Shown in pieces: positions 1-64,000 of a stretch of DNA of 64,000 nucleotides. The position numbers and the translations under genes were made by a program. How positions within the stretch are numbered: position 1 is the stretch's first letter; the number at the start of each line of letters is the position of its first letter. The stretch comes from Solitalea canadensis DSM 3403 (GTDB taxonomy: Bacteria; Bacteroidota; Bacteroidia; Sphingobacteriales; Sphingobacteriaceae): contig NC_017770.1 in NCBI RefSeq assembly GCF_000242635.2, positions 3,360,669-3,424,668 on the forward strand, in the 5' to 3' direction. Under the pieces are notes generated by a model. That model saw nothing but the letters and a program-made list of their open reading frames with translations. It did not search any database and had not been told where the DNA came from.

Positions 1-2
1 TT

Positions 3-62
3 TGGGCATTGCTGCATAAAATACAGCGCAATTTACTTGTATCAGGATATTTTATGAAATAA
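3..62 (+). CDS. possible C-terminal tail of a truncated upstream gene
   Basis: An open frame runs in from the left window edge and ends with a TAA at 60-62. It encodes about 19 residues ending in LLVSGYFMK. The family cannot be recognised from so few residues. It is offered only because the frame is open from the first bases and because the next promoter motif starts right at its stop codon. It may be spurious. Confidence 0.25.
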   Translation, partial: WALLHKIQRNLLVSGYFMK

Positions 63-67
63 CTTTG
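37..67 (+). promoter_or_regulatory. candidate Bacteroidota promoter upstream of cysE
   Basis: TAACTTTG at 60-67 fits the Bacteroidota -7 element TAnnTTTG, with TTG at 37-39 about 20 nt upstream as the -33 element. This implies a leader of roughly 150 nt before the serine acetyltransferase start at 229. The match is by eye. Confidence 0.4.
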
Positions 68-228
68 TTAATATTTTTTTGTCGACTTAAACTATATTTT
101 AACTATAAAATAACCAAATAATACAATTAATCATCCTCAAACTGTTTGCAACCATCTTATTTTCAACAGAAAATAAATAACACTTAATTTTAAACAAGGT
201 TTGCCTGATAATTGTATGAATATATAAG

Positions 229-1041
229 ATGGATAAGCAATTTCTTGAAATATTATTAGAAAACCACCGCAACACCGGCACCTACCCTTCCAATACGGAG
301 ATTTGCCGATTGGCTAAACAATTATTGCGGTTGATGTTTCCGGAGAAAACAAACAAGCATTATATCAGCACAAACGATCTGGCTTCAAAATTCCAAAAAC
401 TTGAATTACAATGGATTGAATTGCTAGGTCAGATGCAACATGTACTGCCCGATACTGCCGAAACATTAGTAAAAAAATTTATGTCGCGCCTACCGCTCGT
501 TCATTCGGTTTTATTAACCGACATGAATGCGATCTATATCGGCGACCCGGCTTCTAAGAGTGAATTTGAGGTAATACGAACTTACCCCGGCTTTTTAGCC
601 ATTTCGTACTATCGGATTGCACATGAATTGCACAGGCTGCAAATTCCGCTTGTACCCAGAGTTCTTACCGAACATGCGCACTCTAAAACGGGTATTGACA
701 TTCACCCCGCAGCAAAAATTGATACACACTTTTTCATTGACCATGGAACAGGAATTACCATAGGCGAAACCTGCGAAATTGGAAAACATGTGAAATTATA
801 CCAGGGAATTACATTGGGAGCCCTAAGCGTGAGCAAAGACCTCGCCTCGGTAAAACGTCACCCAACAATTGAAAACAATGTGGTTATCTATTCAGGAGCC
901 ACCATTCTGGGTGGTGACACAATTATTGGCCATGATTCTATAATAGGTGGTAATGTGTGGCTAACCTCCAGCATTGCTCCATATTCAAAGGTTTATCATC
1001 AAAGCCAGAACAAATACATCGAATTGGGTATGGATGAATAA
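229..1041 (+). CDS. cysE: serine O-acetyltransferase
   Basis: Transfers acetyl from acetyl-CoA to L-serine, the first step of cysteine synthesis, in the cytoplasm. The N-terminal 150 residues are the helical domain. From about residue 155 the protein shows left-handed beta-helix hexapeptide repeats (GIDIHPAA, IDHGTGITIGETCEIG). Asp157 and His172 are 15 residues apart, like the catalytic Asp143/His158 pair of the E. coli enzyme. At 270 residues it is of usual size. The C-terminal half matches the SatA/EpsC type. Start ATG at 229. Cysteine synthase follows 52 nt downstream on the same strand, so the two probably form one cysteine biosynthesis operon. Confidence 0.93.
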   Translation: MDKQFLEILLENHRNTGTYPSNTEICRLAKQLLRLMFPEKTNKHYISTNDLASKFQKLELQWIELLGQMQHVLPDTAETLVKKFMSRLPLVHSVLLTDMNAIYIGDPASKSEFEVIRTYPGFLAISYYRIAHELHRLQIPLVPRVLTEHAHSKTGIDIHPAAKIDTHFFIDHGTGITIGETCEIGKHVKLYQGITLGALSVSKDLASVKRHPTIENNVVIYSGATILGGDTIIGHDSIIGGNVWLTSSIAPYSKVYHQSQNKYIELGMDE

Positions 1042-1093
1042 CCATTCGATTGATGAGTATATTTAGATTATAAATGAAAAAAGCTATCGTATT

Positions 1094-2038
1094 ATGTCAA
1101 CTCATATTAAATCAGAATACATGGAGTCTTCAGCTTTTGGAAGTATTAAAGGTGCCTATACTTTAATAGATCAAATTGGGAATACTCCTCTCGTTGAACT
1201 TACCCGTTTAAATCCTAATCCTGATGTAAGGATATTTGCCAAATTAGAAGGTGACAATCCAGGAGGAAGTGTTAAAGATCGTGCTGCATACGGTATGATA
1301 AAAGGCGCATTAGACCGTGGAGAGTTAAAACCTGGCATGAAACTTATTGAAGCGACAAGTGGAAATACCGGAATTGCCTTAGCCATGATGGCTCGTTTAT
1401 TTGATATAGAAATCGAGTTGGTAATGCCTGAAAACTCTACCCGTGAACGGGTATTAACGATGGAAGCTTTTGGCGCCAAAGTTACCCTTACTCCTGCTGA
1501 GGGTTCGATGGAAGCGGCAATCGACTATGCGCATGCTCAAGTGGCAAAAGGTGGTTTTTTAATGCTGAATCAGTTTGCTAATCCTGATAATTACGGAATG
1601 CATTATAAAACTACCGGACCAGAAATCTGGAAAGATACACATGGTGCCATTACGCATTTTGTTTCGTCGATGGGTACAACAGGAACTATTATGGGCGTAT
1701 CACGCTATTTGAAAGAGCAAAACCCAAGTATTGAGATCATTGGTTGTCAGCCAACAGATAATTCAAGAATCCCGGGTATCCGTAGGTGGCCTACAGAATA
1801 TTTACCCAAAATATTTGAACCAGAGCGTGTGGACCGTATCATGGATATTTCGCAAGAAGAAGCGACTGATATCACCCGAAAATTAGCTCGTGTGGAAGGT
1901 ATATTTGCCGGAATGAGTTCAGGAGGTGCGGTTTCTGCTGCATTACGATTAGCCGAGGAACTTGACAACGGAGTAATCGTATGTATTATTTGTGACCGCG
2001 GTGATCGATACTTATCGTCAGATTTGTTTGGCGTATAA
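1094..2038 (+). CDS. cysM: cysteine synthase B
   Basis: PLP enzyme that makes cysteine from O-acetylserine and sulfide (CysM types can also use thiosulfate). PGGSVKDR carries the PLP lysine, Lys61. SGNTGIALAM and the glycine-rich MGTTGTIMG loop bind substrate and PLP phosphate. Conserved CysM-type wording such as GCQPTDNSRIPGIRRWP and EGIFAGMSSGGA is present. Length (314) is slightly above the family norm because of a short N-terminal extension; an internal Met at residue 10 is an alternative start. It follows cysE, and both genes supply cysteine for protein and, by inference, for bacillithiol via bshC at 45.4 kb. Confidence 0.93.
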   Translation: MSTHIKSEYMESSAFGSIKGAYTLIDQIGNTPLVELTRLNPNPDVRIFAKLEGDNPGGSVKDRAAYGMIKGALDRGELKPGMKLIEATSGNTGIALAMMARLFDIEIELVMPENSTRERVLTMEAFGAKVTLTPAEGSMEAAIDYAHAQVAKGGFLMLNQFANPDNYGMHYKTTGPEIWKDTHGAITHFVSSMGTTGTIMGVSRYLKEQNPSIEIIGCQPTDNSRIPGIRRWPTEYLPKIFEPERVDRIMDISQEEATDITRKLARVEGIFAGMSSGGAVSAALRLAEELDNGVIVCIICDRGDRYLSSDLFGV

Positions 2039-2137
2039 TCAGTAGTACACAGTTTTGGTTTAATTTCGTAGATTTATAAGAATAACTATCCTAAACATGT
2101 TATTGGTTTAGGTTTTCGAAATTTCACCTCTTTGACT

Positions 2138-2542
2138 ATGAAACTAAACTTATTATTTACGCTATTAACAGCTTCGTTCATTTTCTCAGCAGTTGTTTCT
2201 AAAGCTCAGGCTGATCCTAAACTTTTAGGAAAATGGCAGGTATTAACCAAATCGGAGAATGAGAAAGACGGGCCGATTGTCATTGAGTCTAAAAACAAAA
2301 TTTACACTGCTGGACAAAAGACTTATGAGTTTTCAGACAAATCTGTAGTGATTAGTGAAACCGGAGATGAGGTTAAGACTAAAGCTGTGACTTATAGCAA
2401 TAATTCAATCACCATTGGTGATAACAAGTATACCTACTCTATTGATGGGAAGAAGCTTACTCTGACCGAGGTAGAAACAAAGACCAAGAAAGGTAAATCA
2501 ATTATTGAAACAGAAGAATATGTTCTTGAAAGAGTTCAATAA
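2138..2542 (+). CDS. small secreted lipocalin-like protein, unknown function
   Basis: About 134 residues with an N-terminal signal peptide (MKLNLLFTLLTASFIFSAVV...AQA) followed by a short all-beta stretch starting LLGKWQVLTKSENEKDGPIVIES. The pattern of a Trp in a first strand, repeated KxYxxxx strands and a Lys/Glu-rich tail resembles lipocalin-like DUF domains common in Bacteroidota. The ATG at 2138 is preferred over an in-frame TTG at 2132. The gene stands alone and is followed by a clear terminator. No specific function can be assigned. Confidence 0.6.
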   Translation: MKLNLLFTLLTASFIFSAVVSKAQADPKLLGKWQVLTKSENEKDGPIVIESKNKIYTAGQKTYEFSDKSVVISETGDEVKTKAVTYSNNSITIGDNKYTYSIDGKKLTLTEVETKTKKGKSIIETEEYVLERVQ

Positions 2543-2560
2543 ATGATACTTTATAAAAAT

Positions 2561-2596
2561 AAATCTACCCGCCTAAAAACCGGGTAGATTTATTAA
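2561..2596 (+). terminator. rho-independent terminator
   Basis: AAATCTACCCG (2561-2571) and CGGGTAGATTT (2581-2591) form an 11-bp stem with a 9-nt loop, followed by a T/A run. It closes the small secreted protein gene. Confidence 0.75.
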
Positions 2597-2618
2597 TTTG
2601 CTATTTTAATAACGTTTT

Positions 2619-3305
2619 ATGGTTTTTTCGGATAATCCGCCGGCTGCAGTACTACTTCTCCATCGACCTCTTTTTCGAATTTTATTAAGCCTGTTATTAA
2701 CATTCATTGCTTTTATTCTGTGCAGTTTCACAATTGATAATTACCTGGTAACGGCCGTAATATCCTGGGATGTATTTGCATTTACGTATGTAGGCGCAAG
2801 TTGGCTGGTGTTTTTTACTCATTCCATCCATCACATTAAAACAGAAGCCCGGACAGAAGACGGCAGTCGTGTATTTGTTTTTGCCATTATACTTATCACA
2901 TCATTTGTAAGCATGTTTACAGTGTTAATGCTAATGCTTGCAGACGTATCTAATAGTATGCCTATAGTTTATTACTTACCACTTGTTGTTTCTGCAATTT
3001 TGTTATCATGGTCGCTGGTACATACGGTGTTTACCTTTCATTATGCAAATATGTATTACGATGGAGATAAGGAGGATCATAGCAAGCATTTAGGAGGCTT
3101 GGATTTCCCTAATGAAACGCATCCGGATTATATCGACTTTGCTTATTTTTCTTTTGTAATCGGGATGACATTTCAGGTTTCTGACGTACAGATCACTTCA
3201 AGGGCTATCAGACGCACTACTCTTTTTCACAGCTTATTAGCATTCGGTCTGAATACGTTTGTAGTTGCGCTAACTATTAATATTGTGGCTGGATTAACTA
3301 AGTAA
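2619..3305 (+). CDS. DUF1345 family inner-membrane protein
   Basis: A 228-residue protein with about five membrane segments: roughly residues 18-40, 45-68, 85-108, 118-140 and 200-222. The soluble loop contains LGGLDFPNETHPDYIDFAYFS and then FVIGMTFQVSDVQITS, the conserved signature of the DUF1345 family. The molecular function of the family is unknown. Start ATG at 2619, 22 nt beyond the preceding terminator, so it is transcribed separately from the secreted protein gene. It is convergent with the chloride channel gene. Confidence 0.8.
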   Translation: MVFSDNPPAAVLLLHRPLFRILLSLLLTFIAFILCSFTIDNYLVTAVISWDVFAFTYVGASWLVFFTHSIHHIKTEARTEDGSRVFVFAIILITSFVSMFTVLMLMLADVSNSMPIVYYLPLVVSAILLSWSLVHTVFTFHYANMYYDGDKEDHSKHLGGLDFPNETHPDYIDFAYFSFVIGMTFQVSDVQITSRAIRRTTLFHSLLAFGLNTFVVALTINIVAGLTK

Positions 3306-3358
3306 GTTGGGCCTACTAAGGCTTGCCCTATTGATTACCCTTTCGGCCCGACTAAAAA

Positions 3359-5230
3359 TCAATTCATTTTCATCAATTTTCTTCCTTTAATCAACACCTT
3401 AATTTGCTGTCTTTTTAACGACAGGTTAGCCTTGATTTCCTGATTTTCAGCAATACGGCTTTTATAAGCAGTAAGTACGTCTTTGAAAGAAAGTACACCA
3501 ATCACGGTGTTTTCTTGCGCAGAAGAAACTACAGGAATTAATTCCTCCTCCCCTTTAGACATTAACTCAAGCGCTTTTGCTAAATTATCAGTGCTTTTTA
3601 CAAATAAAGAACCCTTTCTTAGAATGGTTGCGAGTGTTGATTCGGAATCAAATTTAGTATTAAAAATAGCTGATAACGCAACCGTCCCGTTAAAATGCCC
3701 GTGTCGGTCAACTACAATAAATGTATTTTCTGATTGAACAGTAGTTTCAAAAAAAGACCTGATTTCTTTAATAGAATTCTCGGCACTTAACATTAATGCA
3801 TCAGCTTTAACAATTTGAGCAACTGTAAGCTTCTTTAAAATATCCGGTTCATAAGAATCAGGAGTGGATACTCCTCTCCTTGAAATCTTTTCGGTCATAA
3901 TGGTATTTTTCATAAAGAAAAAAGAAACCATGTAAGAAGCAGTACAAGCTCCTAATAAAGGTAGCAATGCATGCGATTGCATAGTAGATTCTAATGCAAA
4001 AGCGATGCTTGTTAAATAAGCTCTGGATGCCCCGGCAAACATCGCCGACATACCAATTAAAGCCGCCATAGATATGGATATATCTGATTCAGGAAAAATT
4101 CTTAAAATCAATATGCCTAAAATTGCTCCAGCAGCCCCACCAATTGTTAACAAAGGAGCAAGTGTTCCGCCTGAAGTACCACTCCCCAAGGCAACAGACC
4201 ATGAAAGAAACTTGAAAAAGAATAAACTTAGAATAAGAGCAAGAGGTAAACTGCCTGACAAAACATCGGTTATATTACTGTAACCAACGCCTAAAGTAGC
4301 AGGTACAAAATAGCCTACAATGCCAACGACTAACCCTCCTATTGCCGGCCACCACATCCAATGGATAGGTAGTTTCTCAAATTGATCTTCAATAAAATAA
4401 ACAATTTTTGTAATGGCTAATGATAAAAAACCAACGATAATACCTATAAAGCTATAGGTTCCTAATGCTATATTTGAAGAAATTGACAGATCAGGCATCG
4501 GAAAAACAGGGCCTGCTTCAAACAACAAATGATGACCGGCAGCTCCCGTTATACAGGCAAGAGCAACAGGCAAAATCGCCCTTGGAGAAAATTCAAATAG
4601 CAACAGTTCGATTGCAAGGAAAATAGCTGCAACCGGAGTTCCAAATATAGCCGACATTCCAGCTGTAGCTCCGGCAGCCAGCAAAATCTTCCGTTCATTA
4701 GAGGTAATGTGCATCAACTGGCCAAAAGTTGATCCCAATGCACCTCCGGTAGCGATTATCGGTCCCTCAGCCCCAAACGGCCCTCCTGTTCCTATAGCGA
4801 TCGCTGATGAAACTGGTTTTAGATAAGTAATAGATGGTTTAATATTACTTTGGTTAACAAGAATCTGCTCCATTGCTTCAGGAATACCATGTCCTCTGAT
4901 TGCTTTTGATCCGTATAAGGCCATTAATCCAACCAAAACACCACCAATAACTGGAATCAAAATCACCCAAACACCTAAATGGTTAGCTGCGGGAGCGTGT
5001 TGAATCAAACTAAACGATCCGAAAAATGAAATATTGGTGACCAAGTTAATAAGGTTGATAAGAAATTTTGCGATAATACTTATGGCTACTGCCACAACCA
5101 CTGCCAAAAGTGAAATTTTTAAAAGACGCTTTTTTACCCAAAAGCCTCTTTTAAGGTCATCACCTGCATTCGTCATGTAATTTAAGGATGGTGAAATTGG
5201 AATCCCGTTGTTAATAATCGTTCTTTTCAT
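3359..5230 (-). CDS. ClC family chloride channel/antiporter with CBS domains
   Basis: A 623-residue inner-membrane ClC protein with at least ten hydrophobic segments over residues 35-440 and a C-terminal cytoplasmic pair of CBS motifs (about 465-595). The pore motif GGPFGAEGP keeps the gating glutamate (Glu155), and GSGTSGGTLAP is the conserved mid-protein motif. The usual GSGIP anion-binding loop reads GHGIP at residues 113-117, so the serine is replaced by histidine, which may alter anion selectivity. The CBS pair normally senses adenine nucleotides. The gene is divergent from a Crp/Fnr regulator across a 344-bp spacer with several dyads, so control by that regulator is plausible. Confidence 0.9.
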   Translation of the reverse strand: MKRTIINNGIPISPSLNYMTNAGDDLKRGFWVKKRLLKISLLAVVVAVAISIIAKFLINLINLVTNISFFGSFSLIQHAPAANHLGVWVILIPVIGGVLVGLMALYGSKAIRGHGIPEAMEQILVNQSNIKPSITYLKPVSSAIAIGTGGPFGAEGPIIATGGALGSTFGQLMHITSNERKILLAAGATAGMSAIFGTPVAAIFLAIELLLFEFSPRAILPVALACITGAAGHHLLFEAGPVFPMPDLSISSNIALGTYSFIGIIVGFLSLAITKIVYFIEDQFEKLPIHWMWWPAIGGLVVGIVGYFVPATLGVGYSNITDVLSGSLPLALILSLFFFKFLSWSVALGSGTSGGTLAPLLTIGGAAGAILGILILRIFPESDISISMAALIGMSAMFAGASRAYLTSIAFALESTMQSHALLPLLGACTASYMVSFFFMKNTIMTEKISRRGVSTPDSYEPDILKKLTVAQIVKADALMLSAENSIKEIRSFFETTVQSENTFIVVDRHGHFNGTVALSAIFNTKFDSESTLATILRKGSLFVKSTDNLAKALELMSKGEEELIPVVSSAQENTVIGVLSFKDVLTAYKSRIAENQEIKANLSLKRQQIKVLIKGRKLMKMN

Positions 5231-5308
5231 GTTTTGTTAAAATTTGATCTTCAGCGCCTTATTGCATTGTAAAATCAGTTGCAATGATACAAATATCGAA
5301 TCAAATAA

Positions 5309-5324
5309 TATTGTATAAACAATA
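5309..5324. promoter_or_regulatory. dyad operator candidate, copy 1
   Basis: TATTGT-ATAA-ACAATA is a 6-4-6 perfect dyad between the divergent chloride channel and Crp/Fnr genes. A second copy of the same half-sites is at 5362-5377. Crp/Fnr proteins bind 14-16 bp dyads of this geometry; assignment to the adjacent regulator is inference. Confidence 0.45.
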
Positions 5325-5340
5325 ATAAATTACAATTAAA

Positions 5341-5354
5341 ATGATTAAAATCAT
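5341..5354. promoter_or_regulatory. Fnr-like box
   Basis: ATGATTAAAATCAT contains TGAT-N4-ATCA, the core of the Fnr consensus. It lies between the two TATTGT-N4-ACAATA dyads. The same core occurs upstream of nirK at 49303-49316. Confidence 0.45.
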
Positions 5355-5361
5355 AAATTAA

Positions 5362-5377
5362 TATTGTTTATACAATA
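5362..5377. promoter_or_regulatory. dyad operator candidate, copy 2
   Basis: TATTGT-TTAT-ACAATA repeats the half-sites of the dyad at 5309-5324, 53 bp away (about five helical turns). It is likely part of the same regulatory region. Confidence 0.45.
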
Positions 5378-5574
5378 ATTTATTTACTATAGGGCAGGAT
5401 TTAACTTCTGAAACATGAAACAAAAAACCGGGCTAATTAAGCTTTATTTGTTTTTTTATGTGGCCGGGTTGAGGGCAGATATTAAACAGCATGGCAGCAA
5501 GCCAACCTTTTTAAGAATCATACAATTTAATATGTATGTAGTATTATTGCACCTTATTGATATTGCGTTGAGGA

Positions 5575-6270
5575 ATGAAAGAATGTAAAAACAAATGCGA
5601 TCTGAAAACCTGTTTTTTATGCACGAAAAGCTTGCAGGATTGGCTTCCGGCAATAGATATTCACAGAAAAAACTTCGAAGTAAAAAAGGGGCAAACTATA
5701 TTTAGCGAGGGTGATCCGGTTACCGGAATTTACTTTATATACAATGGGACCGTAAAAGTTCATAAGAAGTGGGATAAAGAAAAGGAACTTATCATCCGGT
5801 TTGCCAAACAAGGTGACATTCTGGGGCACTTAGGACTAGGAAATGATTCATTTTATCCGGTTTCTACCACTGCACTGGAGCCTGTAACGGTTTGCTACCT
5901 TGATCTTGCTTTTTTTGAAACGACCTTAAAGGTTAATAATGGTTTTACGTATGATCTCATGCGTTTTTTTGCTAATGAACTGCAAGAGTCGGAAAAGAGA
6001 ATGCGTAACCTCGTGCATATGTCTGTAAAAGCCCGTATTGCACAGTCGCTGATTACTTTAAAAAATCAATTTGGTGTAAATAAAGACAACACGCTAAACA
6101 TTGAAATTAGCCGGCAAGATTTAGCTTCTTTTTCCGGTTCTTCTTACGAAACACTTTTTAAAGTAATGAATGAATTTACACAGCAACAGCTCGTTAATGC
6201 TGCGGGTAGAGAGATTACCATTATAGACGAAGCTTCTCTTTTAAATCTGATTTTGCAAGACAATCTGTAA
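5575..6270 (+). CDS. Crp/Fnr family transcriptional regulator with N-terminal Cys cluster
   Basis: A 231-residue regulator: a cyclic-nucleotide-binding-type beta barrel at about residues 30-145 (KGQTIFSEGDPVTGIYFIYNG), a dimer helix, and a C-terminal winged HTH (ISRQDLASFSGSSYETLFKVM). Before the barrel sits CKNKCDLKTCFLC, giving four cysteines at residues 4, 8, 13 and 16 (C-x3-C-x4-C-x2-C). Fnr also uses N-terminal cysteines for an oxygen- or NO-sensitive 4Fe-4S cluster, so a redox role is inferred but not shown. Its upstream spacer holds three dyads, suggesting autoregulation. An Fnr-like box upstream of nirK makes that cluster a candidate target. Confidence 0.88.
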   Translation: MKECKNKCDLKTCFLCTKSLQDWLPAIDIHRKNFEVKKGQTIFSEGDPVTGIYFIYNGTVKVHKKWDKEKELIIRFAKQGDILGHLGLGNDSFYPVSTTALEPVTVCYLDLAFFETTLKVNNGFTYDLMRFFANELQESEKRMRNLVHMSVKARIAQSLITLKNQFGVNKDNTLNIEISRQDLASFSGSSYETLFKVMNEFTQQQLVNAAGREITIIDEASLLNLILQDNL

Positions 6271-6380
6271 TCTTTACTTAAGCCGTTGCGCGATTTAAAT
6301 TGACTATTTACATCAACTCACAATGGGTTAATAAATTAAGTCCTGCGATTAGCTAATTCGCAGGACCTAATGTACCAGCC

Positions 6381-7670
6381 CTACTGCAAATCGGCTGTAT
6401 TTACTCTTGATGGTGTATCTTTTCCTTGTATTATGGTTTTAGAACTTAAGGCAATTGCTTTGATAATCTCTACCATATTATCCATATCAAGTGTGCCGAT
6501 TTCATCACTAAGTTTATGGTAATTAGGTTCTACATCCATTTTAGAAGTTGAAATGGTATGAGCAGGTACGCCCAAACGTGCCAAGGTAGCATTATCGGAC
6601 CGATAAAATAAGTCTTGGTCGGTATATGGATCTGGGTAGAACTTAAAGTTGGTACCTGTAAGGTTTTTTTCCAATATTTTACCCATATCTGTTTTTTCAT
6701 ACCCAGTAATATAGGCTGAGTTTTTACCCCATTTACTTTCCGTCCCAATCATCTCTATATTAAACATTCCCACCACTTGATTCGGATTAAATTGCTTAGA
6801 GAAATACTGGGAACCAAAACCACCAATTTCTTCGGCATCAAAAGCTGCAAAAACCAGTGTTCTTTCGTTATTATTTAATGCTTTAAAATACTTACTCAAC
6901 ATTAGAACGGCAGTAGTTCCGGCGGCATCATCATTGGCGCCATTATAAATGGAATCGATTCCCTGAGGCTGGTTAGTGATACCTAAGTGGTCATAATGTC
7001 CTGAGAAAATAACATATTCATTGGGTTTAGATTTTCCAGGCAATACAGCAACTACGTTTTTCATTTTCTGCTCTTTGGCATCCTGGCTAATGGTGAAGCT
7101 ATAAGTATCCGGAACATCGGAAGTTAAAACGAAGATTAGATTTGAACGTTGTTCAAATACCGGCATCGACTTAAGTCGGCTTAACCTTGGAAATAGTTTG
7201 TAGAAAGAAGTATCTACCCAAACAATGTAATTTTCTTCAGCAGAAAGGTATTTAAAGATAATCGATCGGGCATCATCACCCGCTTTTATTCTGGCGGTTT
7301 TATAACCGCTTTTCTCTGTAATATTAAGTTGTTTTGCCGGACTTATTACGATTATTTTATCTGCCTCAAGCTTATTATTGTTAAGGGTTAGGTCACTGCT
7401 CACAACCTGTGTGGTGAACATTGAAAAGCGTTGAAAATAATCGGCTTTCCCTTTCTCAGGTTTTAAACCTGCCGACTTAAACTCACCGGCTATGAAAACA
7501 GAGGCCTTGTCGGCCCCGTTTGTGCCTGCAGCCCGACCTTCCATAGCATCGTCTGAAAGTACTTTTTCGATACGCTCTACTTCGTTCTTATTAATAATCT
7601 TATCAATTGACTGTGCAAATGAACCGCCGCAAATGGCTATAAATGAAAATAATAGGGTTAGGTGTTTCAT
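6381..7670 (-). CDS. M28 family zinc peptidase, secreted
   Basis: Signal peptide MKHLTLLFSFIAICGGSFAQ, then a 429-residue M28 (aminopeptidase Y/S-like) protein. Metal ligands are visible in the expected order: SGHYDHLG (His), NGANDDAAGTTAVL (bridging Asp), FDAEEIGGFGS (catalytic Glu plus metal Glu), NIEMIG, and a late His in AHTIST. The insertion between the signal peptide and the catalytic domain corresponds to the PA-type region often found in this family. Probably periplasmic or exported, releasing N-terminal residues from peptides. The TPM protein gene upstream is on the same strand with a 57-nt gap. Confidence 0.9.
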   Translation of the reverse strand: MKHLTLLFSFIAICGGSFAQSIDKIINKNEVERIEKVLSDDAMEGRAAGTNGADKASVFIAGEFKSAGLKPEKGKADYFQRFSMFTTQVVSSDLTLNNNKLEADKIIVISPAKQLNITEKSGYKTARIKAGDDARSIIFKYLSAEENYIVWVDTSFYKLFPRLSRLKSMPVFEQRSNLIFVLTSDVPDTYSFTISQDAKEQKMKNVVAVLPGKSKPNEYVIFSGHYDHLGITNQPQGIDSIYNGANDDAAGTTAVLMLSKYFKALNNNERTLVFAAFDAEEIGGFGSQYFSKQFNPNQVVGMFNIEMIGTESKWGKNSAYITGYEKTDMGKILEKNLTGTNFKFYPDPYTDQDLFYRSDNATLARLGVPAHTISTSKMDVEPNYHKLSDEIGTLDMDNMVEIIKAIALSSKTIIQGKDTPSRVNTADLQ

Positions 7671-7727
7671 ACCAACTAAGATAATAGAATGCTTGAAAAA
7701 AACACGCGCTATCTTAGTTGCTCCTTT

Positions 7728-8294
7728 TTACTTCAACAGGTCAATTAATGCTAAAACACTATCTTTTATCCCCAAAAAGTACGCCCCGCTTTTTAATTGA
7801 GGTGTTGCTTTACTAGCTACAATTTCATTGATCTGGGTGTTATTCAAACGATTGGCAATCCCGCTGCCTCCTCTCATAATTAAAGTGCGATGACCTAAAG
7901 AAAGTAAAATAATTACTCCATTATCCTTTTCAGGTTTACCAAGTCCCCATTTTTGAGCAACTTTAAGTGCATAACCGTCTAGATCATCTTTACTAACCAT
8001 TGTGGCATCGACAGTGATAACGGCAATTTCAACTGTTGTTTTTCCCTCAAAATCTGAAATAATTTTATTTAACTCTTTCTCTTCCGAATCTTTAAAGAGA
8101 TTTTCATAATCGCTTACAAAATTTATGGGCTTGGGCACTCCATCTTTGTAAGCAATCTGCGTGTTTGTGGCTTTAACGTATCCTTCATCCTTTTCGACTC
8201 TGGCCAAAAAGTCAGCGGATTGTGCTAATAAAGATTGACTACTAACTAAGGTAACAAGCAACAGTAAATAGGTTGCTTTAACAATTCGGTTCAT
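7728..8294 (-). CDS. TPM domain protein (YgcG-like), exported
   Basis: About 188 residues from the preferred ATG at 8294 (MNRIVKATYLLLLVTLV...LLAQ is a good signal peptide); an upstream ATG at 8318 gives 8 more residues. The TPM domain covers the rest: VSDYENLFKDSEEKELNKIISDFE, TVEIAVITVDA, YALKVAQKWGLGKPEKDNGVIILLS, with a conserved RGGSG. Many YgcG proteins carry a C-terminal membrane helix and glycine-rich tail; this one has neither and so is likely soluble in the periplasm. TPM proteins have been linked to membrane-protein quality control and acid phosphatase activity. The actual role here is unknown. Confidence 0.82.
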   Translation of the reverse strand: MNRIVKATYLLLLVTLVSSQSLLAQSADFLARVEKDEGYVKATNTQIAYKDGVPKPINFVSDYENLFKDSEEKELNKIISDFEGKTTVEIAVITVDATMVSKDDLDGYALKVAQKWGLGKPEKDNGVIILLSLGHRTLIMRGGSGIANRLNNTQINEIVASKATPQLKSGAYFLGIKDSVLALIDLLK

Positions 8295-8540
8295 TTGTGT
8301 TAATGGTTGAGCAAGCATACGATCACGACCAAACAGGCAAGATAATATGCAGTAGTGGTTTAATTGTTAATTGGTTTTTCCTTGCGAGAAAATTTCATGC
8401 AAATATAACAGTTAGAAACACACTAACGTTTAACACATTTTAACTATTGATTAAAAAAATATCTTTTATAGCCTCATCTACCGTGGAGCTAATTTATGAT
8501 CAAAGCTGATTGCCCGCCTCTCCTTCCGTTAATGTACATT

Positions 8541-8968
8541 CTAGTAGTCGATGAGCTGTTTTAAATGATGTTCCAAATGTTCTACGTAGTCGTTGAAGAT
8601 CCATTCCAATGTATGTCCATTACAAACTTTGGTAAGATTATCCGGCGACATGTGCTTTACAATCTCCAACAAATGTTTGTTGTAAAGGGTCCAAAAACCT
8701 ATCAGATCCTTACTATTTCGCTCATTATAAAAACTTAACGCATCCATTGATTCTGATCATAATAAAATGATAGATCGTTCTCATATTGTGCGCGGATAAG
8801 ACGTTGATGATTATTCGTTGCACTATCAATCAGGTGTCCCAAAATTTCTTTCTTACTCCATTTCGTCGGACTAGATTTTTCACTGAAATGTTGTTCTGAT
8901 ATCGATGATAATAACGAAGGAACAATTTCACACAAATAGTTAAGACGTTCTAATTGTTGACTTGGCAT
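8541..8968 (-). pseudogene. DinB-family protein gene, frameshifted
   Basis: Two overlapping frames together make one DinB/YfiT four-helix protein. The N-terminal part starts at ATG 8968 (MPSQQLERLNYL) and contains KWSKKEILGHLIDSATNNHQR, with the metal-ligand His. It ends at QNQWMR-stop. The C-terminal part, in the next frame, continues as ALSFYNERNSKDLIGFWTLYNKHL and ends with EHHLKQLIDY, supplying the HxxxH pair. The join lies at about 8737-8748, at the bases encoding QW. Restoring one missing G there (TGG-GAT-GCG) would give one intact protein of about 142 residues. Either a genuine pseudogene or a sequencing error. Confidence 0.75.
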
Positions 8969-9002
8969 GTGGTGAATATTGATAAAAACGAATATAAGCT
9001 TT

Positions 9003-9827
9003 TCATAAGCTAACGTTGGGTATTTGATAAAGATAGGTATCTCTTGCTTCCGTTGCACCTTCAAGAACGATCCGGCCGTCAGGCTCAACAACATGAATGG
9101 GGCGCGAATTAAAATTAAGCAAACGAATGTCTAATCGGTTCATGTATTCTCTCCGATTCTGTTTTATTAATTCCGGAAGCATCCGCTGCTCTGCTAATGA
9201 CAAATCATAAAGGCTCCGATTTTCCAATCCATATCCACGGGGAATAAACGGCAAAAAACTCACTTTCTTCATGCTATTTTCTAAACAAAATTGAATGATC
9301 CAATCCATTGCATCCAAATGATTGTGTACAATAGTTGTTTGAACCGAAGTTCTAATACCGTTTCTGATTAATCTTAAAATGGATTCGGAGGTTGAATGAA
9401 AAGCATTTTTACCCACTATGTTATTATGATGAATCTCATTGCCATGTAAACTCACTTTAACTTCAGTTTGTGCGAACTTTAATGCATGAATCAATTCATC
9501 TGAAACTAAAATCCCATTGGTTGTTAATTTCGACTTCCCTCCTATCATTTTTGTGTAGCTTATTAATTCAGGAAGTTGGTGATGAATAGTTGGCTCACCG
9601 CCACAGAAATGCATTGTTTTTACCCCGTTAGCCAGCAACCAATCGACACGATTTTTCAGTTCACTGATTTTAGGATGATTACCACCGTCGGGAGGCGCCA
9701 GACAGAAGCCACAACGTGCGTTGCAAAAACGGGTGACCCTGAAACAGATCATTAAAGGCAGATCAAGTTTTGATGCTAAGCTTGCAGGATACCGGGCAGA
9801 ACCATATGAATTCGCTTGTATATTCAT
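9003..9827 (-). CDS. radical SAM protein of unknown substrate
   Basis: A 274-residue protein whose cluster motif is C35-x3-C39-x2-C42 (RFCNARCGFC), the radical SAM 4Fe-4S signature. It is followed by FCGGEPTIH (the SAM-binding GGE motif), LTTNG and VKVSLHG, giving a MoaA/NifB-like partial TIM barrel. The C-terminus (SRPIHVVEPDGRIVLEGATEA) is not a SPASM domain because it lacks the extra cysteines. The start ATG overlaps the Toprim stop by 4 nt (ATGA), so the two are translationally coupled. The 3' end reaches the DinB pseudogene region (start 8968) after 34 nt. Substrate unknown; the coupling to a Toprim protein suggests a nucleic-acid or nucleotide related role. Confidence 0.82.
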   Translation of the reverse strand: MNIQANSYGSARYPASLASKLDLPLMICFRVTRFCNARCGFCLAPPDGGNHPKISELKNRVDWLLANGVKTMHFCGGEPTIHHQLPELISYTKMIGGKSKLTTNGILVSDELIHALKFAQTEVKVSLHGNEIHHNNIVGKNAFHSTSESILRLIRNGIRTSVQTTIVHNHLDAMDWIIQFCLENSMKKVSFLPFIPRGYGLENRSLYDLSLAEQRMLPELIKQNRREYMNRLDIRLLNFNSRPIHVVEPDGRIVLEGATEARDTYLYQIPNVSL

Positions 9828-10474
9828 GATCTGTGTTCCAGGTTATTCATAAAATTACGCAGCCAAAAAGTAACGACGGCTGCTCCGCGCTTAACAAGTG
9901 CAGTATTCCAATCTTTGCAATGATGAGGAGGAATAATACGATAACAATTAGCGTTTTTCAGTAGGCTTTGATAGTGTTTAACATCTGCTTCACCGGGTTT
10001 ATTGGCATCAAAGCCTAATAACACTTTTTTTCCGGCACATATGTCTGCCAGCCAAGGAGCGTGTCTTCCAACTGTTGCCAGAGATCCATATCCGCAAACC
10101 GCGAGTGATAAGGCATCAAATAACCCTTCAACAATAATGATGGGATCATTCTTTATGCCACCCAACACTTGCACCATTCCACCTCCAGGACCTATGGTAA
10201 ACATTTTATTTTCATTACCCAGCTGTTGCAAATAACGTCCGTGAACGGAACATAAATTACCATTTAGATCATACATGGGGGTTATTACAGCAGGTCGTCC
10301 CTGCCAGTCGGGATCAAAACGTACTCCGGCCTGATCTGCGACTGCTAGTGGAATACTTCGCCGTTCAACATACAATTCCCCCGGGCTTCCTGCTAAGGGT
10401 AAGCCTCTGGCCAATCTTTCATGAGGAGTTTCAAGGGTTATTGGCATCAACAACGGATCGTTGAAACGAAGCAC
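9824..10474 (-). CDS. Toprim domain protein, DnaG/phage-primase-like, without zinc finger
   Basis: A 216-residue protein. Residues about 30-100 resemble the segment before the Toprim domain in phage and plasmid primases (ELYVERRSIPLAVADQAGVR, GRPAVITPMYD). The Toprim fold follows: IIIVEGLFDALSLA supplies the conserved Glu, and LLGFDANKPGEADV the second motif, where DxD has become D-A-N. A CHC2 zinc finger and a helicase domain are absent. This makes independent primase activity doubtful. The stop overlaps the radical SAM start by 4 nt. Phage or plasmid ancestry is possible. Confidence 0.78.
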   Translation of the reverse strand: MLRFNDPLLMPITLETPHERLARGLPLAGSPGELYVERRSIPLAVADQAGVRFDPDWQGRPAVITPMYDLNGNLCSVHGRYLQQLGNENKMFTIGPGGGMVQVLGGIKNDPIIIVEGLFDALSLAVCGYGSLATVGRHAPWLADICAGKKVLLGFDANKPGEADVKHYQSLLKNANCYRIIPPHHCKDWNTALVKRGAAVVTFWLRNFMNNLEHRS

Positions 10475-10560
10475 TTAGATGTATTTAATCTTTAGATTTC
10501 CAAAGATATTATGACAGAAAAATACTAATTAAATTACTGGACTACAATGAATAAACTAAA

Positions 10561-11193
10561 TTATAAAGCTTCTGCAAAATCCAATTTAATGATTTCCCAA
10601 TACTTTCCTCTCAGGCAGGTAGGATTAAAATCCGATTCTGCTTGTTCAAAATCTTTTAAATTATTAAGTATTAATAGCCGATCATGAGAATAGGGGTATC
10701 GAATCTTGTGCAAGTCAAGCATTCTATGTATAGAATAATTATCCAGTAATTCATGTAAATCCCAAAAATCCTTTTTTCGACCACCTCTTTGCACAACATC
10801 CATTTTCATCGCAACTATTTCATCTATTGTCGCCATTCGTACATTATCTATAACCAATGCTTCCTGGATAAAGCTATCCGTATAAAAGACATCCAGCTTA
10901 ATTAAGTTGTACTTGTTATCACCAATGAAATAAGCTCTTCCCATCCCTGGCAGCATTCCCAGAGAACCCTCAACATATTTAAATTGCTGTTTCAAAAAAA
11001 CATCAATTGCATCAAAATCAATTGATCCATACGTAGCATCTGTAAAAAGATCAATATCAATCGATATACGATGCCCCAACTGAAGACTTAAGGATGTTCC
11101 ACCAACTAATCTAAAACTAGAAAACTCTTCTGCATTCATTAATAGCATTAAGTATTCTTTCAACAGCTCATTTACTGTATTCCAATGTAACAT
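10561..11193 (-). CDS. AbiEii/AbiGii-type nucleotidyltransferase, putative toxin
   Basis: A 210-residue member of the AbiEii nucleotidyltransferase family. FRLVGGTSLSLQLGHR and ISIDIDLFTD give the GGT-S and DxD nucleotide/metal motifs of the polymerase-beta fold. KMDVVQRGGRKKDFWDLHELL is the second conserved block. Enzymes of this family act as toxins in type IV toxin-antitoxin and abortive infection systems, and MenT relatives block tRNA acceptor ends. The gene lies 25 nt downstream of an HTH gene on the same strand, the order antitoxin then toxin. Activity as a toxin is inferred from family and context. Confidence 0.8.
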   Translation of the reverse strand: MLHWNTVNELLKEYLMLLMNAEEFSSFRLVGGTSLSLQLGHRISIDIDLFTDATYGSIDFDAIDVFLKQQFKYVEGSLGMLPGMGRAYFIGDNKYNLIKLDVFYTDSFIQEALVIDNVRMATIDEIVAMKMDVVQRGGRKKDFWDLHELLDNYSIHRMLDLHKIRYPYSHDRLLILNNLKDFEQAESDFNPTCLRGKYWEIIKLDFAEAL

Positions 11194-11218
11194 ACAGCTT
11201 TTTCATAGATGTAATTTC

Positions 11219-11680
11219 TTATTTTAATTTGCCAATAACTGATTGAACTGTTTCCAACCCGTAAAATCGAATAATCTCCTGTTTTTCTTCTTCATTACCA
11301 CGTTCAAAAATCCGTTTAATAACCGCTAATTTTTGTTTTTCCCAGTCTATCTTATCTATTTGAGTATCCCAAAAAATGACAGGGCGAATCAATGAAAGAT
11401 CCGGATGATTAAAGGTCGAAAAACTTTGCTTTTGTTTTTTAATATCATAATGCAATTGCAAAGTCATTAAAAAACCTTCTTCCATTTCAAGTCTCTCTTC
11501 TATTTTAAGAGAGAGTCCTAAATTCATATCTCTTTTTCCTTTGATAATAGCATTTATGGTCTGAGGATATTCATTTAAAGACAAAGCAAAAGGCCCTTGT
11601 TTAAGATTCTTTTTCTTTAACTCCCTCTCAAGAATTGCCCCAGGATGGATACCTTTTAAAATGGATATGCTTTCATTCAT
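11219..11680 (-). CDS. HTH (HigA/XRE-type) protein, putative antitoxin
   Basis: A 153-residue protein with a HigA-like helix-turn-helix at residues about 10-75: HPGAILERELKKKNLKQGPFA then QTINAIIKGKRDMNLGLSLKIEERL. The remaining half is charged and contains LIRPVIFWDTQIDKIDWEKQK and a helical FERGNEEEKQEIIRFYG segment, probably the toxin-interacting part. It precedes the AbiEii nucleotidyltransferase gene by 25 nt. AbiE systems normally use the AbiEi winged-helix antitoxin, so a HigA-type partner is a variant arrangement. Start ATG at 11680. Confidence 0.78.
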   Translation of the reverse strand: MNESISILKGIHPGAILERELKKKNLKQGPFALSLNEYPQTINAIIKGKRDMNLGLSLKIEERLEMEEGFLMTLQLHYDIKKQKQSFSTFNHPDLSLIRPVIFWDTQIDKIDWEKQKLAVIKRIFERGNEEEKQEIIRFYGLETVQSVIGKLK

Positions 11681-11735
11681 ACCGCAAATATAAACAAATT
11701 TGTTTACACAAATCTATTTACAATGTTCTCCTACT

Positions 11736-12224
11736 TTAACTTTTCTTCCTTATTGGCACCCAAACCTCTTCTTCAGAATCAGGATCATTGTTTTTGTATT
11801 TCTCGCCCAATATTTCGAAATGAGGCCTATTATTATCCAATTCAAATTCGGAGTTAGGCAACCATTCATTGAAAATATAATTAAAGGTTGGAGCGAAATC
11901 ACTCGGCTTTCCTTTATAAAGAAATACCGCGTATAACCCGCCTGCTAACTCAAGGGATTCCATTTCAACCGGAACATTATCCAAGTCGGAAACTTCAATA
12001 GCTGCCCATTTATCAAATAATGTGGAGGGATTAAAATCCTTAATATCGAGCTTGCTATCATATACTTGCAATGAATATAAGTTTGAACCGATCGCATTTT
12101 CAAGCTCCTTTCTTCTGGGCATAAACCTACTCCATAATTCAAAAGTTAGATTTTTGGCAATGGACATTTGAAGTCGTTGTCCAATAAGTTTTTTAGGCGA
12201 TAATGTTCTTATTTGAGGTTGCAT
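11736..12224 (-). CDS. GyrI-like/AraC effector-binding domain protein
   Basis: A 162-residue stand-alone effector-binding domain (GyrI/SOUL-like fold). Features are IRTLSPKKLIGQRLQMS at the N-terminus, LWSRFMPRRKELENAIGSNLYSLQVYD, AAIEVSDLDNVPVEMESLELAGGLYAVFLYKG, and the terminal FNEWLPNSEFELDNNRPHFEILGEKY block typical of small-molecule-binding GyrI-like proteins. There is no DNA-binding domain. It lies 7 nt downstream of a secreted protein gene on the same strand. Ligand unknown. Confidence 0.85.
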   Translation of the reverse strand: MQPQIRTLSPKKLIGQRLQMSIAKNLTFELWSRFMPRRKELENAIGSNLYSLQVYDSKLDIKDFNPSTLFDKWAAIEVSDLDNVPVEMESLELAGGLYAVFLYKGKPSDFAPTFNYIFNEWLPNSEFELDNNRPHFEILGEKYKNNDPDSEEEVWVPIRKKS

Positions 12225-12230
12225 TTAGAA

Positions 12231-13070
12231 TTAATTTGATTTCAACTTTTTCTGATGTTCATTAATTTTATCCCAGGCTTCCTTGGTTATTACGTTCAAT
12301 TCATTCTTTGAACAATCCCAAATAGAGATGTATTTTTTTGACATAACGAGATGTTGTTTCCATTTTGCAAAATTTCCATAAAGCATCAGCGTACAAATAT
12401 CTGTTGATGTTATGTAGTCGCCCGTTTCAGGAAGATGTGAGTGCATCGATAATTCAACATTATGCTCTTCATCTGGTTTAAAGTTTATAGGAATAATATT
12501 TTTATGTAAACTTTTCTTTTCGGTTACCTTATTATTTTCATCAAATGAGATTAGGTAATCATTTCCAAAAATTACCACTCCGTTCACTTTAGGTCCGGTG
12601 AGAATAAAAACTTTTTTCTGCCCATTCCTTATTAAGGGAATCAGATTTAGGGAAGTATTGCTATAAGATTTAAACAACGTGTCAGCATCAAGAGTTTCAA
12701 TAGCTTTTTTCCGCAATGCAAAATACTGCTGTTCTCTTGAGGAGAGTGCTCTGTCTTTTCCAATAACCTTTGCATTTTCCACTGAAAAGGTGCTGTCAAA
12801 AGAAATTGTTGCCAGAACCGTAGGTTTTTCGCCTTTAGACACAAACACACATTTCGTTATATTTTCTTCATCATATGAAAAATAGCCTCCAAAATTTGCC
12901 GTTTTGTCCTTAAAATTTTCAAAAAAGATATCGGTTCCATACCAGGAAGCCATTTCTGATCGGTAAAGTGCTTTCCCTTCATCAACAATGGCGGAAGTAA
13001 CTTTTTTATCTTGAGCAAAAACATTGATGACGATAAAAAAGGAAAAGAAAAAGGTTAATGTATGTTTCAT
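12231..13070 (-). CDS. secreted protein of unknown function
   Basis: A 279-residue protein starting with a signal peptide (MKHTLTFFFSFFIVINVFAQ). The mature part starts KVTSAIVDEGKALYRSEMASWYGTDIF and contains beta-rich segments such as GGYFSYDEENITKCVFVSKGEKPTVLATISFD and VFILTGPKVNGVVIFGNDYLISFD. A His-containing stretch ELSMHSHLPETGDYITSTDICTL follows. No family is recognised with confidence. It is 7 nt from the downstream GyrI-like gene, so the two are probably co-transcribed. Confidence 0.7.
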   Translation of the reverse strand: MKHTLTFFFSFFIVINVFAQDKKVTSAIVDEGKALYRSEMASWYGTDIFFENFKDKTANFGGYFSYDEENITKCVFVSKGEKPTVLATISFDSTFSVENAKVIGKDRALSSREQQYFALRKKAIETLDADTLFKSYSNTSLNLIPLIRNGQKKVFILTGPKVNGVVIFGNDYLISFDENNKVTEKKSLHKNIIPINFKPDEEHNVELSMHSHLPETGDYITSTDICTLMLYGNFAKWKQHLVMSKKYISIWDCSKNELNVITKEAWDKINEHQKKLKSN

Positions 13071-13167
13071 GTTAACTTTTTTGTTTTCAAGTAATTAATA
13101 GATCATAAAAACAAATAACACTATTAAATTAATAGCCCCACTATTTTAATTATTGTAAGCTTCTCAG

Positions 13168-13821
13168 CTATAAATGATAAACTACTCCAATCAAAAAATT
13201 AGTAGAATTAGTCATCACGCTGCCTGAATACTTATTGATATCTACAAGTCCAAGGTTATTTCTTCCTTCAAGTGAAACAGAAAATCTTTCGTTCATCGGA
13301 ACTGATAATCCTACCCCTGCAGTGATACCAGCATCAAGACATTGATATAAACTTGTGTAATCAATTTTAGAAGTCGGAAATCCAGAAGCTTTTGTTGTTT
13401 CTTTCTGACTAATCAAAAAACCAACAAAAGGTCCGGCATTAATGAAAAACTTAACTTTGGAGCCGAATGTTGCTCTGGCAAGTAGTGGAATGGTAAGATA
13501 ATCAAAGTTTGAATGCGCTTTAAATCCCTGTCCTTCATAAGCCCCTTGAGAGTTAGTTCCTTCAACATTTAAAACAGCACCCTTTCTTTCAAATGATAGA
13601 TCGGTCTGTAATGAAATAGTATTGTTAATAGTATAATTAAACGATGCTCCAATTAAATACCCCAAAGTTTTCTCATAGTACTTAGGCAGAAAATTTGTAC
13701 CTCTGATATTTGTTAAACTTGGACTAATAACGACTCCAACACTAATTTTTTGCTTCTCTTGACTAAATGATAAAAAAGGAATGATAATAAGTAGGGATAG
13801 TAACGCTTTTTTCATATTCAT
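13168..13821 (-). CDS. outer-membrane beta-barrel protein (PorT-like)
   Basis: A 217-residue protein with signal peptide MNMKKALLSLLIIIPFLSFSQ followed by alternating amphipathic strands: KISVGVVISPSLTNIRG, GYLIGASFNYTINNTISLQTDLSFERKG, FDYLTIPLLARATFGSKVKFFINAGPFVGFLIS, and a terminal strand NFLIGVVYHL ending in an aromatic-rich C-terminus. This is the pattern of the porin-family outer-membrane beta-barrel domain (PorT/OmpW-like, about eight strands). The passenger or ligand is unknown. Confidence 0.82.
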   Translation of the reverse strand: MNMKKALLSLLIIIPFLSFSQEKQKISVGVVISPSLTNIRGTNFLPKYYEKTLGYLIGASFNYTINNTISLQTDLSFERKGAVLNVEGTNSQGAYEGQGFKAHSNFDYLTIPLLARATFGSKVKFFINAGPFVGFLISQKETTKASGFPTSKIDYTSLYQCLDAGITAGVGLSVPMNERFSVSLEGRNNLGLVDINKYSGSVMTNSTNFLIGVVYHL

Positions 13822-13939
13822 AAATGTTTGTGTTCGAAGATAGAGTTATTTAGAACCGGACGAAAACACTTTCATCAATCTGATGTTAAGCTCCTGTGTA
13901 TAAATACTATATTTGTTAAATACACGACCTACTATAAAA

Positions 13940-14104
13940 ATGCTGTTTAAAGAAATTATTCCGGGCGAAAAGTTGCAACCATATGTGAAATGTTTTTGGA
14001 TATTGGAGTCGGAAACAGATGCAGCATTGGAAGACACCCTATTTCCAAGCGGCTTTATGGAAGTGGCGTTTAACAAAGAACTTCTTTACTTTAAAAAGTC
14101 CTGA
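13940..14104 (+). pseudogene. truncated AraC-family regulator remnant (N-terminal piece only)
   Basis: A 54-residue open frame, MLFKEIIPGEKLQPYVKCFW then ESETDAALEDTLFPSGFMEVAFN, that matches the N-terminal domain (DUF6597-type) of Bacteroidota AraC-family regulators, which normally run to 260-280 residues with a C-terminal double HTH. The frame stops inside the left arm of a perfect 14-bp hairpin. The rest of the gene is absent; the sequence passes straight into the end of a convergent lipoprotein gene. A deletion or terminator capture is the simplest explanation. Confidence 0.6.
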
Positions 14105-14123
14105 AGTCGGGACTTTTTAAAGT
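14088..14123. terminator. bidirectional hairpin terminator
   Basis: ACTTTAAAAAGTCC (14088-14101) and GGACTTTTTAAAGT (14110-14123) form a perfect 14-bp stem with an 8-nt loop. It lies between convergent frames and ends 2 nt before the stop of the lipoprotein gene on the minus strand. Confidence 0.65.
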
Positions 14124-14124
14124 G

Positions 14125-15147
14125 TTAACAACCACATTCACCATAAAAATTTAGGAGTATTGTTGAGCCCTTTTTATTCTTTATAATTATTCTACCTCTT
14201 TTTAACCAGGTTTCATCACTATTTCGGCCTTCATCTTTGCCTTTAATTATCATTTCGAAGTTGTCACTTTTATAGTATTCAATGAGGCTATTGTCATCAT
14301 TTTCTTTAACATCAACTTGAGTAAACTTTACTAAACTTCCATTTACTTTCATGTAAGAGGTTTGTTCATAATTGTTTACATAAATGAACCTATTATTCTT
14401 AAAATCATTCGTATCAATAGAAAAAACGCAAGAACAGCCATCTATTTCTGGGGGAAGGGTTGAAAATGAACCTATTCTAATTGTATTTCCAGATGAGTCG
14501 GTTACTCTCCATTCTTTAACCCTTTTAGAATCATTAGTCGAATAGCTAACTTTGGGTTGGAGTAGTTCAATTTTAGTGAGAACGGAATCAACCTGGATAA
14601 CATAGTTATGATCATTCCTGGAATATTCATCGGAAATCACAGTTGTCAGATTCAAACCATCCCCCAAAACATTAAAATTGAGATAATTTGATACTGACTG
14701 TCCACCATCCCCACCGTTAACAGCAATTAAATCAACTCGTTCTAATTGTTCAGATGATTTATTGTATGTGATATTATAAAAAAGATTGTAGCCAGTTTCA
14801 TCCATCCATATAATTGAAAATAAAACAGTTTTTCCAGCATCTTTAAAGTCAAAAAAATAATATCTTGAAAATAGATCAAATTTAATCGGATTGCTATTAT
14901 CATTATCAACCGTTCTTTTATCAAACCATTTTTTAAAGAAACTGGAATCTATGGGAGTTAAGGTTTGGGCATCTAAAGAATCAAGGTTATAGTACTTCCT
15001 ACGTTCCATCGAAACTTTACGAATATAGTCGATAGGGAATTTTTCTTCAATTGCGTTATTTTTAGCTGCACTTGCTTTTTCATTTTTGCTTGAACATGCA
15101 GAAATAACAAACAATAGAATAATACTGGCGATTTGTAGATATTTCAT
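14125..15147 (-). CDS. lipoprotein of unknown function
   Basis: A 340-residue protein with a lipoprotein signal peptide, MKYLQIASIILLFVISACSS (lipobox ISAC, Cys18). The mature protein is charged and beta-rich: YRKVSMERRKYY-like start, DAGKTVLFSIIWMDETGYNLFYNITY, VDLIAVNGGDGGQSVSNYLNFNVLGDGLNL. The C-terminus has the cysteine pairs DGCSCVFS and FYGECGC. No domain is recognised. It probably resides on the periplasmic face of a membrane. Neighbours give no functional hint. Confidence 0.7.
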   Translation of the reverse strand: MKYLQIASIILLFVISACSSKNEKASAAKNNAIEEKFPIDYIRKVSMERRKYYNLDSLDAQTLTPIDSSFFKKWFDKRTVDNDNSNPIKFDLFSRYYFFDFKDAGKTVLFSIIWMDETGYNLFYNITYNKSSEQLERVDLIAVNGGDGGQSVSNYLNFNVLGDGLNLTTVISDEYSRNDHNYVIQVDSVLTKIELLQPKVSYSTNDSKRVKEWRVTDSSGNTIRIGSFSTLPPEIDGCSCVFSIDTNDFKNNRFIYVNNYEQTSYMKVNGSLVKFTQVDVKENDDNSLIEYYKSDNFEMIIKGKDEGRNSDETWLKRGRIIIKNKKGSTILLNFYGECGC

Positions 15148-15439
15148 AAGTAGGTTGAAAAAGCATCAGCCCAAACAAGTCTTAAGTTTCCACTTAAAGT
15201 TTTGGATATTATCTTTTACTTATCCACATGAGAAAAAGTTTCTTGTGTACAGAATAATCATAGAACTAACTTTTATACTCAAGTGCTCTAGTCAAAGTAA
15301 CTTCTACCCAATGCATATTGTATCAATCAATACCCAAATCATTCGTAAAACTTTTTTCTGGGGTTATTTCGCTTAATCTAATGCCAGTACAATCGGAAAT
15401 AATATGATTAATGATTAGCTCAACTTCTCGACGACTTAT

Positions 15440-16015
15440 TTAAACACTCTTATTTATATTCCTATAATTTAACGCCAATACTCTCCGTACAAAATCCCTT
15501 ATCGTTGCCGGATTAAATTCTGTTCGTTTGAACCTAAGTAAATAAGACAGAACAATCGTAGCTACTATTCCGATAATAGGAAATAGAGTAACTTCGACAA
15601 TTAAACCTCTGTAAATAATACCAACAATCGCACTACCAAAGATAGAAAGTGAGCTAAAGGTGAATAATGTATAGGACCAAAATTCGGGGAGTACAAGATT
15701 CGGAAATTCTAACTCTAAATCCTGCTGAAGTATTTTCCAATTCTCTCTTCTGTTCAATTGGGGAATAATTTTATTCAACTGTACATTAGGATGAAAGTGT
15801 TCTTGGTTGATCTTAAAAGTTTCTACAAAGGAAGACCTTAACCGATAAAATAGACTCCTTGATAAACACGATTCGTTTATCTTATTTTCGACGTACTTCC
15901 AAACCAGGTCGTGCAAATCGCCAACAGTATAAACTATTTCGGCTTCACGATCAGGTATGGAGATATCAAATGCATTCTCAACTTCAACTAATATTTCTAC
16001 GCTATCAAGCCCCAT
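15440..16015 (-). CDS. acyl carrier protein-like domain fused to membrane segments
   Basis: From ATG 16015 the protein starts MGLDSVEILVEVENAFDISIP and continues DREAEIVYTVGDLHDLV. This is the helix II-III region of an acyl carrier protein, with the DS motif serine (Ser5) as the phosphopantetheine site. A second part contains two hydrophobic helices, roughly SYTLFTFSSLSIFGSAIVGII and VTLFPIIGIVATIVLSYLL, and ends basic. Length is 191 residues. A GTG at 16087 would add 24 residues and leave only 10 nt to the upstream amidase gene, so the start is uncertain. Helix I of a normal ACP is missing or atypical. The result would be a membrane-anchored carrier domain with no synthase gene nearby. Confidence 0.62.
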   Translation of the reverse strand: MGLDSVEILVEVENAFDISIPDREAEIVYTVGDLHDLVWKYVENKINESCLSRSLFYRLRSSFVETFKINQEHFHPNVQLNKIIPQLNRRENWKILQQDLELEFPNLVLPEFWSYTLFTFSSLSIFGSAIVGIIYRGLIVEVTLFPIIGIVATIVLSYLLRFKRTEFNPATIRDFVRRVLALNYRNINKSV

Positions 16016-16097
16016 GGAGTGTGTTATTATATTGCTAAAAGTAATGTATGTCAACAAAAATTCCTGAAAGAGCAGTTTATCGGACACGGATAGACAG

Positions 16098-16769
16098 CTA
16101 TTCTTCCTTAACCGTTTCTAACAACTCACTCTCGAAAATACTGACTGGAGAAATTACTTTTTCATCTTCAGGAATGTTATTTCCATAACGCTCTTTCATC
16201 TTTAATTTCAACGCTTTACTGCTTAGGTCAAAATCTTTCAATCTTTCGAGTTTACCAATTTCAATGCTTGTCGCTCGCTGGTAGACTTTCCAAATCAGCT
16301 CAGAACAATAAATACGATCGTCTGACCAACCAAAATAAATGTCATAATCCTTTCCTTTTAGCTGATTGCCGACAGCTTTCATTTTTTTCAGCACTTGAGG
16401 TGTCAAAATCTGATCAGCATTTTTCAAACGCTTAACTACATAATGCCCGTCCCTTCCTCTTGCAACCCACTTATCTAAAGGCGTTAATTTAACCGGTTGA
16501 ATGGCCTCAAATACGAAGCAATTTTTACCCTCTTTATAAATCAACCCGCAATGACTGTACTTAGAGTGGGTAGCAGATTGAATTGCCTTGCTTTGCGATG
16601 ATAAAGAGGTTTGAAAGATGAGATCACCATCTCGCAGATCATTTGTAAATGAATTTTCTATCGGCATTATTTTTTTCTGCCCAGAATCATACTTTCTGCT
16701 AACTGTAAATGCTGCAATAAGGATAAAGCCGACAACAATAATTAATTTAAACTTAGTTGAATCTGTCAT
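16098..16769 (-). CDS. YiiX/YebB-like NlpC/P60 (permuted papain-fold) hydrolase
   Basis: Starts at ATG 16769 (MTDSTKFKLIIVVGFILIAA, an uncleaved anchor or signal); a TTG 13 codons upstream is less likely. The catalytic domain shows LRDGDLIFQTSLSSQSKAIQ, then SKYSHCGLIYKEGKNCFVFEAIQ with the conserved SHCGL His, and DRIYCSELIWKVYQ, where the Cys is the nucleophile of the permuted papain fold. Family members (YiiX) cleave amide or lipid bonds in the envelope. The ACP-like gene follows at once on the same strand. Confidence 0.8.
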   Translation of the reverse strand: MTDSTKFKLIIVVGFILIAAFTVSRKYDSGQKKIMPIENSFTNDLRDGDLIFQTSLSSQSKAIQSATHSKYSHCGLIYKEGKNCFVFEAIQPVKLTPLDKWVARGRDGHYVVKRLKNADQILTPQVLKKMKAVGNQLKGKDYDIYFGWSDDRIYCSELIWKVYQRATSIEIGKLERLKDFDLSSKALKLKMKERYGNNIPEDEKVISPVSIFESELLETVKEE

Positions 16770-16943
16770 AGTAATTGATTTTAAGCCGACGTAATAAATA
16801 ACAAGCAAAATTTACAATCAGACCGTTACTGTTAACAGATGTTTTATAAGCTGTTTTCCGTCAGATCCTAATAATCGTAAAAACTCCATGCTAAAAGGAT
16901 GATGTGATTTATTTACAACAATATAATAAGGTATTTATTGCAA

Positions 16944-17414
16944 CTAAGAACATTTCTCCATTACCCATGTGCCTGCATGCATAATTGTGATAATATTTCC
17001 ATCATGATCTTCAAAAGACATATCCATATCCCACTCACCTACAAACTTTCCATCCTCAAATACACCTGAGTAATGTATTTTCTGAGATGGAAATTCAGGG
17101 AAGACCTTTCGTTGCATATGCTCATCAAATTGCATTAAGCAAGGATATTCTTTTATGAAACTGGTAAAGTTATCTTCAATAAAACCGGTAATTACAGCTG
17201 TATCCTCAAAAACATTGGTACCAAAAATATCTTCGCATGTACCTTTCAGGTTACCATTAATGACAGTCATATTTATTATAAAGGGGGTTGAAGTATGCCG
17301 GATTCCATCCGGATAAGTATCACCATACATATAATGTCCTGACCATTTGCCAGAAAAAAATTGATCGTTCACAGGTAGATAAACTAAAAATGCATAATAA
17401 TTAAAGCGGAGCAC
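16944..17414 (-). CDS. hypothetical protein, beta-rich
   Basis: Up to 156 residues from a GTG at 17414; another in-frame GTG at 17372 would start just before NDQFFSGKWSGHYMYGDTYP. The core SGKWSGHYMYG...TPFIINMTVINGNLKGTCEDIF...HYSGVFEDGKFVGEWDMDM...AGTWVMEKC has repeated Gly-x-Trp strands typical of small lipocalin-like or heme-protein-like beta barrels in Bacteroidota. No signal peptide is evident. The function is unknown. Confidence 0.55.
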   Translation of the reverse strand: MLRFNYYAFLVYLPVNDQFFSGKWSGHYMYGDTYPDGIRHTSTPFIINMTVINGNLKGTCEDIFGTNVFEDTAVITGFIEDNFTSFIKEYPCLMQFDEHMQRKVFPEFPSQKIHYSGVFEDGKFVGEWDMDMSFEDHDGNIITIMHAGTWVMEKCS

Positions 17415-17857
17415 TTTATTGAATTACGCAATATTAAAATAAAAAACCGCAAACCTATTAAACAAGACCTTATTTAGATTCCTTCTAATCAGGTAGTTAA
17501 AGAAATTACAGTCATTTGATTCGCAACCGTTTGATTTCAATAATAATGCAAAAATCAGAATGTTTATGTTGAAGGCTTGCAGGAATCTGGAATGTACCAG
17601 CACCTTTATTTGGAGTTATGAGGCAACTATTACTCTTAATTGTTGAAAGTAGTAAGTGATGAACTATAAATAGAAGGCCAGGAATCTTCTTCATTAAATT
17701 TTTTAAATGATCACGAACCCCTTAAAAAAACGAATGACTCTTTTGATTATCATCCAATGTAATTTAGTTCATGCTATTTCGAAAATCATTCTATCTATAA
17801 TTGAAGTTGCTTAACAAATAGCCTTTTCAACTATAGATAGAATCTTATTCCATTTAA
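17415..17857. other. gene-poor spacer with an inverted repeat
   Basis: No convincing gene. A 60-codon frame at 17512-17694 (minus) has no recognisable features. An imperfect 18-bp inverted repeat has arms at 17788-17805 (ATTCTATCTATAATTGAA) and 17826-17843, one mismatch, 20-nt loop. It ends 14 bp before the stop of the SRPBCC gene and may serve as that gene's terminator. Confidence 0.5.
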
Positions 17858-18325
17858 CTATTTATTTATAACCGGCTTGAAATCCTTTGGATTAGGCTGG
17901 CCTTTACCCGTGGTGATCAAGTTAAATAAGCTTTCTTGTACATAGTGGGTCCATGCATTTGAACAGATATTGAAACACTCATATTCTGGAACTAACCCCT
18001 GATGAGTGAAACGGAGTTGAGCTTTATTATCCTTTTCCGAGATCTCAAAGCTGATTTTTGTACCTGTCCACTCAGTTTTATCTTCAATAAAGCTAAAGTA
18101 GTTTTCCATTACCAGCCAAACGACTTTTTTATCAGGTACAACCTCTATTAATTTCATTCGGCATTGATGAATATCTTCGACAGAATAAATAAACTCATCA
18201 TTGAGCTTGTCTGTTCCTCCTTCAATTGCTACTGACCACCATCCGCGCACATTATTGATGGCCTTGAATACTTCTTGTGGAGTTTGGTCTACCAACAGTG
18301 TAGTAGTAAAATCTGATGTAGTCAT
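17858..18325 (-). CDS. SRPBCC/AHSA1-family protein
   Basis: A 155-residue START-like (SRPBCC) protein. It starts TTSDFTTTLLVDQTPQEVFKAINNVRGWW, the usual first strand and helix of AHSA1/Aha1-like proteins, then DEFIYSVEDIHQCRMKLIEVVPDKKVVWLV, GTKISFEISEKDNKAQLRFTHQGL and a C-terminal helix with HYVQESLFNLITTGKGQPN. These proteins form a hydrophobic-ligand cavity; some are stress proteins or polyketide-cyclase-like. The ligand is unknown. It stands alone, preceded by a 420-bp spacer. Confidence 0.87.
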   Translation of the reverse strand: MTTSDFTTTLLVDQTPQEVFKAINNVRGWWSVAIEGGTDKLNDEFIYSVEDIHQCRMKLIEVVPDKKVVWLVMENYFSFIEDKTEWTGTKISFEISEKDNKAQLRFTHQGLVPEYECFNICSNAWTHYVQESLFNLITTGKGQPNPKDFKPVINK

Positions 18326-18746
18326 TTTCTTAAGGTTTTAGAAGTTTATACCTCAAAGATATTGTCCAAATACTACTTAATTAGGGTGCAAAATAGACTA
18401 TTTAACAGGTTTGTTTGGACAGGATTTTAGTACGAATGCTAAAAATGAAAGCTTTAATGAAGTTTAAATGCTTTATATACCAGACAAAGTTTCCCTATTC
18501 TAACGTTTTAACAAAAGAATATTGAATTCTTCTAAAAAACCCCAGCTTACATCATAATGCTCTTTAAAAACATCTTGAGCATCTTTCTAGGAATGAATCA
18601 TTTGTCAGTTCCAACCTTAACCCTTGGATTATACCCCCATTTCGCAAAACCAATGAAAAGAATAGATGATTTTTTATGTTGGCATCATATATGCGCCTTT
18701 TTAATTAAATAAACATTTCTATATCAGCCAATTAAAAACAAACAAA
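18326..18746. other. intergenic spacer without a recognisable gene
   Basis: A 421-bp divergent spacer between the SRPBCC and SYLF genes. It presumably carries both promoters. No open frame, repeat or RNA gene could be identified with confidence. Confidence 0.6.
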
Positions 18747-19298
18747 ATGAAAAAGAACCTAGTTATCTCACTTGCAAAAGCAATAATGATTTTTTCCTCA
18801 TTATTATTAATCGCAAATACAGCAGTAGCTCAATCTGACAAGGACAAACAAATAATTGCTGATTGTGACAGCGCCAAGGCAGATTTTCTTCATACGGATG
18901 CCTTATTGAAAAGTGTATTTGCTGACGCTTATGGGTATGTGATCCTTCCCAATGTTGGCAAGGGAGCTGTGGGGGTGGGTGGAGCCTCTGGAAATGGTAT
19001 CGTTTATGAAAAAGGCAAAATTACAGGAAAAGCGAAGATGTCACAGGTAACCATTGGTTTTCAATTTGGCGGACAGGCTTACAGGGAGCTCATATTTTTT
19101 GAAAACAAAGAAGCAATGGATCGTTTCAAGGCGAACAAACTTGAATTTTCAGCACAGGCTTCAGCTGTTGCGATCACTGCTGGCGCTTCTGCAGATGCAA
19201 AGTATACCAACGGTGTCATGATATTCACCCACACCAAGGGTGGTGCGATGTATGAAGCATCAGTAGGCGGTCAAAAGTTCAAGTATACCTCATTTTAA
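18747..19298 (+). CDS. SYLF (YSC84) domain lipid-binding protein, exported
   Basis: A 183-residue protein with a signal peptide (MKKNLVISLAKAIMIFSSLL...AVAQ). The rest is one SYLF/Ysc84 domain: FADAYGYVILPNVGKGAVGVGGASGNGIVYEKGKI, VTIGFQFGGQAYRELIFFENKEAMDRFK and a final FTHTKGGAMYEASVGGQKFKYT. The SYLF domain binds phosphoinositides in eukaryotes; in bacteria these are periplasmic or envelope proteins of undetermined role. Single-gene unit. Confidence 0.9.
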   Translation: MKKNLVISLAKAIMIFSSLLLIANTAVAQSDKDKQIIADCDSAKADFLHTDALLKSVFADAYGYVILPNVGKGAVGVGGASGNGIVYEKGKITGKAKMSQVTIGFQFGGQAYRELIFFENKEAMDRFKANKLEFSAQASAVAITAGASADAKYTNGVMIFTHTKGGAMYEASVGGQKFKYTSF

Positions 19299-19650
19299 AA
19301 ATTGGTGAATACTTGTCGCCATTCGGGTACCGGAAAGGTTCAAAAAAAGATAATTTCATCTTTTAGGTGAATTTTTCGAGAATTCTAACCTTAATAGAAA
19401 TAAAAAAGATTTGAAATGTTAACAGCTCCGGATGGAGTGAAACTAAACAAAGAATCCGTTTCGTTGGGGTAGTGAGCGAATATGGTAAACAAATTAGAAT
19501 GGGTTCTAGTCTATTTTGAAGGGAGGGTTTATACTGGAGTGTTGCAATATTTTTAATATCCAGATGAAATTCATTTAAAAGATTCTGATCCTAATCGGTT
19601 ATTGTAAACCGCAAGTTGGAAGGCAGATTTCCAAATAATGCACTGTGTGG
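19299..19650. other. intergenic spacer, nothing recognised
   Basis: A 352-bp convergent spacer between the SYLF gene and the next minus-strand gene. No open frame of interest, RNA gene or strong hairpin was seen. Confidence 0.55.
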
Positions 19651-20115
19651 TTAATCCTTATTTGTTTCATAATCCGAAATCAAACTGTTCAACAATTCAA
19701 CTTCATCTGATGAAATTAAACCCTCTTGTTGATAGGGTACTAATGTATCAATCACAAAATCGTATTCAGTATGATCCTTTATTTTTTTCCTTTTTAAAAT
19801 TTTAGCGAGCCTATTTTCTCTTCTAAAATCCAGCTTACTTTCATTGATCTTATCCCAAAAAACATTAACAGTGTTTCCATGACCCTCTTGGAAGTAGGTA
19901 AACACTTCATATGTCGATTGCTTTAAGCCTGATTTATTTCGAAATCTTTTCTCTGGAGACAATATTTCTGTTTTATATTCTTCATAGACATTAACAAAGT
20001 GAGCTAACTGTTTCTCATCAAAACCATCAGGTGGATGCATCTTAAAAGCTTGAATAGCAATATCTATAGCAAGCGCTAATTTATCCGCTTCGCTATCATA
20101 ATCAAATTTTGTCAT
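19651..20115 (-). CDS. hypothetical protein, helical
   Basis: A 154-residue, highly charged, mostly helical soluble protein starting MTKFDYDSEADKLALAIDIA. It lacks a signal peptide, membrane segment or known motif. KRFRNKSGLKQSTYEVFTYFQEGHGNTVNVFW and ENRLAKILKRKKIKDHTEYDFVIDTL are its most distinctive stretches. It is a single gene upstream of the tRNA terminator region. No function can be proposed. Confidence 0.55.
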   Translation of the reverse strand: MTKFDYDSEADKLALAIDIAIQAFKMHPPDGFDEKQLAHFVNVYEEYKTEILSPEKRFRNKSGLKQSTYEVFTYFQEGHGNTVNVFWDKINESKLDFRRENRLAKILKRKKIKDHTEYDFVIDTLVPYQQEGLISSDEVELLNSLISDYETNKD

Positions 20116-20348
20116 TGCTTTTTGTTTATATACAAACAGAGGTTCTAAAGTTGTTGATTCTTAAATAACCTTCAATGAAAAACCTGCATAGTTTATGTTT
20201 GAATCTAAACAGCAGTTTTCAAGAATAGAGATATAAAAGATTAAATCAATCTAATGTAGCTACTTGAAGGATATATTTTCATTTTTAATACCTAGTACAT
20301 GTTGATGACTAATTTATAGATGTGCCTGCCGTGTGTCCCTAAAAATAA

Positions 20349-20374
20349 AAAACAGCCTTTAAAAGGCTGTTTTC
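20349..20374 (-). terminator. terminator downstream of tRNA-Ala
   Basis: On the minus strand AAAACAGCCTTT and AAAGGCTGTTTT form a stem with a 1-2 nt loop followed by a T-rich run (20341-20350 read in reverse). It sits about 10 nt past the tRNA 3' end. Confidence 0.75.
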
Positions 20375-20382
20375 GATGTTTG

Positions 20383-20456
20383 TGGAGAATACCGGATTCG
20401 AACCGGTGACCCCTTGCCTGCCAGGCAAGTACTCTAGCCAACTGAGCTAATTCCCC
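20383..20456 (-). tRNA. tRNA-Ala (anticodon GGC)
   Basis: The minus strand folds as a 74-nt cloverleaf. The acceptor stem is GGGGAAT/ATTCTCC with discriminator A. The D-arm has AGCTCAGTTGGCTAGAGT, the anticodon stem CTTGC/GCAAG carries loop CTGGCAG (anticodon GGC), and the T-arm contains GGTTCGAATCC. The G3-U70 wobble pair, the alanine identity element, is present. CCA is not encoded. Confidence 0.96.
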
Positions 20457-20516
20457 TTGGTTATGTGTGTTCCCGAATCTTTTAAAAGTAAATTCACCTT
20501 CAATCAATTGGGACTG

Positions 20517-20547
20517 CAAAACTATAATTCCGATTAAATTATCCAAA
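20517..20547 (-). promoter_or_regulatory. promoter of tRNA-Ala
   Basis: Reading the minus strand, TTTG (20547-20544) is followed after 19 nt by TAGTTTTG (20524-20517), an exact fit to the Bacteroidota promoter TTTG-N19-TAnnTTTG. It lies about 60 nt upstream of the tRNA 5' end. Confidence 0.65.
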
Positions 20548-20694
20548 AAAATCTTGTAAATCTTAACCGATATTAGTCCAAATTACTTACCCATTGAGCT
20601 GTTTCAATCGTTAGCAAGACATAAACATCTAATAATCAAGTATTAAAATTTTAAAATAAGAAAATTTCTTATTAGTTTATGTCAATACAATTCT

Positions 20695-21759
20695 ATGAAA
20701 AGAAATTATCCTTTACTAAGCATGGCCATACTAGGTGTTGTTGTGCTTACCCATTTTGCCTGTAAAAAAACTACAGAACTAACAGATTTATCCGTTCAAC
20801 CTTCTGAAAAGGTCTTGGAAGCCTCCTCCAATCCTAAATCGTACTTGACAGGAAATGCTGCTGATGTTACCACCTCTACTACAGGAGGCACTATCCTGAT
20901 GGGCGGAAGTACAGATGTTGATGCGGCTATGCTGTGGATGTTGAATAAAAGTGGCGGAGGTGATATTGTAATTATCAGAGCCAGCGGTGCCGACGGCTAC
21001 AATGATTATCTGTTTAACATGGCTCCGGTTAACTCAGTTGAAACATTGCTGATTAATACCCGTGCAAAGGCCAACAACGCTGATGCTGTTCAAAAAATCA
21101 GGAATGCAGAAGCATTGTTCATTGCAGGTGGAGATCAATATGATTATGTCAATTATTGGAAGGATACCGGTGTGGAAGATGCGATCAATTACCTAATTAA
21201 TACCAAACATGTACCTGTTGGAGGCACAAGCGCTGGATGCGCAATTCTGGGAAAATCCTATTTTTCGGCACAGAATGGAACGGTTTATTCAGCTGATGCT
21301 TTGGCAAACCCTTATAATACGGCTGTTCAATTAGGCCACAACGATTTTGTTAATCATCCGTACCTAGGTAATACCATCACTGATTCACATTACAATAATC
21401 CCGATCGCAGAGGGCGCCACATTACTTTTATGGCTCGCATCATGACCGATTTAGCAGCTACCACTGCAAAGGGTGTAGGTGTTGAAGAGCAAACAGCTGT
21501 TTGTATTGATCAAAATGGTATTGCAAAGGTTTTTGGTATCAATAAAGCTTATTTCTTGCAAAATAATAACCTTGGACCAGAAACCTGTGTATCAGGTAGT
21601 CCATTAACCTGGAACAGAAGCCAGACTGCCGTAAAATATTATGCAATTCAAGGCTCTTCCACAGGAGCAGGTTCTTTCGATTTTACCAACTGGACGAGCT
21701 ATTCCGGAGGAACAGCTGGATTTTTCTTTGTGAATAATGGAGTTTTAACTCAAAATTAA
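20695..21759 (+). CDS. cyanophycinase-like S51 family lipoprotein
   Basis: A 354-residue protein with a lipoprotein signal ending in THFACKK. The peptidase S51 (cyanophycinase) fold follows: GGTILMGGSTDVDAAMLWML, IVIIRASGADGYNDYLF, LFIAGGDQYDYVNYW, and the nucleophile elbow VGGTSAGCAILG with the catalytic Ser. HYNNPDRRGRHITFMARI is the later conserved block. Extracellular cyanophycinases (CphE-type) cleave multi-L-arginyl-poly-L-aspartate. The lipid anchor suggests surface or periplasmic breakdown of an exogenous polymer or peptide. No cyanophycin synthetase is present in the window. Confidence 0.85.
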   Translation: MKRNYPLLSMAILGVVVLTHFACKKTTELTDLSVQPSEKVLEASSNPKSYLTGNAADVTTSTTGGTILMGGSTDVDAAMLWMLNKSGGGDIVIIRASGADGYNDYLFNMAPVNSVETLLINTRAKANNADAVQKIRNAEALFIAGGDQYDYVNYWKDTGVEDAINYLINTKHVPVGGTSAGCAILGKSYFSAQNGTVYSADALANPYNTAVQLGHNDFVNHPYLGNTITDSHYNNPDRRGRHITFMARIMTDLAATTAKGVGVEEQTAVCIDQNGIAKVFGINKAYFLQNNNLGPETCVSGSPLTWNRSQTAVKYYAIQGSSTGAGSFDFTNWTSYSGGTAGFFFVNNGVLTQN

Positions 21760-21796
21760 TATTAGTCCACCCAAATAATTTAGTCGTGCCCTTTTC

Positions 21797-21837
21797 CATT
21801 GCTTCATTGCATTAGCCAGCCTAAAAATGAAGCAATG
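21797..21837. repeat. inverted repeat after the cyanophycinase-like gene
   Basis: CATTGCTTCATT (21797-21808) pairs with AATGAAGCAATG (21826-21837), 12 bp with a 17-nt loop. There is no T-tract, so it is a weak terminator candidate. Confidence 0.45.
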
Positions 21838-21988
21838 AAAAGTACGACACTTATGATGAAGAAACTTCTATCATATTAACAACCACTTGGATTGCTTCAA
21901 CAGTTGAATGGGTTATCCTTCAATTATAATTACAACCATCCTTTTCCTTACTGACTTCCCTCCTCTTTAACTTTTTTTACATTTCTAT

Positions 21989-22042
21989 TTTGATTTTCAA
22001 AATCTTTATTATATTTGCCTATATAATCTATAGACTAAGTAT
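21989..22042 (+). promoter_or_regulatory. promoter and 23-nt operator-like element of the cysteine-leader operon
   Basis: TTTG at 21989-21992 and TATATTTG at 22010-22017 fit -33 and -7 elements. Immediately after, at 22020-22042, lies an AT-rich element starting TATATAATCTATAGACTAAG. A near copy (20 of 23 positions) is at 26652-26674 upstream of the amino-acid permease. The position over the start point suggests a repressor site. Confidence 0.55.
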
Positions 22043-22068
22043 TGTTTATGAATTAAATCTATATAATC

Positions 22069-22161
22069 ATGTACAACATCAGCATCCTAAAAACCCAAAC
22101 ATCTAAACGCTACCTCTTTTGCACTACACTAACTTGTATGCAACGCTGCTGTTGCATGTAA
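22069..22161 (+). CDS. cysteine-rich leader peptide (30 residues, ends MQRCCCM)
   Basis: An ATG 27 nt after the operator-like element opens a 30-codon frame, MYNISILKTQTSKRYLFCTT then LTCMQRCCCM, stopping at TAA 22159-22161. Five of 30 residues are Cys, three of them consecutive. Polycysteine leader frames are known in mycobacteria as cysteine-responsive attenuators; the same logic is inferred here. The 158 nt that follow can form hairpins, including GACTT-T-AAGTC and AACTATT with AATAGTT, before the solute-binding protein start at 22320. Confidence 0.65.
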   Translation: MYNISILKTQTSKRYLFCTTLTCMQRCCCM

Positions 22162-22319
22162 TTTTTCCACCCCACTTTAGGACTTAACAGTACGCCCTGG
22201 TTTCTAATCATTTTTGACTTTAAGTCTTAAACTATTGTGGCATGCCGGAAAACAGATCTTAACTAATAGTTGCACCTACAAACAGCGACATTAACAGAAA
22301 ACTTAAACAACTTCTGACA

Positions 22320-22748
22320 ATGAAAAAGTTTAAACACTTCATCGCCATATTGGCATTGGCAGGCCTTTGGCAAACTACTGCTGCTCAAACACCATTTTCA
22401 GAAAATCAGATTGTAATCACCGGAACACGGTTCACCTATCCATTGGTTGAAAAATGGATATGGGAGTTCAAGCAAGAACATCCCGAAATTGCTATCAAAA
22501 TAGTTTCAAAAGGAACGAAAGCAGCTGATAGTGCCAACTTTTTTATCAATGCCCATACGTTATCGGTTGATGAAAAGAAAAACAGAGAGTCGGTAGCTAT
22601 TGCTCGTTACGCACTTCTTCCAGTGGCTAACAGTAAACACAAAGGGCAATCCTATAGTCATCAGTTTGGGTTTGCTGTACTAAATGAAAAGGATCTGATC
22701 AGTAATTCCGATACAAATCACCAGAAATCTATTGCTAAACAGGAATAG
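22320..22748 (+). CDS. PstS-like solute-binding protein, apparently C-terminally truncated
   Basis: A 142-residue exported protein: signal peptide MKKFKHFIAILALAGLWQTTAAQ, then ENQIVITGTRFTYPLVEKWI and FKQEHPEIAIKIVSKGT. This is the first lobe of a phosphate/sulfate-type periplasmic binding protein. ESVAIARYALLPVANS corresponds to the hinge region. Relatives run to about 270-300 residues; this one stops after GFAVLNEKDLISNSDTNHQ, so the second lobe is lacking. It follows the Cys-rich leader and precedes a SUMF1-fold gene by 112 nt. A role in oxyanion or sulfur scavenging is inferred. Confidence 0.65.
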   Translation: MKKFKHFIAILALAGLWQTTAAQTPFSENQIVITGTRFTYPLVEKWIWEFKQEHPEIAIKIVSKGTKAADSANFFINAHTLSVDEKKNRESVAIARYALLPVANSKHKGQSYSHQFGFAVLNEKDLISNSDTNHQKSIAKQE

Positions 22749-22860
22749 CCCCCATAGACATTTTGAACGGACGAGGTTAACTTACGCGCTTATCTCATCC
22801 TGGTTTCTTCGTCCTTCAGAATGCATTTTATTGATTATTACTGACATACAATCATAGCTC

Positions 22861-23619
22861 ATGATATCAGCACTAACCGAAATTGCATTTACCGAGCCTG
22901 GAGAATTTAACTCCGTTTATAATCAGATGATCACTGTACCAGGAGGAAAAATGATCAGGCAAAGTGATGATGGGAGAACCCGTGTGATTTCACTTAATAC
23001 CTTTCTGATGGATAGGCTTTTGGTAACAGTTAAGGAATTTGATGATTTTGCAAAAACAACAGGATATATCACTGATGCTCAGCGATCAGGAAACGCTGCA
23101 GTTTTTGATGCTGAGAACAATGGTTGGCAGATGACCGATGGCGCAACTTATTTTTATCCTAAAGGCTTAGATAAAGAAAAAGCGCCATTAAGTCATCCTG
23201 CAACGCAGGTATCATGGCTGGATGCGCAGGCTTATGCTGCTTGGATTGGAAAACAGTTGCCTACCGAAAATGAGTGGGAATGGGCAGCACAAAACGCATC
23301 AAATATTTGCCTGCAATACCGATATAATGAAGAGCCAATACCCGACAGTTTAAAAAAACAGTACGTGGAGCTTTTGCCAGCCGGTTCTTTCGGTAAAAAT
23401 CAGCTTGGCTTCTATGATATGGATGGCACGGTTCGTCAGTGGACCACTACTTCCCTTTTTGTTAAAGACCAACAAGAACTAATTACAAAAGGAGGATTAT
23501 TTACAGATGATATGCATAACGTCTATCATTACAAACGATTCAATAGTGTTTCAGCTGTAGCTGATCAGGGTTATTCACACATTGGTTTCCGGTGCGTACT
23601 AAAATATAAAAGTCTTTAA
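22861..23619 (+). CDS. SUMF1-fold (formylglycine-generating-enzyme-like) protein, non-canonical
   Basis: A 252-residue protein with the FGE-sulfatase/SUMF1 layout: MITVPGGKMIRQSDDGR, FLMDRLLVTVKEFDDFAKTTGY, HPATQVSWLDAQAYAAWIGKQLPTENEWEWAAQ, GFYDMDGTVRQWTT and the final GYSHIGFRC. The C-terminal copper-binding cysteine pair that makes true FGE active is not present; the region reads DDMHNVYHYKRFNSVSAVADQG. It therefore probably does not make formylglycine. There is no signal peptide. It is related to the nirV-like protein at 50944-51702. It lies in the cysteine-leader operon between the solute-binding protein and a fatty-acid hydroxylase. Confidence 0.8.
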   Translation: MISALTEIAFTEPGEFNSVYNQMITVPGGKMIRQSDDGRTRVISLNTFLMDRLLVTVKEFDDFAKTTGYITDAQRSGNAAVFDAENNGWQMTDGATYFYPKGLDKEKAPLSHPATQVSWLDAQAYAAWIGKQLPTENEWEWAAQNASNICLQYRYNEEPIPDSLKKQYVELLPAGSFGKNQLGFYDMDGTVRQWTTTSLFVKDQQELITKGGLFTDDMHNVYHYKRFNSVSAVADQGYSHIGFRCVLKYKSL

Positions 23620-23704
23620 AGATAAAGGATGCAAACTCCCTCCACTTTAGAGAAAGGTCGGGGATGAGGTAGTTCTTATTCAACAACGAATTAAATTAAA
23701 CTAA

Positions 23705-24922
23705 ATGGAATCAATAGCGCTTGCACTACCTGTCTTACTGCTAGCAATTGGCATCGAATATTATGTTGCCAGAAGAAAAAAGGTGGATGTTTACAAATTC
23801 AAGGATACAATCAGCAACTTGAGTATAGGTATTCTCGACCGGGTGGCTGGTATGTTTACTGCGGGATTCTTTTTCTTTGTCTATGATTACCTGCATAAAC
23901 AATTTGCTCTATTTACAATTGAGCCGAATTGGATTACCTGGATCCTGTTATTTTTCTTTGTCGACTTTCTGTGGTATTGGTATCACAGGAGCAGTCATGA
24001 GATTAATATTTTCTGGGCCGTGCATGTTATCCATCATTCGAGCGAGGAGTTTAACTATTCGGTTGGAACAAGGATTACCATTTTTCAATCGCTTGCACGT
24101 TTGCTTTTTTGGGCTTTCTTGCCCATTATTGGTTTCCCTGCATTAATGATCATGCCTGTTTTATTGATACAAGGAGTTTATCCGTTCTTTGTACATACCC
24201 GGCTAATTGGCAAATTAGGCTGGATCGAAAAGGTATTGGTAACTCCGTCACATCACAGGGTGCATCATGCTAACAATGAAGAGTACCTGGATAAGAACTA
24301 TGGTGGTGTGTTTATTTTCTGGGATAAATTATTCGGCACATTTAAAGAAGAAACAAATGAAGTCCATTATGGCTTAACCCATCAATTACATACCCATAGT
24401 TTGTTATGGCAGTTTTTTCATTTTTTCCTTGAGCTTTACTATTCGGTTAAGCTAACCCCGGGATTCAGGAATAAACTAGGGGTCCTATTTGGAGGGCCCG
24501 AACAGATAGATCCTGCCATTCGCGAAGAACTGGAAGAAATCTTTCTATCACGATCAAGACGCAAGCCGGTTCCTGCTCCCTTTAAAAGATATGTAATTAT
24601 ACAGCTTGCAGCCATTATTGTGGTGTTGATAGGCATGCTATATTTCTATGATAAGTTAGATTGGATCGGAATGAGTGGCACTTCATTGATCATTTTAATT
24701 ACCCTTATCAACTGCGGCGCGATACTGGAACAAAAGCGATGGGTATTTAACCTGGAGTTTACCCGATTTGTATTAGCGACTTCAATGATCGCCTTGTTTA
24801 CAAAGCAACCGCTTATCTGGTTAGTGGTAATAACTGCGCTTGAAACAGTGTTGGTCAATTACAGTTCTCTCAGAAATATCTATATGAAAAACCTGATACC
24901 AACAAAAAAAATTATCAAATAA
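23705..24922 (+). CDS. sterol desaturase/fatty-acid hydroxylase family membrane protein
   Basis: A 405-residue integral membrane di-iron enzyme. The histidine boxes are WYWYHRSSHE, VIHHSSEEFN and SHHRVHHANNEEYLDKNYGG, the standard FA_hydroxylase set. N-terminal helices lie at about residues 3-20, 45-70 and 75-95. A C-terminal extension of about 120 residues adds four more helices (IQLAAIIVVLIGMLYFY..., TSLIILITLI..., VLATSMIALF). A shorter paralogue, without the extension, is at 44392-45285. It follows the SUMF1-fold gene by 85 nt; an intergenic GC-rich word (23634-23672) lies between, so co-transcription is uncertain. The lipid substrate is unknown. Confidence 0.88.
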   Translation: MESIALALPVLLLAIGIEYYVARRKKVDVYKFKDTISNLSIGILDRVAGMFTAGFFFFVYDYLHKQFALFTIEPNWITWILLFFFVDFLWYWYHRSSHEINIFWAVHVIHHSSEEFNYSVGTRITIFQSLARLLFWAFLPIIGFPALMIMPVLLIQGVYPFFVHTRLIGKLGWIEKVLVTPSHHRVHHANNEEYLDKNYGGVFIFWDKLFGTFKEETNEVHYGLTHQLHTHSLLWQFFHFFLELYYSVKLTPGFRNKLGVLFGGPEQIDPAIREELEEIFLSRSRRKPVPAPFKRYVIIQLAAIIVVLIGMLYFYDKLDWIGMSGTSLIILITLINCGAILEQKRWVFNLEFTRFVLATSMIALFTKQPLIWLVVITALETVLVNYSSLRNIYMKNLIPTKKIIK

Positions 24923-25050
24923 AACTACTTAATCTATATGCAATATATTTTACTAAACAAAAAGCATTTACTAATGAGATTACAGGAACTATAGCCTTTA
25001 TTTCTACCGAAATTGATAAGCTAGGCAACAAAGACTTCATTTATATATAG

Positions 25051-25341
25051 GTTGGTTACTTCTCAACGGCCGGAGAGACGCTCTGGCCGGGTGAGAAGAT
25101 TAAAAACAATATCTCATTAGATCAACGATATGCACAAATGCTTTATCCAATTTTTAAATCAAACAAAGAAAAGCAGTGATCTTGTAAAAAATAATTTCAG
25201 GAAACTGAAACCTGCACACTTTAAATACAGTCTTACCTATGTAAAAACATCGTTCACTAGAACGTATCTACAAAAAACGTCTATTCCAGCGGAAGTAGAA
25301 AATTGGTCAATGTCGTCACGGCTCAAGCCGGGCGACATTTT
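25051..25341 (+). ncRNA. structured RNA candidate, hairpin at 5' end and terminator at 3' end
   Basis: At 25059-25098 a strong compound hairpin forms: CTTCTCA with TGAGAAG enclosing CGGCCGGAG with CTCTGGCCG. At 25305-25341 AATGTCG and CGACATT enclose CGGC-TCAA-GCCG and end in TTTTTT, a classic terminator. The 200 nt between are AT-rich. An 85-codon frame (25130-25387) reads through the terminator and resembles no known protein, so a transcript ending at about 25341 is more plausible than that protein. The RNA class is not recognised; it does not match tmRNA, RNase P or common riboswitch signatures I can recall. Confidence 0.35.
25305..25341 (+). terminator. rho-independent terminator
   Basis: Nested stem AATGTCG/CGACATT around CGGC-TCAA-GCCG followed by six T residues. 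It ends the putative structured RNA. Confidence 0.7.
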
Positions 25342-25397
25342 TTCTGACTATAAGGCATTAGATTTTGAATTAATTGCTAAGAGCTAATGGCTAACAG

Positions 25398-26444
25398 CTA
25401 AGAGCTCCCATTAGCCTTTTCCATATCCAGCAACCATTTCTTTCTCCAAATCCCACCTCCGTAACCTGTTAAATTACCATCCGTACCAATTACTCTATGA
25501 CAAGGAATAAGGATAGAAATACGGTTCATTCCGTTCGCATTTGCTACTGCACGCACAGCATCCGTTTTTGATAAAGCAATGGCTTGTTCTTTATAGCTTT
25601 TGGTAGTCCCGTATGGAATGTTTTGTAACCCGTCCCAAACTGCGTTTTGAAAAGCAGATCCCGGAGTAAACAACTTTACAGTAAAAGATTTGCGCTTGCC
25701 TTCAAAATATTCAGTCAATTGCTGCTCTAAATTATCAAAATGCTTATTTTCCCCCTGAATAATTGTGGCATTTAATCTTTTAGATAGTGTTTTAAACTCC
25801 GTTTCGAGCATTTTTCTATCTGTAAACTCTAACAGACAAATACCTTCTTTAACAGCGCAGGCATACATGGTACCTAATGGCGTTTCGATTCTTTTCAGGT
25901 CGATAATAGTTTGTGCTTTGCTGTTTTTAGGAGATACACCGAAAATATTTTTAAATGAATCATTAAATCCGCTTAAGGATTCATAACCAGATTCAAATGC
26001 AGTGGAGGTAACAGCTTCTCCATTTTGTATTTTTTTGAATGCACTATTAATTCTAAACATTCGTTGATAGGCCTGAAAAGTAACTCCATGATTTTTTAAG
26101 AACCAGCGTCTTATCTTACTCGGTTCAATACCCAACGCTATCAAATCTTCATCTTTAAATTTCCTGGATGGATCATCAGCTAATCCGTTTAGAATGGCCT
26201 TTATTAAATCTGGCGTTTCATTTAGTTTCTCCATTGGATTACAAACTTTACAAGGTCTGTAACCTTTTGAAATAGCCTCTTTAGCGGTGCTGAAAAACTC
26301 AACATTTTCTTTTTTCGGTTTTCTGGCAGTGCATGAAGGCCTGCAAAATATTCCCGTTGTTTTTACTGCAGTAAAGAAAATACCTTCAAAAGAAGTGTCT
26401 TTATTTACTATAGCATTGTACATAAGATCAATTGAGAGTTGCAT
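25398..26444 (-). CDS. ada: bifunctional Ada: DNA alkylation repair and transcription regulator
   Basis: A 348-residue three-part Ada protein. Residues 1-80 form the AdaA zinc domain (FCRPSCTARKPKKENVEFF, then YRPCKVCNP), which takes methyl groups from DNA phosphotriesters. Residues about 85-170 are an AraC-type HTH (FKDEDLIALGIEPSKIRRWF, ESLSGFNDSFKNIFGVSP). Residues about 185-340 are the O6-alkylguanine transferase, with active site IPCHRVIGTDG and the conserved NGMNRISIL. The protein repairs alkylated DNA and, once methylated, activates its regulon. The 3' end overlaps a quasi-palindromic spacer. It is divergent from the permease pseudogene. Confidence 0.95.
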   Translation of the reverse strand: MQLSIDLMYNAIVNKDTSFEGIFFTAVKTTGIFCRPSCTARKPKKENVEFFSTAKEAISKGYRPCKVCNPMEKLNETPDLIKAILNGLADDPSRKFKDEDLIALGIEPSKIRRWFLKNHGVTFQAYQRMFRINSAFKKIQNGEAVTSTAFESGYESLSGFNDSFKNIFGVSPKNSKAQTIIDLKRIETPLGTMYACAVKEGICLLEFTDRKMLETEFKTLSKRLNATIIQGENKHFDNLEQQLTEYFEGKRKSFTVKLFTPGSAFQNAVWDGLQNIPYGTTKSYKEQAIALSKTDAVRAVANANGMNRISILIPCHRVIGTDGNLTGYGGGIWRKKWLLDMEKANGSS

Positions 26445-26605
26445 AGTTATATAATATCAGTGTTATACTACAAAACTAGCTGCAGGAAGTTAACACCGCA
26501 ACCGAAAACTTAACAAGTATTTTTTAAAAATGATGAACAAGTAGCCATTTAACATCCTGATCTACTGAACCAACTGCATACTATTTACTGTTCAGCCATT
26601 TCTTT

Positions 26606-26674
26606 TTTGCTAAAATACTTCCTAACTTATACATTTGCCAACCTTGATAAATATATTATCTATATACTAACTAT
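26606..26674 (+). promoter_or_regulatory. promoter and 23-nt element of the amino-acid permease
   Basis: TTTG (26606-26609), 20 nt, then TACATTTG (26630-26637) match the Bacteroidota promoter. An element at 26652-26674, starting TATATTATCTATATACTAAC, differs at three positions from the element at 22020-22042 in front of the cysteine-leader operon. A shared regulator is inferred. Confidence 0.5.
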
Positions 26675-26685
26675 ACTAATCCATA

Positions 26686-28141
26686 ATGTATAAAAAACCT
26701 TTAGCCTGGCTGCTACAAGAAGCCGGAGAAAGTGATGCTCATTCTTTAAAACGCACTTTAGGCGGGTTCAACCTGATTCTAATTGGTATCGGGATTATCA
26801 TCGGTGCAGGATTGTTTTCGCTCACCGGAATTGCAGCTGCCAATCATTCCGGACCAGCAGTTACGATCTCGTTTGCCATTGCTGCCGTTGGGTGTGCATT
26901 TGCGGCTCTTTGCTATGCTGAATTTGCTTCAATGATTCCTGTTGCCGGTAGTGCCTATACTTACTCGTATGCTACCATGGGTGAGTTTCTGGCCTGGATT
27001 ATTGGATGGGATCTGGTATTGGAATATTCCGTTGGCGCTGCTACAGTTTCAATCAGCTGGTCGCAGTACCTGGTCAAGTTTTTGGCTTCTTACGATATCC
27101 ACCTTCCTCCTCAACTAGTCTACTCTCCTTTTGAATCAGTAACAATGGCTACCGGTGAAGTGGTTCATGGTATTATCAATCTGCCTGCTGCTTTAATTGT
27201 TGTCCTTATCTCTATCGTTTTGATTCGAGGAACCAAAGGTTCTGCCATAATGAACGCCATTGTGGTTGCCTTAAAAGTGGGTGTAGTATTGGTATTTATT
27301 GCTTTGGGATGGCATTACATTCAACCAACAGAATTATGTACCCTATATTCCCAATAATACAGGTACGTTTGGTGAATTTGGCTGGTCGGGGATTATCCGC
27401 GGGGCCGGTATTGTTTTCTTTGTTTTTATTGGGTTTGATGCCGTTTCAACAGCGGCTCAGGAAGCGAAAAATCCTAAACGTAATATGCCTATCGGGATCT
27501 TAGGCTCATTGATTGTTTGTACCATTTTATTTATGCTTTTTTCGCATGTGATGACCGGAATGGCCAATTACACTGAATTTAAAGGCAGTGCAGCTCCTGT
27601 TGCTATCGCCATAGAAAAAACACCGTACAAGTGGTTAAGTCAGGCTATTATTTTAGCCATTTTGATCGGATACACTTCGGTAATCCTGGTTGACTTATTG
27701 GCACAATCACGCGTATTCTTCTCCATGAGCAGGGATGGATTATTGCCAAAAGTATTCTCTGAGGTACATACCAAATTCAGAACCCCATGGAAATCAAATA
27801 TCTTATTTGCAGCTTTTGTTAGTCTTTTCGCTGCATTTGTACCGATTAGGGTTGTTGGTGAGATGACGAGTATAGGAACCTTATTGGCATTTGTAATTGT
27901 GTGCGCAGGGGTATTAATCATGCGTAAAACAATGCCAGATGCACCAAGAAATTTCAAAACACCGCTTGTTCCATTAGTGCCAATTTTGGGTATTTTAACC
28001 TGTGTAGGTATGATGGTTTTTCTCCCACTAGACACCTGGATTCGTTTATTTGTCTGGATGGCATTGGGAATAATTATCTATTTCTTTTACAGTAGGAAAA
28101 ATAGTATCGTGAGAAAACATTATGAAAATGAGAAGGGGTAA
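26686..28141 (+). pseudogene. APC-superfamily cationic amino-acid permease, frameshifted
   Basis: Two overlapping frames make one YfnA/CAT-like permease. The first (26686-27357) has LKRTLGGFNLILIGIGIIIGAGLFSLTGIAA and the first six helices and ends HYIQPTELCTLYSQ. The second resumes as NYVPYIPNNTGTFGEFGWSG and runs six more helices to 28141 (GIVFFVFIGFDAVSTAAQEAKNPKRNMPIG is the conserved helix 7-8 region). Removing one base, G27331, would fuse them into a protein of about 484 residues. Everything else looks intact, so this is a recent mutation or a base error. Substrate unknown; the promoter element shared with the cysteine-leader operon hints at sulfur amino acids. Confidence 0.8.
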
Positions 28142-28146
28142 TATCT

Positions 28147-29503
28147 TAGTAATTTACCCCTAACCCCTAAAGGGGGATTGATTATGTAACTGTAAATATC
28201 AAAACCTTTATAACGGGAGGCATGCTAATTCTTCCACCGGATAGTTGCTTCATTGCCGTTGACTTCAGTCATTAGTAATTTACCAAAGGGGGATTGACTA
28301 TGCAACTGTAAATATCAAAACCTTTATAATGGGAGGCATGCTAATTCTTCCACCGGATAGTTGCTTCATTGCCGTTGACTTCAGTCATTAGTAATTTACC
28401 CCTAACCCCTAAAGGGGGATTGATTATGTAACTGTAAATATCAAAACCTTTATAACGAGAGGCATGCTAATTCTTCCACCGGATAGTTGCTTCATTGCCG
28501 TTGACTTCAGTCATTAGTAATTTACCAAAGGGGGGATTGACTATGCAACTGTAAATATCAAAACCTTTATAATGGGAGGCATTCTAATTCTTCCACCGGA
28601 TAGTTGCTTCATTGCCGTTGACTTCAGTCATTAGTAATTTACCCCTAACCCCTAAAGGGGGATTGATTATGTAACTGTAAATATCAAAACCTTTATAACG
28701 AGAGGCATGCTAATTCTTCCACCGGATAGTTGCTTCATTGCCGTTGACTTCAGTCATTAGTAATTTACCAAAGGGGGGATTGACTATGCAACTGTAAATA
28801 TCAAAACCTTTATAATGGGAGGCATTCTAATTCTTCCACCGGATAGTTGCTTCATTGCCGTTGACTTCAATTATTAGTAATTTACCCCTAACCCCTAAAG
28901 GGGGATTTACAATGCAACTGTAAATATCAAAACCTTTATAACGAGAGGCATGCTAGTTCTTCCACCGGATAGTTGCTTCATTGCCGTTGACTTCAATTAT
29001 TAGTAATTTACCCCTAACCCCTAAAGGGGGATTGATTATGTAACTGTAAATATCAAAACCTTTATAACGAGAGGCATGCTAATTCTTCCACCGGATAGTT
29101 GCTTCATTGCCGTTGACTTCAGTCATTAGTAATTTACCCCTAACCCCTAAAGGGAGATTTACTATGCAACTGTAAATATCAAAACCTTTATAACGAGAGG
29201 CATGCTAATTCTTCCACCGGATAGTTGCTTCATTGCCGTTGACTTCAATTATTAGTAATTTACCCCTAACCCCTAAAGGGAGATTTACTATGTAACTGTA
29301 AATATCAAAACCTTTATAACGAGAGGCATGCTAATTCTTCCACCGGATAGTTGCTTCATTGCCGTTGACTTCAGTCATTAGTAATTTACCCCTAACCCCT
29401 AAAGGGGGATTGATTATGTAACTGTAAATATCAAAACCTTTATAACGAGAGGCATGCTAATTCTTCCACCGGATAGTTGCTTCATTGCCGTTGACTTCAG
29501 TCA
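28147..29503. repeat. tandem array of 11 units, about 126 bp each, non-coding
   Basis: Unit starts (TAGTAATTTACC) lie at 28147, 28273, 28389, 28515, 28632, 28758, 28875, 29001, 29127, 29253 and 29379. Spacing is 126 bp except units 2, 4 and 6 (116-117 bp), which lack most of the C-rich start. Each unit carries CCCCTAACCCCTAAAGGGGG (or a short form), TGTAAATATCAAAACCTTTA and GGATAGTTGCTTCATTGCCG. No frame stays open through the units. The array lies between the convergent permease and AraC genes. Units 3-4 and 5-6 appear nearly identical as pairs. Confidence 0.95.
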
Positions 29504-29507
29504 ACGG
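29488..29507. terminator. perfect palindrome closing the tandem array
   Basis: CCGTTGACTTCAGTCAACGG is a perfect 20-nt palindromic hairpin (8-bp arms around TTCA, or 9 bp around TC). Only the last unit keeps it whole; internal units have CCGTTGACTTCAGTCATTAG, breaking the right arm. It may be the original terminator between the convergent genes. Confidence 0.6.
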
Positions 29508-29543
29508 ATTCTTAAAAACAGTATGTGCATTTTTCAGATTTTA

Positions 29544-30629
29544 TTAACTAACAATAATACTCTCCAAAACAATCAGCTCTCTGATCGCAGAGACACCCAA
29601 AAGCCATAATCCAAACAGCAGGCTCAATGGCTGCATAAATAATTTCTTTTTATTTTCACTCGGCACAAAACCATGATAATTTTTAAATGCTGTACTAAAA
29701 TATGCCGGGTTTTTATATCCCAGTTTGTAGGCGATTTCTCTCACGGAGTAATCTGTTTCATTCAAAAGAATCTGGGCTTTCTCCATCCGTAATTTTACTA
29801 CATAACAATGAACCGTTGTATTAAACAATTCCTTAAAACCCTTCTTAAGCTTAAATTCATTAAGCGAAACAATTCTAGCCAACTCACACAATGACGGTGG
29901 ACTAACATAATCCTTTTCAATGATTACCTTCGCTTCTTCCAGCTTTTCATAATCATCTCCTCTAAGCACGCTTTCTGCTAGGTCAACTTCATTTTTTGTT
30001 TTAAAGTCTTCCAGTTGCAACACTAAAAGTTCTTTAAGTTTCGCTTCAAGGAATAAGCGTTTTAAACAACCCTCTCTTTTACAATTTCGGATGTCATTAA
30101 TCACCCATTTCATCTGCGGACTAATGGTTCCGTGTTGTTCAGAAAAATAGCCTGATTTTTTATTACGGATTTTAAGCTCGAAACCTTTATGCAAGCACGA
30201 ATCATGACTGATCAACTTAAAATAAAGGTCAGTTGAAAGAATTATAGTATAATAATTCACTGCTTGATCAACGGGTAGCGTAACTTTAAATCCGGGTGTA
30301 TACATCAATGAGTGTGTTCCTGAAGCTATTTTCATTTGGTAATCCGAATCCTCGACAGCTCCAATTGTATTGCCTTCGTAAACAAAATCCATTACAATAC
30401 AATCACCGATTATTTCATAGGTATCGATTACAGCTTCAGAAAAACACATGTAGGTATCTAAAATAATTAGTCCGTCTGTAACCAGCTGCTTGCTCCTGAA
30501 CTCCTTCAAAACTGCATGCTCCAAGCACACTTCTACTTCTTGTAAAACACTGTTTACATTATAGTTATCTGGCACTGTTTTATTGCATACCGGCTGATCA
30601 AGAATATCAATTTTAGAAACTACCTGCAT
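29544..30629 (-). CDS. AraC-family transcriptional regulator, likely for the TonB receptor
   Basis: From ATG 30629 (MQVVSKIDILDQP) 361 residues; a more upstream start would overlap the promoter of the divergent receptor gene. The N-terminal 200 residues resemble the PchR-type sensing domain. The C-terminal double HTH is clear: PSLCELARIVSLNEFKLKKGFKELFNTTVHCYVVKLRMEKAQILL and YSVREIAYKLGYKNPAYFSTAFKNYHGFVPSE. Unusually, a hydrophobic tail of about 30 residues follows (MQPLSLLFGLWLLGVSAI..). It is divergent from a siderophore-type receptor, and PchR relatives activate such receptors when the siderophore is bound. Confidence 0.85.
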   Translation of the reverse strand: MQVVSKIDILDQPVCNKTVPDNYNVNSVLQEVEVCLEHAVLKEFRSKQLVTDGLIILDTYMCFSEAVIDTYEIIGDCIVMDFVYEGNTIGAVEDSDYQMKIASGTHSLMYTPGFKVTLPVDQAVNYYTIILSTDLYFKLISHDSCLHKGFELKIRNKKSGYFSEQHGTISPQMKWVINDIRNCKREGCLKRLFLEAKLKELLVLQLEDFKTKNEVDLAESVLRGDDYEKLEEAKVIIEKDYVSPPSLCELARIVSLNEFKLKKGFKELFNTTVHCYVVKLRMEKAQILLNETDYSVREIAYKLGYKNPAYFSTAFKNYHGFVPSENKKKLFMQPLSLLFGLWLLGVSAIRELIVLESIIVS

Positions 30630-30691
30630 ATATAATCCGTTTTTGTAAAGAAATAATCCGTTTTTCAATAACGCCCTATGGCTGGCCGTCC

Positions 30692-30699
30692 TACTTTTG
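30692..30699 (+). promoter_or_regulatory. -7 promoter element of the TonB receptor gene
   Basis: TACTTTTG fits TAnnTTTG, 35 nt before the receptor ATG. No clear -33 TTTG at the standard spacing, in keeping with an activator-dependent promoter. Confidence 0.5.
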
Positions 30700-30708
30700 C
30701 ATCCAAAG

Positions 30709-30729
30709 TTATTTATAATTAGTCTAAAG
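30709..30729. promoter_or_regulatory. Fur-like box candidate
   Basis: The 21 bases from 30709, starting TTATTTATAATTAGTCTAAA, form a partial dyad (TTTA...TAAA) similar in layout to Fur boxes described in Bacteroidota. It lies over the expected transcription start of the TonB receptor gene, as expected for an iron-responsive repressor. Confidence 0.4.
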
Positions 30730-30734
30730 AAAAT

Positions 30735-33185
30735 ATGATAAAACACATTACTCTCTTACTCCTTGCAGTATTATCGCTGCAAACAACGTGGGCCCAATCC
30801 ACAAACACCTCATTATTAAAAGGTAAAATAACAGGAGATGCTTCAAATAAGGTAGACGTGGCAACTGTAACAATTATAGGAACAAAGTATAAAGCAGTTA
30901 CTGATGCCGAAGGTTTCTTCGAAATAAAGAACATTCAACCGGGAAATTATACTATTCATATCTCAGCCCTGGGATTTGAACCGTTAAAAGAAAGTATTAC
31001 CGTTTCAGATAAAGAAACGACTGAAATAAGCTTCACGCTGAAAACCGCGAAAGGCACATTAAATGAAGTTGAAGTATTCGGCATGCGCGACAAACAACCT
31101 GAAAAACTGGATGCGATTACTCGTTTACCCTTAAAACCAAAGGATCAAATCCAGTCGATTTCAGTTATTTCTGATAAACTGATTACCCAACAAGGAAACC
31201 TGACCGTGATTGATGCTACACGCAACGTAGCCGGTGTTTACACGTATTCACGTTATGGCAATAGTTCTGAAAGCATTTCGTCAAGAGGTTTCCGTGGTAT
31301 TCCGATCTATAAAAATGGTGTAAGAATGCATTCTGATTTCCGTGGGTTCGGTTTTATTTCAGATATGGGAACTGTTGAAAGTATTCAGGTATTGAAAGGT
31401 TCAGCAGCCGTTACAATGGGTGCCGCTACTGACTTAGGTAGTCCAGGTGGGTTGATTAACGTGGTGACCAAAACACCTAAGTTTACCAATAACGGTGTGG
31501 TTTCTTTACGTGCCGGAGGGTTCTCTCAATTCCGCCCTACTTTTGATATTCAGGGGTTATTAAACAAAGAGCAAACTTTGGCATTCCGCTTAAACGGTGG
31601 TTACGAGAACTCAAGAACCTTTCATAACATTGAGGGTATTGGAACCGAAAAGCTATTCATTAACCCATCATTGGAGTGGCGACCTGACTCTAAAACAGCC
31701 ATTACTTTCGAGCTAGACTACCTTGATGATAGTCGTTCTTTGGATGTAGGAACCGTAAATATCGACCCTAAAAATATAAGCAATCGAATTTTAGAAATGC
31801 CTAAGGATAAGTTCCTAGGTTTTGATACCGACAGACAATTGGCAACTAACACCAATGTTACAGCCCGTTTTAGAAGAGATATTACCGACAATTTATACGT
31901 AAGAGGTGCTTTCTATCGCTCTAATTACGATACTGAAGGTTATATGGCCGGATTGAAAGCGGTTAAAACGAATGTAGAAAAAGATATCAATGTTGATCAA
32001 TTAAACGTTTACAGTCGATCAATTGGCAGCCGTGGCGGTCACCTGGAAAAAAACAATGTATTGCAGTTTGATTTGATTGGAAAAGATATTCAGACAGGTA
32101 AGATCAAACATACGTTTCAGGCTGGTTTAGATTACCGAACTTCCTATGTAAAAGACCTTTCTTATGCATCAATTGTGGTGGATACGATTGATGTTTTTCA
32201 ATCGGTGTCTAACAAATTAAAAAATGGCGTTCCGAGTAATTTCACTAAAACCGGAGAAACCGAATCGAATAACAGAAGTGCGGGATTCACAATTCAGGAT
32301 GTTGTTCAGTTAACTGCGTGGGCGCGTGTTTACGGCTCGATCCGTTTCAGCACGACTGAAAGTAGTAACCCTGCGGGAACAACTGTGGTACGAGAAAGCT
32401 ATTGGAACCCACTGGGCGGTGTGATGTTCAGCATCAACAAAAATATTAACCTGTTCGGTTCTTATACTAATAGTACAAATCCAAGAACTGCTCAATATTT
32501 AGATATTAACGGCGATCCGTTAGGTAATGAGCGAATTGACCAATTTGAAGCAGGTTTAAAAACGGAATGGTTCAACGAGCGTTTGCGTTTCAACTTCACA
32601 GCTTATAAGATCAACAACAAAAATCAAAATATCAGAGCGGCAGTATTAAATCCTGCGACTGGCTTTATTGAGTTACAGAATTATTATTTCAAGGGTGGAA
32701 ATGATGAGCGGACTGGTATCGAAACTGAAATCACCGGACGTATTTTACCAAACTTAGAAGTAATTGCCGGTTACGCTTATATCAACGCCAAATATAAAGA
32801 GCACACGACTTTTGTACCTGGCTCGGCTCCAAATAATACGCCTAAACATACCTTTAATGCGTGGGGTAGCTACACCATTGATCGCGGACCATTAAAGAGT
32901 TTAAACTTCAGCGCAGGTATTTATTACTTAGGTGATCGTCCTTACAACGATTGGACTCAAGCCAATGCTGAGTTCCACGGTATAACTCCAAACCAAGAGC
33001 CTTGGAATAATAAGGCTTACACGGTGGTAAATGTTCAGTTGGGTTACGAGTTCACTAAAAACTGGAGTTCAAGGGTATTTGTAAACAATGTGTTTGATGC
33101 AATTGGTTACGATGCTTACCGTACCAGCTACATCGACAGAATTGACCCTAGAAATGTTTCGGTTTCGGTTTCTTATCGTTTCTAA
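30735..33185 (+). CDS. TonB-dependent siderophore-type receptor
   Basis: An 816-residue outer-membrane receptor. Signal peptide MIKHITLLLLAVLSLQTTWAQ; a CarboxypepD_reg-like beta sandwich at about residues 28-108 (TVTIIGTKYKAVTDAEGFFEIKNI..); plug domain about 125-235 (QSISVISDKLITQQGNLTVIDAT, GSAAVTMGAATDLGSPGGLINVVTK); then a 22-stranded barrel ending in DPRNVSVSVSYRF with the terminal Phe. The plug wording is of the FhuA/FpvA siderophore class. It is followed after 111 nt by a PepSY membrane protein, and preceded by the divergent AraC regulator. Iron-siderophore import is inferred. Confidence 0.93.
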   Translation: MIKHITLLLLAVLSLQTTWAQSTNTSLLKGKITGDASNKVDVATVTIIGTKYKAVTDAEGFFEIKNIQPGNYTIHISALGFEPLKESITVSDKETTEISFTLKTAKGTLNEVEVFGMRDKQPEKLDAITRLPLKPKDQIQSISVISDKLITQQGNLTVIDATRNVAGVYTYSRYGNSSESISSRGFRGIPIYKNGVRMHSDFRGFGFISDMGTVESIQVLKGSAAVTMGAATDLGSPGGLINVVTKTPKFTNNGVVSLRAGGFSQFRPTFDIQGLLNKEQTLAFRLNGGYENSRTFHNIEGIGTEKLFINPSLEWRPDSKTAITFELDYLDDSRSLDVGTVNIDPKNISNRILEMPKDKFLGFDTDRQLATNTNVTARFRRDITDNLYVRGAFYRSNYDTEGYMAGLKAVKTNVEKDINVDQLNVYSRSIGSRGGHLEKNNVLQFDLIGKDIQTGKIKHTFQAGLDYRTSYVKDLSYASIVVDTIDVFQSVSNKLKNGVPSNFTKTGETESNNRSAGFTIQDVVQLTAWARVYGSIRFSTTESSNPAGTTVVRESYWNPLGGVMFSINKNINLFGSYTNSTNPRTAQYLDINGDPLGNERIDQFEAGLKTEWFNERLRFNFTAYKINNKNQNIRAAVLNPATGFIELQNYYFKGGNDERTGIETEITGRILPNLEVIAGYAYINAKYKEHTTFVPGSAPNNTPKHTFNAWGSYTIDRGPLKSLNFSAGIYYLGDRPYNDWTQANAEFHGITPNQEPWNNKAYTVVNVQLGYEFTKNWSSRVFVNNVFDAIGYDAYRTSYIDRIDPRNVSVSVSYRF

Positions 33186-33236
33186 CAATCAAAAAGACTT
33201 TTAAGCACTAATTAACATATAGTTTTCGTAAGTCGT

Positions 33237-33266
33237 GAACGGTCTTTTAATCAAGACCGTTCTTTT
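33237..33266 (+). terminator. hairpin terminator between receptor and PepSY genes
   Basis: GAACGGTCTT (33237-33246) pairs with AAGACCGTTC (33253-33262), 6-nt loop, then TTTT. A 10-bp stem that likely ends or attenuates the receptor transcript before the PepSY gene. Confidence 0.75.
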
Positions 33267-33296
33267 ACGTTTTATAAAATCTATTCACTATTGATA

Positions 33297-34454
33297 ATGA
33301 AATACACTTTTAAGAAGTTTATTAACGATGTTCATCTCTGGCTCGGCATTGCCAGCGGATTGATCTTATTTGTTGTTTGTTTAACCGGAACGATTTACAC
33401 GTTTGAAGCTGAAGTTGATGAATTTTTCAACGCTGAAAAGTTTGAAGCAGCTTATACCTACGGAGCAAAACCTTTACCTGCGGAAGAACTTGTTTCGATT
33501 CTGACGGCAAAGCATGAAGGTAAACTCACTGCTATTAATATTCCTGAGGATAAAACCAGAACCTACACAATTAGCTTAAAAAAGTCAGAAAAAGAACGTC
33601 GTGGAACACCTTATTACATTGATCAGTATACAGGTGAAATAAAAGGAACAGCGAAAAGTAAAACAGGTGATTTTTTCTTGGTTGTCATGCGCATGCATCG
33701 CTGGTTGCTGTTGGATGACAGTGGAGGCCGGATTATCGTGGGAGTTTCAACCATTATTTTTGTTGTGCTGGTTATTTCAGGTTTAGTACTTTGGTGGCCA
33801 TCTAAACTTCGCTTATGGAAACAAGGTCTGAAGATAAAAATGAGCGGTAATTGGAAACGGACCAATCACGATCTGCATAATACGTTGGGGTTCTATTCAT
33901 TTATCCTATTGTTGATCATGTCGCTCACCGGACTTTGTTGGTCGTTCGACTGGTATAGAAATGGGTTGAGTACTGTGCTGGGTGATGAAATATTTAAAGG
34001 TCGAAAAGAAAAGCCAATGATCTCTATTGCCCCATCTCCCGATGCTAAAATTATAACCGTTGAAAAGATCATCGCAGCCACTGATAAAGAACTTCCCTAT
34101 AAAGCCGATTATCAGATTTCTTTCACCAAAGATTCAGCTGCTATTGTAGTTTATAAAACCAAAATGGGATTTTTCGCGCTGGCTGCCTCGGATAAAATTC
34201 AGCTGGATAAATACAATGGGAAAACTTTAAAAGTGGAACGCTTTGAGGACAAAAAATTCAATGAGCAAATAGCTGCCTCGATCCGTCCGCTACATACAGG
34301 TGAGATATTCGGGACGTTTTCGAAAATATTGTATTTTATTTCTTGTTTAATTGCTACCAGTTTGCCTATTACGGGTACTATTATCTGGTTAAATAAACTG
34401 AAGAAGAAACCGGCGAAAACAGCAAAGAAAACAGTGGTAAGTGTGGAGGGCTAA
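33297..34454 (+). CDS. PepSY-associated transmembrane protein (siderophore-iron reductase-like)
   Basis: From ATG 33297 (MKYTFKKFINDVHLWLGIASG) about 385 residues; a TTG two codons earlier is less likely. Four membrane segments are visible: about 16-38, 140-162, 194-216 and 342-364, with His residues HLWLGIASG, MRMHRWLL, NHDLHNTLGFYS and RPLHTGEIFG placed for heme or iron reduction. A PepSY-like domain lies in the large periplasmic loops. Proteins of this PepSY_TM family are often encoded beside siderophore receptors and have been proposed to reduce ferric siderophores at the inner membrane. It follows the receptor after a terminator hairpin. Confidence 0.85.
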   Translation: MKYTFKKFINDVHLWLGIASGLILFVVCLTGTIYTFEAEVDEFFNAEKFEAAYTYGAKPLPAEELVSILTAKHEGKLTAINIPEDKTRTYTISLKKSEKERRGTPYYIDQYTGEIKGTAKSKTGDFFLVVMRMHRWLLLDDSGGRIIVGVSTIIFVVLVISGLVLWWPSKLRLWKQGLKIKMSGNWKRTNHDLHNTLGFYSFILLLIMSLTGLCWSFDWYRNGLSTVLGDEIFKGRKEKPMISIAPSPDAKIITVEKIIAATDKELPYKADYQISFTKDSAAIVVYKTKMGFFALAASDKIQLDKYNGKTLKVERFEDKKFNEQIAASIRPLHTGEIFGTFSKILYFISCLIATSLPITGTIIWLNKLKKKPAKTAKKTVVSVEG

Positions 34455-34533
34455 TGAGGTGAATCACCCCTAGCCCCTAAAGGGGAATAACTTAGAAACT
34501 GCCAATAATTTAAGTCCTCTAAAGGGATTAATA

Positions 34534-34571
34534 AAGACGGGCCTTGGAACAAAATTCCAAGACTCGTCCTT
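34534..34571. terminator. bidirectional terminator
   Basis: AAGACGGGCCTTGGAA (34534-34549) pairs, with small mismatches, with TTCCAAGACTCGTCCTT (34555-34571). It lies between the convergent PepSY and DUF4870 genes. Confidence 0.65.
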
Positions 34572-34588
34572 ATTAGTTAAATCAATAT

Positions 34589-34927
34589 CTATTTCAGAAA
34601 CTGAATCGTCAGTGGATATTTGTAAAATTCTCCATTAGCCGCCTTTACAGCCCCTATTATTGGAAAAATTACAGTAAGTAAGGCAATTACAAATAAGAAA
34701 CCGATTCCAATCAATAAAATAATCAGAATGGAAGAAATGATCGCATAAATAGCAAAGCTGATCTGAAAATTCATAATTTCCTTTCCATGATCTTCCAAAC
34801 CAATAATCTCATCTTTCTTCATTTGCCATAGTAAAAGAGGTGCTAGTAATCCTCCAAATGGAAATACAAAATGAGCTAACTGACTTAAGTGAGTTAACAT
34901 CAGAAATTGGTTATCAGTCTTTTGCAT
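34589..34927 (-). CDS. DUF4870 small membrane protein
   Basis: A 112-residue protein with three hydrophobic segments: LTHLSQLAHFVFPFGGLLAPLLLW, ISFAIYAIISSILIILLIGIGFLF and VIALLTVIFPIIGAVKAANGEFYKYPLTI. The loop DEIIGLEDHGKEIMNFQIS carries the conserved NFQ motif of DUF4870 (Tic20-like) proteins. Function unknown. Monocistronic; a quasi-palindromic spacer lies upstream, between it and lpxB. Confidence 0.88.
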   Translation of the reverse strand: MQKTDNQFLMLTHLSQLAHFVFPFGGLLAPLLLWQMKKDEIIGLEDHGKEIMNFQISFAIYAIISSILIILLIGIGFLFVIALLTVIFPIIGAVKAANGEFYKYPLTIQFLK

Positions 34928-35033
34928 AGTTTATGTTTTTTTTAGCTTATAGCTATTAGGTATTAGCATTGATATTTTTAGCAACTTGTTCATACCAAAA
35001 GCTAATAGATAATAGATAACTGCTAATAGATAG

Positions 35034-36149
35034 CTATTGATCCATTTCCAAATAATCAATGATCAGTTTAGCAGTTCGTTCTGAAGCTCCGGGTTCCCCC
35101 ATTAAGCTATGAAGTTCTGCATAATTTTGCAACATTTTACTTCTATAAGTAACATCGTTTAAAATTAAATCCAATTCAGCGTTTAAAGCCTTCTCATTAC
35201 AATCATCCTGGATCAATTCTTTAACCACTGTTTTTTCTGCAATAAGGTTTACCAAGGAGATATACTTGATTTTCACCAGCAATTTAGCAATGGCAATACT
35301 TAAGGGATTACCTTTATACACCACCACTTGAGGAACATTTAACAAGGCCGTTTCTAACGTTGCGGTTCCGGAAGCAACAATGGCAGCTTCTGAATTTTTA
35401 AGCAAGTCATATGTTTGGTTAAAAACAACAGGAACGTTGGCTCCATGCTTATACTGATCATAATAATCAGCAGTAAATGTTGGTGCCCCTGCAATTACAA
35501 ATTGGTTCTCCGGAAAATGATCGATCATTTTTATCATTTCCGGCAACAAACGTTCAATCTCTTGTTTACGACTACCCGGCAATAATGCAACTATCGGACG
35601 GTCGTCAAGGTTGTTCTGTGATTTAAAGTCCGTATTAAATGAATAATTTGAAATAGCATCCAATAGTGGGTTTCCAACATAATCTACCTTCATCCCCCAT
35701 TTGTCGTAAAAGGATACTTCAAATGGTAAAATGCAAAACATGTGATCAACTACTTTCTTGATTTTCAGTACTCGTTTTTGATTCCATGCCCACACTTTAG
35801 GTGAGATGTAATAATATACTTTAATACCATTCCGTTTTGCAAACTCCGCTATTTTAAGGTTAAATCCCGGAAAGTCTACTAAAATCAATGCATCCGGACG
35901 GTTTTCCAACAGGTCATGTTTACAATCCGAAAGATTGCTTAAAATTTTGCGAAGGTTAACAACCACTTCCACAAAACCCATGAATGCCATTTCCTTATAA
36001 TGCTTGCGAATATTCTCGCTTTCATGTAACATTAGATCACCACCCCAAAACCTGAATTCAGCATTTGAATCATCATCTTTTAATGCTTTCATTAGGTTAG
36101 AGCCATGCAAATCACCGGAAGCCTCTCCAGCTATGATATAGTATTTCAT
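35034..36149 (-). CDS. lpxB: lipid-A-disaccharide synthase
   Basis: A 371-residue peripheral inner-membrane glycosyltransferase that condenses UDP-2,3-diacylglucosamine with lipid X in lipid A synthesis. It starts MKYYIIAGEASGDLHGSNLM, the defining AGEASGD motif. It continues with LVDFPGFNLKIAEFAK, YYISPKVWAWNQKRVLKIKK, FEVSFYDKWGMKVDYVGNPLLD, VALLPGSRKQEIERLLP and SGTATLETALLNVPQVVVYK, all conserved LpxB blocks. Downstream of surE and a small membrane protein on the same strand, forming a surE-orf-lpxB unit seen in Bacteroidota. Confidence 0.96.
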   Translation of the reverse strand: MKYYIIAGEASGDLHGSNLMKALKDDDSNAEFRFWGGDLMLHESENIRKHYKEMAFMGFVEVVVNLRKILSNLSDCKHDLLENRPDALILVDFPGFNLKIAEFAKRNGIKVYYYISPKVWAWNQKRVLKIKKVVDHMFCILPFEVSFYDKWGMKVDYVGNPLLDAISNYSFNTDFKSQNNLDDRPIVALLPGSRKQEIERLLPEMIKMIDHFPENQFVIAGAPTFTADYYDQYKHGANVPVVFNQTYDLLKNSEAAIVASGTATLETALLNVPQVVVYKGNPLSIAIAKLLVKIKYISLVNLIAEKTVVKELIQDDCNEKALNAELDLILNDVTYRSKMLQNYAELHSLMGEPGASERTAKLIIDYLEMDQ

Positions 36150-36222
36150 TCGAACAAAATGAATTGATTCAGCATCAAAAGAGATGCTGAAGATTGATTA
36201 TTCTTTTCCTTAGACAGCTGTT

Positions 36223-36522
36223 TTATTTCTTGATAAAAAACACTGCTAACACCACAATAAAGGATACAAGGAAAACTCCCTTTCCAGTATTATTTATTTC
36301 CTTTTTAAAGTAATAACGAACAAGAAAGAGATTTACTATAAGTCCCAACAAGTATACTTTTGAATCGCTAAGTCCCATTTTGTCGCCAAGACGAAAACTC
36401 TCTACTAAAACACAGGTGATAGCAGGCGAAATAATGCCTAAAAATACGCCTAACAAGAAGCTATCTTTCTTAAAAATCCCCGAAGGTTTATGATCTGAAG
36501 GCAATTGAATATTCTCACTCAT
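36223..36522 (-). CDS. small membrane protein between surE and lpxB
   Basis: A 99-residue protein with three hydrophobic segments: LLGVFLGIISPAITCVLVES, VYLLGLIVNLFLVRYYF and GVFLVSFIVVLAVFFIKK. The N-terminus is polar (MSENIQLPSDHKPSGIFK). It lies 16 nt downstream of surE and 73 nt upstream of lpxB, all on the minus strand, so it is likely co-transcribed. The function is unknown; context hints at envelope work. Confidence 0.75.
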   Translation of the reverse strand: MSENIQLPSDHKPSGIFKKDSFLLGVFLGIISPAITCVLVESFRLGDKMGLSDSKVYLLGLIVNLFLVRYYFKKEINNTGKGVFLVSFIVVLAVFFIKK

Positions 36523-36538
36523 ACTAACAATCTAATTC

Positions 36539-37309
36539 TTATAAGTTAAAATTCCAATTTTTTAATGTAGGAATTGCATTGTATGATGTGAAGTCAAAAT
36601 GCACAGGCACTACTGAAGCATAACCTTCATTTAGCGCATACTCGTCGGTATCTTCTCCCTTATCATTCAACAGGAATTTACCTGTGAGCCAGAAATATGG
36701 ACGGCCGTGCGGATCTACTCGTTCATCAAACTCTTCGCTCCACTTAGCAATTGCCTGACGACAAACCTTTAGCCCTTTAATCTTGTGACCTACCGGGAAG
36801 TTAACATTTAACAAGGTACCCAAAGGCAAACCATTTGCCAGTACTTCTTTAGCAATAGCGCTTACAAATGGACGCGTAGCACTAAAATCTGCATCTTGCT
36901 TGAAGTCACCCAATGAAAATCCTACCGACGGAATTCCTTCAATGGCCCCCTCCATCGCAGCCGACATGGTTCCTGAGTAAATAACGTTTATTGATGAGTT
37001 AAAACCGTGATTAATGCCCGAAACCAGTAGGTCTGGTTTTTTATGCAGCACTTTGTTAACAGCGAGTTTCACGCAATCTACCGGCGTTCCGGAACATTGA
37101 TACATTTCTACTCCATCATAAACATCCACTTTATCTAAGCGAAGTGGCTTGGCAATGGTTACTGCATGCCCCATCCCCGACTGAGGACTATCAGGAGCTA
37201 CTACTACAATGTCTCCCAATTCACCCATCAATTCAATCAGCACTTTTATACCCGGTGCTGTAATTCCATCATCATTTGTTATTAATATAGAGGGTCTGTG
37301 CTTGGTCAT
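36539..37309 (-). CDS. surE: 5'/3'-nucleotidase SurE
   Basis: A 256-residue cytoplasmic survival protein E. It starts with RPSILITNDDGITAPGIKVL, the DD metal-binding motif, then VVAPDSPQSGMGHAVT, CSGTPVDCVKLA, LVSGINHGFNSSINVIYSGTMSAAMEG and LNVNFPV. These are the complete set of SurE metal and phosphate motifs. It dephosphorylates nucleoside mono- and di-phosphates and short polyphosphate. First gene of the surE-orf-lpxB group. Confidence 0.96.
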   Translation of the reverse strand: MTKHRPSILITNDDGITAPGIKVLIELMGELGDIVVVAPDSPQSGMGHAVTIAKPLRLDKVDVYDGVEMYQCSGTPVDCVKLAVNKVLHKKPDLLVSGINHGFNSSINVIYSGTMSAAMEGAIEGIPSVGFSLGDFKQDADFSATRPFVSAIAKEVLANGLPLGTLLNVNFPVGHKIKGLKVCRQAIAKWSEEFDERVDPHGRPYFWLTGKFLLNDKGEDTDEYALNEGYASVVPVHFDFTSYNAIPTLKNWNFNL

Positions 37310-37420
37310 TCTTTTCTTTTTAATGTCACGAAAATAAGGATAATTGGATTGTTATAGCTGACAAAAAACAATAACGAAACAATTCCGTTTTGTCTCGCTA
37401 AAACAAATTAGTAAACATAG

Positions 37421-37441
37421 AAAAGGGCTCTACGGAGCCCT
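37421..37441 (-). terminator. terminator of the small Lmo0937-type gene
   Basis: AGGGCTC-TACG-GAGCCCT is a perfect 7-bp stem with a stable UNCG-like tetraloop. Read on the minus strand it is followed by TTTTC. Confidence 0.75.
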
Positions 37442-37502
37442 AATAAACCAAGAGTATAATTATAAAGAATGTTCTTTTTAATTATCTAAATAATATAAGC
37501 TA

Positions 37503-37655
37503 TTAAATGCTTCGTCCTCTGATAATATTTAATAATATAGCCACAACCGCTAATACTAGTAAAATATGAATCAAACCACCGGCCGAATAAACAAAGAATC
37601 CCAGTATCCACCCGATTACCAGAATTACTGCCACGAGATATAATAAACTGTTCAT
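37503..37655 (-). CDS. Lmo0937 family small membrane protein (50 residues)
   Basis: A 50-residue protein, MNSLLYLVAVILVIGWILGF then FVYSAGGLIHILLVLAVVAI and LLNIIRGRSI. It has two short hydrophobic helices around a YSAGG..H turn, the hallmark of the Lmo0937 family (two-helix stress-associated membrane peptides). A terminator lies just downstream. The function is unknown; members are frequent and often multi-copy in Bacteroidota. Confidence 0.85.
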   Translation of the reverse strand: MNSLLYLVAVILVIGWILGFFVYSAGGLIHILLVLAVVAILLNIIRGRSI

Positions 37656-38008
37656 ATATTTTGCTTTAAGTGAAATAAAATATCATTTCATATAATGAAA
37701 TAATAATGCCATCTGTAAATAACTGTTATTTATAGCTTTTTAACCTGTTACCGCTCATGAGCAACTATAAACCACACTAATCATGAGAAATTTATTCCCC
37801 ATTATTATTAAATGTAATTTAAATCGCCCTTAAACTCAGGGCAAGAGAATAGCTATAATCTAATCGATATTATAAAAAACTATTGTAAATAAGAAGAAAG
37901 TAATGAAGAGTAACGCTAATTAAGATTCTAGCATAAGCGATTTTTTCAGAAACGTATATAAATAATAAAGAAAAAGGAATTCCGTGGTTTTTGAAAAATA
38001 ATCCAGTC
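37656..38008. other. intergenic spacer, nothing recognised
   Basis: A 353-bp spacer upstream of the small Lmo0937-type gene and downstream of the glucosaminidase gene, both on the minus strand. A short palindrome ATTTCATATAATGAAAT lies near 37685. No open frame or RNA gene was identified. Confidence 0.5.
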
Positions 38009-38476
38009 TTATTTTGCTAAATTGTATTTCTTAATAACTGTAGTAACCTTCTTTTTCCAAGTTGCTGGTTGAGTTGAATAACCCGTTTTACTTATAGCAT
38101 CCACCCACTTCGCATAGTTCTTACTTCCTTTCATTTTTTTATAGAACGATTTACGGGTGATAACTTTACAAAAGTCGATATACGAGGCATTAACTGTTGG
38201 ATACTGTTTATACTTCGTATATATCCCTTTTTTTCTTAAATTATTCTTACCTGCAATGCCGAAGTGATTTTTCAGTAGCTTACTGTTACGATTCTGTCCT
38301 GACGAAGATTCCACAACTGCAACTCCCAAGATAACAGAAGAGGGAATTCCATATTTAACTGAAAGTGATCTGGCTGTGCTTTTGTACTTATTTATGTATG
38401 TCTTTTGTCCAAAACTTAGGGAACTAATGGATAAAAAAAGACATACAACTACAACTTTTAAAACTGTACTTCTCAA
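38009..38476 (-). CDS. exported glucosaminidase-domain (FlgJ/LytG-type) peptidoglycan hydrolase
   Basis: A 155-residue protein with signal peptide MRSTVLKVVVVCLFLSISSLSFGQ. The remainder is a minimal glucosaminidase (GH73) domain: YKSTARSLSVKYGIPSSVILGVAVVESSSGQN, with the VVESSSG catalytic glutamate, LLKNHFGIAGKNNLRKKGIYTKYKQYPTV, and TGYSTQPATWKKKVTTVIKKYNL. It cuts N-acetylglucosaminyl bonds in peptidoglycan. There is no cell-wall-binding domain. Single gene. Confidence 0.88.
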   Translation of the reverse strand: MRSTVLKVVVVCLFLSISSLSFGQKTYINKYKSTARSLSVKYGIPSSVILGVAVVESSSGQNRNSKLLKNHFGIAGKNNLRKKGIYTKYKQYPTVNASYIDFCKVITRKSFYKKMKGSKNYAKWVDAISKTGYSTQPATWKKKVTTVIKKYNLAK

Positions 38477-38684
38477 AATATTAGTTTATGGGAGATAGAT
38501 GATTCAACCTGCACGATTTCACTCTACGTTGATTTTTCTTAAAAGAAAAAAATCTATCAGTTAGTATATTTTATTGCGCAAAGTTATTCAAACTTCCCTT
38601 AAAACAAACAACTTGTTCAATTTGTGACAATTACCGAATGGTTTTCCGTTTTGGAATAAAATTAACAACAGACGCAAAGGACAT

Positions 38685-38716
38685 AAAAAAGGCAGCCAAA
38701 TCAACGGCTGCCTTTT
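38685..38716 (-). terminator. terminator of acs
   Basis: On the minus strand AAAAGGCAGCC and GGCTGCCTTTT form an 11-bp stem with an 8-nt loop followed by TTTTTT. It lies 20 bp past the acs stop. Confidence 0.85.
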
Positions 38717-38735
38717 CGTATTTTATAAATGTGTA

Positions 38736-40637
38736 TTACATGATAACACCTGCTTTTATTTCGTCTACTACTGCAGGGTCTAATAATGTTGAAGTATCAC
38801 CCACGTTGGCTAGATCTCCTTCAGCAACCTTACGTAAGATTCGACGCATAATTTTGCCTGAACGAGTTTTAGGTAATCCACTTACAAATTGAATTTTATC
38901 AGGTTTTGCAATCGGGCCGATAATGCGCGAAACTGTCATCAAAATATCCTGTTTCATCAGGTTAGGATCTGCCGGTGATTTTTCAGTGATAACATAAGCA
39001 TAAATACCTTGTCCTTTGATATCATGAGGGAAACCTACAACCGCCGATTCAACAACACCTGTATGCATATTAATTGCATTTTCAACTTCTGCAGTACCAA
39101 TACGGTGACCAGAAACGTTAATTACATCGTCTACACGGCCGGTGATTCTGTAATAACCGTCTTTATCACGTAAACATCCGTCGCCTGTAAAATACATATT
39201 ATCATAGGTTGCGAAATAGGTCTTACGGCAACGCTCATGATCTCCATAAGTGGTACGGATCATACCTGGCCAAGGGAATTTAATACATAAATTTCCTGAA
39301 ACCCCGTTTCCTTCAATGATGGCACCTTTTTCATCTACCAAGCATGGTTGAACGCCCGGTAAAGGCAAGGTTGCATACCCAGGTTTTAATGGAGTTATAT
39401 TGGCAATCGGCGAAATTAAAATACCGCCGGTTTCTGTTTGCCACCAGGTATCAACAATCGGACAACGACCTTTGCCAATATGTTCGTGGAACCAGTGCCA
39501 TGCCTCTTCGTTGATTGGCTCACCTACCGAACCTAATTTTGTTAATGAAGAAAGGTCTTTTTTCTCCACATATTTAAGTCCTGAAGCCATTAATGAACGA
39601 ATAGCCGTTGGAGCTGTGTACAAAGTAGTTACACGGTGTTTCTGAACAATGTCCCAGAAACGTCCCGGATCTGGCCAGGTTGGTATGCCTTCAAACATTA
39701 CCGAAGTAGCACCCGACAATAACGGACCATATACAATATAAGAGTGGCCTGTTATCCAGCCAATATCGGCAGTACAGAAAAATATTTCGGGCTGCTCATA
39801 CTGGAATACATTTTCAAATGTATACTGGGCAAATACCATATATCCGCCACACGTATGAAGAACACCTTTAGGCTTTCCTGTTGACCCTGATGTATATAAT
39901 ATAAATAAGGTATCCTCTGCATCCATTGGTTCTGCAGGACAATCAGCACCTACAGTAGCCTGTTCTTCCTCCCACCAATAATCGCGCCCACGAAGCATGT
40001 AAACCGGCGTTTTAGTTTTAGTGAAAACGATTACCTTTTTAACAGAAGGGCAAAGTTCCAAGGCATCATCCATTACAGATTTTAATGGAATCTCTTTATT
40101 ACCACGAACTCCTCCATCTGCAGTAATGACCAAAGAAGACTGTGCATCCTGAATACGATCGGCAATTGAATGAGCAGAAAATCCACCGAATACAACAGAG
40201 TGAATTGCTCCAATACGCGCACATGCTAAAACAGCAATAGCTAATTCGGGGATCATTGGCATATAAATACAAATGCGATCCCCCTTTTTAGCTCCATGCT
40301 TTTTTAAAACGTTGGCAAAACGGCAAACTTTCTCATGAAGCTCACGGTAAGTATATTTTATTGTTGGATCATTCGGATTATTAGGCTCCCAGATATAAGC
40401 TATCGTGTTCGCATTTTTTTCCAAATGACGATCCAGACAGTTCTCAGTAATATTTAGTTTGCCACCCACAAACCATTTAACATTTGGCTCGGTAAAGTTC
40501 CAGTCCAGAACTTTATCCCATTTTTTTTGCCAGCGAAAAGTTCCGGCAATATCCGCCCAAAAACCTTCAGGATCATCCACACTTCGCTTGTAAATTTCCT
40601 GGTATTCTTCAAACGAATTGATTTTAAAGCTACTCAT
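38736..40637 (-). CDS. acs: acetyl-CoA synthetase
   Basis: A 633-residue AMP-forming acetate-CoA ligase, full length. Visible are FILYTSGSTGKPKGV (P-loop), WWQTETGG, YFTGDGCLRDKDGYYRITGRVDDVINVSGHRIGT (hinge and adenylate motif), and the C-terminal PKTRSGKIMRR, whose lysine is the acetylation-controlled catalytic residue. It activates acetate to acetyl-CoA for central metabolism. Monocistronic with its own terminator. Confidence 0.97.
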   Translation of the reverse strand: MSSFKINSFEEYQEIYKRSVDDPEGFWADIAGTFRWQKKWDKVLDWNFTEPNVKWFVGGKLNITENCLDRHLEKNANTIAYIWEPNNPNDPTIKYTYRELHEKVCRFANVLKKHGAKKGDRICIYMPMIPELAIAVLACARIGAIHSVVFGGFSAHSIADRIQDAQSSLVITADGGVRGNKEIPLKSVMDDALELCPSVKKVIVFTKTKTPVYMLRGRDYWWEEEQATVGADCPAEPMDAEDTLFILYTSGSTGKPKGVLHTCGGYMVFAQYTFENVFQYEQPEIFFCTADIGWITGHSYIVYGPLLSGATSVMFEGIPTWPDPGRFWDIVQKHRVTTLYTAPTAIRSLMASGLKYVEKKDLSSLTKLGSVGEPINEEAWHWFHEHIGKGRCPIVDTWWQTETGGILISPIANITPLKPGYATLPLPGVQPCLVDEKGAIIEGNGVSGNLCIKFPWPGMIRTTYGDHERCRKTYFATYDNMYFTGDGCLRDKDGYYRITGRVDDVINVSGHRIGTAEVENAINMHTGVVESAVVGFPHDIKGQGIYAYVITEKSPADPNLMKQDILMTVSRIIGPIAKPDKIQFVSGLPKTRSGKIMRRILRKVAEGDLANVGDTSTLLDPAVVDEIKAGVIM

Positions 40638-40855
40638 AAAAACAGAAATTAGGTTGTGATTTTTCTAATCTTCACAATATTATTTTACGACAATAAAAGT
40701 ATACGCAATAATATATTATCAATTCCTAAAAGTAAAAAGAAATTCCATTTATATTTAAACTCCATATTAAAGTTACCTATAAAATGGTTGTGTATCTTAT
40801 TATAAATATAGCTAAACCTTGCCTGTTCAGGAATTGGCACATTTCAAAAAATGGG

Positions 40856-40886
40856 TTTGACTGTAAGTGAAAGATTTGTATCTTTG
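40856..40886 (+). promoter_or_regulatory. promoter of the rpmB-rpmG-DUF4295 operon
   Basis: TTTGA (40856-40860) and TATCTTTG (40879-40886), spaced 18-19 nt, match the Bacteroidota promoter well. A short hairpin CCCTTTcaaaaAAGGGG begins at the presumed start of the transcript. A second weaker start region (GATATTTGC near 40983) lies closer to rpmB. Confidence 0.65.
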
Positions 40887-41040
40887 CCCTTTCAAAAAAG
40901 GGGCTGAATCGGTTTTTATGGAGGCACAGGATGATTTCAACTAATAATTGAAATTCATTTTGTTGTTTTGATAAATAATTCCGATATTTGCAACCCATTT
41001 AATAAAAGACTAATAATTAGCATAATAATACTTTAGAGCA

Positions 41041-41274
41041 ATGTCGAGAGTTTGTGATTTAACCGGAAAAAGCGCCATGAACGGTCACAACGTTTCTAAC
41101 TCAAACGTTAAAACCAAGCGCAAATTCTATCCTAACCTTCAGTTGAAGAAATTTTATATTCCAGAAGAAGATCGTTGGATTACCTTGAAAGTGTCAACTT
41201 CTGCAATTAAAACTATTAACAAAAACGGAATTTCATCTTGTATTCAGAAATTCTTGAAAAAAGGTTACATATAA
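41041..41274 (+). CDS. rpmB: 50S ribosomal protein L28
   Basis: A 77-residue bL28: MSRVCDLTGKSAMNGHNVSNSNVKTKRKFYPNLQ, with the conserved TGK and NVSHSN-like motifs, then EEDRWITLKVSTSAIKTINKNGI. Full family length. First gene of rpmB-rpmG-DUF4295, with 21 nt to rpmG. The TATCTTTG promoter lies about 155 nt upstream. Confidence 0.97.
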   Translation: MSRVCDLTGKSAMNGHNVSNSNVKTKRKFYPNLQLKKFYIPEEDRWITLKVSTSAIKTINKNGISSCIQKFLKKGYI

Positions 41275-41295
41275 GATTTTAAAAGAATTTAGGCG

Positions 41296-41478
41296 ATGGC
41301 TAAAAAAGGAAACAGAGTACAGGTTATTCTTGAGTGCACAGAGCACAAAGAAAGTGGTATGCCTGGTACTTCAAGATATATTACCACCAAGAACAAGAAA
41401 AACACAACTGAGCGTTTAGAATTGAAAAAATTCAATAACATCTTACGTCGTGTTACTGTTCACAAAGAAATTAAGTAA
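41296..41478 (+). CDS. rpmG: 50S ribosomal protein L33
   Basis: A 60-residue bL33: [20 protein letters not shown], then [23 protein letters not shown] and a basic C-terminus. The zinc-binding cysteine pairs found in some L33 forms are missing except one Cys, so this is the zinc-independent type. Second gene of the operon, 79 nt before DUF4295. Confidence 0.97.
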
Positions 41479-41557
41479 TTTCAGTTAACGTTTTAAGGTT
41501 TTTGTTGTGATAACAAACTACCTGACAACAGATTACTAACAAAAAGAATTTAAAAAA

Positions 41558-41716
41558 ATGGCTAAGAAAGTAGTTGCAACCCTCAAAACCGGTACAGGTA
41601 AAGAATATTCAAAAGTAATTACCATGGTAAGATCACCAAAAACCGGTGCATACAGCTTTAAAGAAGTGGTAGTTCACAACGACCACGTTAAAGACATTAT
41701 CGCTAACGCTAAATAA
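41558..41716 (+). CDS. DUF4295 family protein, Bacteroidota-specific
   Basis: A 52-residue basic protein, MAKKVVATLKTGTGKEYSKV, ending FKEVVVHNDHVKDIIANAK. It matches DUF4295, found next to rpmG in Bacteroidota. From memory, structural work on the Flavobacterium ribosome described an additional lineage-specific protein (bL38); whether this family is that protein is not verified here. A ribosomal role is inferred from its location and basic character. Followed by a strong terminator. Confidence 0.87.
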   Translation: MAKKVVATLKTGTGKEYSKVITMVRSPKTGAYSFKEVVVHNDHVKDIIANAK

Positions 41717-41738
41717 TATAGCATAAAGTATAATATGG

Positions 41739-41767
41739 AGCTTCTTTCTACGGAAAGAAGCTTTTTT
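41739..41767 (+). terminator. terminator of the rpmB operon
   Basis: AGCTTCTTTC-TACG-GAAAGAAGCT forms a perfect 10-bp stem with a TACG loop, followed by TTTTT. Confidence 0.9.
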
Positions 41768-41875
41768 AGTTTATTAGTAGTCTTAAAGAAAAGTACCGGA
41801 CGGGAATTATGGATTATCCTGGCTTAATTAATGTTCTGTTAACAGCTATTCTCCTACTCTCTCATTCATTTATCC

Positions 41876-41883
41876 TATCTTTG
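41876..41883 (+). promoter_or_regulatory. -7 element of ftsY
   Basis: TATCTTTG fits TAnnTTTG, 47 nt upstream of the ftsY ATG. No clear -33 TTTG at usual spacing. Confidence 0.45.
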
Positions 41884-41929
41884 CAGATATTTCAATAAAC
41901 GCGATACAAACCACTGAAAATTACATATA

Positions 41930-42904
41930 ATGGGATTATTTGATTTTTTCAAACGCTCAAAACCTGAAGAAGTAAAAGCCGAGCAGGAAGCTTTAGATAA
42001 GGGTTTGGAGAAAACTAAGGAGAACGTTTTCTCTAAACTTACCAAAATGATTGCCGGTAAGTCAACCGTTGATGATGATGTGCTTGATGAACTGGAAGAA
42101 ATTTTAGTAACATCTGATGTTGGTGTTTCTACCACGCTTAAAATTATTGAACGTATTGAAGACCGTGTTGCCCGCGATAAATATTTAGGCACTTCTGAAC
42201 TGAATGCTATTCTTCGTGAGGAAATTACCGGATTACTTGAAGAAAACAATTCTGCTGATTTTGATAAATTAAACATCAACGATAATGCCCGCCCTTATGT
42301 GATTATGGTTGTTGGTGTAAATGGTGTTGGCAAAACTACCACTATCGGTAAACTGGCGCATAAATTTAAACAGTCAGGAAAAAAGGTTGTTCTGGGAGCT
42401 GCCGATACTTTTCGCGCTGCTGCTGTTGACCAACTACATATATGGGGCGACCGAGTAGGGGTACGTGTGGTTTCGCAACAAATGGGTTCAGACCCTGCTT
42501 CTGTTGCTTACGACACCTTACAGTCGGCTGTGGCAAATGGAGAAGACGTAGCTATTATTGATACTGCCGGACGTTTACATAATAAAGTGGGTTTAATGAA
42601 CGAATTAACGAAGATCAAAAATGTAATGCAAAAGGTTGTTCCCGATGCACCGCATGAGATCCTGTTGGTTCTAGACGCTTCAACCGGACAAAACGCAATT
42701 GAACAATGTAAACAGTTTACGCAAGCAACTGATGTTAACGCATTAGCGCTAACCAAGCTAGATGGAACTGCAAAAGGTGGCGTTGTGATAGGAATTTCGG
42801 ATCAGTTTAAAATCCCAGTAAAATATATAGGCGTAGGTGAAGGTATAAACGATCTGCAACTCTTCAATAAAGTTGAGTTTGTGAATTCTTTATTCAAGAA
42901 TTAA
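41930..42904 (+). CDS. ftsY: signal recognition particle receptor FtsY
   Basis: A 324-residue SRP GTPase receptor. The short N-terminal amphipathic segment [14 protein letters not shown] replaces the long acidic A-domain of E. coli FtsY. The N domain follows, then the G domain with [16 protein letters not shown] (G1), [20 protein letters not shown] (G3), [10 protein letters not shown] (G4) and GVGEGINDL. It docks ribosome-SRP complexes to the membrane. The downstream spacer (42905-42982) is a quasi-palindromic word before rimO. Confidence 0.96.
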
Positions 42905-42982
42905 ATAATTACGAGTTAAGAGTTACGAGTTGGTCAGATGTAGATTGGTTAACCCGTAACCCGCAACTCGGAACCCGTAATT
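42905..42982. repeat. quasi-palindromic intergenic word (TAACTCGTAA/ACGAGTT type)
   Basis: Between ftsY and rimO. The left part repeats ACGAGTT (TAATTACGAGTTAAGAGTTA) and the right part has GTAACCCGCAACTCGGAACC, the reverse complement theme, so an imperfect long hairpin can form. A related word lies at 58466-58523. Confidence 0.6.
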
Positions 42983-44320
42983 ATGCACATGAGAACAAAA
43001 TCATTAAAATCTGAAATTAAAGCACAACCCAAAGTAAATGTAATTACCCTTGGTTGTTCTAAAAATATTGTGGATTCTGAAGTGTTGATGGGCCAGCTGA
43101 AAGGCAATAGCTTTGATGTAGTTCACGAATCAGAAAAAGTGGGTAAGGATGATATCGTTATCATAAATACTTGTGGTTTTATTGATAATGCCAAACAGGA
43201 ATCTATTGATACCATTTTGCAGTTCAGTGACCTGAAAGAAAAAGGCAAAGTTGGCAAGGTGATCGTTACCGGGTGTTTATCAGAACGATACAAACCTGAG
43301 CTGGAAGCTGAAATTACAAACGTTGATGCCTTTTATGGCACAAATGATTTGAAGCAAATGCTTAGCAACTTAGGTGCTGATTACAAGCATGAGCTGATAG
43401 GAGAACGTTTGCTTACTACTCCAAAACACTTTGCGTTCTTTAAAATTGCTGAAGGCTGTAACCGCCCTTGTTCATTCTGTGCTATTCCTTTAATGCGTGG
43501 TATGCACGTATCGAAGCCAATTGATGAATTGGTGAAAGAAGCGAAAACACTAGCAAAAAATGGAACGAAAGAGCTGGTTCTAATAGCTCAGGATCTTACC
43601 TATTACGGCCTCGACCTCTACAACGAGCGTAAGCTGGCTGATTTACTTCGTAATTTATCCGATGTAAATGGTATTGAATGGATCCGCTTACAATATGCCT
43701 ATCCTTCACAGTTCCCGATGGACATACTTGATGTGATGAATGAACGCGAAAACATTTGTAACTATCTTGATATGCCTCTTCAGCACATTACCGATAACAT
43801 GTTGAAGTCGATGCGCAGGGGAATATCTAAGCGCAGAACCATTGAGTTGGTAGATCAAATTCGCCAGCGTGTACCTGATATTGCATTACGTACCACATTG
43901 ATCTCTGGTTACCCTGGTGAAACACAACAAGACCATGATGAATTATTGGCTTTTGTTGAGCAAACTCGTTTCGACCGTTTAGGTGTTTTCACCTACTCCC
44001 ATGAAGAGAAAACTCATGCCCATACGCTGGAAGATGATGTAAATGAGGAAGTTAAACAAGAACGACTGGAGGAGATCATGGATATTCAACAAGGTATATC
44101 TTTTGAAAAAAACCAGGAACGTCTCAATAAAACTTATAAAGTTTTAATTGATAAAAAAGACGGAGACTATTTCGTTGGTCGTACAGAGTATGATTCACCG
44201 GAAGTAGATAATGAAGTTTTGATAGATGCTCGTGAACATTATGTTACTGTTGGCGATTTCTGCAAAGTTAAAATTGATCGCGCAGAAGACTTCGATCTCT
44301 ACGGAACTCCTGTAAAATAA
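42983..44320 (+). CDS. rimO: ribosomal protein S12 methylthiotransferase
   Basis: A 445-residue MiaB-type methylthiotransferase. The UPF0004 N-terminal domain has VNVITLGCSKNIVDSEVLMG, NTCGFIDNAKQES and VTGCLSERY (three cluster cysteines). The radical SAM domain has CNRPCSFCAIPLMRG (C-x3-C-x2-C) and the TRAM domain at the end is FDLYGTPV. It adds a methylthio group to S12 Asp88. The start lies at the inner edge of a quasi-palindromic spacer; ATGs at 42983 and 42989 are both possible. Confidence 0.95.
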   Translation: MHMRTKSLKSEIKAQPKVNVITLGCSKNIVDSEVLMGQLKGNSFDVVHESEKVGKDDIVIINTCGFIDNAKQESIDTILQFSDLKEKGKVGKVIVTGCLSERYKPELEAEITNVDAFYGTNDLKQMLSNLGADYKHELIGERLLTTPKHFAFFKIAEGCNRPCSFCAIPLMRGMHVSKPIDELVKEAKTLAKNGTKELVLIAQDLTYYGLDLYNERKLADLLRNLSDVNGIEWIRLQYAYPSQFPMDILDVMNERENICNYLDMPLQHITDNMLKSMRRGISKRRTIELVDQIRQRVPDIALRTTLISGYPGETQQDHDELLAFVEQTRFDRLGVFTYSHEEKTHAHTLEDDVNEEVKQERLEEIMDIQQGISFEKNQERLNKTYKVLIDKKDGDYFVGRTEYDSPEVDNEVLIDAREHYVTVGDFCKVKIDRAEDFDLYGTPVK

Positions 44321-44331
44321 TTGTTAATATT

Positions 44332-44363
44332 AAGCCGGACGGAAACTTTCGCCGGCTTTTTTG
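44332..44363 (+). terminator. terminator of rimO
   Basis: AAGCCGG (44332-44338) pairs with CCGGCTT (44352-44358), followed by TTTTT. The downstream hydroxylase gene starts only 29 nt further. Confidence 0.75.
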
Positions 44364-44376
44364 TTTCCATACATTG

Positions 44377-44384
44377 TAACTTTG
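44377..44384 (+). promoter_or_regulatory. -7 element immediately before the hydroxylase ATG
   Basis: TAACTTTG fits TAnnTTTG and ends only 7 nt before the start codon at 44392, leaving almost no room for a leader. Confidence 0.45.
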
Positions 44385-44391
44385 TACAATT

Positions 44392-45285
44392 ATGGTAACT
44401 CTTTCTCGTGGCAACCTGCTAATAACAGTTGTTGTGCTTACTTTCACCATAACGTTGGTGGAAATGATTTTTAGCTATAAAGAAAATAAACACCTTTACA
44501 AGACCAAAGACACACTTACTAATATTTACTTTGCTGTATGTGCCTTTATTGTCAATCTGAGTGTAAAAGCCGCAACATTTTTCGTTCTCAATTTTTTCTA
44601 CGGTTTTCATCTCTTTAAAATCGAAAACGTATGGGTGTATTGGATCGTTTTATTCGTGGCTCAAGACTTTCTATACTGGCTGCTACATTATGTGTGTCAC
44701 TATAGCAGGGTTTTCTGGGCAGCCCACATCACTCACCATTCGTCGGATTATTTTAACCTTACCACCGGGTTTCGATCATCGGTATTAGAACCCGTCTACC
44801 GTGTATTCTTCTATGTTCCATTGGCATTTATGGGTTTTAGCGCTATTGACATCTTGTTTATGTACCTGATTACCCAAACCTGGGGTAACCTGGTTCATAC
44901 GCAAACCATTAAAAAACTCCATCCGATTATTGAGTATATTATGGTAACACCTTCACATCATCGTGTTCATCATGCATCAAACCTTATCTACCTCGATAAG
45001 AATATGGGCATGGTGTTCATTATCTGGGATCGGCTATTCGGAACATTCCAGGAAGAACTCGATCAAGAGGAATTACGATTCGGCATCACTAAAAAACCCG
45101 ATGAACAAGGTCCTGTGGATCTGATCTTTCATGAGTTTTCAGCTATTCAAAAAGACATAAAAAAAAGTACTTCATTTGTCGATAAGCTTAAGTATATTTT
45201 TTATCCTCCAGGATGGAGTCACGACAACAGTACGCAGATCGCATCTGTCATGCAGAAAGAATATTGGCAAAATAAAGTCAACTGA
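44392..45285 (+). CDS. sterol desaturase/fatty-acid hydroxylase family membrane protein
   Basis: A 297-residue integral membrane di-iron protein. Histidine boxes are LLHYVCHYSRVFW, HITHHSSDYFN and SHHRVHHASNLIYLDKNMG. N-terminal helices lie at about residues 6-25, 42-68 and 80-98. It is a shorter paralogue of the protein at 23705-24922, without the C-terminal four-helix extension, and ends in a soluble tail with YPPGWSHDNSTQI. The start at 44392 lies within a few bases of the expected transcript start, so the message may be leaderless. Substrate unknown. Confidence 0.88.
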   Translation: MVTLSRGNLLITVVVLTFTITLVEMIFSYKENKHLYKTKDTLTNIYFAVCAFIVNLSVKAATFFVLNFFYGFHLFKIENVWVYWIVLFVAQDFLYWLLHYVCHYSRVFWAAHITHHSSDYFNLTTGFRSSVLEPVYRVFFYVPLAFMGFSAIDILFMYLITQTWGNLVHTQTIKKLHPIIEYIMVTPSHHRVHHASNLIYLDKNMGMVFIIWDRLFGTFQEELDQEELRFGITKKPDEQGPVDLIFHEFSAIQKDIKKSTSFVDKLKYIFYPPGWSHDNSTQIASVMQKEYWQNKVN

Positions 45286-45392
45286 TCAACAACTATTTAG
45301 TATTTTCGGGCCTGTCTAAGACAAAATAACTAAACAAATCAGCTAATTAACTGTTGGCTGATTTGTTTACTATTATTAACCTGTATCTATAA

Positions 45393-46976
45393 ATGGATTG
45401 TACACAGATAAATTACTCTACTACGGGATTTTTTTCAAAAACCCTTACAGATTATCTTTCCAACTCGCCTGCCCTTTCAAAATTTTATAAGTATCAACCT
45501 CATATAACTTCTTTCCAGCAAGTAATTGCCGACCGCACTAAATCGCCGATAAATAGAAAGGTTTTGGTTGATATGTTGAAACTGCAATACCAAAGTTTAG
45601 GCAGTGGCATTTGGACTGAAAATATTGATGCTCTTTTAAATGCAAATACATATACAGTAACAACTGGTCATCAACTTTGCCTCGGTACCGGACCATTATA
45701 TTTCATTTACAAAATAATAACTACCATCAATCTTGCTAAAGAGATTGAAATGGCCAATACTGGGATTAAAGTTGTTCCTGTTTACTGGATGGCTACAGAA
45801 GATCACGATTTCGAAGAGATCAATCACTTCAGTATCTTCAGTAAAAAGTTAACATGGGAGTTAGAAGCAAAGGGTGCAACCGGACGTTTGTCGACAGAAA
45901 CCTTGAGTTCTGTTTATGATGAACTAAAAACCATTTTAGGTGATTCAGAACAAGGGCAAAAACTTGCTTCGTTGTTTGAAAAAAGTTATTTAAAACATGG
46001 TAATCTTGCTGATGCAACTAGAGCTTTTGTACATGAACTATTTGGTGAATATGGATTGGTGGTCATTGATGCAGATAATCGAGAGTTAAAACGAGAATTT
46101 GCATCTGTTATGAAAAAAGACATAACCGAGCAACATAGTTTTAAACTGGTAAATGAAACCATAAAACAATTAGAAGAAGTTGGTGCTAATGTGCAGGTTA
46201 AACCGAGAGAAATCAATTTCTTTTACCTTGACGACCAGCTTCGCGAACGTATCGTTTTTGAAAATGGCAAGTACACAGTTTTAAATACCAACATCAACTT
46301 TACCCAAGAAGAACTTGAAGGGGAAATTGATAATCATCCTGAAAAATTTAGTCCAAATGTAATCATGCGTCCTTTGTATGAAGAATGTATTTTGCCTAAC
46401 CTTGCTTACATAGGCGGTGGTGCAGAGGTAAATTACTGGATGGAACTTAAATCAACTTTCGACTTTTATAAGATATTTTTTCCGGTTTTAGTACTTCGTA
46501 ACTCCGCATTAGTAGTTGACGAAGCTTCAAAAAAGAAACTACAACACCTTAACCTTGACGCAAAGAACCTGTTTACTGATACCAACAAATTAGTTGACTT
46601 CTTTGTAAAGCAACAAAGCACCAACGAATTGAATCTGGATGTAGAAGTGCAGAAGATTGAAAAAGCCTTCACTCAAATTGCGTTAAAGGCCCAAAATATC
46701 GACCCCACTTTGTTAGGCAGTGTAGAAGCTGAAAAAACTAAGTTTTTCAATTCATTAAAAGGTTTAGAGAGCAAACTGTCTAAAGCTGAAAAGAAAAAAT
46801 TTGAACAACAAACCAATCAGATTGTTAAAGTAAAGGAGAAGTTATTCCCGAATGGTTCCCTACAAGAGCGCAGCGACAACTTTATGCCGTTTTACTTAAA
46901 ACAAGGAAATTGTTTTATTGATATGTTACACCAAAAATTTGATCCTTTGGAGTTTAAATTCTCCATTTTCGAGTAA
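45393..46976 (+). CDS. bshC: bacillithiol biosynthesis cysteine-adding enzyme
   Basis: A 527-residue BshC, full length. GHQLCLGTGPLYFIYKIITTINLA near the N-terminus and VPVYWMATEDHDFEEINHFSI are the conserved substrate-binding blocks; NVIMRPLYEECILPNLAYIGGGAEVNYWMELK is the family signature. The C-terminal third is a coiled coil (about residues 390-480). It joins cysteine to glucosaminyl-malate in the last step of bacillithiol synthesis. bshA and bshB are not in the window, as is usual for Bacteroidota. Confidence 0.95.
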   Translation: MDCTQINYSTTGFFSKTLTDYLSNSPALSKFYKYQPHITSFQQVIADRTKSPINRKVLVDMLKLQYQSLGSGIWTENIDALLNANTYTVTTGHQLCLGTGPLYFIYKIITTINLAKEIEMANTGIKVVPVYWMATEDHDFEEINHFSIFSKKLTWELEAKGATGRLSTETLSSVYDELKTILGDSEQGQKLASLFEKSYLKHGNLADATRAFVHELFGEYGLVVIDADNRELKREFASVMKKDITEQHSFKLVNETIKQLEEVGANVQVKPREINFFYLDDQLRERIVFENGKYTVLNTNINFTQEELEGEIDNHPEKFSPNVIMRPLYEECILPNLAYIGGGAEVNYWMELKSTFDFYKIFFPVLVLRNSALVVDEASKKKLQHLNLDAKNLFTDTNKLVDFFVKQQSTNELNLDVEVQKIEKAFTQIALKAQNIDPTLLGSVEAEKTKFFNSLKGLESKLSKAEKKKFEQQTNQIVKVKEKLFPNGSLQERSDNFMPFYLKQGNCFIDMLHQKFDPLEFKFSIFE

Positions 46977-47048
46977 AAAATAAACTTTATCTATTCATTT
47001 GTCATTAGTGCAAAAACTTAATGACAGACACAAAAAATAAAAAATAAA

Positions 47049-48149
47049 ATGGCCGAAGTAAGCTACAGTACTTTTGATGTTGAGAGATTACGAACATTTA
47101 CTATTGATATTTTCTTAAAAATGGGGGTTCCGCTCCATGATGCAGAACTTGCCGCTGATGTATTAATCAAAGCTGATTTACGAGGTATTGATTCACATGG
47201 TGTCGCTCGCTTAAGCGGATACGTTCGCTTATGGCAAAAAGGCCGTATCAATCCGACCCCAAATATTCGTATAGTGCATGAAACACCAAGTACTGCAACT
47301 ATTGATGGAGATGCCGGACTGGGCTTAGTTGTTGCACCAAAAGCCATGCAAATTGCCATTGAAAAAGCTGAAAAAGCTGGCTCTGGCTGGATTTCCGTTA
47401 AAAACTCCAATCATTTTGGTATCGCTGCCTATCATGCAATGATGGCTGTTGAAAAAGATATGATTGGCATGTCGATGACAAATGCTTCTCCCCTCGTTGC
47501 CCCAACTTTCTCCACAGAAAGAATGCTAGGTACCAACCCGATTTGTTATGCATTTCCAACAGGAAAATATGCGCCTGTGGTAATGGATATGGCCACATCA
47601 GCAGCTGCGAATGGCAAATTAGAAATTGCTCAGCGTAAGGATGTGGAAGTTCCTCATGGCTGGATTCAGGATAAAGGCGGAAATGACACTACTGATGCTA
47701 ACGGTTTAAAAAAAGGAGGTTCACTTTTGCCTCTTGGTAGCGATCGCGATCATGGTAGTCACAAAGGTTTTTGTCTGGGTTCTGTAGTAGATATCTTATC
47801 AGCTGTACTTTCTGGCGCAAGCTATGGACCATGGGTTCCTCCTTTCGTTGCTTTCTTAGATCCATTAGATAATCAACCCGGACAAGGCTTAGGTCATTTT
47901 TTGGGTGCTATGCGTGTAGACGGTTTCCGTCCGGTTGATGAATTTAAACAGCATATGGACAACTGGGTACATCGTTTTAAAACGGCTGAAACCGCTCCTG
48001 GATACGATTCAGTAATCATCCCCGGTGAACCTGAAACAGCAGCAGAGAACGAACGCATAACAGCAGGAATTCCATTAATTTCCTTAGTAGTAGAAGACCT
48101 TCGTTGTCTGGCCACAAAAATGGAAGTAACGTTTCCGAAAAGTATATAG
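47049..48149 (+). CDS. Ldh family (malate/L-lactate-type) NAD(P)-dependent oxidoreductase
   Basis: A 366-residue LDH2/MDH2-type dehydrogenase. DLRGIDSHGVARLSGYVRLWQ, SGWISVKNSNHFGIAAYHAMMA, NASPLVAPTFSTERMLGTNPICYAFP and SDRDHGSHKGFCLGSVVDILSAVLSGA are family motifs, including the conserved SNHFG histidine and SHKG. The family reduces 2-oxo acids such as oxaloacetate, pyruvate, sulfolactate or ureidoglycolate precursors, so the substrate cannot be fixed. It is separated from tyrA by a quasi-palindromic spacer and probably a single-gene unit. Confidence 0.9.
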   Translation: MAEVSYSTFDVERLRTFTIDIFLKMGVPLHDAELAADVLIKADLRGIDSHGVARLSGYVRLWQKGRINPTPNIRIVHETPSTATIDGDAGLGLVVAPKAMQIAIEKAEKAGSGWISVKNSNHFGIAAYHAMMAVEKDMIGMSMTNASPLVAPTFSTERMLGTNPICYAFPTGKYAPVVMDMATSAAANGKLEIAQRKDVEVPHGWIQDKGGNDTTDANGLKKGGSLLPLGSDRDHGSHKGFCLGSVVDILSAVLSGASYGPWVPPFVAFLDPLDNQPGQGLGHFLGAMRVDGFRPVDEFKQHMDNWVHRFKTAETAPGYDSVIIPGEPETAAENERITAGIPLISLVVEDLRCLATKMEVTFPKSI

Positions 48150-48257
48150 ACCATAGTCCATGGACCATAGTTGATAGCTTAATTATTGACTATGGTCTAT
48201 CGACCTTGAACGATGAACTCTGGACTATCGACTCTGGACTATTGACTCTGGACTAAC
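48150..48257. repeat. quasi-palindromic intergenic word (GGACTATGG type)
   Basis: Between the Ldh-type gene and tyrA. Repeated permutations of ACCATAGTCCATGGACCATA, GACTATGGTCTATCG and TCTGGACTATTGACTCTGGA. Self-complementary and internally repetitive; no coding sense. Confidence 0.6.
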
Positions 48258-48288
48258 TTTACTACCTTTACGATTCACACAAATTATA

Positions 48289-49161
48289 ATGAAATTAACC
48301 GTTATTGGATTGGGTCTGATCGGAGGCTCACTCGCTAAAGATTTACGTTCTAAAGGAATCGCAAAACATATTATTGGTGTTGATAAGAACGAAAAACATT
48401 GTGCTGAAGCTAAAGAGCTTGGCATTATTGATGAATATCAACCTCTCGAAAAAGCGGTAAGTGATGCTGACCTTGTTATTGTATCCGTTCCAGTAAATGC
48501 AACACTAAAGGTACTTCCTCTGGTTCTGGATGCTATTAATGAGAAGACGGTTGTAATGGATGTAGGTTCTACCAAGTCGGAGATCTGCAAGGTAGTGGAA
48601 AACCATCCTAAACGCCGTAATTATGTTGCCAATCATCCGATTGCCGGTACTGAAAACTCAGGACCGTCTGCCGCCATTGATGGTTTGTATGATAAAAAAA
48701 CAACCATTATTTGCGAAGAAGAAAAATCAGACCCGAAAGCTGTTTTATTAGTAAAGGTTATTCATGAGGCTATCGGCATGCATGTGATTCACATGGGAGC
48801 CGAAGAGCACGATCGCCATATTGCTTATGTGTCACATCTTTCGCATGTTATTTCATACGTTTTAGGAAAAACCGTTTTGGAGATTGAAAAAGACGAAACT
48901 AACATTTTTGAGTTAGCAGGTTCGGGGTTTGCTTCTACAGCCCGTTTAGCCAAAAGTTCCCCAGAAATGTGGACACCGATCTTTATTCAAAATAAAAAGT
49001 CGCTTTTAAAATCGGTAGACGAATACATGAAAAATCTGCAGGATTTTCGTGATCTTATTGCCAACGATGATGAAAGTGCCTTATTCTCTGAAATTGGCAA
49101 GATCAATGATATCAGAAGAGTACTGGAAGGACTCGCTTTAAAACGAGCAAAAGGAAATTAA
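48289..49161 (+). CDS. tyrA: prephenate dehydrogenase
   Basis: A 290-residue monofunctional prephenate dehydrogenase. It starts with the NAD-binding motif VIGLGLIGGSLAKDLR. The following parts are VDKNEKHCAEAKELGIIDEY, VPVNATLKVLPLVLD, VVMDVGSTKSEICK, ANHPIAGTENSGPSAAIDGLYDKKTTII and EEHDRHIAYVSHLSHVISYVL, with catalytic-region histidines. No ACT or chorismate mutase domain is attached. It converts prephenate to 4-hydroxyphenylpyruvate on the way to tyrosine. Other aromatic genes are absent nearby. Confidence 0.94.
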   Translation: MKLTVIGLGLIGGSLAKDLRSKGIAKHIIGVDKNEKHCAEAKELGIIDEYQPLEKAVSDADLVIVSVPVNATLKVLPLVLDAINEKTVVMDVGSTKSEICKVVENHPKRRNYVANHPIAGTENSGPSAAIDGLYDKKTTIICEEEKSDPKAVLLVKVIHEAIGMHVIHMGAEEHDRHIAYVSHLSHVISYVLGKTVLEIEKDETNIFELAGSGFASTARLAKSSPEMWTPIFIQNKKSLLKSVDEYMKNLQDFRDLIANDDESALFSEIGKINDIRRVLEGLALKRAKGN

Positions 49162-49183
49162 GGATAAAAGAATACAATCACGG

Positions 49184-49232
49184 AAAGCCGCCAAGTCGCA
49201 AAGTTTATTATTCTTTGGGCTTGGCGGTTTTT
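49184..49232 (+). terminator. terminator of tyrA
   Basis: AAAGCCGCCAAG (49184-49195) pairs with CTTGGCGGTTTT (49220-49231), followed by a T-rich run. The loop is 24 nt; the arms echo other intergenic words in this window. Confidence 0.7.
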
Positions 49233-49302
49233 CTTTTTATCCCCTAATCAATTGTTTTTTGTTTCTGAACGACCTCTATTTAAGTTTAATTTTTTTCCCT
49301 TT

Positions 49303-49316
49303 ATGATATAAATCAT
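49303..49316 (+). promoter_or_regulatory. Fnr-like box upstream of nirK
   Basis: ATGATATAAATCAT contains TGAT-N4-ATCA. Its centre is about 43 bp before the start expected from the -7 element at 49340-49347, close to the -41.5 position of class II Fnr activation. The same core is beside the Crp/Fnr gene at 5341-5354. Confidence 0.6.
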
Positions 49317-49339
49317 TTTTTAATGGCTTTATCTGCTTC

Positions 49340-49347
49340 TATTTTTG
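49340..49347 (+). promoter_or_regulatory. -7 element of nirK
   Basis: TATTTTTG fits TAnnTTTG. The implied leader is about 160 nt. The usual -33 TTTG is not evident, as expected for an activator-dependent promoter. Confidence 0.5.
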
Positions 49348-49511
49348 CTAAAGTCTTAAGCAAAATCATATTTACCTCTCCTCCTAAAAATATTAAAACC
49401 GGAGTATTAAATATTAGAAAACTAAATGAAGATTAAAGCATCCACAATAATTAATAAATTAACATACTTTTTTAGTATTCAATAAACCCAAATACCATAA
49501 ACTTACCAACT

Positions 49512-50942
49512 ATGAAAATAAAACGACTTAGTATTTTAGTCTTTTCAGTACTATCTGGATTATTAATGACCGAGTGTCAGAACTCAGGTACTAAAGGAAC
49601 AACAAATGAGACAAGTAAAATTGAAGGTCAGGAAGTTGCCGTCTTAACAGATGCACCAAATGTTCCTCCGCCAATTACAAGGAAACATGCTACTAAAGTA
49701 ATTGTTAACCTTGAGGTAATCGAAAAGGAAATGGAGCTAATGGACGGTGTTAAATACAATTTTTGGACATTCGGCGGAAGCGTACCTGGTAAATTTATCA
49801 GGGTTCGCCAGGGTGACCTAATTGAGTTTCATTTGAAAAACAATCCAAATAATAAGCTACCACACAACATTGATTTACATGCTGTATCAGGACAAGGAGG
49901 AGGTGCAGGAGCCACTTTTACAGCACCAGGTCATGAAACTCAGTTTTCATTTACAGCTCTGAATCCGGGTCTGTTCATTTACCATTGTGCCACTGCACCC
50001 GTAGGTATGCACATTGGCAATGGTATGTACGGATTAATTTTGGTTGAACCTAAAGAAGGATTACCTAAAGTAGATAAAGAATATTACGTTTGTCAGGGTG
50101 AGTTCTATGTGAACGGTAAGTATGGCGAAGCTGGCTTACAGCAGTTTGATATGGAAAAGGCAATCAAAGAAGAAGCAGATTATGTAGTATTTAATGGTAA
50201 AGTGGGGGCACTAACCGGAGATAAAGCGTTGAAAGCAAATGTTGGAGACCGTATTCGCTTATTTGTCGGAAACGGTGGACCAAACTTGGTTTCAAGCTTC
50301 CATGTTATCGGTGAAATATTTGATAATGTATATGTGGAAGGTGGATCAACTTTGAATCATAATGTACAAACCACATTAATTCCTGCCGGTGGCTCAGCAA
50401 TTACAGAATTTAAATGTGACGTTCCGGCTAATTTAATCTTGGTTGATCACTCTATATTCCGAACCTTTAATAAAGGTTCTTTGGGCATGATAAAAGTAGA
50501 AGGAGCTGAAAATAAAAACATTTACTCCGGCCAACAAGATGATCGCATCTACCAGCCAGAAGGGGCCCCACAGGCAATGCCTGATGAGCCTGCGGTAGCA
50601 GCAAAACCATTATCCAAAGCGGAAAAATTAGAACAAGGTAAAGCCATCTATGCAAGTACCTGTCAGGCCTGTCATCAAGCCGATGGTAAAGGTATAGAAA
50701 AAGCCTTCCCTCCTCTTGCTGCATCAGATTTCTTTGCAGCTGACCCTAGTCTGTTGTACAAAACAATCGTACAAGGACGCTCAGGGAAAATCAAGGTTAA
50801 TGGTAAGGAGTATGATGGTGTAATGCCTAAACAAATCTTAAGTGATGCACAGGTAGCTTCAGTTGCTACTTATATCTTGAATAATTTCGGCAACAAAGGA
50901 GGCGAAGTTTCCCCTTCTGATGTAGCTAAAGCAAGAAAATAA
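49512..50942 (+). CDS. nirK: copper nitrite reductase with C-terminal cytochrome c domain
   Basis: A 476-residue NirK. Signal sequence [22 protein letters not shown]; the Cys21-Gln context is a poor lipobox. Two cupredoxin domains follow. Type 1 copper ligands are His118, Cys159, His167 and Met172 ([15 protein letters not shown]), type 2 ligands His123, His158 and probably His264 (SFHVIGE). A cytochrome c domain is fused at the C-terminus: [11 protein letters not shown] (Cys384, Cys387, His388) and a late VMP Met ligand. The fused heme domain supplies electrons directly. It reduces nitrite to nitric oxide in the periplasm. First of the nirK-nirV-SCO operon. Confidence 0.95.
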
Positions 50943-50943
50943 A

Positions 50944-51702
50944 ATGAGGAATTTCTCCATCATATTGATCTTCTTATTCAGTTATTTATCTGCAATAGGT
51001 CAAGGACAGCGTCCAATGGCTAAAGTTAATGGCGGCACTTTTGTGCCGCCGTATTCATTAGACAGCCAAAAGGTAATTGTCAAGCCTTTTATGATGGATG
51101 TGTATCCGGTTACGAATGCAGACTTTAAGAAATTCATCCTAAAAAATCAGCAATGGCGAAAAAGCAATATCAAATCTATTTTCGCCGATAAAAATTACCT
51201 TCAGCATTGGAATACAGATACTTCATTTGCTGCTAGCCTTGCACTAAGTCCGGTTGTAAATATTTCCTGGTTTGCAGCAAAAAAATATTGTGAATGCGAG
51301 GGAAAACGATTGCCTACTGTTGCTGAGTGGGAACTTGCTGCAAAAGCTAGTAAAACAAAACCGGATGCTTCTAAGGATCCTACTTTTAATCAATGGATAT
51401 TGAGTTGGGTGTCCAAACCAAATTCAAAAACGATGCCTTCTATTGGCTCCACATTTAAGAATTATTTCGGAATTTATGATCTGCATGGTTTAGTTTGGGA
51501 ATGGACCTATGACTTTAACAGTGCTCTAACTACCGGTGAATCCAGGGAGAATAGCGGATTAGATAATACGCTCTTTTGTGGCGGAGGCTCCTTTTCATCT
51601 AAGGATGTAAACAACTATGCGTCCTTTATGCGATTTGCTATGCGGTCAAGTTTAAAAGCAAAGTTTACTGTTTCTAACATTGGCTTTCGGTGCGTGAAGT
51701 AA
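50944..51702 (+). CDS. nirV: NirV-like SUMF1-fold protein
   Basis: A 252-residue exported protein, signal MRNFSIILIFLFSYLSAIGQ. The SUMF1/FGE-like fold is seen in VNGGTFVPPYSLDSQKVIVKPFMMDVYPVTNADFKKFI, PVVNISWFAAKKYCECEGKRLPTVAEWELAAKA, GIYDLHGLVWEWTYDFN and NIGFRCVK. NirV proteins of this fold accompany nirK in many denitrifiers. The copper-binding cysteine pair of true FGE is missing (ASFMRFAMRSSLKAKFTVSN). It starts 1 nt after nirK stops, so they are translationally coupled. A role in NirK maturation is often suggested but unproven. Confidence 0.85.
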   Translation: MRNFSIILIFLFSYLSAIGQGQRPMAKVNGGTFVPPYSLDSQKVIVKPFMMDVYPVTNADFKKFILKNQQWRKSNIKSIFADKNYLQHWNTDTSFAASLALSPVVNISWFAAKKYCECEGKRLPTVAEWELAAKASKTKPDASKDPTFNQWILSWVSKPNSKTMPSIGSTFKNYFGIYDLHGLVWEWTYDFNSALTTGESRENSGLDNTLFCGGGSFSSKDVNNYASFMRFAMRSSLKAKFTVSNIGFRCVK

Positions 51703-51753
51703 TTGCGATTACCGTGACTAATTATTCAGAAACTCAAATAGAATTAAGTTAAT

Positions 51754-52374
51754 ATGATTATTAAGATAAACGCCATAATAGCGGGTCTTGTTATTCTTTC
51801 TTTAGGAGCCTGTAAAGAATCCAAGGACAAGAGTTGCTGCAAAAAAGACGACGCTAAAGAAAAAGTTACTGAAACGATTATTACACCGGAATCTGTTTTC
51901 AATTTAGACTCAAGATGGATAAAGCAGAATAAAGACAGTATATCATTAAAAGATTTATCACCCAAAATTACCATTGCCGCAATGGTTTTTACACATTGTC
52001 AATCTGCATGTCCGAGAATAGTAGCAGATATACAACGCATTGAGAAGGCTTTCACGAAAGAGGAGTTGCAACATATACAATTCTTATTAATCAGTATGGA
52101 CCCGGAAAACGATACTCCGGAACGTTTTGTTGAATTTGGTCATGAATATAAACTGAATGATAATTGGATATGCATTTCTTCTTCTGAGGATGCAACCATG
52201 GAATTAGCAAATGTTTTAAACGTAAGAATTAAGAAACTATCAGACGGAGGTTTCGATCACTCCAATGCTATTCATTTAATAGACCATACCGGAACTATTG
52301 TATATCAACAAAATGGTTTAGCACAGGAACCAACTGAAATTATTGCAAAGACCCGAAACCTAATTAAATTATAG
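51754..52374 (+). CDS. SCO family copper chaperone/thioredoxin-like lipoprotein
   Basis: A 206-residue lipoprotein (lipobox LGAC, Cys20 region). The SCO fold contains MVFTHCQSACPRIVADIQRIEKAF with the copper-binding C-x3-C, LLISMDPENDTPERFVEFG, and GGFDHSNAIHLID with the third ligand His. SCO proteins deliver copper to cytochrome oxidase or, as inferred here from position, to the copper centres of NirK. It is 51 nt downstream of the nirV-like gene. Confidence 0.92.
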   Translation: MIIKINAIIAGLVILSLGACKESKDKSCCKKDDAKEKVTETIITPESVFNLDSRWIKQNKDSISLKDLSPKITIAAMVFTHCQSACPRIVADIQRIEKAFTKEELQHIQFLLISMDPENDTPERFVEFGHEYKLNDNWICISSSEDATMELANVLNVRIKKLSDGGFDHSNAIHLIDHTGTIVYQQNGLAQEPTEIIAKTRNLIKL

Positions 52375-52375
52375 C

Positions 52376-52448
52376 TATCAAAATCACACAAAGCCACAAA
52401 GGCGCAAAGAATTACTTTAAACTTTGCGTCTTAGCGGCTTTGCGATTA
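52376..52448. repeat. quasi-palindromic intergenic word (AAAGCCACAAAGG type)
   Basis: After the SCO gene. AAGCCACAAAGGCGCAAAG and CTTTGCGTCTTAGCGGCTTT form an imperfect hairpin with a loop of about 13 nt. It may act as terminator for the nirK operon. Confidence 0.6.
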
Positions 52449-52572
52449 ATATCCCTCTTCTTTCCCTTTTACCCTCATTAAAATAAATGTTTAGCAACTA
52501 TTTCGTATTTAGAATAGTATAACTATTAGTTAGCAGATCATTATAATTAAGCATCTTATACTTTCATTTTTA

Positions 52573-55500
52573 ATGCGTTTTTACATCATACCTTTAGTCG
52601 TTATTCTACTTTTATTTAATTGTGAATATTTACTTGCACAGAAAAGACTATCAGCAAGTAGCAGAAGCAGTGCACATACACTTGTTTTCAAGCTCAATAA
52701 TGAGCAGTTGCAGCGACTTAAAAAAGTAAAAACCAAGAAACGAACTCCATTCGATGAAACATTCCTAGGTAAGCCAGTTGACTCCTTTTTAACCAGTAGG
52801 GGTTTAAACAAACAATTGAATCCGGGAACTTATGCATTTGTAAATGCTAAATTCCAGTACCTTAATTATTCATTGGTTCAGGTAGCTAATGTTCAGCCCT
52901 ACTTATTTAATGGCAAAAAGGAATTCGTTCTGCGATTAACGAGTCCTGGTAATTTAACTGAAATAACTAATGCAGAAGTTTCTTTAAATAATAAGCGTAT
53001 TCCCTTTGATTCAAAGAACCAGTCTTACAGCAGGAGGTTGAACAAAACGCATGGGTTATTAAAAATAATCCATGAAGGCATTCCTAACTTTTTTAACATT
53101 CAAGGGCCTAATAAGATAAAGCCCTATTCCTATTATTCTCCTTCTTTCATCACCCGTAATGTGGTAAATCCATTTAAGAAACACATCTGGAATCCTATCA
53201 CAAAAAAAAGATATAGATATGACGATGATATAAACTTCCTAAAAATGCACACAGGCTATCTGGTAGTTAGTAAGCCTAAATATCGACCAAACGATACGGT
53301 AAAATTTAAAGCCTTTATTACCGATAAAAAAGGAAATCCGATAAGCGATAACCGAGTTATTGTAAAGGTGGGAGTTCGATATGATGAGTATGATGAATTA
53401 AGGATTTTAGGAACAACAACTGCTTACCGGAAAGGTGCATTTGAGTTTAAATTTGTACTTACAGATTCTTTAGATCTTGATCTGGATGATCAGCAATTTA
53501 TCTACCTTGAAAAGTTTAGCGAGAAAGCTAAAACAGTAAGTGAGGATGAGGATGATGACTATTATGAACTTTCCCATAAAAAGTTCTTCATAAAAGGTGA
53601 ATTTGAATATGAAGATTATGAATTGAAAGACCTTAGTTTTTCGGCACATGCAGAAAAACGATTCCAAATTGGAGAACCAGTTGCATTGTACATGAAAGCT
53701 GTTGACGAGAATGACATGACTGTTCCGGATGGAAAAGTTAAAATTCTTATAAAAACCTTAAATGTTTCAAATCTGAGTTCGAAAAATCATTTTATTCCTG
53801 ATACATTGTGGTCGCACACCCAAACACTTGATCCGGTTGGAGAAACTCGTATTGAAGTCCCTGCGGATAAATTCCCAGAGGGTGACTTTTATGGACAAGC
53901 TACAATTGAGTTTACCAATAGTGACAATCAGCGCTTTGATCGTTCTTTATCATTTGAACGAATACAAAAGGTTTGTAAACTTGTTACGAAGTGTGATAAT
54001 GATACGATAAAACTTTCCTGGTTAATAAGAAACAAAGAAAATAATGTAACAGCTACAGTTACAGGATTTTCAAATGATGGCGACACTATTTCAACCACAC
54101 CGTATCAGATTCCAGGAGCATTTAAGATAAATTCTGCTGTAAGTTTTTATAGCGTGAAAGTTGATTCGTCCGAAGAAAAAATTCTTGTAGCTGATCTGCT
54201 AAAGGAGCCCACGATTTCAGCCCAAAGAACTGGAGATTCTCTATTCGTTTTTATTGATAATCCTCAAAAGCATGAGTTCCATTATTCAATTCTTGCTAAC
54301 AAGAAAATAATTGCTCAGGGAAAATCTTCTGAATTTTCTTTGGCAACATCAATTCATACACCAAAGAATTGTAAAATACTGTTACATTATTTCTGGGGCG
54401 GAGAACCAAAGATCATTAGCCGGGATGTCCCAGCATTAAAAAAGAGGCTTAATATTCAAACCAATTTACCAGCCCTTGTTTATCCAGGACAAAAATTGGA
54501 TGTTGAAGTAACAGTGAATGATGCAAACAATAAACCAGTCGAAGAAGCTGATCTTACAGCATATGGATTTACCTCTAAATTTAAGGAAAATTCAACACCC
54601 TTTGTGCCTTACTTTGGAAAACAGTATTTCTCTTATCAGCCTATTCCTCCTTCATCAGTAGAAACTACAAATGAAAGTGGCAATCTTCTGATTAATTGGA
54701 AACGCTGGGCAAAAGAATTAAACCTTGATACGATTGAATATTATCGTTTTTTAAATACTCCTTCTGTTTATAAGAATATTGAAACAACCCATGACGGCAC
54801 CTCGCAATTAGCTCCTTTCACAGTTAAAAAAGGGCAGATAACACCAGTACATATTCTATATGTAGATGAAATACCTGTTTATTTTAGCAAAACAACTCAG
54901 TTAAACCGTTATAGCTTTAACGTCGGATCGGGCTATCATTCCATCAGATTAAGAACCAGCAGTAAAATGATACGGCTTGACTCTGTTTTTGTTCCTGCAA
55001 GCGCTAAGCTAATTTTGAGCATTAACATTGATAGTTTAAGGTCGTTTAAAAACACTAAGGTTATATCTGTTACTGATACGCTAACCGATTATGAAAGTAA
55101 ATTATTGAATAAATACCTTATCGTTGTCGACAATAATTTCAATTCAAACCCTGCTTGGATAGATAATTGTAATCGCATTTTCTTCCTTAATCCAATTTTT
55201 AATAAGAAACAGCCGGCTATTCTGGCAGGTCCTTTAAATGGATTGGGTGCAAAGTTTAACTTATACAAAAAGTTTGATCGCCATTTTTCAATAGAACCTG
55301 ATTATACCTACACGTTTGAGTCTGACTTGTTAAAAATGAAATCTATTGAAAGAAAGTTTCCTTTTAGCAATAAACTAGATTCAATACCTTTTGAACCTGA
55401 TTTTGAAGAATTTGAGGTAACAAAAACGGAGATAGACAGCCTATGGCAATACTATCTTGATATGAGATCTCATACAACACCGTTATTTCAAAACGCAAAT

Positions 55501-58458
55501 CTACCTTACAATGCGTCAGCAACTTTACAGATTAATTTAGGTAAACAGGAAAACGGAGTTATTCCTTTTGTAAAAAACATTATCCTGTACAATTACACTA
55601 ATCCTGATTTTATTCGGTTCTATCCGGGCAATCGGCTTAATATTGGCCGGCTTGAAGCTGGTGAATACCGTATTTTCTTTCTACTCAAAGAAAACAGGTA
55701 TTTTATGATTGAAAATGTAATTATCAAGCCAAATGGGTTTAATTTTATAACTACCGGAACTGTAAAGCCATTAAAACGAGATTCCACAAGTTTAAAAATT
55801 GCCCGGTTAATTGAATCGAAAGACAATGACAAAGCGCTTTCCTACTATGATAATACAAAAAAACAGATAAGCGAGGCTTTTAATGAATCATATTTCAGCA
55901 ATAAACAACTAACCAGAAGTATCTCAGGACTAGTAGTTGATGAAACGGATCAAGGCCCCTTACCAGGTGTATCCATCCGGGTTAAAGGAACGCCATACGG
56001 TACAATGTCAGATGCCAACGGCCACTTCTATCTCCGGATACCTCCTAATGGAACATTACTGGTAACTTTTGTAGGTTATCAAACGCAGGAAATACCTATA
56101 GATAATAGTTCTTTTATTAATGTAACCATGCATGCTGATCTCAAAATGCTTCAAGAGGTTGTTGTTACAGGCTATGGCGTACAGCAGCAAAAAAAATCAT
56201 TGTCGTTATCTGATGTCCAAATGGAAGGTTCCTTTCAGGGAAAAGTTGCAGGAATAGCGGTTGGTTCTTCTAACACTATAAGGATTAGAGGCCTGTCAAG
56301 TATATCTGGCAATGCATCTCCTATGATATTGGTCGATGGCTTACCATTCTCCGGTAAGCAAAGCGATATCGATCCTAATACAATTCAGGAGGTAAAGCTA
56401 ATTAATGGAGAAGAAGCTATTAAACTATACGGGGCTATGGCTTCCTCGGGTGTTATATTAATTACAACTCAAAAACCATCAAATAACACCCACTCTGAAA
56501 ATAGTGTGGCAACTGCCTCAGTTGGTTTAAGAAAAAACTTTTCAGATGAAGCATTTTGGCAACCTCATTTAACTACTGATAAAAATGGCAAGGCGAAATT
56601 TAAGATGACAATGCCGGATGACATTTCTAAATGGAATACGTATGTTATAGGAATGGGCGGCAACAAACTGACCGGTTTTCTAGAGAAATCGATTAAATCA
56701 TTTAAATCTTTAACCGCATCATTAGCAGTACCTCGTTTTGCTATTGAAGGTGATAGTATTAATATTCTAGGCAAAATCAGTAATTACACATTTGATGAAA
56801 CTACTGTAGAGAGAAGAATAAGCCTGAATGGGAAAGCGCCTTTTACAAAAACAATTAAAGTAGTTAATGCCTTTATTGATACCATTCCTATAATGGTAAA
56901 TACAAAAGATAGCATCAATGTTTTATATAGTCTTGTACAAAGCTCTACAGACTACAGTGATGGGGAAGAACGAAAAATACCTGTATACGATCAGGGTGTC
57001 AAAGAAACCAATGGCGTTTTTTATGCATTGGAGGGTGATACAAGTATTCATATCAAACTTAAACCAGACGGTGGTAAAATTACTTTTAGAGCAGAAGCTT
57101 CTGCTTTACCCGTATTATTAAGTGAAGCGAAGCACATCAGAAACTATGAATACTACTGTAATGAACAGTTAGCATCAAAACTAAAAGCGTTAATAGTCGA
57201 GAAAAAAATAAAGACATTATTAAAAGAACCCTTTGATGGAGATAAAGACATAAACGAAATCATCAAAAAATTAAACGCAAATCAACAACCTACTGGCCAT
57301 TGGGGATGGTGGCCTAATTCAGCTGATCAATCCTGGATTACGAATCATGTTGTAGGTGCCCTTAATGACGCCAAAAAAGCGGGATTTAAAGCTGATAATT
57401 TTAACAAACAGGGTCTTATCGATGAGTTAATGTATAGATTTACCAGAGAATCTGTTGAAGAAAAGATCAGAACGGTAAAACTATTACAAGCATTAGAGGC
57501 CAAACCCGATTTCAATAGAATGATTAGCCAAATTGAGGATAGCATAAGTACGATGAAGTTTAAACCGAGTGATTATACTTTATTGAACTTAATGCACATT
57601 AAGCAATCCTTGGGTTTAAAAGTTGATATAGAAGTCTTAAAGCAAAAGCATAAATCAACTATGTTTGGCAACTGGTACTGGGGCAACAATGGCTATCATA
57701 TGTTTAACAATAGCATACAGGAAACACTCTTAAGTTATAAAATATTGAAATCTGCCAATACAGATGATCACCTACTAACTAAAATAAGAAACTACTTTTT
57801 TGAACAGCGTAAAGATGGAAAATGGCGAAATACTTATGAATCGTCATTGATACTTGAAACGCTTCTGCCTGATCTGTTAAAAGACTCTAGCAGTTTAAAG
57901 CCTGTTAAACTTGTACTCAATGGCAATAAAAATGAAACTGTTGAGAAGTTCCCTTATGAAACTTCTTATGAACCATCTGCAACAATTACAGTAAATAAAA
58001 CCGGAACTTTACCTGCTTACATAACGGCTTATCAGCAAAACTGGAATAAAAATCCGATGAAATCAAACAAAGACTTTGAAGTAAGGACGTGGTTTGAAAA
58101 AAACAACAAAGAGATCAGCTTCCTCGCTGCAGGAGATAAGGTTGTTTTACAAGCAGTGGTTAAAGTTAAAGCAGATGCTGAATATGTGATGATTGAGATT
58201 CCTATTCCGTCCGGCTGTTCTTATGGCGATAAAGAAAACTATAGTTATTACAGGAATTCTTCAGAAACGCATCGCGAATACCTTAAAAATAAAGTTTCTA
58301 TCTTTTGTACAAAACTTACACAAGGTACTTACACCTATACAATCAATTTAATCCCTCGTTTCGGTGGTCGGTATATTCTAAATCCGGCAAAAGCCGAAAT
58401 GATGTATTTCCCAGTGTTTTTTGGACGCGAAGAGATGAAAAAAGTTGACATTAAATAA
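52573..58458 (+). CDS. alpha-2-macroglobulin-family giant with internal carboxypeptidase-regulatory and TonB-plug module
   Basis: A 1961-residue exported protein (MRFYIIPLVVILLLFNCEYLLAQ; LFNC could be a weak lipobox). The MG2 domain sits near residues 235-300 (YRPNDTVKFKAFITDKKGNPI). A CarboxypepD_reg-like domain lies at about 1114-1200 (GLVVDETDQGPLPGVSIRVKG), then a TonB receptor plug-like domain at about 1215-1301 (IRIRGLSSISGNASPMILVDGLPF). The A2M core follows (WQPHLTTDKNGKAKFKMTMPDD, about 1330), then YEYYCNEQLAS with Cys1529-x-Glu-Gln1532, matching the thioester CxEQ of alpha-2-macroglobulins, and the helical thioester domain (GHWGWWPNSADQSWITNHVVGA, about 1575). No barrel strands follow the plug. 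It may trap proteases or act in surface processing. Confidence 0.88.
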   Translation: MRFYIIPLVVILLLFNCEYLLAQKRLSASSRSSAHTLVFKLNNEQLQRLKKVKTKKRTPFDETFLGKPVDSFLTSRGLNKQLNPGTYAFVNAKFQYLNYSLVQVANVQPYLFNGKKEFVLRLTSPGNLTEITNAEVSLNNKRIPFDSKNQSYSRRLNKTHGLLKIIHEGIPNFFNIQGPNKIKPYSYYSPSFITRNVVNPFKKHIWNPITKKRYRYDDDINFLKMHTGYLVVSKPKYRPNDTVKFKAFITDKKGNPISDNRVIVKVGVRYDEYDELRILGTTTAYRKGAFEFKFVLTDSLDLDLDDQQFIYLEKFSEKAKTVSEDEDDDYYELSHKKFFIKGEFEYEDYELKDLSFSAHAEKRFQIGEPVALYMKAVDENDMTVPDGKVKILIKTLNVSNLSSKNHFIPDTLWSHTQTLDPVGETRIEVPADKFPEGDFYGQATIEFTNSDNQRFDRSLSFERIQKVCKLVTKCDNDTIKLSWLIRNKENNVTATVTGFSNDGDTISTTPYQIPGAFKINSAVSFYSVKVDSSEEKILVADLLKEPTISAQRTGDSLFVFIDNPQKHEFHYSILANKKIIAQGKSSEFSLATSIHTPKNCKILLHYFWGGEPKIISRDVPALKKRLNIQTNLPALVYPGQKLDVEVTVNDANNKPVEEADLTAYGFTSKFKENSTPFVPYFGKQYFSYQPIPPSSVETTNESGNLLINWKRWAKELNLDTIEYYRFLNTPSVYKNIETTHDGTSQLAPFTVKKGQITPVHILYVDEIPVYFSKTTQLNRYSFNVGSGYHSIRLRTSSKMIRLDSVFVPASAKLILSINIDSLRSFKNTKVISVTDTLTDYESKLLNKYLIVVDNNFNSNPAWIDNCNRIFFLNPIFNKKQPAILAGPLNGLGAKFNLYKKFDRHFSIEPDYTYTFESDLLKMKSIERKFPFSNKLDSIPFEPDFEEFEVTKTEIDSLWQYYLDMRSHTTPLFQNANLPYNASATLQINLGKQENGVIPFVKNIILYNYTNPDFIRFYPGNRLNIGRLEAGEYRIFFLLKENRYFMIENVIIKPNGFNFITTGTVKPLKRDSTSLKIARLIESKDNDKALSYYDNTKKQISEAFNESYFSNKQLTRSISGLVVDETDQGPLPGVSIRVKGTPYGTMSDANGHFYLRIPPNGTLLVTFVGYQTQEIPIDNSSFINVTMHADLKMLQEVVVTGYGVQQQKKSLSLSDVQMEGSFQGKVAGIAVGSSNTIRIRGLSSISGNASPMILVDGLPFSGKQSDIDPNTIQEVKLINGEEAIKLYGAMASSGVILITTQKPSNNTHSENSVATASVGLRKNFSDEAFWQPHLTTDKNGKAKFKMTMPDDISKWNTYVIGMGGNKLTGFLEKSIKSFKSLTASLAVPRFAIEGDSINILGKISNYTFDETTVERRISLNGKAPFTKTIKVVNAFIDTIPIMVNTKDSINVLYSLVQSSTDYSDGEERKIPVYDQGVKETNGVFYALEGDTSIHIKLKPDGGKITFRAEASALPVLLSEAKHIRNYEYYCNEQLASKLKALIVEKKIKTLLKEPFDGDKDINEIIKKLNANQQPTGHWGWWPNSADQSWITNHVVGALNDAKKAGFKADNFNKQGLIDELMYRFTRESVEEKIRTVKLLQALEAKPDFNRMISQIEDSISTMKFKPSDYTLLNLMHIKQSLGLKVDIEVLKQKHKSTMFGNWYWGNNGYHMFNNSIQETLLSYKILKSANTDDHLLTKIRNYFFEQRKDGKWRNTYESSLILETLLPDLLKDSSSLKPVKLVLNGNKNETVEKFPYETSYEPSATITVNKTGTLPAYITAYQQNWNKNPMKSNKDFEVRTWFEKNNKEISFLAAGDKVVLQAVVKVKADAEYVMIEIPIPSGCSYGDKENYSYYRNSSETHREYLKNKVSIFCTKLTQGTYTYTINLIPRFGGRYILNPAKAEMMYFPVFFGREEMKKVDIK

Positions 58459-58465
58459 CCAAAAA

Positions 58466-58523
58466 TTATGAATTACGTGTTACGAGCTGCTATTTTAAAA
58501 CTCGTAACACGTAACTCGCAATT
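58466..58523. repeat. quasi-palindromic intergenic word (ACGTGTTACGAG type)
   Basis: Between the giant A2M gene and the MFS gene. TTACGTGTTACGAG and CTCGTAACACGTAA are inverted copies with a 14-15 nt loop. Confidence 0.65.
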
Positions 58524-58529
58524 AATAAA

Positions 58530-58537
58530 TATCTTTG
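58530..58537 (+). promoter_or_regulatory. -7 element of the MFS gene
   Basis: TATCTTTG fits TAnnTTTG, 23 nt before ATG 58561. It lies downstream of an alternative ATG at 58468, favouring the start at 58561. Confidence 0.5.
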
Positions 58538-58560
58538 CGGCTCAAACCACCCATTTTTTC

Positions 58561-59757
58561 ATGCAGTTGCAATCAGAGCGAGAGCCCTCTATTTATACAT
58601 TTAACTTTATTTTAGTTTGTTTAAGTTCCTTTCTGTTCTCAGCAAGTTTTAATATGCTGATTCCCGAGCTTCCTGCTTATTTAAGCAGTTTAGGTGGAGC
58701 TCAGTACAAAGGATTGATCATCGCATTATTTACACTTACTGCAGGTATTTCGAGGCCTTTCAGCGGAAAGCTGACTGATAAGATCGGAAGAGTCCCCGTA
58801 ATGGCAATTGGTTCCTTGGTGTGCTTTGTTTGCGGCTTTTTGTATCCTGTTCTTACATCAGTAGCAGGATTTCTTTTTTTACGACTTATACACGGATTCT
58901 CTACAGGTTTTAAACCCACCGCAACTGCTGCTTATGTAGCCGACTTGATCCCTCCTAATCGTTGGGGCGAAGCTTTGGGGTTTCATGGATTGTGTTTCAG
59001 TACCGGAATGGCCATCGGTCCGGCTATTGGAAGTGCCATTACAAGTGCTTATTCCATCAACGTTCTCTTCTACATTTCATCCGTATTCGCATTTCTTTCA
59101 ATCGGCATACTGCTTAACATGAAGGAATCACTGAAAAAGAAAGAAAGATTTCAGTTTTCATTCCTTAAGATCAGCAAAGATGAAATATTAGAAAAGTCAG
59201 CAATGCCTGTATTCTGGGTTACATTGTTGAGTTATTTAGCTTATGGGGCCATTGTTACCTTGGTTCCCGACTGGACGGAACACTTAGGAATAAAAAATAA
59301 AGGTTTATTCTTTACTGTATTTACCATAGCCTCTTTGGTGGTTCGATTCCTGGCTGGTAAAGTTTCGGATAAATATGGTCGAATACCTGTTATGAAAGTT
59401 TCTCTGGTTATTTATGTTGTTTCTTTAATCTGGATTGCCAGTATACATACTGTTTGGGGTTGGTTGTCGGGGGCCGTTTTATATGGAATTGCTGCAGGAA
59501 TGTTATCCCCTGCAGTTTCAGCATGGGCAGTAGAATTAGGTCCAGCTCATTTAAGAGGAAGATCTGTTGCCACCATGTACATTGCGTTGGAAATTGGCAT
59601 TGGCTTAGGTGCCTTCTTTGCAGGATGGATCTTCCAGGATATTATCAAAAATGTGCCGTTGGTATTTTATTTATCAGCAATTGGAAACTTACTAGCTCTG
59701 GTTTATCTGCTGTTTATTTATAAACCGGGCGCTGTAATCCAAAAAGAAATTATATAG
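58561..59757 (+). CDS. MFS transporter
   Basis: From ATG 58561 (MQLQSEREPSIYTFNFILV) 398 residues with twelve predicted helices. GKLTDKIGRVPVMAIG and GKVSDKYGRIPVMKVS are the duplicated loop 2-3 and loop 8-9 motifs. RLIHGFSTGFKPTATAAYVADLIPPNRWGEALG is the helix 4-5 motif. The longer version from 58468 would translate a quasi-palindromic spacer and lies before the promoter, so it is rejected. Drug or sugar efflux type; substrate unknown. Convergent with the MATE gene. Confidence 0.9.
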   Translation: MQLQSEREPSIYTFNFILVCLSSFLFSASFNMLIPELPAYLSSLGGAQYKGLIIALFTLTAGISRPFSGKLTDKIGRVPVMAIGSLVCFVCGFLYPVLTSVAGFLFLRLIHGFSTGFKPTATAAYVADLIPPNRWGEALGFHGLCFSTGMAIGPAIGSAITSAYSINVLFYISSVFAFLSIGILLNMKESLKKKERFQFSFLKISKDEILEKSAMPVFWVTLLSYLAYGAIVTLVPDWTEHLGIKNKGLFFTVFTIASLVVRFLAGKVSDKYGRIPVMKVSLVIYVVSLIWIASIHTVWGWLSGAVLYGIAAGMLSPAVSAWAVELGPAHLRGRSVATMYIALEIGIGLGAFFAGWIFQDIIKNVPLVFYLSAIGNLLALVYLLFIYKPGAVIQKEII

Positions 59758-59843
59758 ATAGATTTTCAGTGTCATGCTGACGAAGGAAGCATCCCTTTGT
59801 TAAAAGCTCGTATTGAAAAGGTCCTTCGTTCCTCAGGATGACA
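59758..59843. repeat. REP-like inverted intergenic element
   Basis: Between the convergent MFS and MATE genes. GTGTCATGCTGACGAAGGAA at the left and CCTTCGTTCCTCAGGATGAC at the right are imperfect inverted copies about 35 nt apart. It likely serves as a bidirectional terminator. Confidence 0.6.
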
Positions 59844-59861
59844 CCTAAATCAATCTTTTCC

Positions 59862-61265
59862 TTAAATCTTAACCGTCTTCCAATTCCCTCTCCGGAAAAC
59901 AAGTATCGCAGCTGTCGCTAATAAGGACTCTGCTACAGCAATCGCAATAAATACTCCTTTAGGGCCCATATTTAAGTGTACCGCCATCAAATAAGCGATC
60001 GGAATTTGAATTGCCCAAAATCCGAACAAGTTCAAAATAGTAGGAGTTTTCGTATCTCCTGCCCCATTAAATGATGAACTGATCACCATTCCGTAAGCAT
60101 AGAAGATGTAACCCAAACACACATACTGCAGACATTGCTTCCCGTACATAATAATGCCCGGATCATGTGTAAATAAACTGATTACCCTCTCGGCTGTAAA
60201 GAGAAATAAAATCCCTAACGATCCTAAAAATAGCATGTTAAAAAACGCTGTTCTCCAAACTGATCGCTCGGCTCTGTCAGGGAAACCGGCACCCAGATTT
60301 TGTCCGACCAATGTGGCAGCTGCATTCGCCATTCCCCAGGCAGGCATGATGGCAAAAATTACTACACGAATAGCAATTGTATAGCCAGCTAGTGCCTCAC
60401 TTCCAAACATGGAAATAATACGAACTAGGAAAATCCAGCTTGCAGAAGCGATCAAAAACTGACCAGCACCTCCTGCTGCTACTTTTAGTAAACGACTAAC
60501 AATATCAAATCGAATTGCAATATTATCTAAGTGCATTTTTATGATTCCTTTGCCTTTGAACAAGTGATAGACCTGGTAACAGACACCGATGCTACGTCCA
60601 ATAGTTGTTGCAATTGCTGCCCCTGTTACCCCGAAAGCCGGAATAGGTCCTAATCCAAAGATTAATATCGGACCTAACATAATATTAGCAATATTGGCAA
60701 TCCAGAGTGAACGCATTGCCAAAGAAGCATCTCCAGCCCCTCTAAAAATTCCATTGATAAGAAATAGCAGTGTGATCGAAAAGTTGCCACCAAACATTAT
60801 GCGAGTGTATAAATGACCTTCTTCAATTATGGCAGGAGATGCTCCCATTAATCGAAGAATATCCTCAGCAAATATGACTCCCGTTATACTGACAATAGCC
60901 GATAATCCTAATGCAATATAAATTGCCTGCAAGGCGGCTGCAGAAGCAGATTTCTCATCCTTTTCTCCTATCCGACGTGCAATCATTGCTGTCGCAGCCA
61001 TACTTAACCCCATTGCAAGTGAATAAATGATCGTCAGCACAGATTCTGTTAATCCAACAGTTGCGACCGCATTTTTGCCAACTTTGCTCACAAAAAACAC
61101 ATCAACCACTGCAAACAATGATTCCATAGCCATTTCCAAAACCATAGGAACAGATAGCATTAAGATGGCCTTATCAATACTACCTGTGGTGAACTCTGTT
61201 TCGGTACCTTTTACAGCTTTCTTCACCAATGAAAAAAACGTACGTATTTTATGCATAAACGTCAT
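59862..61265 (-). CDS. MATE family multidrug efflux transporter
   Basis: A 467-residue membrane protein with two homologous six-helix halves. FTTGSIDKAILMLSVPMVLEMAMESLFAVVDVFFVSKVGKNAVATVGLTESV is the first repeat signature, and ILMLSVP... to FGLGPIPAFGVTGAAIATTIGRSIG the conserved loops of DinF/NorM-like MATE carriers. It exports cationic compounds in exchange for Na+ or H+. The start could also be ATG 61256. Convergent with the MFS gene across a REP-like palindromic spacer. Confidence 0.93.
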   Translation of the reverse strand: MTFMHKIRTFFSLVKKAVKGTETEFTTGSIDKAILMLSVPMVLEMAMESLFAVVDVFFVSKVGKNAVATVGLTESVLTIIYSLAMGLSMAATAMIARRIGEKDEKSASAAALQAIYIALGLSAIVSITGVIFAEDILRLMGASPAIIEEGHLYTRIMFGGNFSITLLFLINGIFRGAGDASLAMRSLWIANIANIMLGPILIFGLGPIPAFGVTGAAIATTIGRSIGVCYQVYHLFKGKGIIKMHLDNIAIRFDIVSRLLKVAAGGAGQFLIASASWIFLVRIISMFGSEALAGYTIAIRVVIFAIMPAWGMANAAATLVGQNLGAGFPDRAERSVWRTAFFNMLFLGSLGILFLFTAERVISLFTHDPGIIMYGKQCLQYVCLGYIFYAYGMVISSSFNGAGDTKTPTILNLFGFWAIQIPIAYLMAVHLNMGPKGVFIAIAVAESLLATAAILVFRRGNWKTVKI

Positions 61266-61443
61266 AAAAACAAGAAAATAAACTAATTAAATAAGATAAA
61301 TAGAAGCTGTGAGCCACATTTACAATGCAGCAAGCTTAAAAGATGGGGCGTATTATAATTTCATAGCACAATAAAAGTAAGAAGAATTTTAAAATCTAGC
61401 ACCTATTTTTTTATTCTTACCATTATTGACTATTAAAAACAGA

Positions 61444-61470
61444 AAACGGCCGGTATAATGCCGGCCGTTT
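61444..61470 (-). terminator. terminator of lepB
   Basis: AAACGGCCGG (61444-61453) and CCGGCCGTTT (61461-61470) form a perfect 10-bp GC-rich stem with a 7-nt loop; on the minus strand a T-rich run follows. Confidence 0.85.
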
Positions 61471-61488
61471 CCATTTAAGTATTTTCTA

Positions 61489-62601
61489 TTAGTGGATACC
61501 TCTGAATAAGCGACTCCAACGAATCTTACTAAAGAAACCGCCATCGGCATCCCAGCTCATCCAAATAAACAATGCTTTTCCTACAACATGGTCTTCTGGT
61601 ACAAAACCCCAGAAACGAGAATCTAAAGAGTTATGACGATTATCTCCCATCATAAAGTAGTAATTCATTTTGAAGGTATAGCTATCTGTTTTCTGACCAT
61701 TAATGGTAAAACCTGTAGCATCTTCTTTAAAATCATTCTTTTCATAGAACTGGATAACTTTGCGATAATAACCAATATTTTCTTTCGTCAATTTAATGGT
61801 CGCTCCTTTTTTAGGAATCCAGACAGCTGAGAAGTTATCTACGTTACCCGGATGTAAAGGATCCTGAGGATAAATTCCAGGATCAGGAATTGAATCAGGG
61901 TAAACGAATTTATTTACACTCTTCACACTGCTGAATTGCTTTATTTTATCCGCGTTTTCAGGAGTCATGGTAAGATCGTAAGCCCGTTCAGTGATTTTAT
62001 CGCCACTTACACCCATTTCCTGCAAAGTTTTGCGATTAAAGTCTGTTCCGTCCGTTTGAACAGTATAATCAGTTTGACCTTTTGGTTGATCAGGAACCAG
62101 TTTTCCGTTTATATAAACCTCGCCTTTAACCACGCTGATGGTATCACCTGCAATACCGATACAACGTTTAATATAGTTTTCCCGTTTATCAACCGGACGA
62201 GGTTGTCCTGTTGCCGGATCAACATCAGCAGGATAGTTAAACACTACAACATCTCCATTTTTAATATCCTGAAAACCAGGAATACGATGGTAATCCCATT
62301 GAACAGCTTCCGAATAAGCCTTCATACCCAAGATAGTATGATGAGCAAAAGGAAATGCCAATGGCGTCATCGGTGTACGGGGACCATAATTTACTTTGCT
62401 TACAAACAAAAAGTCGCCTACTAACAATGATTTTTCCATTGAAGGAGTAGGAATTGTATAAGCTTCAATAAAGAAAGTACGGATAATTGTTGCAGCAACA
62501 ACCGCAAAAATTATAGCATCTGTCCATTCACGGGCAGCAGATTTCTTTTTAGTATTCTCGGCAGCAGCAGTGCCGTTCTTTTTCCAAAATTTCAAATTCA
62601 T
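61489..62601 (-). CDS. lepB: signal peptidase I
   Basis: A 370-residue type I signal peptidase. A polar N-terminus precedes one membrane helix (about residues 26-46, [18 protein letters not shown]). The catalytic serine is Ser54 in PTPSMEKSL and the catalytic lysine lies in [24 protein letters not shown] and the late [34 protein letters not shown] box are also conserved. The large insertion between IAGD and the C-terminal box is typical of Bacteroidota enzymes. It cleaves export signals at the outer face of the inner membrane. Downstream of dapB. Confidence 0.95.
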
Positions 62602-62718
62602 GGTTTCTGGTTTATCACCAATGATTTTTATTGGTTTTAAGTTTCGATGTTAGTCGCGCTAAATATCTATTTTTTCTAATAATTATCAATTATTTTCTGA
62701 CAATTATTATACGTAAAC

Positions 62719-63459
62719 CTAAAACGATAAGAGATCCTTCATTGTAAAAATCCCTTTTTTATCTTTAAGCCATTCGGCGGCTATTACAGCTCCAGTGGCA
62801 AATCCTTTACGGTTAAAGGCTTCATGTCTAAGGTCAATGCGATCGATTGAAGAGATATAACTTACAGTATGTGTACCTGGAACAGCCTCCTGACGAAGAG
62901 CCTCGATCAATAACGTATCTGCTGATACTTCCGGTTTTGCTTCTGTTCCATCATTTAACCAAGCCTGAAAACCTTTCTTACGCTCCATATGCTCAATAAC
63001 TCCTTCTGCCAACGTAATTGCGGTACCACTTGGATGATCCAGTTTTTGCGTATGATGAATTTCTTCCATTTCCACCTCATACTCGTTAAAACCGTTCATA
63101 ATTTTAGCAAGCACCTTATTAATATGGAAAGTGATATTAACACCAATACTGAAATTGGTAGCATGGAAAAGCGTTTTCCCTTCTTCTGCACAACGAGTCT
63201 TTATATTTTCAAATTGATCATACCAACCGGTTGTTCCAACCACAATAGGAGTTCCTGCTTGAAAACAAAGATCAATATTACCCAATACAGTTGATGGCAT
63301 ACTGAATTCAATAGCCACATCCGCCTTTCGAAGGTTTTCAACGGTTAATTCATCCAAATTAGTATCGTTGATCTTCAAAACAATTTCGTGACCTCGTTGC
63401 AAAGCTATCTGTTCGATTTCTTTGCCCATTTTTCCGTAGCCTAATAATGCAATTTTCAT
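62719..63459 (-). CDS. dapB: 4-hydroxy-tetrahydrodipicolinate reductase
   Basis: A 246-residue enzyme of the lysine/diaminopimelate pathway. It starts with the NAD(P) motif MKIALLGYGKMGKEI, then VAIEFSMPSTV, GTTGWYD, FHATNFSIGVNITFHIN, and the catalytic MEEIHHTQKLDHPSGTAITLAEG with His-His and the Lys of KLDHPSGTA. It reduces the DapA product to tetrahydrodipicolinate, needed for lysine and peptidoglycan. Upstream is a DUF5683 gene, downstream lepB, an arrangement common in Bacteroidota. Confidence 0.96.
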   Translation of the reverse strand: MKIALLGYGKMGKEIEQIALQRGHEIVLKINDTNLDELTVENLRKADVAIEFSMPSTVLGNIDLCFQAGTPIVVGTTGWYDQFENIKTRCAEEGKTLFHATNFSIGVNITFHINKVLAKIMNGFNEYEVEMEEIHHTQKLDHPSGTAITLAEGVIEHMERKKGFQAWLNDGTEAKPEVSADTLLIEALRQEAVPGTHTVSYISSIDRIDLRHEAFNRKGFATGAVIAAEWLKDKKGIFTMKDLLSF

Positions 63460-63531
63460 ATTTGAATTGTGGTTACACCGATCCTGCGTTCGCCGTCGGT
63501 AAGATTACGCAGAATAATTATTCAGAGTTAA

Positions 63532-64000
63532 CTATTTCTTCAGGGTAAATTTAAGGCTTAAGCCTACACTATAATTTGGCGCACCATTAAATGCAAAACC
63601 TTGATTAATTGAAGGTCCGATCTTTAATGACAGATCATCACTCACATCAAAATTAGAAAGTTCAGCATCTACATACGCATCAATAACTTGTGCAGCATAT
63701 AACGCAACCGTGCCTATGATAGAAATCTCACGGTTCCGCTTATAGAAATCTTTCGCACTAATGATTTGCTCATCTCGGGCATCTCCGTATTTTTCGGTAT
63801 TTGGTTTTGTATTAATATCTCCATCAGTACGGGCTATGTATTCGTTCAGAGTTTCTGTATAGTACTTCTGATTGAAATTAATTGCATAACCGAGTGCTGC
63901 AAATCCACCATATACAATTGGCAGTTTCCAATAACGTTTATTGTAAATCTGTCCTAAACCAGGTACCACTGCAGCCCTAAACAAAGCTATATTAGGATCT
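63532..64000 (-). CDS. DUF5683 family protein, 5' end beyond the window
   Basis: The gene enters from the right edge; at least 156 residues are visible and the frame is open to 64000 (DPNIALFRAAVVPGLGQIYN), so the start is outside. The conserved block VPGLGQIYNKRYWKLPIVYGGFAALGYAINFNQKYY is the DUF5683 signature, with one or two hydrophobic helices. The C-terminus (LSLKIGPSINQGFAFNGAPNYSVGLSLKFTLKK) is beta-rich. Usually encoded in a parB-DUF5683-dapB-lepB group. Function unknown; likely membrane or envelope associated. Confidence 0.85.
   Translation of the reverse strand, partial: DPNIALFRAAVVPGLGQIYNKRYWKLPIVYGGFAALGYAINFNQKYYTETLNEYIARTDGDINTKPNTEKYGDARDEQIISAKDFYKRNREISIIGTVALYAAQVIDAYVDAELSNFDVSDDLSLKIGPSINQGFAFNGAPNYSVGLSLKFTLKK

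Follow-up and report, generated by a model that had tools for sequence, protein, structure and literature searches.

The window analysed here, a stretch of 64,000 nucleotides from Solitalea canadensis DSM 3403, contains a short open reading frame that is followed, 158 nt after its stop codon, by genes for a PstS-like binding protein, a SUMF1-domain protein and a fatty-acid-hydroxylase family protein (Table 1). The frame is translated as MYNISILKTQTSKRYLFCTTLTCMQRCCCM-stop, with five Cys in 30 codons (positions 18, 23, 27, 28, and 29). A preliminary description of this DNA had pointed to the MQRCCCM-stop end of the frame, to a TAnnTTTG promoter upstream of it, and to about 158 nt between leader and next gene, and all three were found in place, the frame also being conserved in two relatives. 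TAnnTTTG, which we take to be the Bacteroidota promoter consensus, sets the expected transcription start (promoter assigned by consensus only) ~46 nt 5' of the leader ATG. A mini-frame, ATG AAT TAA, occurs at positions 22048-22056, 12 nt 5' of the leader ATG, and a mini-frame of the form ATG-[AAT/ATT]-TAA is present upstream of the leader in all three Solitalea species. A search of Rfam with the window leader yielded two chance-level matches and no credible family, and at eight other loci nothing reached the gathering threshold.

Table 1. Features of the leader region and the genes behind it (positions in the window)
Feature	Position	Strand	Basis or remark
TTTTG, candidate -33 element	21988-21992	+	sequence
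-7 promoter box TATATTTG (TAnnTTTG type)	22010-22017	+	sequence; box kept in S. agri and S. longa
Palindrome GCCTATATAATCTATAGAC (GTCTATA-N5-TATAGAC type), candidate operator	22017-22035	.	overlaps expected transcription start
Leader peptide ORF, 30 codons	22069-22161	+	ORF list; conserved in two other Solitalea species
AACATCAGC (codons 3-5), 8/9 positions complementary to the Cys-codon stretch 22145-22153	22075-22083	+	
Local hairpin over MQRCCCM-stop	22134-22161	+	T5 after hairpin in window only
Cys27-Cys28-Cys29-Met30-stop, candidate regulatory Cys run at stop codon	22147-22161	+	DNA same in three Solitalea species
C-rich, G-poor stretch directly after stop, candidate Rho-loading (rut) site	22162-22178	+	C-rich in three species; function inferred
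PstS-like binding-protein remnant, in-frame internal deletion, 142 aa (320 aa in S. agri)	22320-22748	+	
SUMF1/FGE-domain protein, without lipoprotein signal and without FGE Cys pair	22861-23619	+	
Fatty-acid-hydroxylase family protein, full length, last gene of remnant operon	23705-24922	+	

In S. agri and S. longa, the leader is followed in order by genes for a PstS-like binding protein (320 and 319 aa, respectively), an FGE-type SUMF1 lipoprotein, SusC (1086 aa), SusD (498 aa in S. agri), a fatty-acid-hydroxylase family protein (405 aa), and a sulfatase (524 aa); S. agri, for which the protein families of the intact operon were scanned, has an additional second hydroxylase and second sulfatase. 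The SUMF1 protein of these relatives matched solved formylglycine-generating enzymes (FGE) with an E value of ~1e-55, and the C-terminal Cys pair of FGE, presumably the catalytic Cys residues, was aligned. By its predicted proteins, the intact Solitalea operon is a sulfate-ester scavenging locus. In the window, on the other hand, residues 1-108 and 106-141 of the PstS-like protein aligned to residues 1-106 and 283-319 of the S. agri protein, respectively, the middle having been lost in frame. No match to SusD at 1e-60 or to the sulfatase at 1e-120 was detected in the window's genome, in which the best SusC match (1.1e-160, 37%) is located away from the operon. This deletion, the losses in the SUMF1 protein, and the missing SusC/D and sulfatase genes indicate that the gene set in the window is a remnant of the sulfate-ester locus, and since the operon has decayed in this strain, its present function there is uncertain. 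The downstream operon of the preliminary description was therefore only partly borne out: binding-protein lobe, SUMF1 protein and hydroxylase are all present, but as a remnant in which the hydroxylase is the sole full-length gene. The hydroxylase is 78-79% identical to those of the relatives, and by the estimated substitution rates (pN 0.13-0.14 vs pS 0.77-0.79) it is under purifying selection.

Among the 11 matches of the binding-protein profile in 395 genomes of the phylum, nine regions and G016, besides the window, resembled by eye ordinary PstS in pst operons and were set aside. The Solitalea SusD query matched in the two relatives only among 101 genomes of the family, and the Solitalea SusC query gave 20 loci in 121 genomes, with neither a close operon in other genera nor a convincing leader upstream. 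In G002, the remaining Solitalea genome that was searched, nothing matched the operon's first gene. Outside the operon, an amino-acid-permease-like gene is split into two overlapping ORFs (223 and 280 aa) at 26686-28141 of the window, and a 480-aa homologue (by eye) lies in a single frame in S. longa; this species also has four tandem 150-bp repeats at ~2275-2871 of L003, each coding AFPSFSTTETRRCVCLFHHPTLYVSCCCKFFLAVGEGVEPSRSGYHSI.

The leader was located at L019:6039-6131 in S. agri and on the minus strand at L020:10242-10334 in S. longa, ahead of the same first gene, and its peptides are MTNISTLQNPNQQLLVFCIATTCMQRCCCM and MTNISHLNHTSLPLQIYCTAYTCMQRCCCM, respectively. All three Solitalea species having the operon have a leader of 30 codons, which differ in the middle but agree in the start, NIS, Cys18, and TCMQRCCCM-stop; the last 15 nt (TGC TGT TGC ATG TAA) are invariant. 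The leader was kept although, in the same comparison, the genes around it are almost saturated at their synonymous sites. The alignment with relatives that the preliminary description had proposed as a check therefore gave the frame and CCC run with a variable middle in both species, and the claim was not refuted by it. When 151 genomes of the family were scanned for the exact RCCCM-stop pattern, 11 matched; the three Solitalea matches are the leader element, and the other eight genomes were set aside, as judged from the listing alone. A scan of GTDB contigs with narrow peptide patterns recovered the leader in S. agri and S. longa only.

Since the DNA for MQRCCCM also forms a hairpin, conservation within Solitalea alone could reflect RNA structure. 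In the window only, a terminator-like hairpin with T5 covers the Cys codons themselves; S. agri and S. longa have a 10-bp form of the hairpin without a T-run, and folding of this region in S. agri gave a z of -3.46. Codons 3-5 of the Solitalea leader (AACAUCAGC) may form an alternative long-range helix with the Cys-codon stretch, competing with the local hairpin. In a structure comparison limited to the few (three) Solitalea sequences, this long-range helix (helix 1) was paired in 97% of cells, with 11/13 pairs invariant; the structure of the three sequences went beyond that of shuffles (0/500 for cells paired), and six pairs were changed on both sides. The classical arrangement of an attenuator with an intrinsic terminator was absent from the Solitalea leader: no terminator followed it in S. 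agri, and S. longa had a weak match (-7.5 kcal/mol) without a proper T-run. The 30 nt after the stop codon contain C9G3, C8G3, and C10G3 in the three Solitalea species (the S. longa slice being shifted by 3 nt), and the 3' part of the leader in the window has diverged from those of the relatives.

A search of 300 genomes of the order with the sulfatase gave three matches at 1e-120 and led to G004, a genome of another genus, in which the leader MSKRIRRFFKANKMDTLAQINRATYSKCCRCWCCCRM (ending ...SKCCRCWCCCRM) precedes a SusC operon with four sulfatases. The gene row consists of SusC, a gene in the SusD position, a sulfatase, a DUF1254 protein, a hydroxylase, and three more sulfatases. When the SusC of G004 was used as a query against 201 genomes of the family, 122 matched, and the best 30 loci were used. 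By the rule of an ATG frame located at most 450 nt upstream in which three or more of six residues are Cys, 18 of these best 30 loci have a Cys-run leader (dinucleotide shuffles: mean 0.45, maximum 2 in 100; antisense: 0), and 10 have one with at least four Cys, vs 0.03 in shuffles; at the other 12, the rule finds no leader. Fourteen of the 18 leaders, such as MMPNLFIFSMQVYPSCCC, MKIYMHFSLPHRMCCCC, and MKLYFTIPVSRLPKKQYCCCC, have Cys as their final codon. Reading of 20 of these SusC operons with a home-made HMM revealed sulfatases in 18; a leader is present in 15, of which 13 contain a sulfatase, and the five leader-less operons all contain sulfatases too. A lenient terminator match was also found in 6 of the 18 sulfatase-class leaders. 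The C excess after their stop codons relative to those before sulfite reductase (see below) was modest (p ~0.01-0.02), and the G004 leader shows little C-richness after the stop. As separate observations, the four sulfatases of G004 share a single gene row with a DUF1254/DUF1214 protein and the hydroxylase (L078:178-9766), and upstream of three homologous SusC genes in another family (f26), frames ending CFCC or CSCC lie at 338-352 nt and have no ATG start.

Cys-run leaders also precede a NirA/sulfite-reductase-like gene (sir), whose NCBIfam matches are below the curated cut-offs and whose neighbour resembles CobA by eye. The upstream regions come from a search of 60 genomes, of which 35 matched, and a search of 325, of which 76 matched, leaving out the rows of G779, G916, G759, G854, G912, G786, G844, G019, and the second G022 copy, and dropping L117 (5 nt of upstream DNA); since G047 was taken twice (L140 and L164, neither with a leader), the 92 sir upstreams represent 91 genomes. 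Leaders were detected in 23/92 (shuffles: mean 0.89, maximum 5 in 100; antisense: 2), and those with at least four Cys in 12 (shuffles: 0.03; antisense: 0). The other 69 have no Cys-run leader by the rule, and none was found before the sir genes of Solitalea (L111-L114). The leaders, in other genera and families, include runs such as CCCC and CCCCC. As a control, 121 other genes that have free DNA upstream were used: nine had a match with three Cys, three of these being the sulfatase leaders themselves, and 1/121 had four.

All 23 sir upstreams with a leader contain a hairpin with a T-run in the last 300 nt (the best one in L184 being 5' of the leader), and this lenient rule also matched in 31/69 upstreams without a Cys-run leader. 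Inspection of 31 of those 69 revealed a CC leader in eight. A second test covered 29 leaders, 22 of the 23 (L151 was left out) and seven with only CC: a terminator follows the leader stop in 29/29, at a distance of 13-59 nt (18-24 nt in 21), and the 3' part of the leader pairs with the terminator arm above shuffles (at most 15/300) in only 10/29. The sir leaders of other genera thus have the arrangement of an intrinsic-terminator attenuator. Tandem Cys-run leaders occur before sulfite reductase in L168 (MKAKKSNMKMMNNGMCCCCAFLWRG at 221 nt and MINQNKMMCCCCKSTERWKW at 78 nt), L173, and L182. In L145, L149, L152, and L154, the leaders have a terminator and only CC with nearby Asn (e.g., ..HNNLINCCMR..); perhaps these read Asn as well.

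The palindrome GTCTATA-N5-TATAGAC after the -7 box is exact in S. agri and S. longa and has one mismatch in the window. When up to two mismatches were allowed, its count did not exceed that of the reversed pattern, used as a control, in any of five genomes. Of 15 palindrome regions that were chosen from the matches and read, three, each with two mismatches, lie before sulfur genes (arylsulfatase in S. agri, arylsulfatase in S. longa, and sir in S. agri), and the other 12 have no sulfur gene or lie within coding DNA. The pattern TCTAY-N7-RTAGA was found exactly in 11/30 SusC upstreams (shuffles: 0.1) and 3/92 sir upstreams (shuffles: 0.1), and with at most one mismatch in 19/30 (shuffles: 1.7) and 21/92 (shuffles: 3.5), respectively; since the pattern was written after some of the counted sites had been seen, these counts are descriptive. 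By sequence, this candidate operator is common to the SusC/sulfatase and sir gene sets and links them. Close to the sir start codon (up to ~20 nt before it), TCTATAG[AG], or TCCATAGA in two cases, was also noted in L111-L127, the count being 16 of 17 loci, those holding upstream DNA.

With good confidence, we interpret the frame in the window as a leader peptide that serves a sulfate-ester scavenging operon as a cysteine-responsive attenuator; stalling at the Cys codons would let transcription continue. It has what is expected of a leader of amino-acid codons, namely a conserved short ORF with 5 Cys in 30 codons and CCC adjoining Met-stop, and in the relatives it precedes genes of supply (sulfatase(s), FGE, and SusC/D), of which the window holds a remnant only. 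The cysteine-sensing leader on a sulfur-scavenging operon that had been proposed from the window is thus supported by the comparison: by these genes, by the recurrence of such leaders before sulfatase and sir genes, and by the common palindrome.

Other readings of the frame were weighed. Such frames are not rare by chance, since the 64-kb window has 11 that start with ATG, are 6-60 codons long, and have three or more Cys within six residues, and the leader could be a chance ORF as well; this has a negligible probability, because the same frame, length, and C-terminus are kept in S. agri and S. longa, i.e. in 3/3 species with the operon, and because the leader recurs before sulfur genes. On the other hand, the conserved object might be the RNA hairpin, serving as a pause, a terminator or a protein-binding site, with the Cys codons incidental. 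The terminator-like MQRCCCM-stop DNA with T5 in the window, the folding score in S. agri, the long-range alternative helix conserved in Solitalea, and the invariant final 15 nt are all consistent with a hairpin; however, in other genera the leaders retain a Cys run at the stop without the Solitalea sequence, Cys18 is conserved although it lies outside the local hairpin, and the T-run is missing in S. agri and S. longa. We therefore rejected this reading, which we consider improbable.

Another reading is a nascent peptide that senses a metal or a thiol: during translation, copper or a different metal would bind to the Cys cluster, which would control Rho-dependent termination ahead of the gene for a TonB receptor. 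The model is CruR of Bordetella, a copper-sensing DUF2946 protein with CXXC and RAPP motifs; its Cys-containing uORF lies ahead of the gene for a TonB-dependent transporter and acts by Rho-dependent termination (PMC9426467). The Cys-rich ORFs described here similarly lie ahead of SusC operons, but as judged by eye, neither CXXC nor the C-terminal RAPP was present in the 30-aa Solitalea peptide, and the short leaders have no CXXC plus RAPP arrangement. Moreover, it is sulfatase and sulfite-reductase genes that follow the leaders, and runs such as CCCC and CCCCC suit codon counting better than one metal site; this reading was rejected as very improbable. A further possibility, compatible with the cysteine attenuator as the best explanation, is that the leader is a fossil in the window strain, an ancestral cysteine attenuator whose function was lost with the decay of the operon. 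The deleted binding protein, the altered SUMF1 protein, the lack of SusD and sulfatase matches at the above thresholds, the diverged 3' leader, and the T5 hairpin confined to the window point in this direction, whereas the leader frame, the palindrome, and the promoter box are retained and the hydroxylase is under purifying selection; we consider loss of function in this strain rather unlikely.

The sir leaders resemble classical attenuators of the trp/his type in combining a Cys run with an intrinsic-terminator-like hairpin 13-59 nt away; they differ in that antiterminator pairing was significant in only 10/29, and the Solitalea leader differs in having no conserved terminator. In E. coli, Rho-dependent attenuation by tnaC relies on a Rho site adjoining the stop codon of a short ORF, which is covered while a ribosome is held there, and stalling on TnaC senses tryptophan and not a shortage of charged tRNA. 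The logic proposed for the Solitalea leader is similar, in that a ribosome held at its end would hide a Rho site, but the stalling would be caused by a lack of charged tRNA. The mycobacterial polycysteine sORF attenuators (Canestrari et al. 2020) are described as cysteine-responsive, leaderless short ORFs before cysteine-biosynthesis genes (PMC9094748, PMC13236596). They share with the Bacteroidota ORF the short length, the Cys run near the stop, and the position before sulfur genes, while the latter lies ~46 nt after the expected transcription start, precedes an outer-membrane sulfatase operon, and has an extra palindrome. Candidate cys leaders of actinobacteria (Seliverstov et al. 2005) have Cys-codon runs near the stop and no conserved terminator, and their polyY stretches were proposed as Rho sites in a tna-like manner (PMC1262725). 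The Solitalea leader shares with these the Cys run, the lack of a conserved terminator, and a suggested Rho site; it differs in the phylum, in the target genes, and in a C-rich stretch that abuts the stop in three Solitalea species. No report of cysteine leader peptides in Bacteroidota was among the literature matches listed, which were openly licensed papers and are weak evidence of absence. Cysteine-codon leaders have been described for Actinobacteria, and those of Bacteroidota would be a variant of that principle.

Under the cysteine-attenuator reading, a shortage of charged tRNA-Cys would stall the ribosome at the CCC codons, shortly ahead of the stop, and the operon would be transcribed; with ample cysteine, the ribosome would complete the leader and depart, and transcription would end early. 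In Solitalea, this early termination may be Rho-dependent, a stalled ribosome hiding the C-rich stretch after the stop, while the sir leaders of other genera would follow the same principle with an intrinsic terminator instead. We infer the translation of the leader, the stalling, the direction of the response, and the Rho-dependence from the sequence comparison. For leaders of the CCC-stop type, a Rho site hidden by the stalled ribosome is favoured, with a little less than even confidence, because of the C-rich stretch after the stop and the lack of a conserved terminator; translational coupling or structure switching are alternatives.

These results suggest that Cys-rich mini-genes before sulfatase and sulfite-reductase operons are a little-noticed means of sensing cysteine shortage. 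A two-layer sulfur regulon in Bacteroidota appears fairly likely, consisting of a predicted regulator that binds TCTAY-N7-RTAGA and two designs of cysteine attenuator, one with a terminator at sulfite reductase, and the other with the Cys run at the stop, probably Rho-dependent, at SusC/D-sulfatase operons. The leader offers a simple cysteine-responsive part, and the palindrome suggests a missing regulator, for which it is a defined candidate site. If the interpretation is true, the Cys-run-at-stop design would make such sulfatase loci sulfur-acquisition systems, and not only loci for carbohydrate use, and this class of leader would be a testable criterion for which sulfatase loci of Bacteroidota serve sulfur supply.
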